Source of the DNA: an uncultured Clostridia bacterium
GTDB lineage: Bacteria; Bacillota; Clostridia; Christensenellales; UBA1242
Direction of reading: 5' to 3'
Length of the DNA stretch: 57,930 nt
Assembly: GCA_947591785.1 (NCBI GenBank)
Contig: CANQDK010000009.1
Coordinates: forward strand, 1 to 57,930
The first letter of the stretch is position 1; each line of letters opens with the position of its first letter. Positions 1 to 57,930 of the stretch are shown here, piece by piece. A program made the position numbers and the translations under genes. A model generated the notes under the pieces. That model saw only the letters and a list, made by a program, of their open reading frames with translations. It made no database searches and had not been told where the DNA came from.

Positions 1-197
1 GGTTTCATCTCATCTATAACTTTGCCATCAAAACAAAGTTGACAAGTTGTGATTTTCACAAAAACATCTATCCTATGCCCTTCAAACGCATATTGATAGT
101 GAACACGAGAGAATATGATTGAAATCACCAACAAAATCAGGCATAAAAACAAAATTTCACCAAGCACACATGACAAAATCAACCCATATCCAGACAT
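1..197 (-). CDS. N-terminal part of an unknown membrane protein, cut by window edge
   Basis: An open frame of 65 codons runs off the left edge of the window. It starts at an ATG preceded by AGGAG at good spacing. The product begins MSGYGLILSC, has one hydrophobic segment at about residues 5-29, then a soluble part containing TCQLC (a CxxC pair). I do not recognise the family. A single N-terminal anchor followed by a soluble domain fits a membrane-tethered protein. It lies downstream of lysS on the same strand with a gap of about 90 bases, so it could be the next gene in that transcript. Confidence 0.6.
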   Translation of the reverse strand, partial: MSGYGLILSCVLGEILFLCLILLVISIIFSRVHYQYAFEGHRIDVFVKITTCQLCFDGKVIDEMK

Positions 198-219
198 TTT
201 CACTTCTCCTATAAATACA

Positions 220-251
220 TTTCTGCAGATTTCAAAACTTTTCTACAGAAA
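220..251 (-). other. Hairpin in the leader of the edge gene
   Basis: Ten-base arms (TTTCTGTAGA / TCTGCAGAAA, one G-T type mismatch) enclose a 12-base loop between lysS and the downstream gene. No T run follows on either strand, so it does not look like a finished intrinsic terminator. It may be a processing site or an attenuator. Confidence 0.3.
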
Positions 252-288
252 GATTTAGTTGCAAATGCTTTTATTTTATTGACAAAAT

Positions 289-1746
289 TCACTTCATCAA
301 TGGGAAAAGCACAACATCACGGATGTTTGGACAATCAAAAACAAATTGTAAGAAACGGTCAATTCCAAAACCGAGTCCAGAAATTGGTGGCATTCCATGT
401 TCCATTGCAAGCAAGAAGTCTTCATCAACGTCCATAGTTTCTTCGTCACCTGCCATTTTTTCTTTTATTTGTTCTTCCAAAGTCTTTCTTTGAATGATAG
501 GGTCAACCAATTCGCTATAAGCATTGACAAGTTCCTGTCCCCCAGCAACAATTTGGAAAACATCAACAATTCGAGAATCCTCATCATTTCGTCTTGCAAG
601 TGGTTTTAAAGATGCTGGATAATTGTATAAAATTGTTGGAGTCACAATATCGGCACGAATTTTGCGTTTGTAGATATAGTCAATCAAAGTTCTGACACTT
701 TTACATTCTTCAAGGTCACCGTATGTGAACAATTTTCTTTCAACAGCAATTTTCTTAAGTGAATCTAAATCTTCAATATCAAGGAAATCACAATCAAGTA
801 TTTCTCTCATCTTTGCAACATAGTCAATGCGTGTCCATTCAGTATCAAATTCAACTTCTTGATTTTGATAAACAACTTTTGTTGTCCCAAGACAGTTTTT
901 CATAAGTTCAATAAGAAATTTTTTGAAAAATTTAATATTATCTTCAAAGTTCCAATATGAAGCATACCATTCAACTTGTGTAAATTCTTGCAAATGTGCT
1001 GGATCCATTCCTTCATTACGGAAATCCTTGCCAAGTTCAAAAACTCTGTCAATTCCACCTGCAATACATTCCTTTAAAGCACACTCAAATGCAATTCTAA
1101 GATTGCACTGAAGGTCAAGAGCGTTGTGATGTGTAAAGAAAGGTTTTGCACTTGCACCTGAAACACTTGTTTGCAAAACAGGAGTTTCAACTTCGATAAA
1201 TCCATTGTCTTCCAAGAATCTACGAACAAAAGAAACAACCTTGCTTCTTGTCAAGAAGATTTTTCTGCTATCTTCGTTTGTGATAAGGTCCAAATAACGT
1301 TGACGATATTTTATTTCAGTGTCTGCAATGCCATGAAATTTCTCAGGAAGAGGGCGTAATGTTTTTGAAAGCAATATAATTTTTTCAGCACGAACTGTCA
1401 CTTCCCCTGTTTGAGTTTGATAGACTTCTCCCTCAACACCAATAAAATCTCCAATGTCAATCATTTTCTTGTAAAAATTATAGTCTTCTTCGGAAAATTC
1501 ATTTCTACCGACAGAAATTTGTATGCGTTCATAGATGTCACGAATCTGACAAAAACCAAATTTTCCCATAATGCGACGAAAAACAATACGCCCTGCAATT
1601 TTAACTTTCTCACCCAGTTTTTCACGTGCCTCAGCAATAGTACAAGAGCGTTCAAATTTTTCTTTATATGGAATTTCTCCCATTTTCTTGAGTTCATCAA
1701 TTTTTGCACGTCTAATATCAATTTCATTGGACAAATTTTCTTCCAT
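289..1746 (-). CDS. lysS: Lysine--tRNA ligase, class II
   Basis: Charges tRNA-Lys with lysine in the cytoplasm. The 485 residues match the usual bacterial length (about 490-500). An N-terminal OB-fold anticodon-binding domain (about 45-140) is followed by the class II catalytic core. Motif 2 is visible as FRNEGMDPAHLQEF near residue 245, and motif 3 as GLGFGIDRFLQFVF near 460, followed by the family-typical ending IRDVVLFPLMK. Motif 2 reads DPAHLQEFTQ where Bacillus LysRS usually has xxRHNPEFTM, so this belongs to a somewhat divergent branch. The ATG start has AAGGAG upstream and a good promoter at 1805-1834. No T-box leader was seen in front of it. Confidence 0.95.
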   Translation of the reverse strand: MEENLSNEIDIRRAKIDELKKMGEIPYKEKFERSCTIAEAREKLGEKVKIAGRIVFRRIMGKFGFCQIRDIYERIQISVGRNEFSEEDYNFYKKMIDIGDFIGVEGEVYQTQTGEVTVRAEKIILLSKTLRPLPEKFHGIADTEIKYRQRYLDLITNEDSRKIFLTRSKVVSFVRRFLEDNGFIEVETPVLQTSVSGASAKPFFTHHNALDLQCNLRIAFECALKECIAGGIDRVFELGKDFRNEGMDPAHLQEFTQVEWYASYWNFEDNIKFFKKFLIELMKNCLGTTKVVYQNQEVEFDTEWTRIDYVAKMREILDCDFLDIEDLDSLKKIAVERKLFTYGDLEECKSVRTLIDYIYKRKIRADIVTPTILYNYPASLKPLARRNDEDSRIVDVFQIVAGGQELVNAYSELVDPIIQRKTLEEQIKEKMAGDEETMDVDEDFLLAMEHGMPPISGLGFGIDRFLQFVFDCPNIRDVVLFPLMK

Positions 1747-1804
1747 TTATACTCTCCTTAGATGTCTTATTATTAAATTTTTATAGAGTAAATTTAATAG
1801 AAGA

Positions 1805-1834
1805 AATATATCACAAAACGAGTTAACAAGTCAA
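1805..1834 (-). promoter_or_regulatory. Candidate vegetative promoter of lysS
   Basis: On the minus strand, TTGACT and TATATT are 18 bases apart, about 60 bases upstream of the lysS start. This matches the sigma-A type consensus at most positions. Confidence 0.5.
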
Positions 1835-1965
1835 GAAAAATTTTATTTAAAAGAGAAAATATGACAAAACTTTATAAAACATTTGGAAAATAAAAAATAA
1901 AATGCTAAAATTTTGCATGTAGATGAGAATACATTATAAATTGTAATAAAAAATTTTATAAAATG

Positions 1966-1995
1966 TTGATTGATTGTATTTTCAAAAACTAAAAT
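1966..1995 (+). promoter_or_regulatory. Candidate promoter of the FabG-like SDR gene
   Basis: TTGATT and TAAAAT are separated by 18 bases and end 18 bases before the SDR start codon, just ahead of its AGAGG ribosome binding site. The very short leader makes this a modest call in such AT-rich DNA. Confidence 0.35.
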
Positions 1996-2013
1996 TTTAA
2001 AGAGGTAAAAAAT

Positions 2014-2733
2014 ATGAAAAAAACAGCAATAATTATTGGTGCATCAGGAGAAATTGGATTTGCAACTGCAAAAAAACTTCAACAAGATGGTTTCAACTTG
2101 GCATTAACCTTTAATAAAAACAAAATTGAAGAAATTAATAAAACAAAAGATTCAAAAATTAAAAGTTATCATTTAAATCTGTTAGAAAAAGATTCTATTA
2201 AGAACTTTTTTAAAGAAGTTTCCGGAGATTTTGAATGCATAACGACATTAGTTTTCTGCTCTGGAATTGCACAAAAAAGACAACTCATATTTGATGTAAC
2301 TGATGAAGAAATTGAGGATCTATTCAACATCAACATTATTTCAGCGATAAAATGTATAAAAGAATTTACAAAAATTGCAAAGACTCCTGCAAATATTATT
2401 TTAGTAGGTTCATTTGCGGAAAAAGTTGGTTGCTCGTGCGAAAGTGTTTATGCCTCAACAAAATCGGCCATGACAGGACTTTGTAAATCACTTTCAAGTG
2501 AACTTGGCAATTTGGAATATCGTATCAATGTTGTTGCCCCTGGATTTATTGACACAAAAATGAACAACAACCTAAGCCAAGATGAAAAAGATGAACTTGC
2601 TGAAATGACACCACTGCAAAGACTGGGAAAAGTTGATGATGTTGCAAACACGATTTCTTTCTTATGCAGCGAAAATGCAAGTTTTATTACTGGACAGACA
2701 CTATATGTTGACGGTGGCTTGATTCTTGAATAA
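2014..2733 (+). CDS. SDR family oxidoreductase, FabG-like
   Basis: A 239-residue classical short-chain dehydrogenase/reductase using NAD(P)H. The N-terminal nucleotide-binding motif is GASGEIGFAT (residues 9-18). The catalytic triad is visible as Ser133 (in VGSFAEKVG), Tyr146 and Lys150 (YASTK). The C-terminus has the FabG-type ending with FITGQTLYVDGG. Closest in pattern to 3-oxoacyl-ACP reductase, but the NNAG motif reads FCSGIA and no other fatty-acid genes are adjacent, so the substrate is uncertain. AGAGG precedes the ATG. It is one of few plus-strand genes here and is followed by a terminator at 2961-3020. Confidence 0.85.
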   Translation: MKKTAIIIGASGEIGFATAKKLQQDGFNLALTFNKNKIEEINKTKDSKIKSYHLNLLEKDSIKNFFKEVSGDFECITTLVFCSGIAQKRQLIFDVTDEEIEDLFNINIISAIKCIKEFTKIAKTPANIILVGSFAEKVGCSCESVYASTKSAMTGLCKSLSSELGNLEYRINVVAPGFIDTKMNNNLSQDEKDELAEMTPLQRLGKVDDVANTISFLCSENASFITGQTLYVDGGLILE

Positions 2734-2883
2734 TTTTCAAAAAAGTTAAATCAATTTTGAAATTTAAAATATCTCACTATGATTGTGAAATAAAATTAAA
2801 AATCTCATTAAAATAAAACTGTTTGATAAAATTAATTTTTGAATTAAATAAAAATAAAACAACACTCTAAATAAACAAAATAT

Positions 2884-2911
2884 TGTGTAATATGCAATGC
2901 ATAATACACCA
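2884..2911. repeat. Short palindromic intergenic element, copy 1
   Basis: Imperfect inverted repeat TGTGTAATATGCA / TGCATAATACACCA in the spacer after the SDR gene. Related sequences occur at 6592-6618 and 18834-18874. Together they suggest a dispersed element with arms like TGTGGTRTTATGCA. No protein or transposase is nearby. Confidence 0.4.
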
Positions 2912-2960
2912 AATAATGTGTTTTTGTTTTTATTGAGAAAGTTTTATAATATTGTCTTTC

Positions 2961-3020
2961 AATAAAAATGATGAAAAAAATTAATCATTTGAATTTATAT
3001 CATCATTTTTATTTTTTTTA
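2961..3020 (+). terminator. Candidate terminator for the SDR gene
   Basis: A perfect 14-base inverted repeat (AATAAAAATGATGA at 2961, its complement at 3000-3013) with a 26-base loop is followed on the plus strand by a run of Ts. It lies about 230 bases past the SDR stop, and its right arm overlaps the 3' end of the opposite-strand small ORF. Confidence 0.45.
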
Positions 3021-3106
3021 TAAAACAGTTTAAAAAATGGAACTGTCCATTTTGGAGCTTTTATACAAATGATTTTTATATTGTTTTGATTCTTTTCTTT
3101 TTCCAT
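2981..3106 (-). CDS. SpoVM-like amphipathic small protein (candidate)
   Basis: A 41-codon ORF, 75 bases downstream of the flavoprotein gene on the same strand. Residues 10-35 read IKIICIKAPKWTVPFF then KLFYKKNKND. This resembles SpoVM, the amphipathic helix that marks the forespore membrane and anchors the spore coat base: an IK.PK core, then hydrophobic residues, then a basic tail. Differences are a nine-residue charged N-terminal extension (MEKEKNQNN) and no clear ribosome binding site. In its favour, yunB elsewhere in the window implies a spore-forming ancestry. Too short for certainty. Confidence 0.35.
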   Translation of the reverse strand: MEKEKNQNNIKIICIKAPKWTVPFFKLFYKKNKNDDINSND

Positions 3107-3181
3107 ATTTTTTCTTTATGAAAAAAAATCATTTTATGACACAACATTTATAAAGTTTTTGTAAATTATTAGAAAAACATC

Positions 3182-4183
3182 TTAAGCCTGCTGCCCTGCA
3201 ATTGCACCATCACTACAAGCAGTTACAATTTGTTTCAAAGTTTTACTTCTAACATCACCCACTGCAAACACACCATTTATAGATGTTTTCATATTTTCAT
3301 CAGTGATAATAAAGCCTTTTTCATCAACTTTGACATCTCCAAAAACCTTGTTATCTGGTTTTTTGCCAAGTTCAATAAAAAGAGCAGAAGTTGGAATAGT
3401 TTTATACTCAACAGAAAATACTAGTTCTTTTTTATGATTTGAAGTATTGCTTTGATGAGTATTGTTTTGAAACGAATTATTATCTTCTCTAATGCAAATT
3501 TGAACACCATTCAAAAGTTCATCTCCAACAAGATTTTCAATTTTAGCATTAGAAAGCACTTCAATTTTTTTATTTTTGTTTGCCAAAGAATAGGTTGTCA
3601 TGTCACCGCTGTCAATGACAGTCACTTTTGGACAAATTTCTGCCAAAAACATTGCATCTTTAAGTCCAGAACCATTTTTGCTTACAACACAAACTTCCTT
3701 TCCTTTAAAGAAATTTGCATCACAAACTGCACAAAAACTTGCCCCTTTGCCTAGATAGTCTTTTTCATTTCTTCCAAGTTCGATATAAGAAACACCTGTA
3801 GCAATTATGATGCTTTTTGCAGAATACTGTGAATTTTTTCCAAAAACTTTTTTTTCATCTTGACTGTAATCCACATTCAGCACATCGTCATATATAACTT
3901 CCACGCCCAAAAATTCAATTTGCTTAACAAATTGTTGTGCAAGACTAAAACCATCAATAGAACTTATCGATGGAAAATTTTCAATTTTTGGAATTTCATT
4001 TACTTGTCCACCAAGAGTCAATTTCTCCAATATAGCAACATTTTTTCCTCTACGTTTAGCATAAATCCCAGCACTCATTCCCGCAACCCCACCACCAATG
4101 ATGAGTATGTCAAATTCTTTTGTGCCTTTTTCATTTTCAAACTTACTTTTTATATCTTTTTCATTCTTTTTAGTCTTTTCCAT
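3182..4183 (-). CDS. Thioredoxin-reductase-like flavoprotein, possibly ferredoxin-dependent
   Basis: A 333-residue two-domain flavoprotein of the TrxB family. The FAD site IIGGGVAGMSAG is near residue 28, the redox pair CAVC is near 149-152, and the second FAD motif GVFAVGD is near the C-terminus. The NADPH domain lacks the usual GGGDSA and HRRxxxR: the equivalent stretches read SKNGSGLKDA and IDSGDMTTYS. Loss of these motifs is characteristic of clostridial ferredoxin-dependent flavin thioredoxin reductases, so electrons may come from ferredoxin rather than NADPH (inference). The domain also carries a polar N/S/H-rich insert around residues 233-250. The first 22 residues are a charged extension. 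A -10 box sits six bases before the ATG and no ribosome binding site is seen. Confidence 0.8.
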   Translation of the reverse strand: MEKTKKNEKDIKSKFENEKGTKEFDILIIGGGVAGMSAGIYAKRRGKNVAILEKLTLGGQVNEIPKIENFPSISSIDGFSLAQQFVKQIEFLGVEVIYDDVLNVDYSQDEKKVFGKNSQYSAKSIIIATGVSYIELGRNEKDYLGKGASFCAVCDANFFKGKEVCVVSKNGSGLKDAMFLAEICPKVTVIDSGDMTTYSLANKNKKIEVLSNAKIENLVGDELLNGVQICIREDNNSFQNNTHQSNTSNHKKELVFSVEYKTIPTSALFIELGKKPDNKVFGDVKVDEKGFIITDENMKTSINGVFAVGDVRSKTLKQIVTACSDGAIAGQQA

Positions 4184-4189
4184 ATTTTT

Positions 4190-4220
4190 ATTATACCACT
4201 AAAGCGTTTTAATTTGTCAA
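4190..4220 (-). promoter_or_regulatory. Promoter placing transcript start at the flavoprotein ATG
   Basis: Minus-strand TTGACA and TATAAT are 19 bases apart. The TATAAT ends six bases before the ATG at 4183, and the intervening AAAAAT has no Shine-Dalgarno sequence. If used, the mRNA would be leaderless or nearly so. Confidence 0.5.
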
Positions 4221-4255
4221 ATCTTTTGAAAATTAAATTTACATAACTTTTTATA

Positions 4256-4355
4256 TTTAATCCTAAAGTATAATTACTTTTAGATTCAATTCATAAATGT
4301 TTAGACTTAATTCAAAGATGTAATGGTTCTTTTAATTTAATCCAAAAAGTATTAT
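4256..4355. repeat. Degenerate short repeats in spacer
   Basis: TTTAATCCTAAAGTATAAT at 4256 recurs as TTTAATCCAAAAAGTATTAT at 4336. Between them are two weaker copies around AATTCATAAATG and AATTCAAAGATG. The function is unknown. CTAAAGTA...TACTTTTAG can also pair as a small hairpin. Confidence 0.3.
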
Positions 4356-4404
4356 ATAGAGCAACAAAAAAAAGATAAATTATATAAGCAACATTATAAA
4401 AACA

Positions 4405-4430
4405 AAAAAAGAACATAAAATGTTCTTTTT
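4405..4430 (-). terminator. Intrinsic terminator of rplS
   Basis: AAAAGAACAT and its complement pair around a short loop and are followed on the minus strand by a T run, 19 bases after the rplS stop codon. It is a good match to a rho-independent terminator. Confidence 0.8.
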
Positions 4431-4448
4431 GATTTTCTATACAAATTA

Positions 4449-4808
4449 TTATGCATTAGTTTGATTGTTTGCTGATTTAACTTTTGCTGCTTTACCAGTA
4501 AGGTCACGCACATAATAGAGTTTTGCTCTTCTTGGCTTTCCTTTTCTTATCACTTCGATTGAAGCAATTTTTGGCGAATGAATAGGGAATGTTTTTTCAA
4601 CACCAACACCATAAGAAATTTTTCTAACGATGAATGTTTCACGAATTCCACCATTCTTTCTGGCAATAACAACACCCTCAAAAGCTTGAAGTCTTTCTTT
4701 GTCACCTTCTTTGATTCTCACGTTAACTCTAACAGTGTCACCAATTGAGAATTCAGGCAAAGAATCTTTCATACCTTCACGTTCAAGCTGGTCGATTAAA
4801 TTTGCCAT
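4449..4808 (-). CDS. rplS: 50S ribosomal protein L19
   Basis: L19 sits at the 30S-50S interface of the ribosome. Its 119 residues are the typical length, and the KOW-like beta core is intact: [20 protein letters not shown], the conserved [12 protein letters not shown] near residue 45, and [17 protein letters not shown] at the C-terminus. It starts at an ATG after AAGGAG. Unlike in Bacillus, where rplS follows trmD directly, here it stands apart with its own promoter, a roughly 120-base leader and a terminator, with rbgA and yraN lying between it and trmD. Confidence 0.97.
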
Positions 4809-4932
4809 TGACTTATCTCCTTTTTTCAGATTTTCGACAGAATGCTCATAAAGTTTAAGTCCCCTAAGAACCGCACCAAATCTTACTTGAAAAGCAGATT
4901 TATTTGCTCACTAAAGCGGAACACCCGAAGTC
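4809..4932 (-). promoter_or_regulatory. Long 5' leader of rplS, candidate L19 autoregulatory leader
   Basis: About 120 transcribed bases separate the promoter from rplS. They are clearly richer in G+C than the surrounding spacers and contain pairs of short complementary segments. Bacillota often carry a structured L19 leader at this place that binds excess L19. The position and composition fit, but I could not confirm the consensus fold. Confidence 0.45.
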
Positions 4933-4938
4933 TTTGTT

Positions 4939-4968
4939 ATTATAGCATAGTCGAATTAGAAAAAACAA
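4939..4968 (-). promoter_or_regulatory. Promoter of rplS
   Basis: Minus-strand TTGTTT and TATAAT (in TGCTATAATAAC) are 18 bases apart, giving a start just ahead of the leader described at 4809-4932. Confidence 0.55.
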
Positions 4969-5173
4969 GTGTTTTTGACAAAAAATTTAAAAATTTTTAT
5001 TTTAATAATGTTTTAATGTAAAAGTAAACTTTCACAAAAAAATTTTTAGTTAGATAATAAATAAAATAGATAAGTGAAAATAGAAAATAAAAATACAAAT
5101 TTCACAAATTATATTAAATGGTTAATTAAATTATAATAAAAAAAATCACTTTGTATAGAAAAAAATCTATAAT

Positions 5174-5199
5174 AATAAAAAATGCTTTTAAAAAGCATT
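5174..5199 (-). terminator. Terminator overlapping the yraN stop codon
   Basis: AATGCTTTTTAAAAGCATT pairs on the minus strand and is followed by TTTTATTATTAT. The stem starts inside the last codons of yraN, so it ends the rbgA-yraN transcript. Confidence 0.6.
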
Positions 5200-5559
5200 A
5201 ACTTCGTGATTTATTTCATCGCCAATAATTTCTATAACATCAAAACGACAATCAGCATAAGTCTTGTTTTTAAGCATAAGGTAAAATTCTGCAACACGTC
5301 TAATTTTCTGTTGTTTTTTGAAATCAACTGCCTCAATTGGCCTGCCAAAAGCGAGCGTATTACGCTCTTTAACTTCAATAAAAACGATAACTTTTCCATC
5401 AAGAGCAATAATATCAATTTCACCAAATTTAGTTTTAAAATTTGTTTCCAAAATTTTGTATTTTTTGTTCTTTAAAAAGTTAACAGACAAAACTTCCCCA
5501 ACACTACCACTAATTTTGTTTCTAACTTTTGTGTTGTCTTTTTCAAATACTTCTTTCAT
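5188..5559 (-). CDS. yraN: YraN family (UPF0102) endonuclease-like protein
   Basis: A small protein of the YraN family, which has a restriction-endonuclease-like fold. The core elements are visible: the GSVGEVLSVNFL helix, then KILETNFKTKFGEIDIIALD, and the active-site-like FIEVKERN with the E-x-K pair. The cellular role is unknown in the wider family. The chosen start is the ATG at 5559 (123 residues, GGA six bases upstream). A GTG at 5601, one base after the rbgA stop, would add 14 residues and is the alternative. It lies immediately downstream of rbgA and is probably cotranscribed. Confidence 0.85.
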   Translation of the reverse strand: MKEVFEKDNTKVRNKISGSVGEVLSVNFLKNKKYKILETNFKTKFGEIDIIALDGKVIVFIEVKERNTLAFGRPIEAVDFKKQQKIRRVAEFYLMLKNKTYADCRFDVIEIIGDEINHEVNAF

Positions 5560-5602
5560 TATGTTTCCATTTAATATTGTTTTTTCAAAACATATCTTCA
5601 CA

Positions 5603-6475
5603 TTAATCTAATGTCAATTTACCAAGTTTGCCTTTCCTAAAATCTTCAATTATTGCCCTGCCAGTTCGTTCGTAATCTATCTCACCACCATTCAAAACAT
5701 ATTTGCGATTTTTTGCAATTTCTTCCATTATTAAAACTGATTTGTCGACATCTTGTTCTTCTTCAAAGTTATTTGATAAATCATCTTTGTTGTTTTCAAA
5801 ACCATATCTCTCTTTAAAAGCATTTGGATAAGATTTCTGCATTAATTTTATAAACTCTAATCCAAGTTCAACAAAATCCAAAATTTCATCTTTAACGCTG
5901 CCAACAAAAGCAAGCTTTTTTGCAATATCTTGGTTTTCAATGTTTGGATAAAGAGTCCCTGGTGTGTCATACACCTCAACACAATCGCCAACACTCACCC
6001 ATTGTCCATGTTTAGTCACCCCAGCTCTGTCGCCAGTTGTTGTCTTTGCTTTCTTACATAAATTGTTTACAAGTGTGCTTTTTCCGCAATTTGGAATTCC
6101 AACAACCATTGTGCGTATTGTCGCTTTAACACCTTTTGCTTTGTATTTCTCAATTTTGTTTGATGCTAGTTTTTTTATTTTAGACAAAATAAGTTCACTT
6201 TTTCCTGAAAGTGTGCTGTTGTAAAGAATAACATCACAATTTAAACCTTGAAACTTTGGTAGAAAATTCTTAATTTTGCTTTCATCAGCCATATCAATTT
6301 TATTTATAACATAAAGAACAGGTTTGTTTTCTGTCAGTTTATCCAGAGTTGGATTGAATGAAGAAATTGGAATACGTGCATCAAGAAGATATGTCACAAC
6401 ATCAACTTTCTTGAGTTGTTCCGCAATATCTTTAAGTGCCTTATTCATGTGTCCTGGAAACCAATTTATTTTCAT
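5603..6475 (-). CDS. rbgA: Ribosome biogenesis GTPase RbgA (YlqF)
   Basis: A circularly permuted GTPase that helps mature the 50S subunit. The start MKINWFPGHMNKAL is the family signature. The G motifs come in permuted order: NKID (G4) near residue 60, GIPNCGKST (G1) near 128, and DTPG (G3) near 173. A C-terminal helical domain (about 190-290) would contact rRNA. The length of 290 is typical. It lies downstream of trmD in the order seen in Bacillus, minus rplS, with a 147-base gap containing a palindromic element. Confidence 0.95.
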   Translation of the reverse strand: MKINWFPGHMNKALKDIAEQLKKVDVVTYLLDARIPISSFNPTLDKLTENKPVLYVINKIDMADESKIKNFLPKFQGLNCDVILYNSTLSGKSELILSKIKKLASNKIEKYKAKGVKATIRTMVVGIPNCGKSTLVNNLCKKAKTTTGDRAGVTKHGQWVSVGDCVEVYDTPGTLYPNIENQDIAKKLAFVGSVKDEILDFVELGLEFIKLMQKSYPNAFKERYGFENNKDDLSNNFEEEQDVDKSVLIMEEIAKNRKYVLNGGEIDYERTGRAIIEDFRKGKLGKLTLD

Positions 6476-6591
6476 CTAATCAAACCATTTCCTTTCTTTT
6501 TTGCTGTGCCAAAACAAAATTTTTATCAAAATAAAAACTCATCAAAACAACTTATTCTCAAATATAAAAACAATGTAAAATCACAAGATTT

Positions 6592-6618
6592 TGTGTATTA
6601 AGCATGCATAATACCACA
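6592..6618. repeat. Short palindromic intergenic element, copy 2
   Basis: TGTGTATTA then AGCATGCATAATACCACA forms an imperfect palindrome centred on GCATGC, four bases past the trmD stop codon. It is related to copies at 2884-2911 and 18834-18874. There is no T run, so a terminator role is unlikely. Confidence 0.4.
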
Positions 6619-6622
6619 ATAT

Positions 6623-7372
6623 TTATTCTTGTTTCTTATTTATCTTCTTAACATTTTTTCTTGCCAAGTCTTTTCTTAATTGTCTTGTTCGATTTAAACT
6701 TTGCTCATTTCTCCACTTGTCTATTTCCTGATGATTTCCAGAAACAAGCACTTCTGGAACAGTAAGCCCTTCAAATGTTTGTGGCCTAGTATATTGAGGA
6801 TATTCCAACAAACCATTTGAAAAACTTTCTGTTTCAAGGCTATCTGATGAGATAACTCCTTCAACAAATCTTGACAAACAATCGACAATAACCATGGTTG
6901 GCAATTCCCCACCTGTCAAGACGTAATCTCCTATTGAAATTTGTTCTATTGGAAACAATTCAAAAATACGTTCGTCAACACCTTCATAATGCCCACACAC
7001 AAAAATTATATGTTCAAACTTTGAAAGCTCTTCAGCCTTTTTAACTGTTAAGATTTTACCAACTGGAGATGGAAAAAGAATGATTGTTGTGTTTTTTAAA
7101 CTTTTTTTATCAGTTTTTTTCTTATTGTCAACATTCCAATCATCAATTGTTAAAACGGATTTTATTGCATCATAAATTGGTTGGACAGTCATAAGCATAC
7201 CTGCCCCACCTCCAAATGGAGTATCATCACATTTTTTATGTTTGTCTTTGGAAAAATCACGAATATCAACAAGGTTTATTTCCAAAATTTTCTTTTCAAC
7301 TGCTCGTCCAATTATACTGCTTTTGAGTGGAGCAAACATTTCAGGAAAAAGAGTCAGTATATCAATTTTCAT
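6623..7372 (-). CDS. trmD: tRNA (guanine-N1)-methyltransferase TrmD
   Basis: Methylates G37 of tRNAs to N1-methylguanosine using SAM, preventing +1 frameshifting. A 249-residue SPOUT enzyme. The trefoil-knot signatures are visible: DDTPFGGGAGMLM near residue 50, CGHYEGVDERI near 125, and GDYVLTGGELP near 145. SNGLLEYPQYTRP near 180 leads into the C-terminal domain. It overlaps the rimM stop by four bases (ATGA), implying translational coupling. Confidence 0.97.
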   Translation of the reverse strand: MKIDILTLFPEMFAPLKSSIIGRAVEKKILEINLVDIRDFSKDKHKKCDDTPFGGGAGMLMTVQPIYDAIKSVLTIDDWNVDNKKKTDKKSLKNTTIILFPSPVGKILTVKKAEELSKFEHIIFVCGHYEGVDERIFELFPIEQISIGDYVLTGGELPTMVIVDCLSRFVEGVISSDSLETESFSNGLLEYPQYTRPQTFEGLTVPEVLVSGNHQEIDKWRNEQSLNRTRQLRKDLARKNVKKINKKQE

Positions 7373-7866
7373 TGTTGCACCACCTTTGAGCCATCGTATT
7401 CAGCACGAAGCACCGTCACAGTTTCCCCAATATTTGTGAAAATAGCCTTTCTAAATGGAACTTCATATAGACAATTATCCTCTTTAATAATAATGATATC
7501 ATCAAAGCCATAATCAGTCACACCCATAATTTGTCCAACAAGCTGTCCACTTTCATCATAGACGATGCTTCCAATCAAATCTTCAATCAAAAATTCGTCC
7601 ACAGCAAGCAGAGAAAATTCTTCTTTTGTTATATAAACTTTTTTATTTCGGAATTTTTCTGCTTCGTTTCTATCTTTTATTTCTTCAAACAAAACATACC
7701 CATAACCAAGACGAAAACATGCTGTCTTAATTTTCATTGGTTTCTTTTCAACAAAAAGTTGATGTTTTCCATTAAAAATCGCAGGAATATCAATTGAAGG
7801 TAAAATTTTCACCTCCCCTTTGATTCCCTGCGGTTTAATGATTTTTCCTACACAAACAAAATCCAT
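7369..7866 (-). CDS. rimM: Ribosome maturation factor RimM
   Basis: Assists assembly of the 30S head near S19. 165 residues, with the N-terminal beta-barrel opening VGKIIKPQGIKGEVKI and a C-terminal PRC-barrel containing LIGSIVYDESGQLVGQIMGV. It ends four bases into trmD and follows the KH-domain gene after a gap of eight bases, the standard order in Bacillota. Confidence 0.93.
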   Translation of the reverse strand: MDFVCVGKIIKPQGIKGEVKILPSIDIPAIFNGKHQLFVEKKPMKIKTACFRLGYGYVLFEEIKDRNEAEKFRNKKVYITKEEFSLLAVDEFLIEDLIGSIVYDESGQLVGQIMGVTDYGFDDIIIIKEDNCLYEVPFRKAIFTNIGETVTVLRAEYDGSKVVQQ

Positions 7867-7874
7867 AAATCCTC

Positions 7875-8105
7875 TTAATCTTCAAATTTAACAAAAATTT
7901 TCTTATGTAATTTTGCTGTGACAGATTTCATAATTGTTCGAATACTGTTTGCAGTTTTTCCGTTCTTTCCAATCACTTTACCAATGTCGCCTTCAGCAAC
8001 CTTAACGCGGTAAGTGATTGCTTTGTCATCTTCATCTTTTGAAATTTCAACTGCGGTTTTATTTTCCACAAGACTTTCAACAAGAAATTTAAGCAAATTT
8101 TCCAT
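7875..8105 (-). CDS. khpA: KH-domain RNA-binding protein (YlqC/KhpA type)
   Basis: A 76-residue single KH domain. The RNA-contacting loop GKVIGKNGKTAN is intact near residue 46. Members pair with KhpB and bind many transcripts in Gram-positive bacteria. I chose the ATG at 8105, five bases after AGGAG. A GTG two codons earlier sits too close to that site. It lies between rpsP and rimM as in Bacillus (ylqC). Confidence 0.92.
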   Translation of the reverse strand: MENLLKFLVESLVENKTAVEISKDEDDKAITYRVKVAEGDIGKVIGKNGKTANSIRTIMKSVTAKLHKKIFVKFED

Positions 8106-8120
8106 ATTCACTCCTAGTTT

Positions 8121-8381
8121 TTATTCAGCATTAGAATTGTTGATTGCACCACTCTTTACAAGCACAGACTTTGCTGTTTCTGTTGGAGTTGCACCATTTT
8201 TGAGCCACTTAACTGCTTTTTCATTGTCAATCTTGATTTCAGCAGGATTTGTGAGTGGATTATATGTCCCCAAAAGGTCAATATATTTTCCATCTCTTGG
8301 ACTTCTGCTGTCTGCAACAACAACACGATAGAAAGGTGATTTTTTATCTCCCATTCTTGTAAGTCTAATTTTTACAGCCAT
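8121..8381 (-). CDS. rpsP: 30S ribosomal protein S16
   Basis: An 86-residue S16 that starts [20 protein letters not shown], the family hallmark, followed by [26 protein letters not shown] sits ahead of the ATG. It begins the rpsP-KH-rimM-trmD block, 100 bases after ffh. The spacer holds a small hairpin (GAAAG/CTTTC). Confidence 0.97.
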
Positions 8382-8481
8382 TTTGTTTTCTCCTTTTATA
8401 AAATTTTTGAAAGAATTATCTTTCGATATATATAAATCAAAACTTTCATTTTGAGTTATATCAAATTTAATGTTTTACAAC

Positions 8482-9795
8482 CTAAAACATTCCTCTTAGT
8501 CCGCGTTTGTTTTTCAACATTTTCATCATTTCTTTGGACTGTTCAAATTGCTTTAAAAGTGAGTTCACTTGCTGTATTGTCGTGCCACTTCCATTTGCAA
8601 TTCTTTTTCTTCGGCTTGCCTTGATAATATCAGGATTTTGCCTTTCTTCTTTTGTCATGCTTTGAATGATTGCCTTATTGATTTCAAGTTGTTTTTCGTC
8701 AATATTTATGCCTTTCATCTTTGATGACATTCCTGGAATCATTCCAATAATATCTTGCAAACTTCCCATCTTTTTGATTTTTTCCATTTGAGTCAAATAG
8801 TCCTCAAAATTAAAGGAATTTTCACGCAGTTTCTCTTGCATTTGTTTTGCTTCTTCTTCTGTGACTGCTTCTTGAGCCTTCTCAATAAGAGAAAGCACAT
8901 CTCCCATGCCCAAAATTCTGCTTGCGATTCTGTCAGGATAAAAAGGTTCAAGGTCACCAATTTTTTCGCCTACTCCTGAAAATTTGATTGGTTTTCCGGT
9001 TATCGCTTTAATTGAAAGTGCAGAACCACCACGCGTGTCACCATCAAGTTTTGTCAACACAACACCTGAAATGTCAAGGTCATTATTGAAACTTTCTGCA
9101 ATTGTGACAGCATCTTGCCCAGTCATAGCATCAACAACAAGCAAGATTTCAGTTGGAGAAACTTCTTTTTTGATTGCTTTAAGTTCTTCCATCAACTCTT
9201 GATTAATATGAAGTCTGCCTGCAGTATCAATAATCACTGTGTCAAAGCCTTGTTTTCTTGCATGTTCAATCGCCTGTTTTGCAGTTTTAACTGGATTTTG
9301 AGTTCCACGTTCAAACACTTCCGTGTTTGCAGTTTTTCCAACAACTTGCAATTGATTGATTGCGGCTGGCCTATAAATGTCACAAGCAACAAGAAGCGGT
9401 TTTTTGCCACTTTTTTTGAGATGGTAAGCAAGTTTTCCGCACATAGTTGTCTTTCCAGCACCTTGCAAACCACACATCATTATAACTGTTGGTGGATTTG
9501 GTGAAACTTTTAGTTTTTGTTCATTGCTTGAAATAAGATTTGTCAATTCGTCACGAACAATTTTGATAACCATTTGCCCAGGTGTCAAACTTTTCATAAC
9601 TTCTTCGCCTAATGCTTTTTCACTGACATCGGCAACAAATTTTTTGGCAACCATATAGTTGACATCTGCTTCAAGCAGAGCCACACGAACTTCACGCATT
9701 GCTTCTTTAATTTCAAGTTCAGTAAGTTTTCCACGTTTAGTCAATTTAGAAAAAATGTGGTTTAACCTTTCACTTAATGATGAAAATAATGCCAT
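8482..9795 (-). CDS. ffh: Signal recognition particle protein Ffh (SRP54)
   Basis: The GTPase that binds signal sequences with 4.5S RNA and delivers ribosomes to FtsY at the membrane. 437 residues in N-G-M order. The P-loop GLQGAGKTT is near residue 109, DTAGRL near 190, TKLDGD near 246, and the family motif GMGDVLSLIEKAQ opens the methionine-rich M domain (about 305-437), which ends in KMLKNKRGLRGMF. It is separated from ylxM by one base. Confidence 0.97.
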   Translation of the reverse strand: MALFSSLSERLNHIFSKLTKRGKLTELEIKEAMREVRVALLEADVNYMVAKKFVADVSEKALGEEVMKSLTPGQMVIKIVRDELTNLISSNEQKLKVSPNPPTVIMMCGLQGAGKTTMCGKLAYHLKKSGKKPLLVACDIYRPAAINQLQVVGKTANTEVFERGTQNPVKTAKQAIEHARKQGFDTVIIDTAGRLHINQELMEELKAIKKEVSPTEILLVVDAMTGQDAVTIAESFNNDLDISGVVLTKLDGDTRGGSALSIKAITGKPIKFSGVGEKIGDLEPFYPDRIASRILGMGDVLSLIEKAQEAVTEEEAKQMQEKLRENSFNFEDYLTQMEKIKKMGSLQDIIGMIPGMSSKMKGINIDEKQLEINKAIIQSMTKEERQNPDIIKASRRKRIANGSGTTIQQVNSLLKQFEQSKEMMKMLKNKRGLRGMF

Positions 9796-9796
9796 A

Positions 9797-10135
9797 TTAT
9801 ATTTCCTTTAAAATTTCTTCGATTTTTTTTGCAAGTTCTTTTTGCTCACTTTTTTCACATAGGAACAAAGCATCAGCAAGTTTTTGTGTTAAGATTTGTT
9901 TTTTTTCAACCAATCTCAAACATTTTTCAAAAAATTGCAGTTTTTCGCAAGATTTTTGAATTGTATCAAGAATTGCTTGTCTTGAAACACCTCTTTCCTG
10001 AGCTATCTCAACCAATGTCATGTTAAATTCAAAGTAATCTGCCATAATTTTTTGACGGTCTTCACTTAAAAGACTTTGATAAACTTCAAAAAGTTGTCCA
10101 AATTGCACATAATCTTGAAGTTGAATCTTTGACAT
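9797..10135 (-). CDS. ylxM: YlxM/p13-like DNA-binding protein
   Basis: A 112-residue helix-turn-helix protein of the YlxM family, regularly encoded with ffh and thought to modulate the SRP pathway. The HTH is MTLVEIAQERGVSRQAILDT near residue 40, resembling sigma region 4. The rest is a coiled, lysine/glutamate-rich helix. The ATG follows AAGGAG. It is directly upstream of ffh. Confidence 0.9.
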   Translation of the reverse strand: MSKIQLQDYVQFGQLFEVYQSLLSEDRQKIMADYFEFNMTLVEIAQERGVSRQAILDTIQKSCEKLQFFEKCLRLVEKKQILTQKLADALFLCEKSEQKELAKKIEEILKEI

Positions 10136-10247
10136 TTATGCTCCTTGTCAAGTTTTTTTGCTTTACATTTTGAATTATAACATATATTTCTAAGAATTGC
10201 AAGTTATTTTAACATTTTTTTTAAACTCTTTTAAAACACATTCTGTT

Positions 10248-11369
10248 TTATTGAAATAAATTTGAAATTATTGTGTTTGACAGATGATAAAATAAGGGAT
10301 TAAGCCTAACCAAATTCTGATTTGAATCAGAAATAATCAATATTCCGTCTTTGACATATTGTGTGAAATATGGATTTTTCTTTATATCTATTTTGTTTAG
10401 CGAAGAAATATCAAAACCCAACCTACAACGAAGTCCAAGCATAATTTTTTCTTCATCTTCTTCCAAAGATAAAAGTTTTTCAGTTGTAATCTTTTTTGAT
10501 TTATAATCCTCAATATTCCCCGCATTTTCAAGCCTTATTCCATCAACAAAAGAATGTGCCGAAATCCCAAATCCAAGATATTCTCCCCTTTTCCAATAAT
10601 TGAGATTATGTTGACTTTCATATCCATCAAAAGCAAAATTGCTGATTTCATATCTTTGCATATTCTTATCTTGAAGATAGGTGGCAAGTTTATGAAATGC
10701 GGAGATTGTTTGTTCGTCATTCAAAGGTGAATATTTTCCTCTCTCAATCATGGAAAAAATAGGAGTGTTTTCATAAACCTCCAACAAATAGCATGAAATG
10801 TGCTTAACTCCCAAAGCAAGCAAATCCTTTGCATACTGGCACAAGTCTTTTCCTGATTCATTTTCAAGTCCAACAATAAGGTCTGCCGAAACATTATCAA
10901 AAAACTTCCTGGCTAATTTGATTTTTTCAAGAGCATCTTTCTTTGTATGCAGTCTGCCAATTTTTGCCAAACTTTTATCATTAAGAGATTGCACTCCAAC
11001 GCTTAAACGATTCACTCTAAGCGATTTCCAGCACTTCAATTTTTCTTCTGTGATACTGTTTGGATTTGCCTCAATTGTGAATTCTGCATTATCATAAACA
11101 TCAAAAGAGTTGTAAATCGTATTTATCACTTTTGAAATTTGTTCTTCATTCAAAATGCTTGGAGTTCCACCACCTATATAAATCGTGCGAACAACTGCTT
11201 TGTTTAAAGACGAATTAAAATCTGCACTCCTGCAAGAGATTTCATTGCATAAAAGATTGATATATTCATTTTTAGTTTCTTCGTCTGCACAGAAAGAATT
11301 AAATGCACAGTAGGCACATTTTTTCTCACAAAACGGAATATGAACATAAATTGAAATTTCTCTTCTCAT
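10248..11369 (-). CDS. hemW: Radical SAM protein HemW
   Basis: HemW (formerly HemN-like) is a radical-SAM heme chaperone. The 4Fe-4S motif CEKKCAYC gives Cys14, Cys18 and Cys21, followed by IYIGGGTPSIL near residue 66 and RLSVGVQSLND near 115. 373 residues with the usual C-terminal HemN_C part. It follows lepA by 42 bases, as in many Bacillota. The spacer holds a small hairpin (AAACCA/TGGTTT), and no strong ribosome binding site precedes the ATG. Confidence 0.92.
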   Translation of the reverse strand: MRREISIYVHIPFCEKKCAYCAFNSFCADEETKNEYINLLCNEISCRSADFNSSLNKAVVRTIYIGGGTPSILNEEQISKVINTIYNSFDVYDNAEFTIEANPNSITEEKLKCWKSLRVNRLSVGVQSLNDKSLAKIGRLHTKKDALEKIKLARKFFDNVSADLIVGLENESGKDLCQYAKDLLALGVKHISCYLLEVYENTPIFSMIERGKYSPLNDEQTISAFHKLATYLQDKNMQRYEISNFAFDGYESQHNLNYWKRGEYLGFGISAHSFVDGIRLENAGNIEDYKSKKITTEKLLSLEEDEEKIMLGLRCRLGFDISSLNKIDIKKNPYFTQYVKDGILIISDSNQNLVRLNPLFYHLSNTIISNLFQ

Positions 11370-11410
11370 AAAACTAAAAATTCACAAACCAGCATAATTT
11401 GGTTTAATGT

Positions 11411-13216
11411 TTATTTATCCTCATCAAGTTTGAGTATGCTCATAAAAGCTTCGCTTGGAATTTCAACAGAACCAATCTTTCTCATTCGCTTCTTTCCTTC
11501 TTTCTGCTTTTCCAAAAGTTTTCTTTTTCTGGTTATATCACCGCCATAACATTTTGCAAGGACATCTTTTCTCATTGCGGAAATCGTTTCACGTGCGATA
11601 ACTTTGTTCCCAATACAAGCTTGAATAGGAACTTCAAACAGTTGTCTTGGGATAATCTTTTTTAACCGCTCAGTCAATTCACGTCCTCTTGTGTATGCCT
11701 TATCTTTATGAACTATGAGTGATAACGCATCACATTTCTCTCCGTTAAGAAGAAGGTCAACTTTCACAAGTTCTGCCCTTTGAAAACCTTCAAATTCATA
11801 ATCAAAACTTGCATACCCCTTTGTCCTTGACTTTAAACTGTCAAAGAAATCATAAATGATTTCACCAAGAGGAAGAATATAAGAAAGTTCAACTCTCTTC
11901 TTGTCAAGATACTGCATATCTTTAAAAATTCCACGCTTGTCCTGACAAAGTTCCATAATTGCTCCAACATATTCTGGCGGAGTGAGTATGCTTGTTCTTA
12001 CAATCGGTTCTTCAATTCTGTCAATCTCAACCTGTGGAGGCAAATTGGACGGATTTGAAATTTCCAACATTTCTCCATTTGTTTTATAGACATTGTAAGA
12101 AACACTTGGTGCAGTTGTTATTATATCAAGGTCAAATTCTCTTTCCAATCTTTCAATTATTATTTCAAGATGTAACAACCCTAAAAATCCACATCTAAAT
12201 CCAAATCCAAGTGCTGTTGAATTTTCAGGAGAAAATTGTAAACTTGCATCATTGAGTTTCAACTTTTCCAAACTATCTTTAAGTTCGTTATATTTAGCAC
12301 CATCAACGGTAAAAATTCCACAAAAAACAACTGGCTGAACCTCTTTATAACCAGGCAAAGCCTCTTTAACAGGGTTCTCAGCAGAAGTCATTGTGTCGCC
12401 AACTTTGACATCTGCAATAGTCTTTATTGATGCAACAACATAGCCAACATCTCCTGCTGATAATAATGGAATCTCTTTTGTTGTTGGCACAAAAATCCCA
12501 ACTTCTGTGACTTCAAAAGTTTTTCCAGTTTGCATCATTAAAATGTGGTCGCCTTTTTTGACTTGTCCATCAATAACTCTAATCAAGCACACCGCACCTT
12601 TAAAGTTGTCATAGTGACTATCAAAAATAAGACATTTGAGAGGTTTGCTGTCATCTCCTTTTGGTGCAGGGATTTTTTCAATAATTGCTTTCAAAACTTG
12701 GTCTATATTGATTCCCTCTTTTGCAGAAACACAAGGACAATCATGTGCATCAAGTCCAATCACATCTTCAATTTCTGCTTTAACATCTTCAACACGTGCA
12801 GAAGGCAAATCAATTTTATTTATGACAGGAATTATATCAAGATTATTGTCAAGAGCAAGAAAAGTGTTGGCCAAGGTTTGTGCTTCAACACCTTGTGAGG
12901 CATCAACCAGAAGTATTGCCCCTTCGCACGCAACAAGAGAGCGAGAAACCTCATACGTGAAATCGACATGTCCAGGAGTGTCAATAAGATTTAAAGTGTA
13001 TTCCTCTCCCTTATATTCATAAACCAAACGAGTTGGAGCAAGTTTGATTGTTATTCCCTTTTCACGTTCAAGTTCCATACTATCAAGAATTTGGTCTTGC
13101 ATATCTCTTTTTGAAACTGTGCCTGTCATCTCGATTAAGCGGTCAGCAAGTGTGCTTTTGCCATGATCGATATGTGCTATTATGCAAAAATTTCTTATAT
13201 GTGATAAATCTTTCAA
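11411..13216 (-). CDS. lepA: Elongation factor 4 (LepA)
   Basis: A translational GTPase that acts on stalled or initiating ribosomes. Motifs: AHIDHGKST (P-loop), [14 protein letters not shown], then domains II, III and V and the LepA-specific C-terminal domain with [20 protein letters not shown]. There is no ATG: I chose the TTG at 13216, which follows AAGGAG by 10 bases (601 residues). A TTG at 13246 lies upstream of that site and only a few bases from the predicted transcript start, so it is less likely. Confidence 0.95.
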
Positions 13217-13255
13217 CTGTTGTATGCTCCTTAAAGTTATGCTCAATCAAGTTTT

Positions 13256-13284
13256 ATTTTACAATAAACATCAATATTTTGCAA
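13256..13284 (-). promoter_or_regulatory. Promoter of lepA
   Basis: Minus-strand TTGCAA and TAAAAT are 17 bases apart. The predicted start is about 30 bases upstream of the chosen TTG codon. Divergent from the tdk promoter. Confidence 0.55.
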
Positions 13285-13367
13285 ATAATTTTAACACAAA
13301 CCACGCAATTCAATTTGACAGATAAAACCAATTACGAATTTATTTTCATTTTTAAATTAAAATTATT

Positions 13368-13395
13368 TTGAAAAAAAATCTATGTTTGTTATAAT
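13368..13395 (+). promoter_or_regulatory. Promoter of the thymidine kinase fusion gene
   Basis: TTGAAA and TATAAT are 16 bases apart, 28 bases before the start codon, with TGGAGG between as ribosome binding site. Confidence 0.6.
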
Positions 13396-13422
13396 GTTAA
13401 AGATTTATATATGGAGGTTTAA

Positions 13423-14367
13423 ATGGCAAAACTTTATTACAAATTTGGTGCAATGGGTTCATCAAAAACTGCATCAGCACTTATGTGCAGATTCAATTAT
13501 ATTCAAAAAGGAATAAATGTTTTGCTGTTAAAATCAAAACTCGACACACGAAGCAAAGAAAATGAAGTCGAATCTCGTATTGGATTGACTGCTCCTTGCA
13601 TTTCTTTTGCCGAAAACGAAAGCATCACTGAACTGTATGAAAAAGCAAACGAGGAAGAAAAAATCAAAGTTGTGATTGTTGACGAATGTCAATTTTGCAC
13701 AAAAAAACAGATTGAACAACTGCGAGAAATTGCAGAGGAAATTCCTGTTTTGTGCTATGGACTTAAAACAAATTTTAAAGGTGAACTTTTTGAAGGAAGC
13801 AAACGCCTTTTAGAAATTGCCGACAGCATACAAGAAATCAAAAGCGTTTGTGAATGTGGTAAAAAAGCAATTATGAATGGACGATTTGTTAAAGGACTGC
13901 TTGTTACTGATGGAAACGAACTTGAAATTGGTGGCGATGAAAAATATCGAAGTCTTTGCTGGTCATGTTATAAAAAAGAACAAAACAAAGCAATTGTCTA
14001 TGAAAAAATACTAAAATATTTAAAGATTTTTGATAATATGGACAATGCTGGCGAATGGTCTGGCGACACAGCAATAGACAATATCATAATCCACACACCC
14101 CATGTTATCTATGATGAAGAAGTTAATAATTTCATAAATGATTTTAAAAGTTTCCAAACCAAATCACCACAAAAAGTTTTGCTTATTGATGATAATATTG
14201 CAACCCTTCGCAAAATTTCAATGAAAGATAAAGATTTTGACTATATGATGAATTTGATTTCTTTCACATTAAAGCTTGAAAAGAGTAAGCCAGGGCTTTT
14301 GAAAACACTTATTGAAGAAGGAACAATAACAAAATGGCTTAAGCAAATCAAAAAGTGTGTAAATTAA
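13423..14367 (+). CDS. tdk: Thymidine kinase with C-terminal DUF6508-like domain
   Basis: Residues 1-190 are a type II thymidine kinase that phosphorylates thymidine in the salvage pathway. The P-loop is GAMGSSKT (residues 9-16), the Walker B-like VDECQF is near 85, GLKTNFKGELFEGS near 118, and the zinc site comes from paired cysteines CECGKK and CWSCYKK near 143 and 183. The protein then continues for about 120 residues beyond the normal end. This part contains AGEWSGD, a segment starting TPHVIYDEEVNNFINDF, and a C-terminal LEKSKPGLLKTLIEEGTI followed by WLKQIKK. The pattern resembles DUF6508 (function unknown). The fusion is unusual. The gene is monocistronic, with its own promoter and terminator, and divergent from lepA. 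Confidence 0.88.
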   Translation: MAKLYYKFGAMGSSKTASALMCRFNYIQKGINVLLLKSKLDTRSKENEVESRIGLTAPCISFAENESITELYEKANEEEKIKVVIVDECQFCTKKQIEQLREIAEEIPVLCYGLKTNFKGELFEGSKRLLEIADSIQEIKSVCECGKKAIMNGRFVKGLLVTDGNELEIGGDEKYRSLCWSCYKKEQNKAIVYEKILKYLKIFDNMDNAGEWSGDTAIDNIIIHTPHVIYDEEVNNFINDFKSFQTKSPQKVLLIDDNIATLRKISMKDKDFDYMMNLISFTLKLEKSKPGLLKTLIEEGTITKWLKQIKKCVN

Positions 14368-14377
14368 AAACTACATA

Positions 14378-14408
14378 AAAAAAGAGCCAAATAAAGTTGG
14401 CTTTTTTT
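14378..14408. terminator. Bidirectional terminator between tdk and efp
   Basis: GCCAA and TTGGC pair around a seven-base loop, flanked by A and T runs on both sides, so it can serve both convergent genes. It starts about 10 bases after the tdk stop. Confidence 0.75.
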
Positions 14409-14481
14409 ATTAACATTTATTAAAAAATTTCAATGTGAAAACATAGAACACAATAATCAAAACAGTTGCAACAATTAATTT

Positions 14482-15045
14482 TTATTTGTTGATTTTTTCC
14501 ATATATGAGCCGTCACGGGTATCAACACGAATAACATCTCCAATGTTTACAAAAAGAGGAACATTGATAACATATCCTGTGGCAAGTTTTGCAGGTTTTT
14601 TTGATGCCTTTGAAGTGTCACCTTGGATTCCTGGTTCTGTGTCAATAACTTCCAATTCAACAAAAGTTGGAGGATAAACAGCAAAAGGAACGCCTTTAAA
14701 CATATACATTGTTGTTGTCATATTTTCAGTGACGAAATTAAGAGCATCAGCAACAACATCTTTATTAAGAGGCATTTGCTCATAAGTTTCATTATCCATG
14801 AAGTAATAAAGGTCGCCATCATTGTAAAGATAAAGCATTTCTTTCTTTTCAATGATTGCTTCTTGAAATTTATCGCCTGGATTGAAAGTTGTTTCTTTAA
14901 CTTGTCCAGTCATAACATTTTTTATTGTTGCTCTAACAAAAGGAGAACCCTTTCCAGGTTTAACGTGCATAAATTCAGTGACACTGTAGACTGCACCCTC
15001 CATTTCAAAAGTTGTTCCTTTTCTAAAATCTCCTGCTGTAACCAT
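14482..15045 (-). CDS. efp: Elongation factor P
   Basis: Relieves ribosome stalling at polyproline. 187 residues forming three beta-barrel domains. The tip loop VKPGKGSPF places Lys32 at the site that is modified in Bacillus EF-P. The C-terminal signature [19 protein letters not shown] is intact. The chosen start is the ATG at 15045, eight bases after a GGAG. An upstream in-frame ATG at 15117 would add 24 residues with no homology expected. No modification enzyme is encoded nearby. Confidence 0.96.
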
Positions 15046-15137
15046 AAAAACTCCTATATTTATTTTATTTAAATGTTTTGTTATCTCGTCATTAATTAAT
15101 CGAAATGAACACGACACAACACCTTTTTAACTTACAT

Positions 15138-15166
15138 AGTTTAACATATTCATCATATCAAATCAA
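15138..15166 (-). promoter_or_regulatory. Promoter of efp
   Basis: Minus-strand TTGATT and TAAACT are 17 bases apart, leaving a leader of about 85 bases. The same hexamers occur at the rpsB promoter. I see nothing else in the roughly 280-base spacer upstream. Confidence 0.5.
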
Positions 15167-15394
15167 GTGTTTTTGCAAAAATTTCACAAATTTACAGTTC
15201 TTTCTTCAATCACAAACAAATATAAACCTTGTTATTCAATTAAATTTGTATTTTACAATTTAAACAAAATTTTATTATTAATAAAATTTATTATTATTTA
15301 ATGTTCAAATCCTAAATAGGTTCACGAAATTTATAAAACATTTTAAATTAACAAATTAATTCAAATTAAAAGAATGGCATTTATCTAAAAAATT

Positions 15395-16282
15395 TTATAA
15401 TTTGTTTTGAATTTTTCTTAAATAGACATCTTTCATGTAAACACTATCTTCGGCCATCGTGCCGTTACTTTCACAAATAATGTGGCAAGACATATCATAA
15501 TCTATTAGGCAATCACATAAATGCTCAAAATCTGGCCCATAAATATTGTCATCAAAAGTCAAATGACGAATTTCACCCTTATCCCCATATTGAATTTTTG
15601 AAAAATGAATATGAGCATTTTTTGTGCGGTATTCTCCCAATTTTTCAAAAGAATAGTCAAAAATCCTTTGATAATCTTCTTTTGTCTTTAAACTCCCATG
15701 TGTAAGTGCATTAATGTGGCCGAAATCAAAAGTAGGCATAAGCTTTTCGGATATCGTGCAGAGATTAATAATCTCTTTCCATGTCCCAATTTGCATTTGT
15801 TTTCCCATTGTTTCTGGATTTATAAACATATCCGAATCAAGTTCGGTTTCAATTTCAGGCATAAACTCTTTAAAGCGATTTGTCATAAGGTTTATAGCAT
15901 TCTCACGCGTTTCTTTTCCACATGAACCAGAATGGAAAACAAACCTTTTTGCACCAAACAATTTCATAAATTTTATTCCAGTGCGAATGTATCCCAATGA
16001 CTTGTCATACATAATTGGCTCTGGATTTGCAAAATTGATAAAGTATGGTGCATGAATTGAAATTTCAATACCATTTTTGGCAAACTCTTGCCCAATTTTT
16101 TCCGCCATATCAGAATTCATACGATAGCCTTGTCCAAAACTATATTCAAAAAGTTCAAGTCCATCATTAAACTTTCCCTCGCCCTGCTTTTTTAACCATT
16201 GCGGAGTTTGTAATGTTGATTTAAACCCTTCTGCATAAAAACTTTCACTATTTCCAGCAGGGCCAAATAAAATTTTTCCCAC
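15395..16282 (-). CDS. nfo: Endonuclease IV family AP endonuclease
   Basis: A TIM-barrel enzyme that would cleave DNA at abasic sites in base-excision repair. 295 residues. Metal-ligand motifs are visible: SIHAPYFIN near residue 76, FHSGS near 119, FINPETMG near 157, FDFGHINA near 192, HIHFSK near 229, and ICESNG near the C-terminus. I chose the GTG at 16282, seven bases after AAGGAG, which gives the start VGKILFGPAGNS. The longer ATG frame has no ribosome binding site. It is somewhat diverged from E. coli Nfo. It lies 57 bases downstream of truB and is probably cotranscribed. Confidence 0.85.
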   Translation of the reverse strand: MGKILFGPAGNSESFYAEGFKSTLQTPQWLKKQGEGKFNDGLELFEYSFGQGYRMNSDMAEKIGQEFAKNGIEISIHAPYFINFANPEPIMYDKSLGYIRTGIKFMKLFGAKRFVFHSGSCGKETRENAINLMTNRFKEFMPEIETELDSDMFINPETMGKQMQIGTWKEIINLCTISEKLMPTFDFGHINALTHGSLKTKEDYQRIFDYSFEKLGEYRTKNAHIHFSKIQYGDKGEIRHLTFDDNIYGPDFEHLCDCLIDYDMSCHIICESNGTMAEDSVYMKDVYLRKIQNKL

Positions 16283-16339
16283 GACTTTTCTCCTTTTATT
16301 GCAAAGAAGCACTAAAGTAGTATAAAACTTTTGCAACTC

Positions 16340-17260
16340 TTAAATCAAGCGAATATCAAGTTTTAATTTGTTGTTTTCAAAAACTCCAATTCCAAGAAAC
16401 GATTTTTTATCTTTGTCAAAATCTGTTAAAATCCCATAAATCTTAAATTTGTCATTGAGATTTTTAATACAAGTTGCAACATTTGAAATATGCTGTCCAT
16501 TAAGAATTTTAAAAGTTTGCTCTTTATCAAGGACTATCTCCTGAAAACTAAACAATTTTTCACAAGGAATAACATCAAAATGTCCTTCCTTTATTTTCTC
16601 AAGACTGAATGAGTCTTTCAATAAAAAATCACCACAACGAGTGCGTAAAATATTTCTCATCGTGCCATACGTTGAAAGTTTTTCTGCCATATCACGACAA
16701 ACACAGCGAATATATGTTCCACTTGAACAGGAAATTTCAAACCTAAAAATATTGTTTCCAAGTTTTTTCAATAGTTTTAAATCGTAAATTTCAATTTCTT
16801 TTGGCTTTAAATCCAAGGTGTTCCCTTTTATTGCTTCTTTATATGCAATCTTCCCATTAACTTTTTTTGCAGAAAACATAGGTGGCATTTGTAGTTGTTT
16901 TCCAAGCATAGATTTGCAAACTTGTTCTATTTGTTCAATAGTCAAATTGCATGGTTTTTCCTTTATAATCTTCCCCGACAAATCCAAAGTGTCAGTTTCA
17001 AAACCAAATTCAAAGTCTGCCTGATAGGTTTTGTCTTTATGAAGAAAGTATTCAAACAACCTAGTTGCAGAATTAACAGTGACTGGCAAAAGCCCTTCTC
17101 CCTCAAGATCTAACGTTCCAAGGTGTCCACATTTTTTTACACCCAAATTGTGTTTAACAATGTTTACAACAGCATTAGAAGAAATTCCAACTGGTTTGTT
17201 AACAAGCACAATCCCACTTGGAACAGAGAATTTTGAATTTTCAATTTGAGAATTATTCAT
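16340..17260 (-). CDS. truB: tRNA pseudouridine(55) synthase TruB
   Basis: Makes pseudouridine 55 in the T-arm of tRNAs. 306 residues. GIVLVNKPVGISSNAVVN opens the catalytic domain, and GHLGTLDLEGEGLLPV carries the catalytic Asp, although the residue following LD is Leu rather than the usual Pro. GTYIRCVCRDMA near 200 is also conserved. The ATG at 17260 follows GAGG. It is the next gene after nrnA, the usual order in the infB operon. Confidence 0.95.
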   Translation of the reverse strand: MNNSQIENSKFSVPSGIVLVNKPVGISSNAVVNIVKHNLGVKKCGHLGTLDLEGEGLLPVTVNSATRLFEYFLHKDKTYQADFEFGFETDTLDLSGKIIKEKPCNLTIEQIEQVCKSMLGKQLQMPPMFSAKKVNGKIAYKEAIKGNTLDLKPKEIEIYDLKLLKKLGNNIFRFEISCSSGTYIRCVCRDMAEKLSTYGTMRNILRTRCGDFLLKDSFSLEKIKEGHFDVIPCEKLFSFQEIVLDKEQTFKILNGQHISNVATCIKNLNDKFKIYGILTDFDKDKKSFLGIGVFENNKLKLDIRLI

Positions 17261-17377
17261 AAAAACCTCAATAAATTTGAGAAGCAAAAATAAACTAATC
17301 AAGCGATTTTAATTTTTTACGCATTTTTTCACACACCCTTACAATCCAATAAAGCAAGCCAATCAATAAAAAATTCA

Positions 17378-18457
17378 TTAAAATTTAAGAATTTCTTTCA
17401 TCCAAATTTTAGAAGCAGAAAGCACTTTTCTTTTGTTTCCATCAATATTAAAACCAGAGGCACAAACATGTCCTCCTCCGCCAAAAGTGGAAGCAAATTT
17501 TTGAGCATTTATCCCTTTTGTTCTAATGCTCACCTTAAATTTTCCAGGCAAATATTCCATACACAAAAAAGATGCAAGAACGCCATCAAGATTAATAATC
17601 AAATTTGTGTATTTCTTTATCATCTCTTGATCAACAGCCATCTTTTTTATATCTTTCAAAGTGAAGATTGTTGTTCCAACAGTTTTTTCTTTGTTAAACT
17701 TTGTAGATGAAATAATCTTGTTTTGAATCTCAATATCTTTTAAAGAATTTTTACGAAACATTTTATCATAAACAAACTGAACATCTGCTCCCAAATCAAA
17801 AAGTTGGGTTGCATCAATAAGAACTTCATGAGTTAGGTTTGAATGAAGAAATCTGCCAGTGTCACCAATAATTCCTGCCCACAAATATGTTGCAATTTGT
17901 GGCGTTACTTTTTGCTTGTTCTCTTGCATAAAATGAAGAATCATTTGACAGCAAGCAGCGTTGCTTGTATCAATTATCTGATTGTCCGTGATTTTTGTAT
18001 CATGAAGATGATGGTCAATATTAACAACCTTTTTCACTTTTTTAATCTCATCAATAAAGCAAGTTTGAACACGCGTAAGATTGTTAAGGTCAACAATAAC
18101 AACCAAATCAAATTCTTGACTTGAAAAATCTGTGCGAACTTCATTTAAAGGAAAAATTTCATCAAGAAAACAATAGGCATTTTTAATTGCAAAACAATCA
18201 GCTTTCTTGCCCATATTTCTGCACATATCACGCAAAGCAAACATAGCACCATAAGAATCGGCATCAGGATTGATATGCCCAAATATTGCAACAGAGCTAG
18301 AGTGCATAAAGAACGAAAACATTTGTTTGCTGGAAATATTTTTATGTAAATTTTCGCTTGTTTTTTCATTCTTAGATTGCTTATTTGCTTTGGAACAAGT
18401 TTCTAAATTTTTCTCATTAGACAAAGATTCCACATTTGCAGACGACTTATTCTTCAT
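17378..18457 (-). CDS. nrnA: DHH/DHHA1 phosphoesterase, NrnA-like
   Basis: A bifunctional oligoribonuclease/pAp phosphatase family member. Motifs: GHINPDADSYG near residue 60, VVIVDLNN near 111, NIDHHLHD (the DHH motif) near 137, and the DHHA1 signature GGGGHVCASGF near the C-terminus. 359 residues, the excess being a roughly 48-residue Lys/Ser/Asn-rich N-terminal extension of low complexity. The start overlaps the rbfA stop by 11 bases, with GAGG of its ribosome binding site inside rbfA, so translation is coupled. Confidence 0.93.
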   Translation of the reverse strand: MKNKSSANVESLSNEKNLETCSKANKQSKNEKTSENLHKNISSKQMFSFFMHSSSVAIFGHINPDADSYGAMFALRDMCRNMGKKADCFAIKNAYCFLDEIFPLNEVRTDFSSQEFDLVVIVDLNNLTRVQTCFIDEIKKVKKVVNIDHHLHDTKITDNQIIDTSNAACCQMILHFMQENKQKVTPQIATYLWAGIIGDTGRFLHSNLTHEVLIDATQLFDLGADVQFVYDKMFRKNSLKDIEIQNKIISSTKFNKEKTVGTTIFTLKDIKKMAVDQEMIKKYTNLIINLDGVLASFLCMEYLPGKFKVSIRTKGINAQKFASTFGGGGHVCASGFNIDGNKRKVLSASKIWMKEILKF

Positions 18458-18806
18458 CGTCCACCTCTGGAATGTTAAGATTTCTTAAAATTTCTTCAAC
18501 GCGAATTGCACTCATAGTGCTTTTATCAACAACAAATTTTATTTTTGGAACTTGTGGCATCTTGACAAGTTTTGCCAGTTCACGCTTGATATACCCCTCA
18601 CTTTTTTGTAAAACATTTGTGACATTGACAATTTGTTCAACATCTAAGACGCTTACCTTAGCTTTACAAAATTTAAAATCTGGAGTTGTTTCAACTTCTG
18701 TTATGCTGACAATTTGATTCAATCTTGGGTCATTCATTTTTTCTTTGATAATTTCAATAAGTGCTTTTTGAATTTCACTATTGGCTCTATCCATTCTATT
18801 TGCCAT
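18447..18806 (-). CDS. rbfA: Ribosome-binding factor A
   Basis: A small KH-type protein needed for late 30S maturation. 119 residues starting MANRMDRANSEIQKALIEII, with the family ending around VPKIKFVVDKSTMSAIRVEEIL. The start at 18806 sits eight bases after GGAGG. An ATG five codons upstream overlaps that site and is rejected. It follows infB by 117 bases, a gap that contains a palindromic element. Confidence 0.95.
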   Translation of the reverse strand: MANRMDRANSEIQKALIEIIKEKMNDPRLNQIVSITEVETTPDFKFCKAKVSVLDVEQIVNVTNVLQKSEGYIKRELAKLVKMPQVPKIKFVVDKSTMSAIRVEEILRNLNIPEVDDEE

Positions 18807-18833
18807 AATTTTTACCTCCATAAAATTTCAATA

Positions 18834-18874
18834 TGTGGTGTATTATGCATAGAAATATCTTGCATACTACCACA
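18834..18874. repeat. Short palindromic intergenic element, copy 3
   Basis: TGTGGTGTATTATGCA and TGCATACTACCACA form a stem with an 11-base loop in the infB-rbfA spacer, upstream of the rbfA ribosome binding site. It is related to copies at 2884 and 6592 but with a longer loop. Confidence 0.45.
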
Positions 18875-18923
18875 AAATATTGATTTAAACAAAAAGGAAT
18901 TATATTCCAAAAAACACAATTCC

Positions 18924-21521
18924 TTAATCGTTTTTAATCTCTTGCTTAATGTAACATTCAATGATATCCCCTTCAGCAAAGTCAATATTATCTTTGAGCT
19001 TAATTCCGCACTCAAAACCTTTTGCAACTTCGCTCTTTTCATCTTTAACAATTTTCAAAGATTCAACAGTTGTGCTTGCAATTTCTTCTTTTCCACGTTT
19101 TATTTTTGCAATAGCATTTCTTTGGATTTTTCCATCAAGCACATAACTTCCAGCAACCTTACCAGCAGTTGAAAGTTTGAATATAACTCTAATTTCGGCA
19201 CTTCCAATATATTTTTCTTCATATTTGATTGCCATAAGTCCCTTTGAGAGTCTTGTTATTTGGTCAACAACTTCATATATGATTTTCGATTCAATCATTT
19301 GCACTTTCAAACTTTCAATCATTTGAGTGATTTTTGTTGGCGTTTTCAAATTGAATGCAATAAGAATTGCTCCAGTTGTTTGTGCAAGAAGAACGTCACT
19401 TTCGCTTATTGCACCTGCACCACTATGCAAGCATACAACTTTCACTTCGTCATTTCTAATTCCTTCAAGAGAACCTCTTAATGCTTCAACTGAACCTTGT
19501 GTGTCCGCCTTGATAATAATATTAAGACTTTTAAGATTTCCTTCATGAACTCTGCTCATAAAATCGTCTGCACTCACTCCAGATGTGTGACGAGCACGTT
19601 CTTCCTTGATTTTGTTTATCCTCTCATTGATAACTTGTTTTGACAAAGCTTCTTCAACAGCATAAACAGCATCGCCAGAATTTGGCACTTCGTTAAATCC
19701 CATAACAGCAACAGGTGTTGATGGTGGTGCTTTTTTAAGAGGTTTCCCATTTTCGTCAAACATTGCCTTAACTTTTCCGTAAGTTATGCCTGACATAATG
19801 TTATCACCAATTTTAAGAGTTCCGTTTTGAACCAAAATTGTTGCAACTGGTCCACGAGTTTTATCAAGTTCAGCTTCAATAATTGTTCCTGTTGCCATTT
19901 TGTTTGGATTTGCTTTAAGTTCAGCGACTTCGGCAACAAGCAATATCATTTTTTTCAGTTCGTCAAGCCCCATTCCAGTTTTTGCTGAAATAGGAACACA
20001 GATTGCATCTCCGCCCCATTCTTCTGGCAAAATACCATGCTCAGTCAACTGTTGTTTAACACGGTCTGGATTTGCTTCTGGCTTATCCATTTTGTTGATT
20101 GCAACAATCATTGGAACTTTTGCTGCTTTGATATGATTTATAGCCTCGACTGTTTGTGGCATGATTCCATCATCTGCAGCAACAACAAGGATTGCAATAT
20201 CTGTCACTTCCGCACCTCTAGCACGCATAGCTGTGAACGCAGCATGTCCAGGAGTGTCAATGAAAGTGATTTTTTCTCCATTAAATGAAATTTGATATGC
20301 TCCAATTTTTTGAGTGATTCCACCTGCTTCACCCAAAACAACATTTGTTTTTCTAAATGCATCAAGAAGTGAAGTTTTTCCGTGGTCAACATGTCCCATA
20401 ACCGTCACAACAGGTGGTCTTGGACGCAAATCCTTGTCATCATCAATTTCACTTGAAACATCAAGAAGTTTTTCTTCATAAGTTTTGTCAAGTTTAAGCT
20501 CAAGTGTCACTCCAAACTCACTTGAAACAAGTTCTGCAGTATCAAAATCAATTGCACTGTTAATTGTTGCCATAACACCCAAAAGCATCAATTTCTTTAC
20601 AATTTCAGCAACAGGTTTTCCAATTTTCTCAGAAAGTTCTTTCACAGTAACTTCGCGAGAAGTTAAGACAGCATGAGTAACTGTTGGAGCAACAACAACT
20701 TGCATTTCTTTTTTCTTCTTTATAAGTTTTCTTGAACCCATTGTGGTTTCTTCAAAACCGTCTTCATCCATGACAAGAATATTGTTTTGTTTTCCTTGTT
20801 GTTGTCTTGCTTTAGCATTTGATTTTTTTGTTTCGTCAATATTTCTTCGCTGTTTATTTTTATTGCCAAAATTACGTTCTGGAGTCGCAAGAACAGAACT
20901 GTCCTCGGTTGGTTGATTAAATGTTTTAAAATTGTTTGCCCTTGTAGAAACAAAAGGATTATTACGATTCTGTCCAAATGGCCTGTTTGATGAACCTTGT
21001 GGCCTGTTACCACCCTGACTAGAATTTCCAAAAGGACGATTTTGATTGTTAAACTTTCCGCCACGATTTTGTTGTTGATTTCTTTGTCCATCACGCACAA
21101 AGTTTCCATTATTTCCATTAAAGTTTCTTTGCTGAACATTTTGTCCTCTAGGATTAAACCTATCACCTTGGCCATCAAATTTCCTAAAATTATTTTGTCC
21201 ACCATTTCCCTGCGAGAAAATTTGTTGTTTCTTTGTTTCAACACGAACTTCTTCGTTCTTCTTTTCATCAACAACATTTTTTTCTTGTTTTTCAGCGAGA
21301 GACTTTAGTTCTTCTTCTTTCTGTTTTTTCAAAAGTTCAGCGTTTTTTCTTTCCTCTTCCGCCTTCTCTTGTGCAAGAAGTTTTGATTTTCTCTCATTTA
21401 AGGATTTTGAAAAATTATCAACATCAGTTCTTGCCTGTTTAATGGATAATAAAATATTCTGCAAAGTTCCGTCTTTTTGCAAACTGTTTATTGTTTTTAA
21501 TGCGTTAAGTTGTTGTGCCAA
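18924..21521 (-). CDS. infB: Translation initiation factor IF-2
   Basis: The GTPase that places initiator tRNA on the 30S subunit. 865 residues. An N-terminal helix and a charged coiled region are followed by a Gln/Asn/Gly/Arg-rich disordered stretch (about 105-215, with many RGG-, NGN- and QQQ-like runs). An IF2_N fold near 295-345 precedes the G domain: GHVDHGKTS near 375, DTPGHAAF, and NKMDKP. Domains II-IV follow and end with [11 protein letters not shown]. It follows ylxQ by 16 bases. The low-complexity linker is more Asn/Gln-rich than usual. Confidence 0.97.
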
Positions 21522-21537
21522 ACCTTTCTCCTTATTT

Positions 21538-21855
21538 TTATTTTTCAGTTTTTGTTTCTATTTTTTCTCTTATTGTGTCGCTAAAGCCTTTATTTTTAAT
21601 TCCAACCACTTTACAATTCTCGATTGAAAGAATTTCATTTAATGAATCTAATTTCAAAAGTTCTACCGCTCTTTTTTTTGCTAAAAATTCCATTTCTCGC
21701 ATCAAACTTTTCCCTGCAGTGTTGTCAATCAAAAGCAAATAGAGTTTTTTTTCATAGCCCTTCAAATTATCTGAACCAATAATCAAAGCTCCTGCCTTGT
21801 GTGCTAATCCAAGGATTCCTTTAAGTTCGCTCAATTTCTTTTCCAATTTCTTCAT
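21538..21855 (-). CDS. ylxQ: L7Ae-family ribosomal-like protein YlxQ
   Basis: A 105-residue L7Ae/L30e-fold protein, probably binding kink-turn RNA. ILGLAHKAGALIIGSDN near residue 14 is the recognisable part. The ATG at 21855 has GAGG just upstream and lies inside ylxR, giving a 35-base overlap. It is placed between ylxR and infB as in Bacillus. Confidence 0.88.
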   Translation of the reverse strand: MKKLEKKLSELKGILGLAHKAGALIIGSDNLKGYEKKLYLLLIDNTAGKSLMREMEFLAKKRAVELLKLDSLNEILSIENCKVVGIKNKGFSDTIREKIETKTEK

Positions 21856-22090
21856 ACACCTCTGCTGGAACATTACATTTAAATGACTTATTTAAACTTT
21901 TTTGTTTGCAAAGTTTTTCATAACATTCTTTATCTTTGCAGACATAAGCACCTCTGCCATTTGCTTTTCCAGTTCTATCAACAAAAATTTCTCCGTCCTT
22001 ATTCTTCACGATACGCAAAAGAATTTTTTTGTCGCTTTGTGCCTTACAAACAACACATGTTCTCAGTTTTTCTTTGGATTTATTCTGCAT
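21821..22090 (-). CDS. ylxR: YlxR family RNA-binding protein
   Basis: An 89-residue DUF448 protein of the nusA operon. The signature RTCVVCKAQSDKKILLRIV is followed by DRTGKANGRGAYVCKD with further cysteines. In Bacillus it influences RNase P and sporulation-related expression. The ATG at 22090 follows GAGG. The GTG two codons earlier overlaps that site. Confidence 0.92.
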   Translation of the reverse strand: MQNKSKEKLRTCVVCKAQSDKKILLRIVKNKDGEIFVDRTGKANGRGAYVCKDKECYEKLCKQKSLNKSFKCNVPAEVYEEIGKEIERT

Positions 22091-22115
22091 TTTCACCTCA
22101 ACTTACAACAATGAT

Positions 22116-23309
22116 TTATTCGTTTTTATTGTCGCTATCTAAATCACCAATTTCTTCAAATTCACTTTCAATAGGTTCAAGTTCTTCCAAATCACTCATA
22201 TCAAAAGAAGTGTCATCTGAAAGTTCAGTAAGTTCATAATCTGTGTCGTTTTTCTGTGTTTGAGCAGGCTTAATGAAACTTTCAGGCTTAACATCAATCT
22301 TCCATCCTGTAAGTTTTGCTGCAAGTCTAACATTTTGCCCATTTTTGCCAATTGCTAAGGACAATTTGTCATCAGGAACAATAACTTGTGACATATTTAA
22401 ACTGTCATTTGTCTCAACTGACAAAACTTTTGCAGGACTCAACGCTCTTGCAATATATTCAAGTGGGTCATCACTATATTCCACAAGGTCAATTTTTTCG
22501 CCATTAAGTTCGTTTATAATAGTGTTAATTCTTGTTCCACGATTTCCAACGCATGCTCCTATTGCATCAACATTTGGTTTATCTGTGAACACAGCAACTT
22601 TACAACGATTTCCTGCATCACGAGCAATGTTTTTAATTTTAACTTCTCCGCTTGCAACTTCTGGGATTTCAAGTTCAAAAAGTTTTCTAACAAATCCAAT
22701 ATTGCTTCTTGAAACCTGAATTTGTGGGCCTTTAAAACTGTCCTTAATTTTTTTGACATAAACCTTAACCCTGTCACCAACATTAAACTTGTCACCAGGA
22801 ATTTGGTCGTTTTTCATTAAAGCTCCCTCAGTGTTTGTGCCAGCTATTTGAACAAAAACTGTGTCGCCATCAATCCTTTTGACAATTGTAGTCAAAAGTT
22901 CATCTTCTTTCTCTGCAAGTTCGCTTATTGCAGTTTGGCGTTCCATTTCGCGAAGTTTTTGCATAACAACCTGTTTTGCAGTTTGTGCAGCAATACGCCC
23001 AAAGTCTTTTGTTGTTTCTTCAACCATAACAATATCGCCAACTTTGTATGATTTTTTAAGTTCGCGTGCATCAGTCAAAGAAATTTGTTTATCAGGGTCT
23101 TCAACTTCATCAACAACCGTTTTATAAGAGTAGATTCTAATTGTGCTTCTCTCTGGATAAAGCTTCACCATTGCAGATTTTGCTTCTCCATACATTTTCT
23201 TATACGCAGATGTCAAAGCAGTTTCAAGTGTTTGAATAAATGTGTCTGCATCAATCTTTTTTTCAGTTTGAAGGTCTTCAAGTGCTTTAAAAAAATCTTT
23301 ATTTACCAT
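22116..23309 (-). CDS. nusA: Transcription termination/antitermination protein NusA
   Basis: Binds RNA polymerase and nascent RNA and modulates pausing and termination. 397 residues: an N-terminal RNAP-binding domain (about 1-130), an S1 domain (GDTVFVQIAGTNTEGAL), KH1 with IGACVGNRGTRI near 245, and KH2 with SLAIGKNGQNVRLAAKLTGW near 320. It then ends in an acidic tail of about 50 residues. The ATG follows AAGGAG. Downstream of rimP. Confidence 0.97.
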   Translation of the reverse strand: MVNKDFFKALEDLQTEKKIDADTFIQTLETALTSAYKKMYGEAKSAMVKLYPERSTIRIYSYKTVVDEVEDPDKQISLTDARELKKSYKVGDIVMVEETTKDFGRIAAQTAKQVVMQKLREMERQTAISELAEKEDELLTTIVKRIDGDTVFVQIAGTNTEGALMKNDQIPGDKFNVGDRVKVYVKKIKDSFKGPQIQVSRSNIGFVRKLFELEIPEVASGEVKIKNIARDAGNRCKVAVFTDKPNVDAIGACVGNRGTRINTIINELNGEKIDLVEYSDDPLEYIARALSPAKVLSVETNDSLNMSQVIVPDDKLSLAIGKNGQNVRLAAKLTGWKIDVKPESFIKPAQTQKNDTDYELTELSDDTSFDMSDLEELEPIESEFEEIGDLDSDNKNE

Positions 23310-23476
23310 TTTATGTCTCCTTAATTCAATAATATTACTTTTAATTTTTAATTTTGCTTTTATAAATCAACAATTAAAACAAATATCAATTAACTTATTT
23401 AATTTATATTATCTTTTTTATCTTTCTAATTTTAATTTAATCAATATTTTGTGATTTTGAAAGAATAATTTTTTAA

Positions 23477-23935
23477 TCAAACTTCTATAACCAGTTTAAC
23501 ATTTGCAATTTTTTCTCTTTCAAATGTGATTTGTTCTTTTTCTGTTTTAAGAGTCAAGTCTTTTTCTGTGAAGGAAATCAAATTTCCAACATAAACTTTA
23601 TTTCCATTTTGTTTTGAGAAAAGAGTTACTTCAACTTTCTCATTCAAATGACGATTTAAATCACGATTTGTCTTTAGTGGTCTGTCCAATCCTGGTGAAG
23701 AAACCACCAAAGTGTAAGGTTTGTCATCTGTTGGATTTATCTCATCAAGAAGTGGGTCTATTTTTCTGCTTACAATTTCACAATCATCAATTGTCACCCC
23801 TTCATCTCTGTCTATTGTGAAAATAAGACTCATACCACCATTTTCTTTAACATATTCAACATCAACAAGTTCGTAGCCCATATCCTTTATGATGCCACCA
23901 AGTTTTTCTTCGCAAATTTGTTTAATTTTTGCCAT
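23477..23935 (-). CDS. rimP: Ribosome maturation factor RimP
   Basis: Promotes 30S assembly. 152 residues. GYELVDVEYVKENGGMSLIFTID is followed by VSSPGLDRPLKTNRDLNRHL, the family core. The ATG at 23935 follows GGAGGAG. The longer frame upstream runs through the leader hairpin and is not coding. It is the first gene of the rimP-nusA-ylxR-ylxQ-infB operon, with a strong promoter at 24014-24042. Confidence 0.95.
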   Translation of the reverse strand: MAKIKQICEEKLGGIIKDMGYELVDVEYVKENGGMSLIFTIDRDEGVTIDDCEIVSRKIDPLLDEINPTDDKPYTLVVSSPGLDRPLKTNRDLNRHLNEKVEVTLFSKQNGNKVYVGNLISFTEKDLTLKTEKEQITFEREKIANVKLVIEV

Positions 23936-23971
23936 AACTCCTCCACATCTTTTATCTTCCATATAAAGCAA

Positions 23972-23997
23972 CGAGGAGGCAAAATTTTGCCCCCTCG
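23972..23997 (-). promoter_or_regulatory. GC-rich hairpin in the rimP-nusA leader, candidate NusA-responsive attenuator
   Basis: CGAGGGGGCAAAA pairs with TTTTGCCTCCTCG (one mismatch, continuous stem) within the first transcribed bases of the operon. The following tract TTGCTTTATAT is only moderately T-rich, like weak terminators that need NusA. In Bacillus subtilis this operon is autoregulated by NusA-dependent termination in its leader. The arrangement here suggests the same. Confidence 0.5.
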
Positions 23998-24013
23998 CTA
24001 AGAAGTTATAGTT

Positions 24014-24042
24014 ATTATAACCCATAGAAATAAATTATGCAA
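24014..24042 (-). promoter_or_regulatory. Promoter of the rimP-nusA-infB operon
   Basis: Minus-strand TTGCAT and TATAAT are 17 bases apart. Predicted transcription starts near 24007, about 10 bases before the leader hairpin. Confidence 0.65.
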
Positions 24043-24207
24043 GTGTTTTGAATAATTTTTTGTTAAAATTTTTAATAATTTTAAATTCTATTTAATTTAT
24101 GCATGTAAAGTTTAATATTAAATCCAAATTATTGTTCTATTTTATATAATATATATTATCAGAAAAAACAAAAAATCAAATTAAAGCATCAAATCAAAAC
24201 TAAAAAA

Positions 24208-25902
24208 TTAAACTTCATTGAGCCTTAACAGAACTTGTGCTGTTGCATAAGCATCATTCCATGCACGATGTGCTCCTTCTAATGAAATTCCAAGAACCTT
24301 TGTGACTGTGCCCAAATTGAAATGTGAAATTTTTAATCTTGCCACACGAGCCTCATTTAGAGTGTCAATAATATCATTATCAAAGTCTAGCCCAAGTAAT
24401 GAAGCTTCTCGACGTATAAAATGAATATCAAAATCAAGAACATTATGTCCAGAAAGCACGCAACCTCTGGTAAATTCATAAAAATCACGAATAACAAGTT
24501 CAACTGGAGGTGCATCAGCCACCATATCATTTGTTATACCCGTTTTCTCTGAAACATCATAAGGAATTGGAATTGTTGGCTTAACAAACGACCAAAATTT
24601 TTCAACAATGTTTCCGTTTTCAATTTTAACAGCACCAATTTCAGTTATTTGAGATTTTTCACGATCAAGACCAGTCGTTTCAAGATCAAAAACAACAATT
24701 GTTTTTCCCATAATCTTGTTGTTATATTTATTTTTTCTTTCAAACATGCTGTTTTGTTCAAGAGCGGTTATTTTTTCAATTTGAACAACCCTGCCATATT
24801 CATCAATTTTAGGTTTATCTGATTTTTCTTGTGTTTGTTTAATTGGATTTGCAAGAGCAATTTTATCCACATAAAGTTGAAGTTTGCCAAGTTGATTTGT
24901 GCGAACATCACCATGCATAGCAACAAACATATTTTCTTCCAAGGCATCCATGTTTCTCTCATAGGTTTTAGGACAGAAATAGATTGCATCAAAACGACCA
25001 TTTTTAATGTCTTGTAGAGATATGTTATAAAAGGATTTTTGTTCACCAATTCTTTTCCCTTTTTTGATAACAAATTCCTTACGTTCAATTTTCCTGATAA
25101 AGCCTGCAATAGTCACATTAGTTTTTTCTGTGCGAATGTTACTGACAAATTCTGGATAAACCACCTTGTCTTTAATAATTTTTTCATCAACACCTGTATC
25201 TTCCAAATTCTCTTTTTCTTCTTTTGAATTGTCGTCTGAGTTTGTTTCTTCTTTCAATATTTTTTCTTCTTCAGCCTGTTTTTCCTTGCTTTTTTCTTTT
25301 TCTTCTTTAAGCCCTTTCACGATTGGAGTTCCAGCAACTGTTTTCAAAATTTCAACACTATATCTCTTTACAACTTGATATGTTGCTTTCATTTGCACAT
25401 TTTCAATGTCAACTTCATCAACAAGTGCAGAGTTTTCAACAGGAACGATAGTAAATTCGACAAGGAAATTTGATTTAAGATATTTTGCAAGCTCCCCTGC
25501 AATATCATGCTCTTTAAAAAGAATTTGAAGTCTTGGACTAAGTTCAATGCTTACACAAACATCAAGAGGACGAATTTCAATTTTTAAATTTTTTTCAGAC
25601 ATATAAGTGCTGACAAGCTTATATTTCTTCTCAAAAAATTCCAACACGGATTTTGTAATAAGTCTGCTCTCAACGAAAACCCTCATAAATTTCACTTTAA
25701 GTGACAATTTTTCAAGTGATAATTGCTCTTTAAGCCAATCAATAATTTCATTTTTTTGTTCAATAGAAAGTTCTGCATCTGTTGAAGGATATAAAAAAGT
25801 CACAACAAGAGAAGCCTCGTTTTTCTTCACAACCACACTTCTTAGGTTGAGATTTTGATACTTATCACCAAATTGGCGTTTAAAATCTTGTTCAAAATTC
25901 AT
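24208..25902 (-). CDS. PolC-derived protein: N-terminal, OB and exonuclease domains without PHP or polymerase
   Basis: 564 residues against about 1430 for PolC. Residues 1-190 resemble the PolC N-terminal region. 195-245 is a charged linker. About 255-350 is an OB-like domain (VTIAGFIRKIERKEF, MHGDVRTNQLGKLQLYVDKI). About 395-560 is a complete DEDDh proofreading exonuclease: FDLETTGL near 403, GHNVLDFDIHF near 480, HRAWNDAYAT near 542. Both halves of the PHP domain that flank the exonuclease in PolC are absent, as is the whole polymerase. The ORF ends cleanly a few residues after the exonuclease, and the following 160 bases are non-coding. It sits at the usual polC position, between rseP and rimP. 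Probably a 3'-5' exonuclease (inference). The ATG lies six bases after a -10 box with no ribosome binding site. Confidence 0.85.
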   Translation of the reverse strand: MNFEQDFKRQFGDKYQNLNLRSVVVKKNEASLVVTFLYPSTDAELSIEQKNEIIDWLKEQLSLEKLSLKVKFMRVFVESRLITKSVLEFFEKKYKLVSTYMSEKNLKIEIRPLDVCVSIELSPRLQILFKEHDIAGELAKYLKSNFLVEFTIVPVENSALVDEVDIENVQMKATYQVVKRYSVEILKTVAGTPIVKGLKEEKEKSKEKQAEEEKILKEETNSDDNSKEEKENLEDTGVDEKIIKDKVVYPEFVSNIRTEKTNVTIAGFIRKIERKEFVIKKGKRIGEQKSFYNISLQDIKNGRFDAIYFCPKTYERNMDALEENMFVAMHGDVRTNQLGKLQLYVDKIALANPIKQTQEKSDKPKIDEYGRVVQIEKITALEQNSMFERKNKYNNKIMGKTIVVFDLETTGLDREKSQITEIGAVKIENGNIVEKFWSFVKPTIPIPYDVSEKTGITNDMVADAPPVELVIRDFYEFTRGCVLSGHNVLDFDIHFIRREASLLGLDFDNDIIDTLNEARVARLKISHFNLGTVTKVLGISLEGAHRAWNDAYATAQVLLRLNEV

Positions 25903-25908
25903 ACTTTT

Positions 25909-25937
25909 ATTTTAAAAGAAAACTTGATTTTTGTCAA
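25909..25937 (-). promoter_or_regulatory. Promoter for a leaderless PolC-derived transcript
   Basis: Minus-strand TTGACA and TAAAAT are exactly 17 bases apart. TAAAAT ends six bases before the ATG at 25902, so the predicted transcript begins at or within a base or two of the start codon. Confidence 0.6.
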
Positions 25938-25961
25938 GCATTTAGAAATTGGATTTATCAC

Positions 25962-25998
25962 AAAAAAAAAGAACAAAGAAGATTGTATTCTTTGTTCC
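25962..25998 (-). terminator. Intrinsic terminator after rseP
   Basis: GAACAAAGAA and TTCTTTGTTC form a perfect 10-base stem with a seven-base loop followed on the minus strand by nine Ts, 12 bases past the rseP stop. It isolates the PolC-derived gene from the rseP operon. Confidence 0.9.
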
Positions 25999-26008
25999 AT
26001 TAAAAACC

Positions 26009-27169
26009 CTAAAGCACAAAATGTAAAATATCAACAATAACAACAAACCCAAGCAAAACACAAAGCCCAACAAAATGAATTGTGCTTTCAATCTTTCTGT
26101 CAATAGGCTTGCCACGAATCCATTCAATCAAAGTGAAAAGCACATGCGACCCATCTAGTGCTGGAAATGGCAAAATATTGAAGACAGCAAGGTTTGCCGC
26201 AATTAAAGGAATGAAAACCAAAATATAAGACATGCTTTGTTGTGCCATTGTCGCAATGGTTGAAATTGTTGCAATTGTTCCACCAACTTGTGAAATTGGA
26301 ATTTGGAAAGTGATAAGCATCCAAAGACTCTTCAAAACAACCCATGCAAAACCAAAAGCCATTTCAAAAGAACGACAAAAACCTTTCCATGCATTATAAA
26401 CATAAGCCTTTGTTGTTGGAGTTTCACCTTCATCAGATTCAAGTCCAGTGCGTGTGTTTAAGACATCTTTGCCATCATTTGAAACCATTTCTGGAAAAAC
26501 ATAAATTGTCAAGTTTTCTGTTTTTCCGCTTCTTCTTACAGTCATTTTAAAGGAATAAAGGTTTTCTGAAGGAATTTCGTCAACAGTTTTTCCTTCATCA
26601 ATAAAAGCCTGATATTCCTTTTTTGCTTTATTTCTCTCACTATTCACAAGATTGACATAATTTTCGCCAAAAGCAAAATCTATTTCTGTTCCGTTTATGT
26701 GAGTGATAACATCGCCTTTTTTAAATTCATTTACATACACTCCACCATCAGAAATAACATACTCCTGTCCAAAAGATATATCGCGAGTCAATTGAGGAAC
26801 ATCATAACCAATAGTTGAAAGAAGAATCCATGAAAATAAAATTGCTGTCAAGAAATTTGCAGTGACACCAGCAAAAAAGACAATTATTCTTTTCCATGGC
26901 TTTTGATTGTTGAAAGCGTTTTCGTCTTTAGTTTCTTTTTCATCATCTTCACCATAAAAAGCACAATAGCCACCAAGAGGAAAAGCTCGAAAAGAAAATT
27001 TCTCACCAGTTTTTTTGCTTGTTCGAGAAAAAAGTGCAGGACCAAATCCCACAGAGAACTCTGTTATTTTGAATTTTAGGATTTTCCCTGCAATATAATG
27101 CCCAAACTCATGAATAAGCACCATAAAGAGCAAAATCACAACAGCAAGCAAAATGTAAAGAACAATCAT
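26009..27169 (-). CDS. rseP: RIP metalloprotease RseP (site-2 protease)
   Basis: A membrane zinc protease that cuts substrates within the bilayer, typically anti-sigma factors and signal peptides. 386 residues. The active-site HEFGH is at residues 20-24 in the first membrane segment. A PDZ-like domain (about 125-235) contains KGDVITHING. The third-segment motif NILPFPALDG near 332 supplies the metal-binding Asp. The ATG follows AAAGGA. It is downstream of cdsA with dxr, often in between, absent here. Confidence 0.94.
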   Translation of the reverse strand: MIVLYILLAVVILLFMVLIHEFGHYIAGKILKFKITEFSVGFGPALFSRTSKKTGEKFSFRAFPLGGYCAFYGEDDEKETKDENAFNNQKPWKRIIVFFAGVTANFLTAILFSWILLSTIGYDVPQLTRDISFGQEYVISDGGVYVNEFKKGDVITHINGTEIDFAFGENYVNLVNSERNKAKKEYQAFIDEGKTVDEIPSENLYSFKMTVRRSGKTENLTIYVFPEMVSNDGKDVLNTRTGLESDEGETPTTKAYVYNAWKGFCRSFEMAFGFAWVVLKSLWMLITFQIPISQVGGTIATISTIATMAQQSMSYILVFIPLIAANLAVFNILPFPALDGSHVLFTLIEWIRGKPIDRKIESTIHFVGLCVLLGFVVIVDILHFVL

Positions 27170-27240
27170 AACAATCCTTTAAAATTTTTATCGGTCTTTT
27201 GTTTTTTAACACAGAAAAGCAGAAAGACAATCTAAATTCA

Positions 27241-28200
27241 TTACAACAAACAAATCCAAAAAGCAAGCAAAACAAAAGGGGCAACCAAAATGTAACTGTC
27301 AATTCTGTCAAGCATACCCCCATGTCCTGGCAAAATTCTTCCACTATCCTTAACATTTGCACGTCTTTTGATTAAACTTTCAAGAATGTCGCTGACCTGA
27401 GAAACGCATGAGCCAAGAGCAACAACAATCAGATATGCCCAAATAGGAAAGATTCCCAAAAAGCCCTGAAAGGCTTCAATGCATCCAAACACAAGATAAA
27501 TGCAAGCACAAACAAGCACCGCCCAGACAACTCCACCGATAGCACCAGAAATTGTTTTATAAGGACTGATTTTTGGACAAAGTTTTTTTCCTTTAAAGAG
27601 TTGTCCCATAAGCATAGCAAAAGTGTCTGTTATCATTGGAATTAAAATTGCTGTCAATAGCAAGAAAACAGACGGATAGATTCCCATTCCATCAAGTTTC
27701 TCAAGAGGAAGTTCTCCAATATGGTTGACTAATATGAAGAACAAAAACAAGAAAGATGGGTAAACAAGACAAACAAAAGTGTTTAGAGCCTTTTTGAATG
27801 AAAATTTAAATAAACCGTCTTTAATTTTTCTTACAGCAATTTCGTTTAGAGTTTTCTTCTTAAATAGAATGCAATAAAGGAATGAGAATGCAGCAATAAC
27901 AACCATAATTGCTAAGTCAATTAAGATTGTGTAAAGCACCCAAAAAAGATTTTTTGTTGTTTCACAGAAATAAATTCCCAGCAAATTCCCTGCAAAAATA
28001 AAAATAGGAGAAATTGTGACAACCCAATGGAAATGGTATCGTCCAATTTTTATAAAAAGTTTTGACATTTCAAAAACAGCAAAACAAGCAACAATTGTAA
28101 AGAAAACATCAAAAAACAAATCGCTGACATACACTTTCAGCACAAAAAGAAGTGCCAAAGTTAAGACTATCGCAACTGATGTGTAAATTCTTTTGCTCAT
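27241..28200 (-). CDS. cdsA: Phosphatidate cytidylyltransferase CdsA
   Basis: An integral membrane enzyme that makes CDP-diacylglycerol from phosphatidate and CTP. 319 residues with about eight hydrophobic segments. The CDS signature near the C-terminus is complete: VSDILESLIKRRANVKDSGR followed by ILPGHGGMLDRIDS. It overlaps uppS by one base. Confidence 0.94.
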   Translation of the reverse strand: MSKRIYTSVAIVLTLALLFVLKVYVSDLFFDVFFTIVACFAVFEMSKLFIKIGRYHFHWVVTISPIFIFAGNLLGIYFCETTKNLFWVLYTILIDLAIMVVIAAFSFLYCILFKKKTLNEIAVRKIKDGLFKFSFKKALNTFVCLVYPSFLFLFFILVNHIGELPLEKLDGMGIYPSVFLLLTAILIPMITDTFAMLMGQLFKGKKLCPKISPYKTISGAIGGVVWAVLVCACIYLVFGCIEAFQGFLGIFPIWAYLIVVALGSCVSQVSDILESLIKRRANVKDSGRILPGHGGMLDRIDSYILVAPFVLLAFWICLL

Positions 28201-28913
28201 TATTTTCCTCCAAATCGTCTATCTCTTTTCGTATAGGAATTAATTGCCCGATAAAGTGCTTTTTTGTCAAAATCAGGCCAATAAGTTTTTGTGAAATAAA
28301 GTTCACTGTAAGCAAGTTGGAAAAGCATAAAATTTGATAATCGAAGCTCATTGCTAGTGCGAATCAACAAATCAATATCTGGTGATGGAGCAGTATACAA
28401 ATTGGCTTTTAAGTTTTCAACAGTCAACTTTTGTCCACTTTCAAAAACTTTGTTTCCAGCTTGAACAATATCGTCAAGTCCCCCATAATTTAGTGCCAAA
28501 TTCACAACCAAACCTGTGCAATCCTTGGTTTTATTTTGAGCGACAATTATTGCATCTTGCAGTTCTTTTGGGAATTTAGAAATATCTCCAACCGCGACAA
28601 ACTTTATATTTTTATCTAAAAATTTGTCTTCATTTTCTTTAAGAAGATTTTTTGCCACGTCAAAAATATATTCTATTTCTTTTTGCTCTCTTTTCCAATT
28701 TTCAGTTGAAAAGGCAAAGAAGGATGCATACTTAATTTCTTTGATTTCGCACAAATCAAGAATAAGATTTCTCAGTGCGATGCCCCCTTGCTTATGCCCA
28801 ATCATTTTGTTTAAACCCTTTGAAGTTGCCCATCTTCTGTTTCCGTCCATAATGAAAGCAATATGTGTTGGAAACTTCAATGGTTTATTGAATAATCTTT
28901 TATTTTGAAACAT
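28200..28913 (-). CDS. uppS: Undecaprenyl diphosphate synthase (isoprenyl transferase)
   Basis: Condenses isopentenyl diphosphate onto farnesyl diphosphate to make the C55 carrier for peptidoglycan. 237 residues. HIAFIMDGNRRWA near residue 18 holds the catalytic Asp, and GHKQGG, FSTENWKR and the C-terminal DLLIRTSNELRLSNFM are all present. AGGTGA precedes the ATG. It feeds MraY, also encoded in this window. Confidence 0.96.
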   Translation of the reverse strand: MFQNKRLFNKPLKFPTHIAFIMDGNRRWATSKGLNKMIGHKQGGIALRNLILDLCEIKEIKYASFFAFSTENWKREQKEIEYIFDVAKNLLKENEDKFLDKNIKFVAVGDISKFPKELQDAIIVAQNKTKDCTGLVVNLALNYGGLDDIVQAGNKVFESGQKLTVENLKANLYTAPSPDIDLLIRTSNELRLSNFMLFQLAYSELYFTKTYWPDFDKKALYRAINSYTKRDRRFGGK

Positions 28914-29002
28914 TGTTCACCTAAAAAATTTTGTATCGTTCTTTTGTTCAGCTGTTCAGCAACTAAATTATTTCAAAATTTAGTGAAAATCATGCAAGAA
29001 TA

Positions 29003-29569
29003 TCAAACCTTCATGACTTCTTCTTCTTTTTCATCTGCAAGGGCATCGGAATTTGCAACATACTTGTCAATCTCTTTTTGGACTTGTTTTTCATAAGTTG
29101 CATATTCATCTTCGGAAATTGCACTATCTTTTTTTAAATCTTTTAACATATCAAGTGCATCTCTTCGAGCATTACGCATTGTGACTTTTGTTTCTTCACA
29201 AATTTTCTTAACATTCTTAACAATTTCACGGCGTCTTTCTTCTGTAAGCTGTGGGAAAACGAGCCTAATTGTTTTTCCATCATCAGTTGGAGTGATACCA
29301 ATATCAGCTTGAGAAATTGCCTTTTCAACATTCTTTAATTGTGAGCTATCCCAAACACTGATGTTAAGAATTCTTGCTTCACTAACTGTGACAGTTGCCA
29401 TTTGAACAATTGGTGTTGGAACACCATAATATTCAACCATAACCCTGTCAAGAATATGAGGATTTGCACGACCTGCTCTGATAACAAGATATTCATTTTG
29501 TTGATGTTGATATGCCTTTTCCAAATCATCATTCAAGTTCATGAAAATTTCTTCAATCATTTCTTCCAT
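29003..29569 (-). CDS. frr: Ribosome recycling factor
   Basis: Splits post-termination ribosomes with EF-G. 188 residues. RAGRANPHILDRVMVEYYG near 33 and ERRREIVKNVKKICEE near 110 are conserved. A short acidic tail is added. The ATG used is 13 bases after AAGGAG; an ATG three codons on is possible. It has its own promoter. pyrH, the usual upstream neighbour, is not here. Confidence 0.95.
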   Translation of the reverse strand: MEEMIEEIFMNLNDDLEKAYQHQQNEYLVIRAGRANPHILDRVMVEYYGVPTPIVQMATVTVSEARILNISVWDSSQLKNVEKAISQADIGITPTDDGKTIRLVFPQLTEERRREIVKNVKKICEETKVTMRNARRDALDMLKDLKKDSAISEDEYATYEKQVQKEIDKYVANSDALADEKEEEVMKV

Positions 29570-29595
29570 TTTATCTATAAAACTCCTTATATGTT

Positions 29596-29624
29596 ATAAT
29601 AACATATTAGATTACAATTTGCAA
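29596..29624 (-). promoter_or_regulatory. Promoter of frr
   Basis: Minus-strand TTGCAA and TATTAT are 17 bases apart, just upstream of the frr ribosome binding site and right after a terminator. Confidence 0.45.
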
Positions 29625-29635
29625 ACAAAATTACA

Positions 29636-29663
29636 AAAGAAAAAACAGCAATTTTGCTGTTTT
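29636..29663 (-). terminator. Intrinsic terminator after the P-loop protein gene
   Basis: AAAACAGCAAAATTGCTGTTTTTT folds into an A-rich stem with a T run on the minus strand, about 65 bases past the stop at 29730. Confidence 0.7.
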
Positions 29664-29729
29664 AAGTCGTCTAAACGATTATAAATTAAAAAAATCAAAG
29701 TTATGTAGATTTAAAAATAATTAAAATAA

Positions 29730-30308
29730 CTATTTTGTCAACTCATCAACAATATTATGGGCAACACCATTCAAAACTTGCTTGTAATCACAACTTTTTG
29801 CTTCTTTCAAAGACATTTCTTTACCATTTGGCTTTGAAAGAGTTATAACAGTTCTGTCAGCAATTTCAAAATGTGCCGAAGAATGCATATCAAAATCTAA
29901 AGATTTTTTCATAAAACTCATTGCTTGCCTTTCTGTTGATTTATCTAAACCATAAGAAGGAAGCAATTTTTTATATTCAAAAATCAAGAAATCTTTGGAA
30001 AGTTTTAAGTTAGACAAAGGACAAAGTTGATATACAATTGTCTGCCCCTTTTCTTTTAAAAGAAATTTAAGAGTTCCAATTTCATTCATTGAAAAATCAC
30101 TAATGAAATTGCTTGGAAAATCAACCACACAATTTTTGTCAACATTCGCATTAACTTCTGTCAAAATATCTTTTTTTGTCATTTTAAATTTGTATTTATC
30201 TCTGACAATTTTGTCAAAATCAACAAGCTTATAGCCTAAATCATCTGCAACACGTGCTGACACAATGCTTTTTCCAACAAGTGATGCTCCAACAAAACCA
30301 ACAATCAT
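29730..30308 (-). CDS. P-loop kinase-like protein of unknown substrate
   Basis: 192 residues starting MIVGFVGASLVGKSIVSARV, with a Walker A motif GASLVGKS. The first 40 residues look like shikimate/cytidylate/dephospho-CoA-type kinases (LVDFDKIVRDKY). I see no clear lid or substrate motif and cannot name the reaction. The later FEIADRTVITL and a Lys/Asp-rich C-terminal helix are unassigned. AAAGGAGT precedes the ATG at 30308. It is bracketed by terminators, between tsf and frr, where Bacillus has pyrH. It does not resemble PyrH (amino-acid kinase fold). Confidence 0.7.
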   Translation of the reverse strand: MIVGFVGASLVGKSIVSARVADDLGYKLVDFDKIVRDKYKFKMTKKDILTEVNANVDKNCVVDFPSNFISDFSMNEIGTLKFLLKEKGQTIVYQLCPLSNLKLSKDFLIFEYKKLLPSYGLDKSTERQAMSFMKKSLDFDMHSSAHFEIADRTVITLSKPNGKEMSLKEAKSCDYKQVLNGVAHNIVDELTK

Positions 30309-30396
30309 ATTTATACTCCTTTGAAAAAGTATAACACAGTGAAAGTCATGTGTCAATATCAAAATTAAAAAAATGTTTATAATTCCAATTCAAAAC

Positions 30397-30430
30397 AAAA
30401 AAATCACACCAAAATGGTGTGATTTTTTTG
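30397..30430. terminator. Strong bidirectional terminator
   Basis: AAATCACACC and GGTGTGATTT pair with a four-base loop and are flanked by A and T runs on both strands. It ends the rpsB-tsf transcript, whose last stop is about 145 bases upstream on the minus strand. Confidence 0.85.
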
Positions 30431-30574
30431 TTTTAATTAAATTCTTCTGCAACAACCTAACATCGCAGAAAAGCATGTAAAATTTCTTGCTTAATCCAAT
30501 TTTGCTTTGGTGCAAAATGAAGTTTTATCATCACTCAATCACTTACATTCAGCAAGCAGAGTTTAGCAAAAATA

Positions 30575-31228
30575 TTACTTTCCAGCCATTTGTTTTGCAA
30601 CTTCTTCTGCCAAGTTGTCATTTCTTTTTTCAAGCCCTTCACCAAGTTCGTAACGAACAAATCTTCTAATTGAAAGTTTTTCACCAATTCTAAGAGTTGC
30701 TTCTGTCAAAAGGTCTTTTATTGTTATGTCTGGATTTTTAACGAAATGTTGATTTAAAAGACAAACATCTTCATAATATTTTTTAATTCTTCCTTCAATC
30801 ATCTTGTCAACAATGTTTGCAGGTTTTCCTTCGTTGATTGCTTGAACACGTAAAATTTCTTTTTCAGCTTCAAGTTCACTTGGGTTAACATCAGCTTCAT
30901 TGACATATTTAGGGTTTGCAGCTGCAATGTGCATTGCAATATCTTTTACAAGAGCTTGGAAATCATCGCTCTTTGCAACAAAGTCTGTTTCACAATTAAC
31001 TTCAACAAGAACACCAATTTTTCCGCCCATGTGAATATAACTTGCAACCATACCTTCGCTTGCAATTCTGCCTTGTTTTTTATCGACAGCTTTAAGTCCA
31101 CGTTCTCTTAAAAGAACAATAGCTTTTTCAAAATCTCCATTTGCATCAGTAAGTGCTTTTTTGCACTCCATCATTCCAACGCCCGTCTGTGCACGTAATT
31201 TTGCAACATCTTGTGCTGTGAAACTCAT
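30575..31228 (-). CDS. tsf: Elongation factor Ts
   Basis: The guanine-nucleotide exchange factor for EF-Tu. 217 residues, a short form like those of Thermus and some Bacillota. The N-terminal UBA-like domain has [17 protein letters not shown], followed by [16 protein letters not shown] near 80. The C-terminal part ends [17 protein letters not shown]. The ATG at 31228 follows AAGGAG. Upstream in-frame ATGs have no such site. It is downstream of rpsB by about 170 bases. Confidence 0.96.
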
Positions 31229-31396
31229 AATTTTATTCTCCTTTTTAATTAAAATCATAATTTTTCTAAAAAGATTAGACAAACAAATAATTAGATAAAT
31301 GTTATATAAATATAACTTATTTTCATATTATATTGTGAATTAACAAGCATTTTAAAATTTTCACTTTTTCAAAATGCTTGCTGTTCCACAATTAAA

Positions 31397-32353
31397 TTAT
31401 TCTGTTTTCTGTTCTTCTTTTGTTTTTGGTGCTTTACGAACAGACTTTTCTGATGCATCAGATTTTTCTTCAGACTTAACTTCTTCAGTTTCTGTCTTAG
31501 ATTCATCTTCTTTCTTTACTGCAGGTTTTCTTTTCATAGGTTTCTTTGCGGAAGACTTAACTTCTTCGCCAGCTTCAGCAAGTTCAACACTTGGTTTAGC
31601 TGAACCCAAAAGGCTTTCAAGGTCAACAGCTTCTTCTGTTGCAGATTCTTCATCTGTTTTCTTCATGGAAACGCCTTCGCGTGCTTCAATAACAGCATCA
31701 GCGATTGCACTTGCAATAAGTTTAACTGAACGAATTGCATCATCATTTCCTGGAATAACAAAATCAACTCCACTTGGATCACAGTTTGTGTCAACAAGGC
31801 TGACAACTGGAATTCCAAGAATTTTTGCTTCATGAACGCAAATCTTTTCATTTGTTGGGTCAACAACAAAGATTATTCCTGGAAGTTCTCTCATTTCTTT
31901 GATTCCGCCAAGATTTTTTTCAAGTTTGTCACGTTCTTGTTTAAGAAGTGCAACTTCTTTCTTAGGCAACAAATCAAATTCTCCAACTTTTTCCATTTGG
32001 TTTAATTTGTTGAGTCTTTCAATTCTGTTGCGAATTGTTTTGAAGTTTGTCAAAGTTCCACCCAACCAACGAGTGTTGACATAGAACATTCCACATCTTT
32101 CTGCTTCTTCCTTAATTGCTTCTTGAGCTTGTTTTTTTGTTCCAACGAAAAGAACATTCTTTCCTGTTGCAACAACATCACGAACAAAAGTGTAAGCTTT
32201 GTCCACCTGTTCACTTGTAACTTCCAGATTGATGATATGAATATCATTTCTTGCAGTGAAAATGTATTTTTTCATCTTAGGATTCCACTTTCTTGTTTGA
32301 TGACCGAAGTGAACCCCTGCTTCCAAAAGTTGTTTCATTGAAATAACTGACAT
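31397..32353 (-). CDS. rpsB: 30S ribosomal protein S2 with long acidic-basic tail
   Basis: The core (about 1-225) is a normal S2: [42 protein letters not shown], and ending near [13 protein letters not shown]. It is followed by roughly 90 residues rich in Lys, Glu and Ser that are low-complexity and probably disordered, making 318 residues against about 235-260 in most Bacillota. The ATG at 32353 follows AGGAGG. The leader is long (about 190 bases). Confidence 0.96.
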
Positions 32354-32545
32354 AATTTCCCTCCTGTTTTTAATTTCTTCCTTGAAGTATTCTCTTGACA
32401 ACAACCCAAGACATTAGAACAAAAATCTAAAAATCTTTGACATAACTGAAAATTCGAGTGTGAGAAAATCAAATTATCCAAGTCAGTTATGCGTTCAGGC
32501 AACAGCGTCAAAATGCCCCTCAAGTGATTTTTTGTCTTCAATGAC
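32354..32545 (-). promoter_or_regulatory. Long rpsB 5' leader, candidate S2-binding regulator
   Basis: About 190 bases lie between the promoter and rpsB. They are richer in G+C than the surrounding spacers and contain complementary pieces such as CTTG...CAAG and CAGTTATG with its near repeat CATAACTG. Structured rpsB leaders are known in Bacillota and Proteobacteria. The consensus was not checked. Confidence 0.4.
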
Positions 32546-32551
32546 TGGATT

Positions 32552-32580
32552 AGTTTAGCATAATGAAAAACAAAAATCAA
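32552..32580 (-). promoter_or_regulatory. Promoter of rpsB-tsf
   Basis: Minus-strand TTGATT and TAAACT are 17 bases apart, the same hexamers as at efp. Confidence 0.5.
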
Positions 32581-32748
32581 GTTTTTTGACAAAATTTTTA
32601 TTTTTATTTAAAACATTTTTTGAAAATTATATTTAAAACTAGAACAAATAATTTTCAACATCTTTTTAACAAATACGAAATCATCTATATGTAATATTTA
32701 TTATTAATAAAGTTTTAAACTTTGAACCAACTATTGCAAAAAAACATA

Positions 32749-32777
32749 TTGACAATTAATGAAAAATTTGTTAAAAT
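32749..32777 (+). promoter_or_regulatory. Strong promoter of the orphan coiled-coil gene
   Basis: TTGACA and TAAAAT are 17 bases apart, close to the sigma-A consensus, about 37 bases before the start codon. Confidence 0.65.
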
Positions 32778-32814
32778 AGAAAAACAATAAAGCAAATTTT
32801 CACGGAGAAACACA

Positions 32815-33639
32815 ATGAAGTTATATGATTTATTATTAAAAATTAAAGAGGAAGAAACAGAAAATAGTAGAAGAACCATACAAGCAATTCATGACTTGAA
32901 TGAACTTTATACCAAAACCAATAATATGTTTGAAAGAATTGAAAAGGCATTTAAAAATGGAGATATTTCCGAAGAAGAATACAGGATTCAAAAGAATGCT
33001 TATATCAAGAAATCTGAAGAAAAAGTAAAAGAGCAAGAAAAAGTTTTTCATAAAACATCAAAAAAATATGCAGATATGTTGACATCACTTTATAATTGCA
33101 GAGCCTTTATCAGCAATAATATGCTCCTTGAACTTTTAAAAACTTCAACAGGAAAAGATTGGATAATTGAAGAAAAAATTAATCCTGGAAAATATGGTGG
33201 AGGAGTTTTTGTTCCTGCCTCAATTGACTTAAGATTGAAAAATGAAGATGGAGAAAATTATCCACTTCAAGGAAAGGGCTATGGAAATGACTTAGAACAA
33301 GCTCGACAACATCTGAGAAATATAAATTGGTTTCAAGAGTTCATTCAAGCAAGAGAATTCAATGGAAATTTATGCTATGCTGAACATTGTGGATTAGCAA
33401 TTCCAAAACCAGTTGTAAAAGCCTTATTAAATTTCTTTAAAAAAGTTGATGTTGATGAAAACAATCTTGAAAATCTTTCTTTTGAAAGCAAAAAAGATAA
33501 AGATATTGATAAAAAAGAAGAATTTCTTAAACCTCACAACCTTTATTATAGGTTTATGAAAGATAAAAAAACAAAAGAATTATCTGAAAAAACAACAAAA
33601 TTTTTTAACACAAATGATAATGGAAAAGAAAAAAAATAA
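32815..33639 (+). CDS. Unrecognised protein, coiled-coil N-terminus plus unknown domain
   Basis: 274 residues, family not recognised. Residues 1-95 are highly charged and helical, probably coiled coil, and include GDISEEEYRIQKNAYIKK, which resembles a SHOCT-type helix pair. About 105-205 looks like a compact domain with WIIEEKINPGKYGGGVFVP, NWFQEFIQAREFNGNLCYAE and HCGLAIPKPVVKALLNFFKK. The tail is Lys/Asp-rich. No signal peptide or membrane segment. It has its own strong promoter, GGAG before the ATG, and a terminator, so it is a true single gene. Codon and base use look like the neighbours. Confidence 0.75.
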   Translation: MKLYDLLLKIKEEETENSRRTIQAIHDLNELYTKTNNMFERIEKAFKNGDISEEEYRIQKNAYIKKSEEKVKEQEKVFHKTSKKYADMLTSLYNCRAFISNNMLLELLKTSTGKDWIIEEKINPGKYGGGVFVPASIDLRLKNEDGENYPLQGKGYGNDLEQARQHLRNINWFQEFIQAREFNGNLCYAEHCGLAIPKPVVKALLNFFKKVDVDENNLENLSFESKKDKDIDKKEEFLKPHNLYYRFMKDKKTKELSEKTTKFFNTNDNGKEKK

Positions 33640-33781
33640 AGTATTTTATAAATTATGTTTAAAATCTTAATCTTAAAATAAAAAATTAAAATCCTTAAAT
33701 AAAAATCTTAATTGGATATTACTAAATTTTGTATTAAAAATTTAAAATAAAATCAAAATTAATTTAATTTATTAAAATAAA

Positions 33782-33810
33782 AAATAGCAGAAAAATCTGC
33801 TATTTTTTTT
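33782..33810. terminator. Bidirectional terminator
   Basis: AAATAGCAGA and TCTGCTATTT form a near-perfect stem flanked by A and T runs, between two convergent genes. Confidence 0.85.
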
Positions 33811-33862
33811 AATTCTTATATTTTATTAAAAATTTCTATTTTTTTATATTTTTTGAACATTT

Positions 33863-35038
33863 TTATTTCATAAATATTGTCAAAAACATTCCACTTGCAA
33901 CTCCAATGAAATATTGCAGAAACAATATTGCCAAATTTTGGAGTGCTTTTTTCTTGTTCTTACTCCATAAAATGACAAGTCCAACACCTGCCCCAGCCGT
34001 CAATCCTGCAACAAGTGCTGGAAAGGATAAAATTGGTCCTGCAACACTCGCACCTATATAAAGTTCGACAAGCAAAACAGACGATGCACAATTTGGAATA
34101 AGTCCAATCAAACTTGCAAGCAAAATTTGAATATAAACATTTGTGCTTAACAGATTTTTAACAGCATCAACTCCGCCATAAAAATTTACTGTTGAAATGA
34201 TAAAATTTAAAATAAATGTTGCAACAAAAATATAAATCAAAATGCTAAAAGTATGCAAAAATGCATCTAAGAAAACATTATTGACGCAACACTCACCATT
34301 CTCGTGTCCGCACTCATCATCACAACTATCTGTGTGAATATGTCCACATGTATGATGTGTGTGTATATGCTGTTCACCATCATGATGATGTTTTTCAAAA
34401 TGATTTTCTTCAATTTCTTGTCCTAAATTTTTACCTGTTTTATTTGTTTTCTCAGAATTATTTTTTTCTAAATTTTTGTTATCATTTTCTTGAAAAATTG
34501 TTTTATTTTCATAAAATTGCAATTTTTTTTCAGTTTTTAAGTCATTTTTTAATAAAATTTCATCATTTTTTGAATTTTTAACATTTTGAGAATTTTGCAA
34601 TTTTTTTGTTTCTAATTTTGAATAACCCGTCAAACAAATGTCAATTAAACACCCCCAAAAAACAGCCAAAGCAACTTTTATTGCAATCAAAATTAGAAGG
34701 TCAACAATTTTTTCTGGATTTGAAATCATAATTGGAATTGCTTCATCTGAGGTTGCAACAAACACAGCAATTAATGTGCCAAGTGTCACAGATTTTTGAG
34801 AATAGAAATCTGCAATCACTGATGAAAATCCACATTGTGGAATACAACCCAAAAATGCTCCAAAAAGCACTCCTGTTTTATTTTTTCTGAGAAGTAATTT
34901 TGAGAATTTATGAGTATGGTCATGTGACAAGAAAGACACTAAAAGATATGACAAAAAAAGAATGGGCAGAACCTTCAAACTGTCCACAACTGCATCATAA
35001 AGACTTTCAACAAAAATCTGTTCCAATATCCACCCCAA
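33863..35038 (-). CDS. Putative heavy-metal/manganese exporter (ArsP_2-like) with His-rich loop
   Basis: A polytopic membrane protein of 391 residues resembling the 10-TM putative metal exporter family. Two halves carry matching motifs: GAFLGCIPQCGFSSVIADFY near residue 56 and ASLIGLIPNCASSVLLVELY near 306. Between them is a soluble loop (about 145-250), Asn/Lys-rich and then dense in His and Cys (HHHDGEQHIHTHHTCGHIH and CDDECGHENGECC), likely binding metal. The start is TTG: either at 35038 or at 35026, which follows GGGGTGG. The transported ion is not determined. Confidence 0.75.
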   Translation of the reverse strand: MGWILEQIFVESLYDAVVDSLKVLPILFLSYLLVSFLSHDHTHKFSKLLLRKNKTGVLFGAFLGCIPQCGFSSVIADFYSQKSVTLGTLIAVFVATSDEAIPIMISNPEKIVDLLILIAIKVALAVFWGCLIDICLTGYSKLETKKLQNSQNVKNSKNDEILLKNDLKTEKKLQFYENKTIFQENDNKNLEKNNSEKTNKTGKNLGQEIEENHFEKHHHDGEQHIHTHHTCGHIHTDSCDDECGHENGECCVNNVFLDAFLHTFSILIYIFVATFILNFIISTVNFYGGVDAVKNLLSTNVYIQILLASLIGLIPNCASSVLLVELYIGASVAGPILSFPALVAGLTAGAGVGLVILWSKNKKKALQNLAILFLQYFIGVASGMFLTIFMK

Positions 35039-35070
35039 TTTTAACTTTTTAGATTATCATTTTGATTATT

Positions 35071-35099
35071 ATTATAGCATATTTGATTTCCTATTACAA
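35071..35099 (-). promoter_or_regulatory. Promoter of the exporter gene
   Basis: Minus-strand TTGTAA and TATAAT are 17 bases apart, giving a leader of about 25-30 bases. Confidence 0.55.
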
Positions 35100-35154
35100 G
35101 AGATATTTGTTAATTTTGCTTAACTATATACAAAATTATTATAATATAAATTTC

Positions 35155-35184
35155 TTGACATTAGTTGCAAAATTATGATAAAAT
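35155..35184 (+). promoter_or_regulatory. Promoter of the ABC transporter gene
   Basis: TTGACA and TAAAAT are 18 bases apart. A small palindrome TGCATAATGCA directly follows the -10 box and could be an operator. Confidence 0.5.
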
Positions 35185-35224
35185 GCATAATGCAATATAT
35201 TGAATGATTTATAGAAGGTGTTTT

Positions 35225-37486
35225 ATGGAAAAGAAAGAAAAAGAAATTGCACTAAAACTTTGCAATGTAAACAAAAAATACAAACTTTCAAATCATGAAT
35301 ATTTTCAAGCCCTTTATGATATTAATGCCGAATTTGAAAAAGGCGAGCTTGTTTCTATCGTTGGAGAGAGCGGAAGTGGAAAATCCACCCTTATGAACTT
35401 GATTGGTGGACTTGACAGTGATTTCACTGGAGATATTTTTGCTGGCGATGAAAATTTGAGAGAACTTAAAGACAAACAACTTGACAAATACCGCAAAAAT
35501 CATGTCGGTTTTGTTTTTCAGTCATTCAATTTGATTTCTCATCTTTCAATCTTAGATAATGTCACCCTTTCTCTCACTCTTTCAAATGTTGGAGAAAAGG
35601 AAAAAATTGAACGTGCAACAAAAATTTTGGAACGTGTTGGACTTTCAACACAATTAAAGAAAAAGCCAACACAACTTTCTGGTGGGCAAAAACAGAGAGT
35701 TGCAATTGCAAGAGCCCTTATAAATGATCCTGAAATCATCATTGCAGATGAACCAACTGGGGCACTTGACAGTCAAACATCAATGCAAATTTTGGAAATA
35801 TTAAAAGAAATTGCTGACAGTGGAAAACTTGTGATAATGGTCACTCACAGTGAAAAGGTTGCATCAATTTCTTCAAGAGTTATTGAAATATCCGATGGCC
35901 GAATCATTGGTGACAGAATAAATAAAGACTATAAGAGAAACAAAGGTTCTCTTCTTGCAAACCTTGAAGAAGAGAACACTTCCCAAGACAAGACAGAAGA
36001 AACATTTGAAGAAAGAAGCATTGATGAACAACTTAAAGTTTTGTCAGAAAAGGAAAATGATAAAATTGAAAAAGAAAATGTAAAAAAACAGAAAAGGAAC
36101 TTTAAAAACTTTAAAGAAAAACAAACTCTTTCTCTTTGGTCTGCAATAAAACTATCTTTCCACAACATGTGGGCAAGTAAAACGAAAAACATATTGATGT
36201 CAATTGGCGTTGCGATAGGAATTGGAAGTTTGATTTTGATGATGTGTTTTTCAACTGGAATCACAGACTTTATCACAGACACAATGAAATCGTATTCTGA
36301 CCCAACAATCGTCACAATATCACGAAAGAACAAAGACAAAAGTGGACTTTTAGGCAGTCTTGACTATTTGCCTTTTGACGAAGAACACCCAACCACAGTT
36401 GACACTGGCATACTTGCTGATGTTAATCAATATCTTAAAGAAAATAATGTGAAATGGAACGGTGAACTTTATCAAATCACACAAGATAATGTTACTTTTG
36501 GATTTAATATAATCACTCTTCAAGGGGCTGAAGTTTCTTACACAAACTCAAACGGAGAAACAAAGACTTTGCCAATTTATTGTGTTTACAGTATTCCACC
36601 TTATTACACTGAAAAAAATATTGTTGAAGGTGAAAGAAGCCAACCACCTGTTCTTGATGAAGGAAACAATTTGACTAGCGGTGGCGGATTTATGTTTACG
36701 CAAGCAATTTACGAACTTATTGAAGAGCCAATTGGTGAAAATGTAAAGATTTCAATTATGCTCCAAACTGGTGTAAACAATGAAAAACAGCCACCTGAAC
36801 CAATCTACTCAACCTTAACTGCTGAGGACAAAATCTGCGGAATTATGGACACTTCCGTTATGTCAGGATATTTGGTGCTTTATGTTGATTATGACTATCT
36901 TGAGCACATTTTTATCACAAAAGGTGGAGATAAAGCAAAAGACATTTTTGCTCCAACAATTCTTTATATCAACACCCCTGATGAAAGCATAACAAATAAA
37001 ATCAACACATACCTTGCAACACGCGATGACTATAAAGGCTCAATTGAAGATCAGTTTGCTGGAATGTTTAACAATATGTCGTCTGTTATCGGAACGTCAC
37101 TCATTGTGATTTCCTGCATATCCTTGTTTGTTTCTGCAATGATGATATTGGTTGTTCTTTATATGAGTGTCACAGAAAGAACAAAAGAAATTGGCGTTTT
37201 GAAAAGTATTGGTGCAAGACGCAAAGATATTCGCCGTATTTTCACAAGTGAAAGTTTCCTGATTGGACTTCTAAGTGGTGTTGTTGGAATTTTGTTTAAC
37301 CTTTTACTGACACTTATCGTTTGGGTTGCTTTGACAAGCACAATAGGGCTTGCTCCAATTTCATATCGATGGTGGTATTTTGTGGTTGCTGTTCTTGTTG
37401 CAGTTTTCATTTCAATGGTTTCTGGACTTTACCCTGCAAACAAGGCTTCAAAACTCGATCCAGTGGAAAGTTTGCGTCGCGAATAA
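35225..37486 (+). CDS. MacB-type ABC transporter, ATPase and permease fused
   Basis: 753 residues. Residues 1-235 form a LolD/MacB-type ATPase: Walker A GESGSGKST, signature LSGGQKQRV, Walker B IIIADEPTGALD, and MVTHSE. A charged linker of about 65 residues leads to the first membrane span (ILMSIGVAIGIGSLILMMCF), a large extracytoplasmic domain (about 360-620), and three C-terminal spans with the FtsX-family hallmark TERTKEIGVLKSIGARRKDI. It ends LYPANKASKLDPVESLRRE. These mechanotransmission exporters move peptides, antibiotics or lipoproteins. The start at 35225 follows AAGGTG. The gene is divergent from the metal exporter. Confidence 0.9.
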   Translation: MEKKEKEIALKLCNVNKKYKLSNHEYFQALYDINAEFEKGELVSIVGESGSGKSTLMNLIGGLDSDFTGDIFAGDENLRELKDKQLDKYRKNHVGFVFQSFNLISHLSILDNVTLSLTLSNVGEKEKIERATKILERVGLSTQLKKKPTQLSGGQKQRVAIARALINDPEIIIADEPTGALDSQTSMQILEILKEIADSGKLVIMVTHSEKVASISSRVIEISDGRIIGDRINKDYKRNKGSLLANLEEENTSQDKTEETFEERSIDEQLKVLSEKENDKIEKENVKKQKRNFKNFKEKQTLSLWSAIKLSFHNMWASKTKNILMSIGVAIGIGSLILMMCFSTGITDFITDTMKSYSDPTIVTISRKNKDKSGLLGSLDYLPFDEEHPTTVDTGILADVNQYLKENNVKWNGELYQITQDNVTFGFNIITLQGAEVSYTNSNGETKTLPIYCVYSIPPYYTEKNIVEGERSQPPVLDEGNNLTSGGGFMFTQAIYELIEEPIGENVKISIMLQTGVNNEKQPPEPIYSTLTAEDKICGIMDTSVMSGYLVLYVDYDYLEHIFITKGGDKAKDIFAPTILYINTPDESITNKINTYLATRDDYKGSIEDQFAGMFNNMSSVIGTSLIVISCISLFVSAMMILVVLYMSVTERTKEIGVLKSIGARRKDIRRIFTSESFLIGLLSGVVGILFNLLLTLIVWVALTSTIGLAPISYRWWYFVVAVLVAVFISMVSGLYPANKASKLDPVESLRRE

Positions 37487-37504
37487 TTATAACCAAAAAG
37501 CATA

Positions 37505-37532
37505 CCCCTCATTTTTGCGAGGGGTTTCTTTT
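37505..37532 (+). terminator. Intrinsic terminator of the ABC transporter gene
   Basis: CCCCTC and GAGGGG pair around an eight-base loop, followed by TTTCTTTT, 18 bases after the stop. Confidence 0.85.
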
Positions 37533-37768
37533 AAATACCCAATTAAATATACAATTTTTGATTAAAGTAAAAGTAATAATAGATTAAAAATTTGAAAAAA
37601 AATTTACAAACATAAAAAATAGATAACAGTAATTTAGAAAAAATGTAAATACAGAAATTGCAAAACAAAGAGAGAAAAAAAATTTGACTAACAAAGAAAA
37701 AATTAACAATTAAAAAATAAAAATCAAAAATAAAAAATCAAAAATCAAAAATAAAATGGGAAAATAAA

Positions 37769-38434
37769 ATGAATAACATTAAAAAATTTTTACATGATAA
37801 TGCAGATTTTGGATATGCCAACTTCAGTAAAAAGACAATATTTTCAAAATATCCAATTCTTGGAGTTAGGATTCCTGTTCTGCGTAAATTCGCCAAAGAA
37901 CTTGAACCTGAATATATCGAACTTGAACAACCCACACTCTCCCATGAAGAAATCCTTCTCTATGGCTTTTCGGCAAGTGAAATTAAAGATGAAAATGAGC
38001 AGTTGGAATATTTAAAAAATCTTCTTCCTTTTTTTGATAATTGGGCAACTTGTGACTTGGTTGTAGGCTCAATGAAATCTCTATGCGGCGAAAAGTCGTA
38101 TAAATTTTTCACACACTTAGTCACCAGCAATAATGAATATTCAATAAGGGTTGGCATTGTTGGATTAATGAAGTTTTTCATAAAAAGTGACAAAATTCTT
38201 GAAATATTACAAAATATTAGAAAAATTCAAAACAATGCTTATTATGTCAAAATGGCGACAGCGTGGTTTTATGCGGAATTATGCACTGTTAATTTTGACT
38301 TTGCAAGAACTGAAATCAAAAATTGTCAAGACTTATTTATAAAAAACAAAGCAATAAGCAAAGCAAATGAAAGCTTTAGAGTCACAGCACAACAAAAGAA
38401 ACTTTTGAATGATTTAAAAACAAAATCTTGTTGA
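37769..38434 (+). CDS. AlkD-like DNA alkylation repair protein
   Basis: A 221-residue all-helical HEAT-repeat protein of the DNA alkylation repair family, whose members excise N3/N7-alkylpurines. Visible hallmarks are LGVRIPVLRKFAKEL near residue 30, PFFDNWATCDLV near 90 (with the conserved W-x-x-x-D), and the later repeats SIRVGIVGLMKFF and AYYVKMATAWFYAEL. Only a weak ribosome binding site (GGGAAA) precedes the ATG. The 230 bases upstream are almost pure A/T with repeated AAAATCAAAAAT units. It converges on ftsW with only 10 bases between the stop codons. Confidence 0.85.
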   Translation: MNNIKKFLHDNADFGYANFSKKTIFSKYPILGVRIPVLRKFAKELEPEYIELEQPTLSHEEILLYGFSASEIKDENEQLEYLKNLLPFFDNWATCDLVVGSMKSLCGEKSYKFFTHLVTSNNEYSIRVGIVGLMKFFIKSDKILEILQNIRKIQNNAYYVKMATAWFYAELCTVNFDFARTEIKNCQDLFIKNKAISKANESFRVTAQQKKLLNDLKTKSC

Positions 38435-38444
38435 AGCAAAGTGA

Positions 38445-39800
38445 CTAATAAATTTCCCTTCTTGAATGGCGACTGACACTTAATGCAACTCCAACACCTG
38501 CCATAAACACAGCAACAGATGTTCCCCCGCTTGAAATGAACGGTAGCGGAAGTCCAGTTGGTGGAATACTTCCCGTCACAACAGCAATATTTAGAAGTGT
38601 TTGAACCGCAATCACAATTCCAACCCCACAAGCAAGAATACATCCAAACCTGTCCTTTGCATTAAGTCCAATTTTAAACAAACAAAACACCAAAGCCAAA
38701 AAAATTGAAATTAAAATAACACAACCAACCAGTCCAAACTCTTCGCCAATAACTGAGAAAATAAAGTCGCTTTCTGCAAATGGTAAAAAGAGATATTTTT
38801 GACGAGATTGAAAAAGTCCAACGCCAAAAAGCCCTCCATTTCCAAGTCCATACAAAGATTGAATAAGTTGAAAGCCCTCTCCTTGCGGTGTTGCCCAAGG
38901 GTCTAAGAACGCAAAAAGGCGTTTCATTCTATATGGCTCAGCCAATATCAAAAAAGGAATTGCGGCTCCTCCTGCACAAGAAAACATAAGTGCATGTTTT
39001 TTGCTTATGCCACCAACAATTAACATAAAAAATGTGACAAATCCAAGACACATAGTAACACTCATTGATGGCTCAATAATAACCAACAAACATAGCATTC
39101 CTGCAACCGCAAGTGGTGGAATAAGCCCCTTAAAAGTTTTGACTTTTGCGTGTTTTTCAGAAAGATAATATGCCAAAAAAAGAACCAAAGAAAACTTTGC
39201 TATTTCGCTTGGCTGTAAGGAAATTCCAAAGAAATTTACCCAGCGATTTGCACCATAACTTTGAACACCAAACCCAGGCACAAACACCAGAACAAGCAAA
39301 ATAGCACTTGTGCATAGCACCCACCAGCGGTATTTTTTCAAAACATGATAATCAACAAAAGCAAAGAAAAACATCGCACAAATTCCAAGCACAACTCCAA
39401 AAATTTGTTTATATAAAAAGAAATATTGATTTGAATAGCGATACTGTGCTGAATAAGAGCTTGCACTGAAAACCATCAAACAGCCAAAACCAACAAGAAT
39501 AAGAACGAGTGAAACAACTGCTATTTCTGTTTTTGAAAAAACATTAATTTTCTTTATGCTTGTCCAAATTGTGGAAACAAAATCAAACCTTTTTTCTTGT
39601 TTTTTCTTTACAGAGATTGCTTTTTGTTCCTTCTTTTTTTCACGCATTTTGAGTTTATTGAGTTTATTTTCAACATCTTCTTCCCTATGTTTTAAATGAA
39701 AAAAACTTTTTTTATGTTTTGGTTTAACGGATTCAAAAGATTTCTTATTATTACCTTGTTTAGACAAATCTTTTTTTATATGTGAAGATGATTTTTTCAC
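38445..39800 (-). CDS. ftsW: SEDS glycosyltransferase FtsW with basic N-terminal extension
   Basis: The septal peptidoglycan polymerase of the SEDS family. 451 residues with about ten membrane spans. SASSYSAQYRYSNQYFFLYKQ, the NRWVNFFGISLQPSEIAK loop, GLGNGGLFGVGLFQSRQK and the final PTGLPLPFISSGGTS are family marks. The first 85 or so residues are an unusually basic, Lys/Ser-rich cytoplasmic extension. It overlaps murD by four bases, placing it at the end of the dcw-type cluster, which favours FtsW over RodA. Confidence 0.94.
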   Translation of the reverse strand: MKKSSSHIKKDLSKQGNNKKSFESVKPKHKKSFFHLKHREEDVENKLNKLKMREKKKEQKAISVKKKQEKRFDFVSTIWTSIKKINVFSKTEIAVVSLVLILVGFGCLMVFSASSYSAQYRYSNQYFFLYKQIFGVVLGICAMFFFAFVDYHVLKKYRWWVLCTSAILLVLVFVPGFGVQSYGANRWVNFFGISLQPSEIAKFSLVLFLAYYLSEKHAKVKTFKGLIPPLAVAGMLCLLVIIEPSMSVTMCLGFVTFFMLIVGGISKKHALMFSCAGGAAIPFLILAEPYRMKRLFAFLDPWATPQGEGFQLIQSLYGLGNGGLFGVGLFQSRQKYLFLPFAESDFIFSVIGEEFGLVGCVILISIFLALVFCLFKIGLNAKDRFGCILACGVGIVIAVQTLLNIAVVTGSIPPTGLPLPFISSGGTSVAVFMAGVGVALSVSRHSRREIY

Positions 39801-41116
39801 TTAACCTCCACCCCAGTGTCAAAAAAATTTCCTAGCACTATTTTTTTGAAAGCATCGCCACGTTCAGCATAACTTTGAAACTCGTCAAAACTTGAACAAG
39901 CAGGTGAAAGTAAAACATAATCTCCTTTCTCTGCTTCTTTCATTGAAAATTTTACAGCCATTTCAAATTTTGAAAATTCTTCAGTGTTATATCCAAACTT
40001 TTGTGCAGATTTCATAATATTTTCAGCTTCGGCACCAAAGCAAACAACCATTTTTATTTCATAACCAATTTTAAAAAAGTCATCGTAATCAATCTCTTTG
40101 CTTTGCCCACCCATAAGAAGAATAATTTTTTCATTTTTAAAGGCATCAACACAAGCAATAGTTGATGCAACATTTGTTGCTTTACTGTCATCAATAAATG
40201 TCACTCCAAAAACAGTACCAATTTTTTCCATTCTGTGATGAGCAGGTATAAAATTTTTTATTGCAGTGAAATAACTTTCTTTGTCAATTTTAAAAGGACT
40301 TGTCAAAGCCACACTTGCAAGAACATTCTCCAAATTTTTTTCTCCAATAAGAGAAATATCACTTAAATCAATGATTTTCCTTCTGTTGTTGAAGATTTGA
40401 TTTTTGTAAATATAAGTGCCTCTTTTAAGAATATTTTTTGAAAAATACTTCACTTTCTTATGCAAGACTAGTTTTTTTGCAACATCATCATCAAGATTTA
40501 AAATCAATAAGTCATGTCTTTTTAATTTTGAAGCGATTTTGCTCTTAACATCAAGATATTCTTTGAAACTCCCATGCCTATCCAAATGATCTGGCTTAAC
40601 ATTCAAAATTGCGTTTATGTCGGCTCTAAAATATTTGCTTGTTTCAAGTTGAAAATTTGACACTTCGCACACAACAACCGAATCTTTTGTTGTTTTTTCA
40701 CATATTGAAGAAAAAGGTAATCCAACATTGCCACATAAAAATGTTGTGTATCCCGCAACCTTCAAAATTACATTTGTGAGCATACACACAGTTGTTTTTC
40801 CATTAGTTCCAGTCACGGCAATAATTTTTCCTTTGGAGTTTAAATAAGCCAAATCAATTTCCGAAATGACAGGTATTTTCTGTTGTTCAAACCATGAAAG
40901 AAGAGTGTTCCCCAAACATTTAATACCAGGACTGACAACAACCAAATCCCAATTTTTTTTAGGATTTCTTTCAAAACCAATATAATCAAAAAATCTCACA
41001 TCATCGTCATAGAAGCTTATATGTGCTCCGAGGTTTTTTAAAAGTTTGATAGCAGAACGTCCACTGTCGCCAAGTCCATAAACCAGAACATGTTTGTTTT
41101 TTAATTTTAATTTCAT
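39797..41116 (-). CDS. murD: UDP-N-acetylmuramoyl-alanine--D-glutamate ligase
   Basis: Adds D-glutamate to UDP-MurNAc-L-Ala. 439 residues. A Rossmann-like N-terminal domain (VLVYGLGDSGRSAIKLL) is followed by the ATP-binding VTGTNGKTTVCML near 108, the central-domain LNVKPDHLDRHG, and the C-terminal FIDDSKATNVASTIAC. The ATG at 41116 follows GAGG, seven bases after the mraY stop. Confidence 0.96.
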   Translation of the reverse strand: MKLKLKNKHVLVYGLGDSGRSAIKLLKNLGAHISFYDDDVRFFDYIGFERNPKKNWDLVVVSPGIKCLGNTLLSWFEQQKIPVISEIDLAYLNSKGKIIAVTGTNGKTTVCMLTNVILKVAGYTTFLCGNVGLPFSSICEKTTKDSVVVCEVSNFQLETSKYFRADINAILNVKPDHLDRHGSFKEYLDVKSKIASKLKRHDLLILNLDDDVAKKLVLHKKVKYFSKNILKRGTYIYKNQIFNNRRKIIDLSDISLIGEKNLENVLASVALTSPFKIDKESYFTAIKNFIPAHHRMEKIGTVFGVTFIDDSKATNVASTIACVDAFKNEKIILLMGGQSKEIDYDDFFKIGYEIKMVVCFGAEAENIMKSAQKFGYNTEEFSKFEMAVKFSMKEAEKGDYVLLSPACSSFDEFQSYAERGDAFKKIVLGNFFDTGVEVK

Positions 41117-41123
41117 TCTTGCC

Positions 41124-42095
41124 TCACAAGGTGGCAAGAACTCCAATTAACACCGCCAAAGAAACTGCCACCGTTATAACTATATATACGATAACAATTC
41201 GATTTTCATTCACTCCTTTTTGTTCAAAATGATGATGAAGCGGAGCCATTAAAAACACACGTTTTTTTGTTCGTTTATAGTGTAAAACCTGAATTATAAC
41301 AGAAAGTGCAGAGAGAACAAAAACAACTCCCATAAGAGGAATCAAAAGCTCAAGCCCACACAAACAGGCAACAACACCAATAAACCCTCCAAGTGCAAGC
41401 GAGCCTGTGTCACCCATAAAAATTTTTGCTGGAAAACAATTAAACATTAAAAATCCCAAAAGCCCACCTGCAAGTCCAAAGCAAAGCATTGCAAGGTTGC
41501 TTGACTGCGGATTGCTTATGCCCCCAAAAACCGCCAGAATGATACCAAAAATAACAACATAAACAAAGGTTGTTCCGCCCGCGAGTCCGTCAAGGCCATC
41601 AGTCAAATTTACACTGTTGACAGTTGCAACAAGAACAAAAATCACAAGTGGCAAAACGCCCCAACCAATATCAAATTCAATTCCAAAAAACCATAAAGAA
41701 GTTTGTCCAGAAAGATAAACAAAAATCGCAACAATAAGTGCTATACCAACTTGTCCAATAATTTTTTGATAAGGTTTCAGTCCTTCATTATGGTGAAAAT
41801 GGACTTTTAAAAAATCATCAAGAAAACCTAGCAGCCCATAGGCAATTGTCACTGCAACAGTGAAGAAAGCAAGGAATGTTTCCTTATCAAACAAAAAAAA
41901 CAAAGAGAAAACAAGTGGCAAAAGAAAAATAAATCCCCCCATTGTTGGAGTTCCCTCTTTTGAAGCATGCTTGTCCACATAATGTAAAATGCTTTGAGAC
42001 GCATGAAGTTTTTTGCATAGCATAAGCACAACAGGTGCAATTACGGAAGCAAAAAACAAACACAGAAGCCCACAAGCAATATACTTTATCACCAT
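41124..42095 (-). CDS. mraY: Phospho-N-acetylmuramoyl-pentapeptide transferase
   Basis: The membrane enzyme that forms lipid I from undecaprenyl phosphate and UDP-MurNAc-pentapeptide. 323 residues, about ten spans. GTPTMGGFIFL near 44, LLGFLDDFLKV near 90, NLTDGLDGLAGG near 165, FMGDTGSLALGGFIG near 230, and the loop APLHHHFEQKG near the end are all intact. The ATG lies four bases after the murE stop. The longer upstream frame is murE shadow. Confidence 0.96.
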   Translation of the reverse strand: MVIKYIACGLLCLFFASVIAPVVLMLCKKLHASQSILHYVDKHASKEGTPTMGGFIFLLPLVFSLFFLFDKETFLAFFTVAVTIAYGLLGFLDDFLKVHFHHNEGLKPYQKIIGQVGIALIVAIFVYLSGQTSLWFFGIEFDIGWGVLPLVIFVLVATVNSVNLTDGLDGLAGGTTFVYVVIFGIILAVFGGISNPQSSNLAMLCFGLAGGLLGFLMFNCFPAKIFMGDTGSLALGGFIGVVACLCGLELLIPLMGVVFVLSALSVIIQVLHYKRTKKRVFLMAPLHHHFEQKGVNENRIVIVYIVITVAVSLAVLIGVLATL

Positions 42096-42099
42096 AGAT

Positions 42100-43542
42100 T
42101 CAAATCCCCCTATTTTTTGCAAGGTTACATTCCTTAAATATTTTTGACACAACATCAAAATCATTGTAGGCAATTTTATTATTGTTTATTTCTTGAAATT
42201 TTTCAGCACCCTTTCCTGCAATAATAACTATATCTCCAAGAGAAGCCATAGAAATCATCTTTTTAATAGCTTCTTCGCGATTAGGCTCAACAAAATGAGG
42301 TTTTTTCATTCCAGACTCAATGTCTGCGATAATATCTTGCGAGCGTTCATTTCTTGGATTGTCGTCAGTCAAGCAAACAAAATCCGCAAACCTTTCGGCA
42401 ACCTCTCCCATCTTATGCCTTTTGTCTTTGTCACGATTTCCGCCACAACCAAACACAATGAAAACTTTTTTATCTGTCAAATTTCGAGCAGTTTTTAAAA
42501 CATTCATCAAACTATCTGGCGAATGAGCAAAATCAATAACAACAAATTTTCCATCAATGTTGGTGACATTAAATCTTCCTTCAACAGGGAGCATAAAATT
42601 AAGCCCAGATGATAGTTCTTCATCAGAAAGTCCGAGCCTTTTGCAAACTGTAAGTCCTGCCAAGGAATTATAAACATTATATTGCCCTATTAAGTTGGTT
42701 TTTATGTCCATAACACTATCACAAATGTTTGCATAAAATCGACTTCCATTCATATCACAAAACACATCAACAGCAAAAGAATCTGAAGGAGCAAAAATTC
42801 CATAGGTGACAAAAGGAACTTCACAATTTCCAATTAATTTCATAGCATTATTGTCATCAGCACACAAAACCGCTTTCTTTATATATTTTTTTGAAAAAAA
42901 AGAAAGTTTTGTTTCAACATACTTATCAAATGTTTTGAAATAATCCAAGTGATCTTGAGTGATGTTTGTTAAAACACCAATGTCAAATTTAATACCTTCA
43001 ATTCGTTTTTGCTCAATTGCATGTGCGGAAACTTCCATAACCACATATTCCACGCCACTATCTTTCATATCTTTAAATGTTTTATGCAAAAAATCTGCAT
43101 CAGGAGTTGTCAAAGGGCAGTCAAAATGTTGGCCATTGAAAGTGACACCATTTGTGCCAATAACACCAACTTTTTTTCCACTTCTCGACAATATTTCTGC
43201 AATAATGTGTGAAGTTGTTGTTTTTCCATTTGTGCCAGTCACCCCAATAATTTTCATATAGTCACAAGCATTTTCATAGAAATTTTTGCATGCAACAGAA
43301 AAACTTTCTCGCGAATTTTTCACTCGAATTGAATGTTCAAGTGGAAGATGAAATTCACTTACAACAGCAACTGCACCATTAGATTGAGCCTCTTTGCATC
43401 TTTCAAAAGCATCTTTAAGATTTTTGCTAAAACAAAAATAGACATCTCCATGTTTAGCTGTCTTACTATCACGACAAACATTGTTCACTTCAAAATCAAG
43501 ATTACAATTTTTTCTTGCATTGATAAGATTTTTCAACAACAT
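42100..43542 (-). CDS. murE: UDP-MurNAc-tripeptide ligase MurE (diaminopimelate type)
   Basis: Adds the third peptide residue to UDP-MurNAc-L-Ala-D-Glu. 480 residues. VTGTNGKTTTSHIIAE near 107, LTNITQDHLDYF near 187, DFAHSPDSLMNV near 335. The substrate motif DDNPRNE near 398 is the one found in meso-diaminopimelate enzymes rather than lysine enzymes. The ATG at 43542 is nine bases after GGAGG. murF, which usually follows, is not in the cluster. Confidence 0.95.
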   Translation of the reverse strand: MLLKNLINARKNCNLDFEVNNVCRDSKTAKHGDVYFCFSKNLKDAFERCKEAQSNGAVAVVSEFHLPLEHSIRVKNSRESFSVACKNFYENACDYMKIIGVTGTNGKTTTSHIIAEILSRSGKKVGVIGTNGVTFNGQHFDCPLTTPDADFLHKTFKDMKDSGVEYVVMEVSAHAIEQKRIEGIKFDIGVLTNITQDHLDYFKTFDKYVETKLSFFSKKYIKKAVLCADDNNAMKLIGNCEVPFVTYGIFAPSDSFAVDVFCDMNGSRFYANICDSVMDIKTNLIGQYNVYNSLAGLTVCKRLGLSDEELSSGLNFMLPVEGRFNVTNIDGKFVVIDFAHSPDSLMNVLKTARNLTDKKVFIVFGCGGNRDKDKRHKMGEVAERFADFVCLTDDNPRNERSQDIIADIESGMKKPHFVEPNREEAIKKMISMASLGDIVIIAGKGAEKFQEINNNKIAYNDFDVVSKIFKECNLAKNRGI

Positions 43543-43774
43543 GGCAAACAACCTCCAATAAATTTTTATTATAATATTTTAATTCAAGCAACATCGCAAT
43601 GTTTCCAACCTGTCAAAACTATCAAAAAAAAGACAAAAAAAGTGGAGTCCTTCTTTTGAAAAATCAAATAAAAAAATATTAAAATTGTCTTTTTTTTAAC
43701 TGTCTTTTTTTATAATCAAATTATCAAAAAAAACGTGTAAAATCCTTCTGCAATTCAATTTTTGAGAAATTTAT

Positions 43775-44875
43775 CTATTTTTTCACTCTGTCCATGGCAT
43801 TTTCAAAGATAGAAAGAGCATCACTTTCAAAATTTCTTATAAATTTTTTCTCATCTTCTTTGATTCTAACGCTTTCTTCAATCAAACAATTAAGCAGTTC
43901 TTTAAAAGGAACTTCCTTAAAAAGATAAAATGCAAGAGAGCCAGGAATCGTGTTTGCCTCATTAACATAAAGTTGTTTTTCTTTTTCGTCGTATAGGAAA
44001 TCAACCCTAACAATCCCCTTACAGTCAAAAAGAGAATATATCTTTTCTGTCAAAGAAATAATTTTGTTTTGGAGTTGTTTTTCTGGTTCACAAAAACTCA
44101 AAGAACGAGAGGTATATTTGTCATCAAAAGAATAAATTTCTCCACGATTGTTCACTTCGTTGACAGAAGAAACAAACATTCTTCCCTTATAAAATAAGCA
44201 TGCACAATTAAACTCACGCAAATTTTGAACAACTTTTTCAATAACAACTTTATTGTCAAATTTAAAAGCAAGCTGAACTGCCTTTTGAAGTTGAGAAGGA
44301 TTTTTACAAATAGAAATTCCAATTGAACTTCCAAGATTAGCTGGCTTAACAACAAGAGGAAAACCCATCTTTTTTGTTTCTTTTTCAAAATCTTCATCAG
44401 GTTTAATCACGCAGAAAGAAGGAGTTTGAATTTTGTTTGCTTGCAGAACATATTTAAAAAATGCTTTATCCATACAAATTGCACTTGAAGTTAATCCTGG
44501 AGAAGATTCTCCAACCCCACAACATTTAGAAACTCCCTGCACTGCACCATCTTCACCGAAAGCACCATGGCAACAATTCAAAACAGTCAAAACCCTGCAT
44601 TTTTCAACAAATTTATGCCCTTTCTTTTCCAGTAAAACATTTTGTCCCAACAGAAATGTGACTTCATGTCTGTTTTTTGCAAGTTTTTCAAAATTGTGAT
44701 AAATGCTAATGTCTTTCAAATTATCAGCAATCCACCAACCCCCGCTTCTATCAATATAACAAAGAAGATAATTGAAACCAGTTGGAAGATTTTTTATAGT
44801 TTGCATAGCGGTAATGATTGAAATGTCATGTTCGACACTTTGCCCACCAAACAACACAAGAATTTCGTTTTTCAT
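43775..44875 (-). CDS. ddl: D-alanine--D-alanine ligase
   Basis: Makes the D-Ala-D-Ala end of the peptidoglycan stem. ATP-grasp fold, 366 residues. FGGQSVEHDIS at the N-terminus, CHGAFGEDGAVQG near 99, VKPANLGSSIGIS near 170, and VNEANTIPGS near 310. A short Cys-containing insert (KCCGVGESS) precedes the substrate-binding SSAICMDK. A charged C-terminal tail extends beyond the fold. I see no good ribosome binding site ahead of the ATG. It lies upstream of murE on the same strand; the 230-base gap is AT-rich with no clear signal. Confidence 0.94.
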   Translation of the reverse strand: MKNEILVLFGGQSVEHDISIITAMQTIKNLPTGFNYLLCYIDRSGGWWIADNLKDISIYHNFEKLAKNRHEVTFLLGQNVLLEKKGHKFVEKCRVLTVLNCCHGAFGEDGAVQGVSKCCGVGESSPGLTSSAICMDKAFFKYVLQANKIQTPSFCVIKPDEDFEKETKKMGFPLVVKPANLGSSIGISICKNPSQLQKAVQLAFKFDNKVVIEKVVQNLREFNCACLFYKGRMFVSSVNEVNNRGEIYSFDDKYTSRSLSFCEPEKQLQNKIISLTEKIYSLFDCKGIVRVDFLYDEKEKQLYVNEANTIPGSLAFYLFKEVPFKELLNCLIEESVRIKEDEKKFIRNFESDALSIFENAMDRVKK

Positions 44876-45156
44876 ATTAGATAGATATGCACAAACAAAA
44901 CCAAACGTGAAAAGTTATATATCCTTTCAAAAACATTTAAATAAAATTTAAAAACAAAACAAAAATATTAAAACGAAATTAAACATATCAAACAAATTTG
45001 ATTATTTAAAGCAAAGAACATAAGTAAAATTTTAATTTAATATATATTAATATTTTTAATTTAATAAATAATAAATATAATCTTAATTTAAAACAATTAT
45101 CAAGTAAAATTTTAAAAAAGTTACAAGAAAATTATAACAACACCCCAAAATCCAAT

Positions 45157-45182
45157 AAAAAAAGGAGAATTTGACTCCTTTA
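45157..45182 (-). terminator. Intrinsic terminator after the SHOCT gene
   Basis: AAAGGAG and CTCCTTT pair around a seven-base loop and are followed by Ts on the minus strand, about 10 bases past the stop. The remaining spacer to ddl (about 280 bases) is AT-rich, and I see nothing in it. Confidence 0.75.
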
Positions 45183-45192
45183 ATTAAGCTTT

Positions 45193-45714
45193 TTAAAGCA
45201 ATTCAAACAACTTTTCTTTATATTCCTCTTCTGTAATAAGTCCATTGTCACGCATACGTTTCAAGTCTTCAATTCTCTTTACTTTTTCTTCGTAGGCTCT
45301 GTCATTTTTTATTTCTTGTTTTTCTTCTCTTCTCAAATCTTCTTTAGAATTCATAACAACAATGTCAGGGATAAACATTGAAATAAACAACAAAATCCAA
45401 GAAAGCCAACCACCGCACACAACAACAATAATGAACCCTGCAATATAAAGTGACTGAGAAACTCTAAAATATTTTCCTTTACTTCTGACCGACCAAATAA
45501 GCAAAAAGCTTCCAACAAAACCCGCAACAAAGGAAATAATGGTGTAAACAATATTTGTTGAATAGGTTAAGAAGTATAAATAATCTGCATACTGAATCAA
45601 AACTTCTCTATTAGTCAAAAGAAGAATTGACAGAATTAAAGTTACAACAACACTTATAAGGTTGATAATTGCAGAAGCAAGAATAAGATTTCGTTTGGTT
45701 TTGTTCATATACAT
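45193..45714 (-). CDS. Four-span membrane protein with C-terminal SHOCT domain
   Basis: 173 residues. Four hydrophobic segments lie within about residues 10-115, then a charged helix and a C-terminal SHOCT domain (RIEDLKRMRDNGLITEEEYKEKLFELL region, of the standard form L..L...G.IT.EEF...K..LL). SHOCT domains occur at the ends of many unrelated proteins and probably mediate oligomer contacts. The start at 45714 follows GGGAG by eight bases. Function unknown. It stands alone, divergent from the SDR gene. Confidence 0.75.
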   Translation of the reverse strand: MYMNKTKRNLILASAIINLISVVVTLILSILLLTNREVLIQYADYLYFLTYSTNIVYTIISFVAGFVGSFLLIWSVRSKGKYFRVSQSLYIAGFIIVVVCGGWLSWILLFISMFIPDIVVMNSKEDLRREEKQEIKNDRAYEEKVKRIEDLKRMRDNGLITEEEYKEKLFELL

Positions 45715-45812
45715 ATCAAAAACTCCCTCTAACAAATTTAGACTAAACAGGGAAATTCCCAAATTTACAATTATAATATAATATCATTATGTGAAAAATT
45801 TGTCAAACTATT

Positions 45813-45840
45813 TTGAAATGTTGAAAAAAAACGCTAAAAT
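45813..45840 (+). promoter_or_regulatory. Candidate promoter of the second SDR gene
   Basis: TTGAAA and TAAAAT are 16 bases apart, 23 bases before the start codon, with AAGGAG between. Confidence 0.45.
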
Positions 45841-45863
45841 GTAACTGTGTTAAGGAGAAGAAT

Positions 45864-46646
45864 ATGAATCCACGAAAAAGAACAATTGTTATTACTGGTG
45901 CTTCCAGTGGACTTGGGAAAGGTATTAAAGAAAAATTTAAAGCAAAAGACGATTTTGTCATAGATATTTCTCTCCAAGGAACAGATTTTTGTTGCGATGT
46001 CTCAGACTATAAAAAACTTAAAGAGGTTTTTGAAGAAATCAAAAATAAGTATGGCCAAATTGATATGTTAATAACCTGTGCTGGCTATGGCTTAAGTGGT
46101 GCAGTTGAACTTTTAAGTGAAGAACAAACAAAAAAACAATTTGATGTCAACTTTTTTGGCACAGCGAATGCGTGCAAATATGCTCTCCCAATAATGAGTG
46201 AAAATGGCAAAATTATAATAGTTGCTTCTGCAACAGCACTTTTTCCAATTCCTTTCAAGGCGTATTATTGTGCAAGTAAATCGGCAGTTGACAGTTTTGC
46301 TCAAAGTCTTAGAATGGAACTTTCAAAAACAAATATACAAGTGACTTCAATATGTCCTGGAGATGTTCGCACAAATTTCACAGAAAATCGAGTTAAAGTC
46401 TATGAAACAAATGAAAGGTATAAAAACGCAATCCAACTTTCCACTCAACCAACAGAAAAGACAGAAAGTCGTCGAATGAGTCAACAGTATGCCGTAGATA
46501 AAATGTTTAAAATCTGTGAAAAAAAACATCTTAAACCAAGATATATTATAGGCAAGCAATATAAATTCTTCAATTTTGCTCGAAAAATAATGTCAAAAAA
46601 TGCAATGGTAAAAGTTTTAACAAAATTCTTTTACAAAACAAAATAA
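45864..46646 (+). CDS. SDR family oxidoreductase
   Basis: 260 residues, classical SDR. TGASSGLGKG at residues 11-20 binds the dinucleotide, CAGYG is the NNAG equivalent, and YCASK gives Tyr135 and Lys139. The C-terminal half differs from FabG: ICPGDVRTNFTENRV, then a basic region ending KNAMVKVLTKFFYKTK, resembling the DltE/YqjQ-like group of general SDRs. The substrate is unknown. AAGGAG precedes the ATG. Single gene. Confidence 0.85.
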   Translation: MNPRKRTIVITGASSGLGKGIKEKFKAKDDFVIDISLQGTDFCCDVSDYKKLKEVFEEIKNKYGQIDMLITCAGYGLSGAVELLSEEQTKKQFDVNFFGTANACKYALPIMSENGKIIIVASATALFPIPFKAYYCASKSAVDSFAQSLRMELSKTNIQVTSICPGDVRTNFTENRVKVYETNERYKNAIQLSTQPTEKTESRRMSQQYAVDKMFKICEKKHLKPRYIIGKQYKFFNFARKIMSKNAMVKVLTKFFYKTK

Positions 46647-46771
46647 AGATTTCAAAGAACCAATATTTTTCAATATAATTATATATAAAGATATAAAGAA
46701 TGCCAAAGAGAGAAAAAGAACAAAAACACAAAAATTTCTAGTATAAATAAAAATACGAGAATCTCTTGTGT

Positions 46772-47506
46772 TCAATTTGAAAACCAAGCTAAAAATTCAG
46801 TATTCCCTTCTCCACCCTTGATTGGAGAATCAATCAAACCATTTTTATGAAAGCCGAAATTTTCAAAAACAAAAACCACATTATCCACAACTTTTTTGTG
46901 GATTTTTTTATCAACAACAATCCCTTTATGTTTTTTAGCATATTCAAAGCCAACTTCAAATTGAGGTTTAATCAAAGCAATCACATCAATATGCTTTCCA
47001 TTAAAATTTTCATTAACAAAATCATCAGCAAGCTTTGGTGCAAGTTTAGTTAAACTTACAAAAGAAACATCAATAACAACAATATCAACATCGTTTAAAT
47101 AAGCTTTTTGAACATTCAAATAATTTGTTTTTTCAAGATTAAGCACTCTGGTATCATTAAGAAGTTGCTCTGCAAGTTGCCCTTCACCAGTGTCAACAGC
47201 ATAAACTTTTTTTGCACCATTTTGAAGACTTACATCAGTAAATCCTCCAGTTGAAGCACCAATATCAAGGACAACTTTATCTTGCATATTTATGCAAAAT
47301 TCTTCAATAGCTTTTTGTAGTTTAAACCCTCCGCGAGAGACAAATTCAAAAGGCTTGGCATCAATATGACACCCCTGCAAACAATCATACGATGGCTTTG
47401 TTATAAGAACACCATCAACACAGACTCGCTCACTTATGATTGCTTCTTTTGCCTTTTGTCTTGTTTTATAAAACCCATGTTCAATTAAATATAAATCCAA
47501 TCTCAT
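46772..47506 (-). CDS. tlyA: TlyA family rRNA methyltransferase
   Basis: 244 residues: an S4 RNA-binding domain (RLDLYLIEHGFYKTRQKAKE, 2-60) and a FtsJ-like SAM methyltransferase domain (VVLDIGASTGGFTDVSLQNG near 84, then AVDTGEGQL and ALIKPQFEVG). In other species it 2'-O-methylates 16S/23S rRNA. I chose the ATG at 47506, which begins the S4 domain. The longer frame upstream encodes a hydrophobic, unlikely extension. A TATAAT lies seven bases before this ATG and there is no ribosome binding site. Confidence 0.9.
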   Translation of the reverse strand: MRLDLYLIEHGFYKTRQKAKEAIISERVCVDGVLITKPSYDCLQGCHIDAKPFEFVSRGGFKLQKAIEEFCINMQDKVVLDIGASTGGFTDVSLQNGAKKVYAVDTGEGQLAEQLLNDTRVLNLEKTNYLNVQKAYLNDVDIVVIDVSFVSLTKLAPKLADDFVNENFNGKHIDVIALIKPQFEVGFEYAKKHKGIVVDKKIHKKVVDNVVFVFENFGFHKNGLIDSPIKGGEGNTEFLAWFSN

Positions 47507-47513
47507 ACTAATG

Positions 47514-47541
47514 ATTATAACATAAATAATTTCTAAAACAA
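47514..47541 (-). promoter_or_regulatory. Promoter for a leaderless tlyA transcript
   Basis: Minus-strand TTGTTT and TATAAT are 16 bases apart. TATAAT ends seven bases before the tlyA ATG, so transcription should begin at or next to the A of ATG. Confidence 0.5.
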
Positions 47542-47616
47542 CATTGTTTTTCAAAAAATAAATAAAAGAATAACAAAAAATAATGTTAAACATAGACTGA
47601 TAATGGAGGCAAACAA

Positions 47617-47859
47617 ATGAAATATTCAACAGCATATAAAAATGGTTTCTTTCAAGATTTGCGTCCTTTTGGAAACTGTTGCCAAGGTTATGGCCAAAAT
47701 TGGCAAAACATTGGTTGTGGTTGCCAACCTAAATTTGCACCATGTTGTTTTCCACAAACACCCCTTCCTTGTGGATGCAATTGTTGCTCGCAAAATAATA
47801 TGTTTTATTTTGCATTAGGATATCTTTTAGCATCAAACAACTCTTCTAATCATTTTTGA
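47617..47859 (+). CDS. Small cysteine-rich protein, unknown
   Basis: 80 residues with ten cysteines in clusters: NCCQGYG, GCGCQP, PCCFPQ, then PCGCNCC, separated by Gly/Gln/Pro/Asn/aromatic stretches. A short hydrophobic stretch FYFALGYLLA closes the protein. It has a strong TGGAGG ribosome binding site. The composition is like small coat or metal-binding peptides, and the presence of yunB makes a spore-associated role conceivable, but I do not recognise the family. Its 3' side is the AT-rich island; the next terminator is 565 bases on. Confidence 0.65.
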   Translation: MKYSTAYKNGFFQDLRPFGNCCQGYGQNWQNIGCGCQPKFAPCCFPQTPLPCGCNCCSQNNMFYFALGYLLASNNSSNHF

Positions 47860-47869
47860 TTTATATAAA

Positions 47870-48420
47870 ATTTAAATTAAAAATTCTTTTATTTATAAAA
47901 ATTATTTATATAAAAATATAAAAAAAACAATATTTTTCAAAAAATAGCTAAAAAATTTAATTAAAATTAACAAAAAAAATAGATATTTTTTTAAAATTAA
48001 TTAAAAAAAACAATAAAATTTTAACAAAAAAAATAATAAATTTAGCATTTTTTTGTTCAAAAAAATTAAAAAAATAATAAATTTTAATAAAAATTTTATT
48101 AAAATATTCCAAATTTTTTGTTAAAAATAAATAAAAAAAATAATTTTTTAATAAAAAAAATAGCAAAAAACACAATAAATTTTAATAAAAAAATATAAAT
48201 AAAATAATAAAAATATAACTATAATTCAAAAATATAAGAGAAAAATCAAAATTTTAATAAAAATCACATTTTTTAAAAAAAATATAAAAAAATAAATTAA
48301 ATTTTTTATAAATTTTTATAAAAAAAACGCTTAAAAATTTTTAAAAAAAATAAAAAATATTTTGATGCATTTTTCAAAAAAAATTAAATAATTTTGGCTC
48401 AATAAAAAAAATAGATATCC
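47870..48420. other. Extremely AT-rich gene-free island
   Basis: No plausible gene. In 47881-48360 I count about 30 G or C in 480 bases (roughly 6%), with the plus strand dominated by A runs and very few G. Imperfect copies of AATAAATTTTAATAAAAA and of AAAAAAATAG recur. An open frame on the minus strand is an artefact of poly-T (Phe/Leu/Lys/Asn only). Confidence 0.7.
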
Positions 48421-48424
48421 TTAT

Positions 48425-48455
48425 AAAAAAGACAGGAAAAATTCCTGTCTTTTTT
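48425..48455. terminator. Bidirectional intrinsic terminator inside the gene-free region
   Basis: AAAAAAGACAGGAA and TTCCTGTCTTTTTT pair with a short loop, with A and T runs on both sides. The nearest upstream gene ends are 565 bases (plus strand) and 537 bases (minus strand) away, so it may close a long 3' untranslated region or a separate transcript. Confidence 0.8.
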
Positions 48456-48479
48456 ATAACTTTAAAATTTATTATACTA

Positions 48480-48990
48480 CCCTTAACTTTTATTCAATAT
48501 TTTAAACTACATATAAATTTGTTGTAAGATAAACACCTAAAAAATTTTTATTGTCAAAAATATTTACTGAAACCTGATATATCAAAAATCATATCCACAA
48601 TTTTCAATTAAAAAAAATTTTATAGGAATCTTTAAATCTAGCAGTTAAAAACAAATATTAATTTCACTTACTATTGACTTTTTAAATTTAAATATAATTT
48701 AAATTCTTTGTTTTGTTATTTTTTCTAAAAACACTTAATGTTATAACTGTAAAGACTTGATTTACAATCATAACATTAGAAAATTCTATTAATTTAAATT
48801 CAAGTTTATATTACTTTCAAAGACTTGAACATAATAAAAAACTTTAATATTTTATTATGCTAATTTAATTAACATATTTCTTCTTTAAAATGCCATTTGA
48901 CTTTATCTTTACTCAAAGACATACCTCTGCAACATAGTCTTTTTTATAATTTAAATTGTATATTTATTCATATTTTTGAATATTTATTAT
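48480..48990. other. Gene-free stretch with several large hairpins
   Basis: No ORF. At 48734-48779 CTTAATGTTATAACTGTAAA pairs imperfectly with TTTACAATCATAACATTAG around the loop GACTTGA. AAAGACTTGA recurs at about 48819, where ACTTGAA also pairs with TTCAAGT at about 48799. Next to it CATAATAAAA pairs with TTTTATTATG. AATTTAAATTC occurs twice. It could be a non-coding RNA, a degraded element or regulatory DNA. Confidence 0.4.
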
Positions 48991-48991
48991 T

Positions 48992-50791
48992 TTATTTTTT
49001 CTTTTCTTTTAAATAATCTTTCCAATGAGAAAGATAATCTTCACATACCTTAAACGCATCATCAAAAGTGTTTTCGTCTGTAAGGTCACAATCAGCAATC
49101 TTCAAAAGACTTATTGGGTCCTTTGAACAACCAGATGAGAGGAACTTGATATATTTTTGAGCAAAACCTTTTTCATTAAGAATTTTGTTTGAAATTTTAA
49201 TTGCAGAAATAAATCCCGTAGCGTATTTATAAACATAAAACGAATCATAAAAATGAGGTATTCTCGCCCACTCATACTTCATTTCAGGTATTTGCTTAAT
49301 CTTTTTGCCATGATAAAAATTGTTTAATTTCTCATATTCCTCACATAAGAGTTCTGCTGATAAAGGATTTTCTTTTTCATATTCCTCATGAGCAAACTGT
49401 TCAAACTCAGCAAACATTGTCTGCCTAAAAATTGTCGAACGAACATCACTCAAAAATTTGTCATACAGAAAAACCTTCTCCTCTTCTTTTTTTGCCTTTT
49501 TCAAAAGTAAATTTAAAAGAAGTAATTCATTTGTTGTGCTGGCAACCTCAGCAACAAAAATAACGTAATCAGCAGTTTGAATTGGTTGATATTTGTTTGA
49601 ATAAAAACTGTGCATCGCATGCCCAAGTTCGTGTGCAAGTGTGAAAACACTTTCCAAATTCCCTTCATAATTTAAAAGAACAACTGGAGTCATTCCCTTT
49701 CCTTCAGTCCCACTTGAAAATGCTCCACTATATTTATTTTTGTTTGGATAAATGTCAATCCAGCGTTCATCTTTTGCTCGCTGAACCAGTGCAACATACT
49801 CCTTTCCAAGTGGTGCGACAGCTTCTTTTACAAGTTCAATCGCTTCGTCAAAAGTATATTTTTTCGTATTCTTTGTTATTGGTGCAAAAGTATCAAATAT
49901 TGCAATTTCTTTTTGCCCAAGCATTTTTCTTTTCACTTCAAAAAATTCTTGCAAAATTTTGACATTTTCTCTCACTTTCTTAATAAGTAGTTTATAAACA
50001 TCTTCACTTGCTTCTTCTGTGTAAATTGCCTGATAAAGTGCAGAAGGATATTTTCTCACTTTTGCCAGCACACAATCTTCTTTTACACTTGAAATATATG
50101 CTGAAGCAAGAGTATTGATAAACTCGCCACGTTTACCATTTATTGCCTTAAAAGTATTTTCACGAAGTGCTCTGTCTGAACTCTCCGCATAAACCCCAAA
50201 TTTACTTTGAGAAAGTGGAAACTTTTTTCCTTTACTATCTTCAACATCGCCAAACTGCATATCAACATCATTGAGTTTATCAAAAATCTCTTCTGCTCCA
50301 CCAAACGCTTCACTCAAATTTGTTAAAAGCATCTCTTCTTTTTTTGAAAGAGAATGCTTTTTGTGACGTATTATTGCTTCAAATTCTCTTGAATATAAAG
50401 AAAACTCTGGATTTTTTGCCAATTTTTTAAGTTTTTCAAGCGGAAATTTTTCAATTTCTGTTTCTAGCGGAGTTAAAGCACGTGAAAGTTTTGTCAAAAC
50501 AATTCCACGCCTTTCCATCATATCATTTGCCTTGCGTTCTGCCCTATCTTCACACTGACGAAGAAAAGCATAACTCGTTTTTCCTGCTTTTTCTCCAATT
50601 TGTGTTTTTAAATCAAGATATTCCTTCAGAATTTTATCATTTGAAAGTTTACCTTCAAATTTTGTGAATCTATTACAATCTTCCTCAAGACTTGAAAGTA
50701 AATTATAATAATCATCATCATTTTTACAATATTTAGATAAATCCCACTTATACTTTTCTTCTATTTGGCTTCTTTCTTTCATAACAATCAC
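48992..50791 (-). CDS. pepF: Oligoendopeptidase F (M3 metallopeptidase)
   Basis: A cytoplasmic zinc peptidase degrading oligopeptides. 599 residues from the GTG at 50791, five bases after AAGGAG; an ATG three codons on is possible. The N-terminal helical domain contains KLSRALTPLETEIEKFP, and the zinc site is AHELGHAMHSF near residue 384 (HExxH) with the third ligand in FVAEVASTTNE about 26 residues later. The C-terminal HFYDSFYVYKYATGF is typical. It follows the RluA gene by 77 bases. Confidence 0.95.
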   Translation of the reverse strand: MIVMKERSQIEEKYKWDLSKYCKNDDDYYNLLSSLEEDCNRFTKFEGKLSNDKILKEYLDLKTQIGEKAGKTSYAFLRQCEDRAERKANDMMERRGIVLTKLSRALTPLETEIEKFPLEKLKKLAKNPEFSLYSREFEAIIRHKKHSLSKKEEMLLTNLSEAFGGAEEIFDKLNDVDMQFGDVEDSKGKKFPLSQSKFGVYAESSDRALRENTFKAINGKRGEFINTLASAYISSVKEDCVLAKVRKYPSALYQAIYTEEASEDVYKLLIKKVRENVKILQEFFEVKRKMLGQKEIAIFDTFAPITKNTKKYTFDEAIELVKEAVAPLGKEYVALVQRAKDERWIDIYPNKNKYSGAFSSGTEGKGMTPVVLLNYEGNLESVFTLAHELGHAMHSFYSNKYQPIQTADYVIFVAEVASTTNELLLLNLLLKKAKKEEEKVFLYDKFLSDVRSTIFRQTMFAEFEQFAHEEYEKENPLSAELLCEEYEKLNNFYHGKKIKQIPEMKYEWARIPHFYDSFYVYKYATGFISAIKISNKILNEKGFAQKYIKFLSSGCSKDPISLLKIADCDLTDENTFDDAFKVCEDYLSHWKDYLKEKKK

Positions 50792-50867
50792 AAAATCTCC
50801 TTTCATATTTATTAAAAATCGAAAAAATCACTTTTTATAGTGATTTTTGATTCAAGTTTTATATATT

Positions 50868-51560
50868 TTATCTTAAAAAGTATTTTTCCATTTTAAATTT
50901 ATCCCATGTTGAATTTTTCTCAGGACAAGCCAAAAATGTCATTTTTTCTTTTGTTGTTGGATGAACAAAAGATAGTTTCCCAGCCCAAAGTCCGAGCGAT
51001 TCTGTGCGTCCTTTTGCCTTTCCATATTTCACATCTCCAACAAGAGAAAAGCCAATATTTGCAAGTTGAAGCCTTATTTGATGACTTCTACCAGTCAAAA
51101 TTTTCACTTCGAGCAAGCTCTCTTTTCCATTATCTTCCAAAACTTTATATTGTAATTCTGCTTTTTTTGCCCCTTTTTCACTCATTGGAACAATCTTTAC
51201 CACATTTTCTTTTTCATCTTTTTTTACATAGTTGACAAGAATTTGACTTTTTATTTTCACAACGCCATTTGTGATTGCATAATAAACCTTTTCAACTTCA
51301 TGAGTGTTAAATTGTTCAGATAAACGCTTTGCTGACTTTGAATTACGAGCAAAAACCATAATTCCACCTGTTGGCCTATCCAAGCGATGAACAAGCCCAA
51401 TGAATGCATCACCAGTTTTATTATACTTTTCTTTGATATAATTTTTCACAAGTGTGAGCATGTCTGCATCACCACTATCATCTGGTGCAGATGGAACATT
51501 TTGTGGTTTTATCACCACAACAATTTGATTGTCTTCATAAAGCACTGTCAATTTTTCCAT
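50868..51560 (-). CDS. RluA-family pseudouridine synthase
   Basis: 230 residues without an S4 domain. The catalytic motif is HRLDRPTGGIMVFA with Asp61, followed by VEKVYYAI and GRSHQIRLQLANIGFSLVGD. It modifies rRNA or tRNA uridines; the exact target cannot be assigned by eye. AGGAG precedes the ATG. Its first codons overlap the 3' end of the methyltransferase gene by 13 bases, linking the two rRNA-modification-type genes. Confidence 0.92.
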   Translation of the reverse strand: MEKLTVLYEDNQIVVVIKPQNVPSAPDDSGDADMLTLVKNYIKEKYNKTGDAFIGLVHRLDRPTGGIMVFARNSKSAKRLSEQFNTHEVEKVYYAITNGVVKIKSQILVNYVKKDEKENVVKIVPMSEKGAKKAELQYKVLEDNGKESLLEVKILTGRSHQIRLQLANIGFSLVGDVKYGKAKGRTESLGLWAGKLSFVHPTTKEKMTFLACPEKNSTWDKFKMEKYFLR

Positions 51561-52390
51561 ATTTTAACTCCTGTTGCCCCACATGGTAAAATCAAGCCTT
51601 CCTCTGTTGGCAAACCAATCTCGTCGGCTTCAACGTTATCCAAACCAAACACACTTTTAAGCAAGTTTGCAATTACAGTTGGTTGCAATCCTGTTGTGTA
51701 GGAATTTATAAGCACGAACAAAGGCTTTTTGCTGAGAACTTTCTTACAAAGCTCCACAAAATCAGCCAAATTTTCTTCAAGTTTCCACATTTCTCCGCTT
51801 GGCCCTCTGCCATAACTTGGTGGGTCCATGATTATGCAATCATAGGTGTTTCCGCGACGAATTTCCCTTTCAATAAACTTGGCACAATCATCAACAATAA
51901 AGCGAATGTTGGAAATATTGTTAAGTTTTGCATTTTCCTTTGCTCTTTCAACCATACCCTTACTTGCATCTACGTGAGTGACAGTTGCACCGACAGATGC
52001 AAGAGCGATTGATGCTCCACCTGTGTAGGCAAAAAGATTTAACACTTTCACTTCTTTATGAGCATTTTTCACTAAATCTCTCATTAAATCCCAATTTGTG
52101 GCTTGTTCAGGGAAAATGCCTGTATGTTTAAATCCCATAGGCTTGACAATAAATTTCAAATCCTTCCAATTGATTGTCCACTGTTCAGGAATTTTTCGAT
52201 TAAAATGCCAAAGTCCACCGCCCTCTCTTTTTTCATAGTAGGCATCAGCTTCTTTCATCAAATCGTTTTTTTTGTGCCAAACAACTTGTGGGTCAGGTCT
52301 AAGCAACTTCACTCCTGCCCAATCTTCCAATTTTTCGCCATCACCTGTTGCAATGACACGATATTCTTTCCACGAATTTGCAACTCTCAT
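51548..52390 (-). CDS. RlmI-like class I SAM methyltransferase
   Basis: 280 residues. The Rossmann methyltransferase core: VLNLFAYTGGASIALASVGA near residue 116, HVDASKGMVERAKENA, and the catalytic-type IIMDPPSYGRG near 187. This matches the RlmI/RlmK group of 23S rRNA methyltransferases, but no N-terminal PUA domain is present (RlmI has about 390 residues), so the target is uncertain. It lies between the NUDIX remnant and the RluA gene. Confidence 0.87.
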   Translation of the reverse strand: MRVANSWKEYRVIATGDGEKLEDWAGVKLLRPDPQVVWHKKNDLMKEADAYYEKREGGGLWHFNRKIPEQWTINWKDLKFIVKPMGFKHTGIFPEQATNWDLMRDLVKNAHKEVKVLNLFAYTGGASIALASVGATVTHVDASKGMVERAKENAKLNNISNIRFIVDDCAKFIEREIRRGNTYDCIIMDPPSYGRGPSGEMWKLEENLADFVELCKKVLSKKPLFVLINSYTTGLQPTVIANLLKSVFGLDNVEADEIGLPTEEGLILPCGATGVKIWKN

Positions 52391-52436
52391 AAATCTTTCA
52401 CCATCTTAAGTTTTTTTATCAATTTTTTGCATCAAC

Positions 52437-52959
52437 TCACATATCTTTCAAGGTTTTAACAACCCAATCTTTATATTCTTTTGCGTGATTGCAAAATTTG
52501 TCTGAATAGATAAGTTTTTTGAACTCATCAAAATCAATCCATTTAACGCACTCAACTTCACTTTCCTGCAAAGTCATTTCGCTTTCCTTCACATCGCAGT
52601 AAAGAAGATATACTTGTGCAAGTTCCCAACCTTTTTGGTTGAGCCAACTTTTAAGAAAAACATAGTCATCTTCTTTTGTGTCAATTCCCAATTCTTCCTT
52701 TGTTTCTCGAACGCACGCCTGCAAGCAAGTTTCACCCGCAGATGTATGGCCAGCTGACGGCATATCCCATTTCCCAGGGCTTTTCTTTTTTGTTACTGCA
52801 CGTTTTTGCACTAAAAATTGCCCCCCCCCGCTTGTTTTTAATCCAAATCCAAACAGGTTTGTGAAAACATTGTGGATTTTCGCTGTGGCAAAACTCTCGA
52901 CTCTTTACACCAAGAAAATTTCCATTTATGTCAAATGTGTCAAGCATTTCTTCGCTCAT
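52437..52959 (-). pseudogene. NUDIX hydrolase, frameshifted at a run of nine Gs
   Basis: Two reading frames together encode one NUDIX protein. The first, from the ATG at 52959 overlapping the ileS stop by four bases, gives MSEEMLDTFDINGN... to HKPVWIWIKNKRGG. The second resumes QFLVQKRAVTKKKSPGKWD and carries the full NUDIX box GHTSAGET...RETKEELGI. They join exactly at a G9 tract (minus strand; C9 at 52821-52829). With eight Gs the frames fuse into KNKRGGQFLVQKR, a normal family sequence of about 173 residues similar to the YfcD/IDI-like group. So this is a broken gene, a phase-variable gene or a sequencing error. Confidence 0.8.
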
Positions 52960-55900
52960 TTTTTCACCTTTTGAAATTTTGTGATAATAAATCCATCACC
53001 CACTTCAATATTTCTCTCAGCATCTGGATTGTCAATTTTCTCAACAGCACGGACAATTAAAACCTCTTGCTTGATTTTTGGCATAAAGTCATTAAGCATC
53101 AAGGCAAGTTGTTCATCGGCAGTTTCAAAGGAAGCATAAACACGATCATCAATCTCAAAGCCCGCTTCCTTTCTCAAAACTTGAAGTCCACGCACGAACT
53201 CACGATACAATCCTTCCAAAAGCAATTTATCATCAAGAGTTATATCCAAAACAACAGTTGTTCCGTTTTCATGTGCAATAACAAATTCAGATTTTGGATT
53301 TTTTTCTAAGTTGAACAATTCGCTGCCCAAATCCTTAAATTCCGCAATAGTCACTTTCCCTGATTTGAATTGTTCAACCGCTTTGTTCATTTCATTTTCA
53401 GTCAAGTTTGTAAGAGTGTTTTTCAATTTTTGAACATCACCCTTAAGAACAGAGCCTGCTTTCTTGAAATTTACAGTAAGATATTCTGTGTTAAATTTTG
53501 CATCATCTGTGACAGCTTCCAAAGTTTTAACATTAAGTTCATCTTTAATTATATCTTCAAACTTTTTCAAAACAGTAAATGTTTTCTCACCACCTGAAAC
53601 ATAAAGAGTTCTTAATGGTTGTTTAATTTTAATTTGATTTTCATTACGAAGCCTTTGTGCAATTGAAATTATATCTCTTGCAAGAGCAGTTTCTTCCAAA
53701 ATTCCATCAAATCTCTCCTTACAAACCTCAACAGGGAATCCAGAAAGCATTATCGCCTCTTCTTCATTTGCCTCAATTTCTCTCACAAGGTTTTGCCAAA
53801 TATATTCAGTTGTAAAAGGAATAATAGGTGTCATAACGCGTATGATTGTTTTTATTGCATTATAAAGACACCAGTATGCTGTCATTTGATCTTGTTTATC
53901 ATCTGATTTCCAGAAACGTTTGCGGTTTGAACGAATGTAGTAGTTTGAAATATCATCTACAAGTTTTTCAAAATCCTTAACAACAACATAAGGCTTATCG
54001 TCAGCATAGTTTAAATCACTGTCGTGAATAAACTTATTCAAACTTTCAAGAAGCCATTTATCAGAGACAGACAAAGTTCTTGTGTTCAATTTAAAATTGT
54101 CAAAACGAGGATTGTCTATGCACGCATAAGTGTTAAAGAAAGTATAAACATTCCAGAATGCCAAAATTTTTCGACGAGCTTCATCAGTAAGATTGAAACC
54201 AAAACGCATTTCATTGACAGGACTAGAAGAGCAATAAAGGTATCTCACCGCATCAGCACCAACTTTATCAGCAACGATATCGGCTTCAAGGGAATTTCCA
54301 CCACTCTTATGAAATTCATTGCCATGCTCATCTTTAACATATTGATATGTGACAACCTTTTCGTATGGTGCTTTTCCAGTCAAGACAACACTCATGACAA
54401 GAAGAGAATAGAACCAAAGTTTTATTTGTTCAATCATTTCGCATACAAGTTCACTTGGGAAATTTTCGTTAAAGAATTTCTTATCAGTAAAATATTTCTT
54501 TGTTGAGAACGGAGTGATTCCTGCATCAAGCCAAACATCTCCGACTTCTGGTATTCTTTCAGCAACAGCACCGCAATCACATTTTATTTTGATTTCGTCA
54601 ATCCAAGGACGATGAATATTTGGAAGAGCATCAACAAGTTTTGGATTAACCGCTTTTTTCTTTAATTCTTCCAAACTTCCAATAACATGAACTTTGCCAC
54701 ATTTTTCACAAACATAGAAAGGAAGAGGAAGTCCATAGAATCTGCTTCTTGAAATATTCCAATCTCCCATATTTTCAAGCCAATCAATCATTCTTTTCTT
54801 AGCATAAGCAGGCTTAAATTCAACATCTTCAATTGCTTTAAGTGCAAGTGGACGAATCTCGTCCATTTTGATAAACCAAGCCGAAATCAACTTATATACA
54901 AGATCCGTTTTACATCTCCAACAGAAAGGATAAGAGTGCTTATATTTGTGTGCATAAAGAAGTTTTCCGTCTTTTTTAAGTCTATCTGCAACAAGCTCTG
55001 CAACATCTGTCGTTCTTTTGCCAGCAAGAAAACCTGTGCAGTCCAACATAACTCCTTGCTCATTTATTGGACATATTTCTGGAAGTCCAAGAGTTTGTCC
55101 AAGTTCAAAGTCCTCATTTCCGCAGCCAGGAGCAATATGAACAACACAACTTCCTTCTTCCTTATCAACCATATCCCATGCAACAATTTTGTGAACAAAA
55201 TTTTGTTCTGAAAGTTCTGGAAAACATGTTTCATATTCAAGTCCAACAAGCTCACTGCCTTTAAAAGTCTGCAAAATTGGTAAATCTTTTTTCAATATTT
55301 TCAAGCGTTCTTTTCCAAGAACAATATTTTCCCCTTCAAAATTGACTTTAACATATTCAAAATCTGGATTGACTGCAAGAGCAACGTTTGCAGAAAGAGT
55401 CCAAGGTGTTGTTGTCCACGCAACAATTTTGAAATCTCTGTTTTTCACAGGGAGTTTAATAAAAAGTGCAGTATGCTCAACTTCGTGGTAAGATGATGAC
55501 ATTTCATGTTCAGACAAACTAGTTCCGCATCTTGGACACCAAGCCATAGGCCTGTTTTTCTTAACAATCCACCCCTTTTCATTACAAGTTTTCAAGAAGT
55601 GCCAAATTGAAGTGATGTTTTCATCACTGTTTGTATAGTAGGAATTATCCCAATCCATCCACTGTCCCATACGAATTGACTGTTTAGTGATTTCATTGCC
55701 GAAATATTTCACTCTTTCCATACACTTGTTTGTGAATTTGTCTATTCCATATTTAATGATTTCAGGCTTTCCATTAAGTCCAAGTTCTTTTTCAATATTA
55801 ACTTCAACCCAAAGCCCCTGAGCATCAAAGCCATTTTGATACTGACAATCTCTGCCCTTTAAGGCATTATATCTTATTGTCAAATCCTTTAAAACTCTTC

Positions 55901-56078
55901 CCCAAATATGATGCACACCACTACGATTATTAGCAGTGATAGGGCCATCAAGAAATCTAAATCTGTCATGCCCTGCATTTTTTCTTACAAGTTTGTGGAA
56001 TGAGTCATTTTCATCCCAAAATTTCAAAATTCCTTTTTCCATTTCCACAAAATTTGGAACTGATACTTCTTTTTTCAT
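52956..56078 (-). CDS. ileS: Isoleucine--tRNA ligase, atypical type
   Basis: 1040 residues with the class I architecture of IleRS: catalytic core, editing insertion (AWTTTPWTLSANVALAVNP near residue 235), a zinc-type CPRCGTSLSEHE, an anticodon-binding domain and a long C-terminal region. Both class I signatures are altered. The HIGH position reads HHIWGR in RSGVHHIWGRVLKDL near 55, and the KMSKS position reads FHKSGGN in the stretch after YQYVKDEHGNE near 605. The YQNGFDAQGLWVEV context is well kept, so I think this is a distinct IleRS branch rather than a decayed gene. The ATG at 56078 follows AGGAG. No T-box leader is seen. Confidence 0.88.
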   Translation of the reverse strand: MKKEVSVPNFVEMEKGILKFWDENDSFHKLVRKNAGHDRFRFLDGPITANNRSGVHHIWGRVLKDLTIRYNALKGRDCQYQNGFDAQGLWVEVNIEKELGLNGKPEIIKYGIDKFTNKCMERVKYFGNEITKQSIRMGQWMDWDNSYYTNSDENITSIWHFLKTCNEKGWIVKKNRPMAWCPRCGTSLSEHEMSSSYHEVEHTALFIKLPVKNRDFKIVAWTTTPWTLSANVALAVNPDFEYVKVNFEGENIVLGKERLKILKKDLPILQTFKGSELVGLEYETCFPELSEQNFVHKIVAWDMVDKEEGSCVVHIAPGCGNEDFELGQTLGLPEICPINEQGVMLDCTGFLAGKRTTDVAELVADRLKKDGKLLYAHKYKHSYPFCWRCKTDLVYKLISAWFIKMDEIRPLALKAIEDVEFKPAYAKKRMIDWLENMGDWNISRSRFYGLPLPFYVCEKCGKVHVIGSLEELKKKAVNPKLVDALPNIHRPWIDEIKIKCDCGAVAERIPEVGDVWLDAGITPFSTKKYFTDKKFFNENFPSELVCEMIEQIKLWFYSLLVMSVVLTGKAPYEKVVTYQYVKDEHGNEFHKSGGNSLEADIVADKVGADAVRYLYCSSSPVNEMRFGFNLTDEARRKILAFWNVYTFFNTYACIDNPRFDNFKLNTRTLSVSDKWLLESLNKFIHDSDLNYADDKPYVVVKDFEKLVDDISNYYIRSNRKRFWKSDDKQDQMTAYWCLYNAIKTIIRVMTPIIPFTTEYIWQNLVREIEANEEEAIMLSGFPVEVCKERFDGILEETALARDIISIAQRLRNENQIKIKQPLRTLYVSGGEKTFTVLKKFEDIIKDELNVKTLEAVTDDAKFNTEYLTVNFKKAGSVLKGDVQKLKNTLTNLTENEMNKAVEQFKSGKVTIAEFKDLGSELFNLEKNPKSEFVIAHENGTTVVLDITLDDKLLLEGLYREFVRGLQVLRKEAGFEIDDRVYASFETADEQLALMLNDFMPKIKQEVLIVRAVEKIDNPDAERNIEVGDGFIITKFQKVKK

Positions 56079-56255
56079 TTTAATTCTCCTATTGCTTATT
56101 TGAATTTTCAATTTTCTTAACATGAAAAATTTTTACATTTGTTTTTTTAATATTTTTAGTTTTTGAAAGATTTTCTGAATTAATTTTTCTTAATTAATCT
56201 TTCAATCATCTTTCCGAAATTTTAATCTTTGAGTAAAATCACAAACAATTCACAA

Positions 56256-57017
56256 CTAAAAATTCTCTAAAATCTTGTTCATCTTCATAGTGTCTGCAGC
56301 CGTCATGATTCCGAGAGGCCTTTCTTTTGCTCCACCATGCTCTGTGATAAGAATTGCCAACATTTTGGAATTTTTGTGGAATATTTCAAGTGCTTGTTCA
56401 ACAGTTACATCTTTGTTTGCAAAAGCATAATAGTCGCTGTGATCAATTCTTGAAAGAATATCCTGAATTTTAACCGAATCCAAAAACGTTTCACTTTTTC
56501 CGCCTGAAAGAAGGTGTTTTCCAAAGGCATCAAGAATTTTTTGTCCGTTTGCTATCCCAATAATTTCACCATTCTTATTGAAAACAGGAAGATTTGAATA
56601 GCCAGATGAAGAAATCATACAAATAACTTCTCGCATTGACTTGTCTGCACTAACAGACAAAACATCACGTCTTGCAACAGCCTCCAACGCACGTGGTGGA
56701 GTTGTGAGAATTTTTTCAATTTTTTCAATTTTTTCAACGACTTCAATATGTGGTTCAGCAATAACATAGTCATTATTTTCATGGACAATAGCATTTCTCA
56801 AGCGGCCATAGCCAATCAAATCATCTTCATATTTTCTCACAATATAGTTGAAAGCGACAGCTTTTCTAACCGCTTCTGAAAAGCCCATGCTCCTATTGAA
56901 GTTATAGCGAGTTTTAATGGCATAGTCAATATTGTTAAAAGCGGACAAAAATCTTGCTGAATTAGATTTTGGAACAGTATCCACAATGTCGTCAACATTA
57001 GTTTTGTTCTTAGTCAT
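56256..57017 (-). CDS. HEPN-like domain fused to a CBS pair
   Basis: 253 residues. About 20-100 is helical and holds YGRLRNAIVHENND, an R-x4-H motif as in HEPN domains, preceded by helices FLSAFNNIDYAIKTRY and EAVRKAVAFNYIVRKYEDDL. Residues 115-250 form two CBS motifs (SVSADKSMREVICMISSSG... LPVFNKNGEIIGIANGQ; then VTVEQALEIFHKNSKMLAIL... RPLGIMTAAD), which usually bind adenine nucleotides. HEPN domains are often RNases; whether this one is active is not known. The ATG at 57017 lies five bases after GTGAGG. An imperfect long hairpin (TTGAAAGATT/AATCTTTCAA) lies between it and ileS. Confidence 0.75.
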   Translation of the reverse strand: MTKNKTNVDDIVDTVPKSNSARFLSAFNNIDYAIKTRYNFNRSMGFSEAVRKAVAFNYIVRKYEDDLIGYGRLRNAIVHENNDYVIAEPHIEVVEKIEKIEKILTTPPRALEAVARRDVLSVSADKSMREVICMISSSGYSNLPVFNKNGEIIGIANGQKILDAFGKHLLSGGKSETFLDSVKIQDILSRIDHSDYYAFANKDVTVEQALEIFHKNSKMLAILITEHGGAKERPLGIMTAADTMKMNKILENF

Positions 57018-57061
57018 TCGCACCTCACTTTCATTTTATCAAATTTTAACTCCATGAGATT

Positions 57062-57086
57062 AAAATAAAGAGGAGTCCTTTATTTA
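57062..57086 (-). terminator. Intrinsic terminator after yunB
   Basis: AAATAAAG and CTTTATTT pair around AGGAGTC on the minus strand with Ts following, roughly 95 bases past the yunB stop. Confidence 0.55.
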
Positions 57087-57181
57087 ATAGAAATATTATA
57101 CATGAAAATAACAAAAAACAAAAACAAAACACAGAAAAAACAGAAAAAACTATGACATTTTTATGGAAATAAATTCACAAG

Positions 57182-57823
57182 TTAAATACTAGGAGTGAAA
57201 TTAAGTGGCGAAGCTGATGAAAAATAAAATTGAGGAATATCACCAACAATGATATTTTCAGCAACCAACACTTCTGTGACACTGTCAATTGTTTGAGAAT
57301 ATGAAGGAAGAATTAGAGATACACTAGCATATAATCTAACAAAAATCGAATGGCTTGTTTGATTTATCCCAGCACTAACAAACTTACTTTCAAATGTTGA
57401 AGTCATTGCACCAATAGGCGTCAATTTCAAATTAACTTTTGGGCCAATACCAGAAAGGAATGGTATTCCAGTGAATGTTCCCAAAGAAACCATCACACCA
57501 CACTCACCCATTTTGTCAAGATGAGTTTGAGCAACTTGATAAAAACGCCTAGCAATAACATTAAGCTTAACTGTGTCAAGATAGATATGTGACACATTAC
57601 CCTCAGAGTTCTTATCAATTGTAACAATATCTTTATAAGACAGATTTTCTTCAGTTAAAACATCAAAAACGGCATCGCTAACAGCAGAGGTTGAGAGAGA
57701 AAAAATTGATGCACGTGTTGCTTCAACAACCACAGGATTAACAACAAGAAAAATATAAGACAATATCAATGAAAAAATCAACAAAACTGAAAATATAACA
57801 AGTTTTGTTTTTCTTCTTTTCAT
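57182..57823 (-). CDS. yunB: Sporulation protein YunB
   Basis: A conserved sporulation protein of Bacillota, made under sigma-E in Bacillus; its precise role is unknown. Residues 8-32 are a membrane anchor after a KRRK start. The soluble part shows the family pattern: VVVEATRASIFSLSTSAVSD, EENLSYKDIVTIDKNSEGNV, LSGIGPKVNLKLTPIGAM, FESKFVSAGINQTSHSIFV, and ending VAENIIVGDIPQFYF. The ATG at 57823 is the simplest start (213 residues); the frame stays open to an ATG at 57886. It supports assigning the organism to a spore-forming lineage. Confidence 0.85.
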   Translation of the reverse strand: MKRRKTKLVIFSVLLIFSLILSYIFLVVNPVVVEATRASIFSLSTSAVSDAVFDVLTEENLSYKDIVTIDKNSEGNVSHIYLDTVKLNVIARRFYQVAQTHLDKMGECGVMVSLGTFTGIPFLSGIGPKVNLKLTPIGAMTSTFESKFVSAGINQTSHSIFVRLYASVSLILPSYSQTIDSVTEVLVAENIIVGDIPQFYFSSASPLNFTPSI

Positions 57824-57930
57824 TTTCTTTCGGCGTTCATTATAGAGCCTGACATTGCAGGATTTCACAAAATATGTATATGCCATAATATGACAAATTT
57901 TGCACAATGATTAAATTAAAATTGAAATAT

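Follow-up and report, generated by a model that had tools for sequence, protein, structure and literature searches.

At the chromosomal position usually held by polC, an uncultured Clostridia bacterium carries a short gene, here called the stub, that keeps the front part of PolC and its DEDDh exonuclease and lacks both PHP halves and the polymerase core. Judging from sequence, we think it likely that the stub is PolC reduced to a clamp-tethered, epsilon-like proofreader of DnaE; exonuclease activity, binding to the sliding clamp and partnership with DnaE would all belong to this role. The gene lies in a 57,930-nucleotide stretch of DNA (the window). An earlier note, made from the letters of the window, had described its product as the N-terminal region of PolC, an OB fold and a complete DEDDh exonuclease at the polC locus, and our analysis confirms both the coordinates and the domains (Table 1).

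Table 1. Features of the stub gene and its surroundings in the window, with the loci of exonuclease-decayed stubs elsewhere in the order
Feature	Position	Strand	Remarks
PolC-derived stub gene	24208..25902	(-)	564 aa, ATG start, at the polC position
N-terminal domain (NTD) pair, PolC NTD-like (residues 1-160)	25423..25902	(-)	HHalign, AlphaFold model
Charged low-complexity linker (residues 196-248)	25159..25317	(-)	Sequence; low pLDDT at 223-243
OB fold (about residues 255-353)	24844..25140	(-)	Pfam PF01336, HHalign against PolC OB
Candidate sliding-clamp-binding motif QNSMF (residues 383-387)	24742..24756	(-)	In the linker replacing PHP-N
DEDDh 3'-5' exonuclease domain (residues 400-564; D406, E408, D492, H545, D550)	24211..24705	(-)
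Promoter-like site TTGACA-N17-TAAAAT	25909..25937	(-)	Ends 6 nt before the stub ATG; predicted leaderless transcript
rimP, downstream neighbour	23477..24025	(-)	Name from gene order and sequence; synteny
rseP, upstream neighbour	26009..27169	(-)	Name from gene order and sequence; synteny
Decayed-exonuclease stubs	L045/L212, L211, L215-L220, L242-L248		Families f17, f20, f29 genus g79

Pfam RNase_T matched residues 403-558 of the stub (E 1e-29), the PolC model headed the list of NCBIfam matches, and the stub was the sole match to TIGR00573 (dnaQ) in the window genome. The exonuclease is the last domain, and the open reading frame stops where it ends. PF01336 reached E 2.6e-5 and 24.5 bits, under its 27-bit cut-off, and the NTD had no Pfam match at E values up to 1. 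Profile-profile comparison with HHalign identified both regions: the OB fold of 47 stubs aligned with that of 57 PolCs at 98.6% (E 8e-16; reversed control, 0.6%), and the NTD of 47 stubs aligned with that of 55 PolCs at 95.2% over 138 columns (E 2.6e-8; one reversed and five shuffled controls, 0.0-0.1%). Between the OB fold and the exonuclease, PolCs of the same order have a recognizable PHP-N, whereas the stubs have a short linker that bears no similarity to the PHP-N profile (HHalign, 0.1%), just as the earlier note had read from the window. The window protein is longer than its 36 relatives in the genus (509-533 aa), and its linker at residues 196-248 is longer than theirs.

In an AlphaFold model, a prediction that the note had called for, the NTD forms two alpha/beta domains, which agrees with the cited sections of two surveys (PMC3919608, PMC12926913), where two PolC subdomains are described, and the C-terminal fold resembles the exonucleases of PolC and epsilon. 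A PDB fold search with the NTD alone returned KH-type ribosomal and NusA, BON and secretion-ring domains at middling scores; tau and the PolC NTD are both missing from these match lists, which is no evidence against the PolC identity of the NTD. The five catalytic residues, which the note had found intact in the window, are invariant across 25 aligned stubs, in which most of the invariant columns fall within the exonuclease. With the dead-exonuclease stubs described below set apart, a complete DEDDh set is present in 71 of 71 stubs of a wider alignment.

A search of the window genome with the PolC model matched the stub and one other frame, of 1,207 aa, which is DnaE. The note had raised two partners for the exonuclease, a separate DnaE and a PolC polymerase split off elsewhere: the DnaE is there, as a single gene, and the PolC-model search found neither a split-off polymerase nor a full-length PolC in the genome, an absence that is not absolute in an assembly of 16 contigs at 98% completeness. 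Each of 32 genomes tested has one DnaE above the model cut-off (spread over two contigs in G039). All nine PHP metal ligands are kept in 30 of 30 aligned DnaEs, so a second proofreader is likely and the stub may not be the only one; these ligands weaken the idea that it is the sole proofreader. The window DnaE has an internal clamp-type motif, QISFF, and the window genome encodes both DnaN and DnaX.

DnaEs of the stub clade (n = 18) are longer than those of the PolC clade (n = 11), with medians of 1,197 and 1,159 aa; they have insertions at residues 494-503 and around 1017-1030 of the window DnaE and fixed differences at 590 and 720. In the dnaX gene (L251:1142-2574, minus strand, contig C2), a stretch of nine A stands just ahead of the end of the 367-aa frame; a 101-aa ORF in which Pfam identifies nothing comes next, in another frame. 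Slippage on the A-run could perhaps yield a longer tau, as in Thermus. Given the 367-aa dnaX product, the stub NTD might stand in for a missing tau domain V, a reading to be weighed against the downstream 101-aa ORF.

The stub occurs in all 37 genomes of the genus that were searched, the window included, and the 36 relatives all share its short architecture. Because these are independent genomes, misassembly, which the note had named as a refuting condition, is excluded, and the relatives with the same domain set that it had proposed to look for exist, at a locus kept across families. We take the gene order to be rseP-stub-rimP-nusA-ylxR-ylxQ-infB, with names assigned from order and sequence. 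We examined 41 stub loci. In 30 of them the gene is flanked on its own strand by rseP upstream and rimP downstream, and in nine by one of the two; the remaining two are a 3-kb contig (L040) and a rearranged locus (L151). The PolC loci of the order (n = 11) have both neighbours in six cases, one in three and none in two. In other families (for example, L035 and L056) there is mostly room of about 1 kb, enough for one gene, presumably ispG, between rseP and the stub or PolC; this gap is missing in the genus of the window, where rseP directly adjoins the stub.

Across the order, stub and PolC largely replace one another. In a PolC-model table of 395 genomes with a completeness of 90% or more, PolC passes the cut-off in 120, and G080 and G090 have pieces of it that score just under; read by eye, the table has no PolC in families f1, f3, f6, f8, f9, f10, f14, f15, f17, f19, f20, f21, f25, f27 and f29. 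We searched 151 of these genomes with the stub profile and sorted the matches by hand. PolC bearers make up 57 of them and have no full-length stub among the matches listed, which reach to about E 3e-42, so that a very diverged stub could escape. The other 94 lack PolC: 89 have a stub (74 full-length, with E at most 4.6e-95, and 15 with a decayed exonuclease), four (G120, G131, G137 and G143) have weak matches that we did not count as stubs, and one (G071) has neither PolC nor stub. The weaker matches number 19, in f17, f20 and genus g79 of f29, and the 15 that were read are decayed-exonuclease stubs. Stubs occur in fifteen families, in three of which the exonuclease has partly or wholly decayed. 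The bacteria concerned are uncultured, with animal guts as the source of many, and their order is probably Christensenellales.

In a separate genome set, no stub match was found in G394, from the window's own family (f1), or in G314 (f11). Both G071 and G314 belong to the PolC-bearing f11 and lack a full PolC as well as a stub, through either incomplete assembly or a second loss of PolC. Four further f11 genomes (G129, G141, G153 and G184) have full-length PolC frames that match the stub exonuclease profile weakly; these PolCs perhaps have no working exonuclease. The best 80 of 579 candidate loci include 21 stubs of 504-595 aa, in metagenome-assembled genomes labelled Clostridia, Clostridiales or Thermoanaerobacterales, and some of these loci duplicate contigs of surveyed genomes, as L075 apparently does for G036. 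At the level of the phylum (398 genomes), the matches listed involve mainly the exonuclease part of the profile and lie mostly inside frames of PolC length. Two short proteins from this set, G730 (481 aa, profile positions 293-510) and G668 (471 aa, positions 341-511), were considered as stubs from outside the order and rejected, as the NTD and most of the OB fold were unmatched.

In a rooted DnaE tree of 41 rows, made by a quick method without bootstrap and after dropping 3 of 14 outgroup loci in which the pattern found no ORF, all 18 stub genomes group together (SH-aLRT 100); their clade sits within PolC-bearing families, beside f11 (support 91), and the outgroups bear PolC too. The exonuclease tree, from which two of the order's 11 PolCs were dropped for want of the DxET pattern, is weak: on it the stubs need two changes, and a single stub clade is not rejected (AU P = 0.42). 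Most simply, a single loss of the polymerase and both PHP halves would have taken place in the common ancestor of a large clade of the order.

The linker left where PHP-N would be carries a clamp-type motif, QNSMF in the window, the glutamine of which (Q383) is nearly invariant in the 25 aligned stubs. We scored the motif as Qxx[hydrophobic][F/L/M/W], and for the 71-stub count as Qxx[LIMFV][FLM], patterns looser than the QxxLF consensus given in the cited part of PMC12309361. Of the first 47 stubs, 46 have it in the linker, compared with a mean of 3.6 and a maximum of 9 over 500 shuffles; no PHP-N region among those of 57 PolCs contains it. Among the 71 DEDDh-complete stubs, 66 have it, with the endings LF (37), MF (16), IF (6), FL (3), IL (2) and FF (2); L043, L197, L204, L206 and L207 do not. 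QNSMF is a candidate for docking the stub onto the sliding clamp, a five-residue motif alone being weak evidence. That the motif was gained in the scar left by PHP-N, making the stub a new kind of clamp-tethered Pol III core subunit that in at least three lineages later turned into a catalytically dead part of the replisome, is a history that we favour by a small degree. The motif, the single origin across the clade and the decay of the exonuclease in three lineages were not foreseen in the earlier note.

We propose the following scheme. After polC lost its polymerase and both PHP halves, the remainder would have been kept as a separate proofreading subunit, with DnaE as the sole replicative polymerase left. 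The stub exonuclease would remove wrong 3' ends produced by DnaE, docked beside it on the sliding clamp by the linker peptide much as E. coli epsilon is by its own motif. For the other domains, holding single-stranded DNA (OB fold) and contact with the replisome (NTD pair) are the probable roles.

The scheme has precedents on two sides. With PolC, the stub shares the NTD pair, the OB fold and the DEDDh exonuclease, in the same order and at the same chromosomal locus. With epsilon (DnaQ) of E. coli Pol III it shares a separately encoded DEDDh exonuclease, an adjacent clamp-type motif and, presumably, DnaE as partner, but the two differ in origin and only the stub has an NTD and an OB fold. Epsilon also has, after its exonuclease, a C-terminal segment that binds alpha, and the stub has no such segment. 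According to the cited portion of PMC3642679, the motif by which epsilon attaches to the clamp is QTSMAF, next to the catalytic domain; this motif follows the exonuclease, whereas that of the stub precedes it. The clamp motif of PolC is placed at the C terminus in the part of PMC12309361 used here, and that of the stub lies between the OB fold and the exonuclease. In B. subtilis, as reported in the cited text of PMC5627055, PolC corrects DnaE errors in trans within a stable complex, which is the role proposed here for the stub; there, by the same text, PolC is complete with its polymerase and DnaE lacks an exonuclease, whereas in the stub clade the PolC polymerase is gone and the DnaE PHP ligands are kept. 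The stub looks like a natural end point of that arrangement. Bacteroidetes DnaE1 is likewise provided with a DEDDh exonuclease, at its N terminus, but by fusion, in what the cited section of PMC3919608 describes as an unrelated event, whereas the stub is separate.

A challenge to a proofreading role comes from the stubs that have lost their catalytic residues. The 15 that were read come from f17, from the larger part of f20 and from a single f29 genome (g79); all have lost DEDDh, with the NTD and OB fold still recognizable (the exonuclease of G176, in f20, is intact). Of eight such loci examined, seven have both neighbours in place. In these three lineages the stub is evidently dispensable as an exonuclease and may have a structural role, and its survival suggests that the NTD and OB fold have some use of their own. 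The stub might then be mainly a replisome scaffold or clamp-handling factor in which these domains are essential and the exonuclease is something that most lineages, but not all, retain; the intact PHP of DnaE would fit this too. We consider this unlikely. The 71 other aligned stubs all have complete catalytic sites, conservation is concentrated in the exonuclease, and the clamp-type motif disappears where catalysis does, being found at the aligned place in none of the 15 dead stubs (in G095 a loose match, QTSLL, lies further on, outside that place; those of f20 keep the glutamine, mostly as QxxFV, and those of f17 have no clear trace). That the two decay together argues for a motif in the service of the exonuclease, though the independent events number only about three.

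Less likely still is a general DNA-repair or RNA-processing exonuclease that has lost its tie to replication. DEDDh folds have many roles, and DinG, TREX1 and RNase T, which share this fold, are among the matches of the stub model, but such an enzyme would hardly be expected to retain a PolC-type NTD and OB fold, to be mutually exclusive with PolC, and to keep both the polC locus and a clamp-type motif. A decaying pseudogene or an assembly artefact, as a shortened gene in small metagenome-assembled genomes might suggest, has almost no probability, given that 74 of the 151 order genomes, from many families, encode all the domains in an open frame and that all 37 genus genomes have a stub. The preferred reading, in which a functional exonuclease derived from PolC serves a separately encoded DnaE, as the note had suggested, is consistent with the catalytic residues, the locus, the architecture, the complementarity with PolC and the single DnaE in each of the 32 genomes, its enzymatic function being what these features predict.

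Removal of the PolC polymerase, with the rest of the front half kept and the exonuclease intact in most of the fifteen families, suggests that DnaE can copy the genome alone and that the lasting contribution of PolC is correction. If this is true, the stub clade is a natural experiment on how much of PolC bacteria with both PolC and DnaE1 can do without; the cited part of PMC3919608 gives the respective roles of the two enzymes in such bacteria as unknown. PolC inhibitors should not act on stub-bearing bacteria. According to their cited sections, two surveys of bacterial polymerases (PMC3919608, PMC12926913) kept only sequences with a polymerase domain, a filter that would pass over the stub, and mention Clostridia with DnaE1 alone and not the stub; the second, from 2026, searched DnaQ-like exonucleases separately and, in the same sections, limited its assignments to close homologues of known DnaQ and to complexes modelled with confidence. 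Among open-access titles and the beginnings of abstracts, we found no description of such a protein.

The near-consensus promoter that the earlier note had claimed for the stub gene is a real match, at 11 of 12 consensus positions, in a region with no excess of promoter-like sites overall (12, compared with 9.6 in shuffles, s.d. 3.4). TTGACA-N17-TAnnnT lies 6 nt before the ATG throughout the genus (36 loci, L006-L034 and L048-L054; 8 nt in L025 and, with its start corrected, 7 nt in L011), a spacing that predicts a leaderless stub mRNA. Roughly half of the genus has the site overlapping the 3' end of rseP, the coding of which may partly explain its conservation there. Among 50 window ORFs, one other has anything similar, and its site is weaker.
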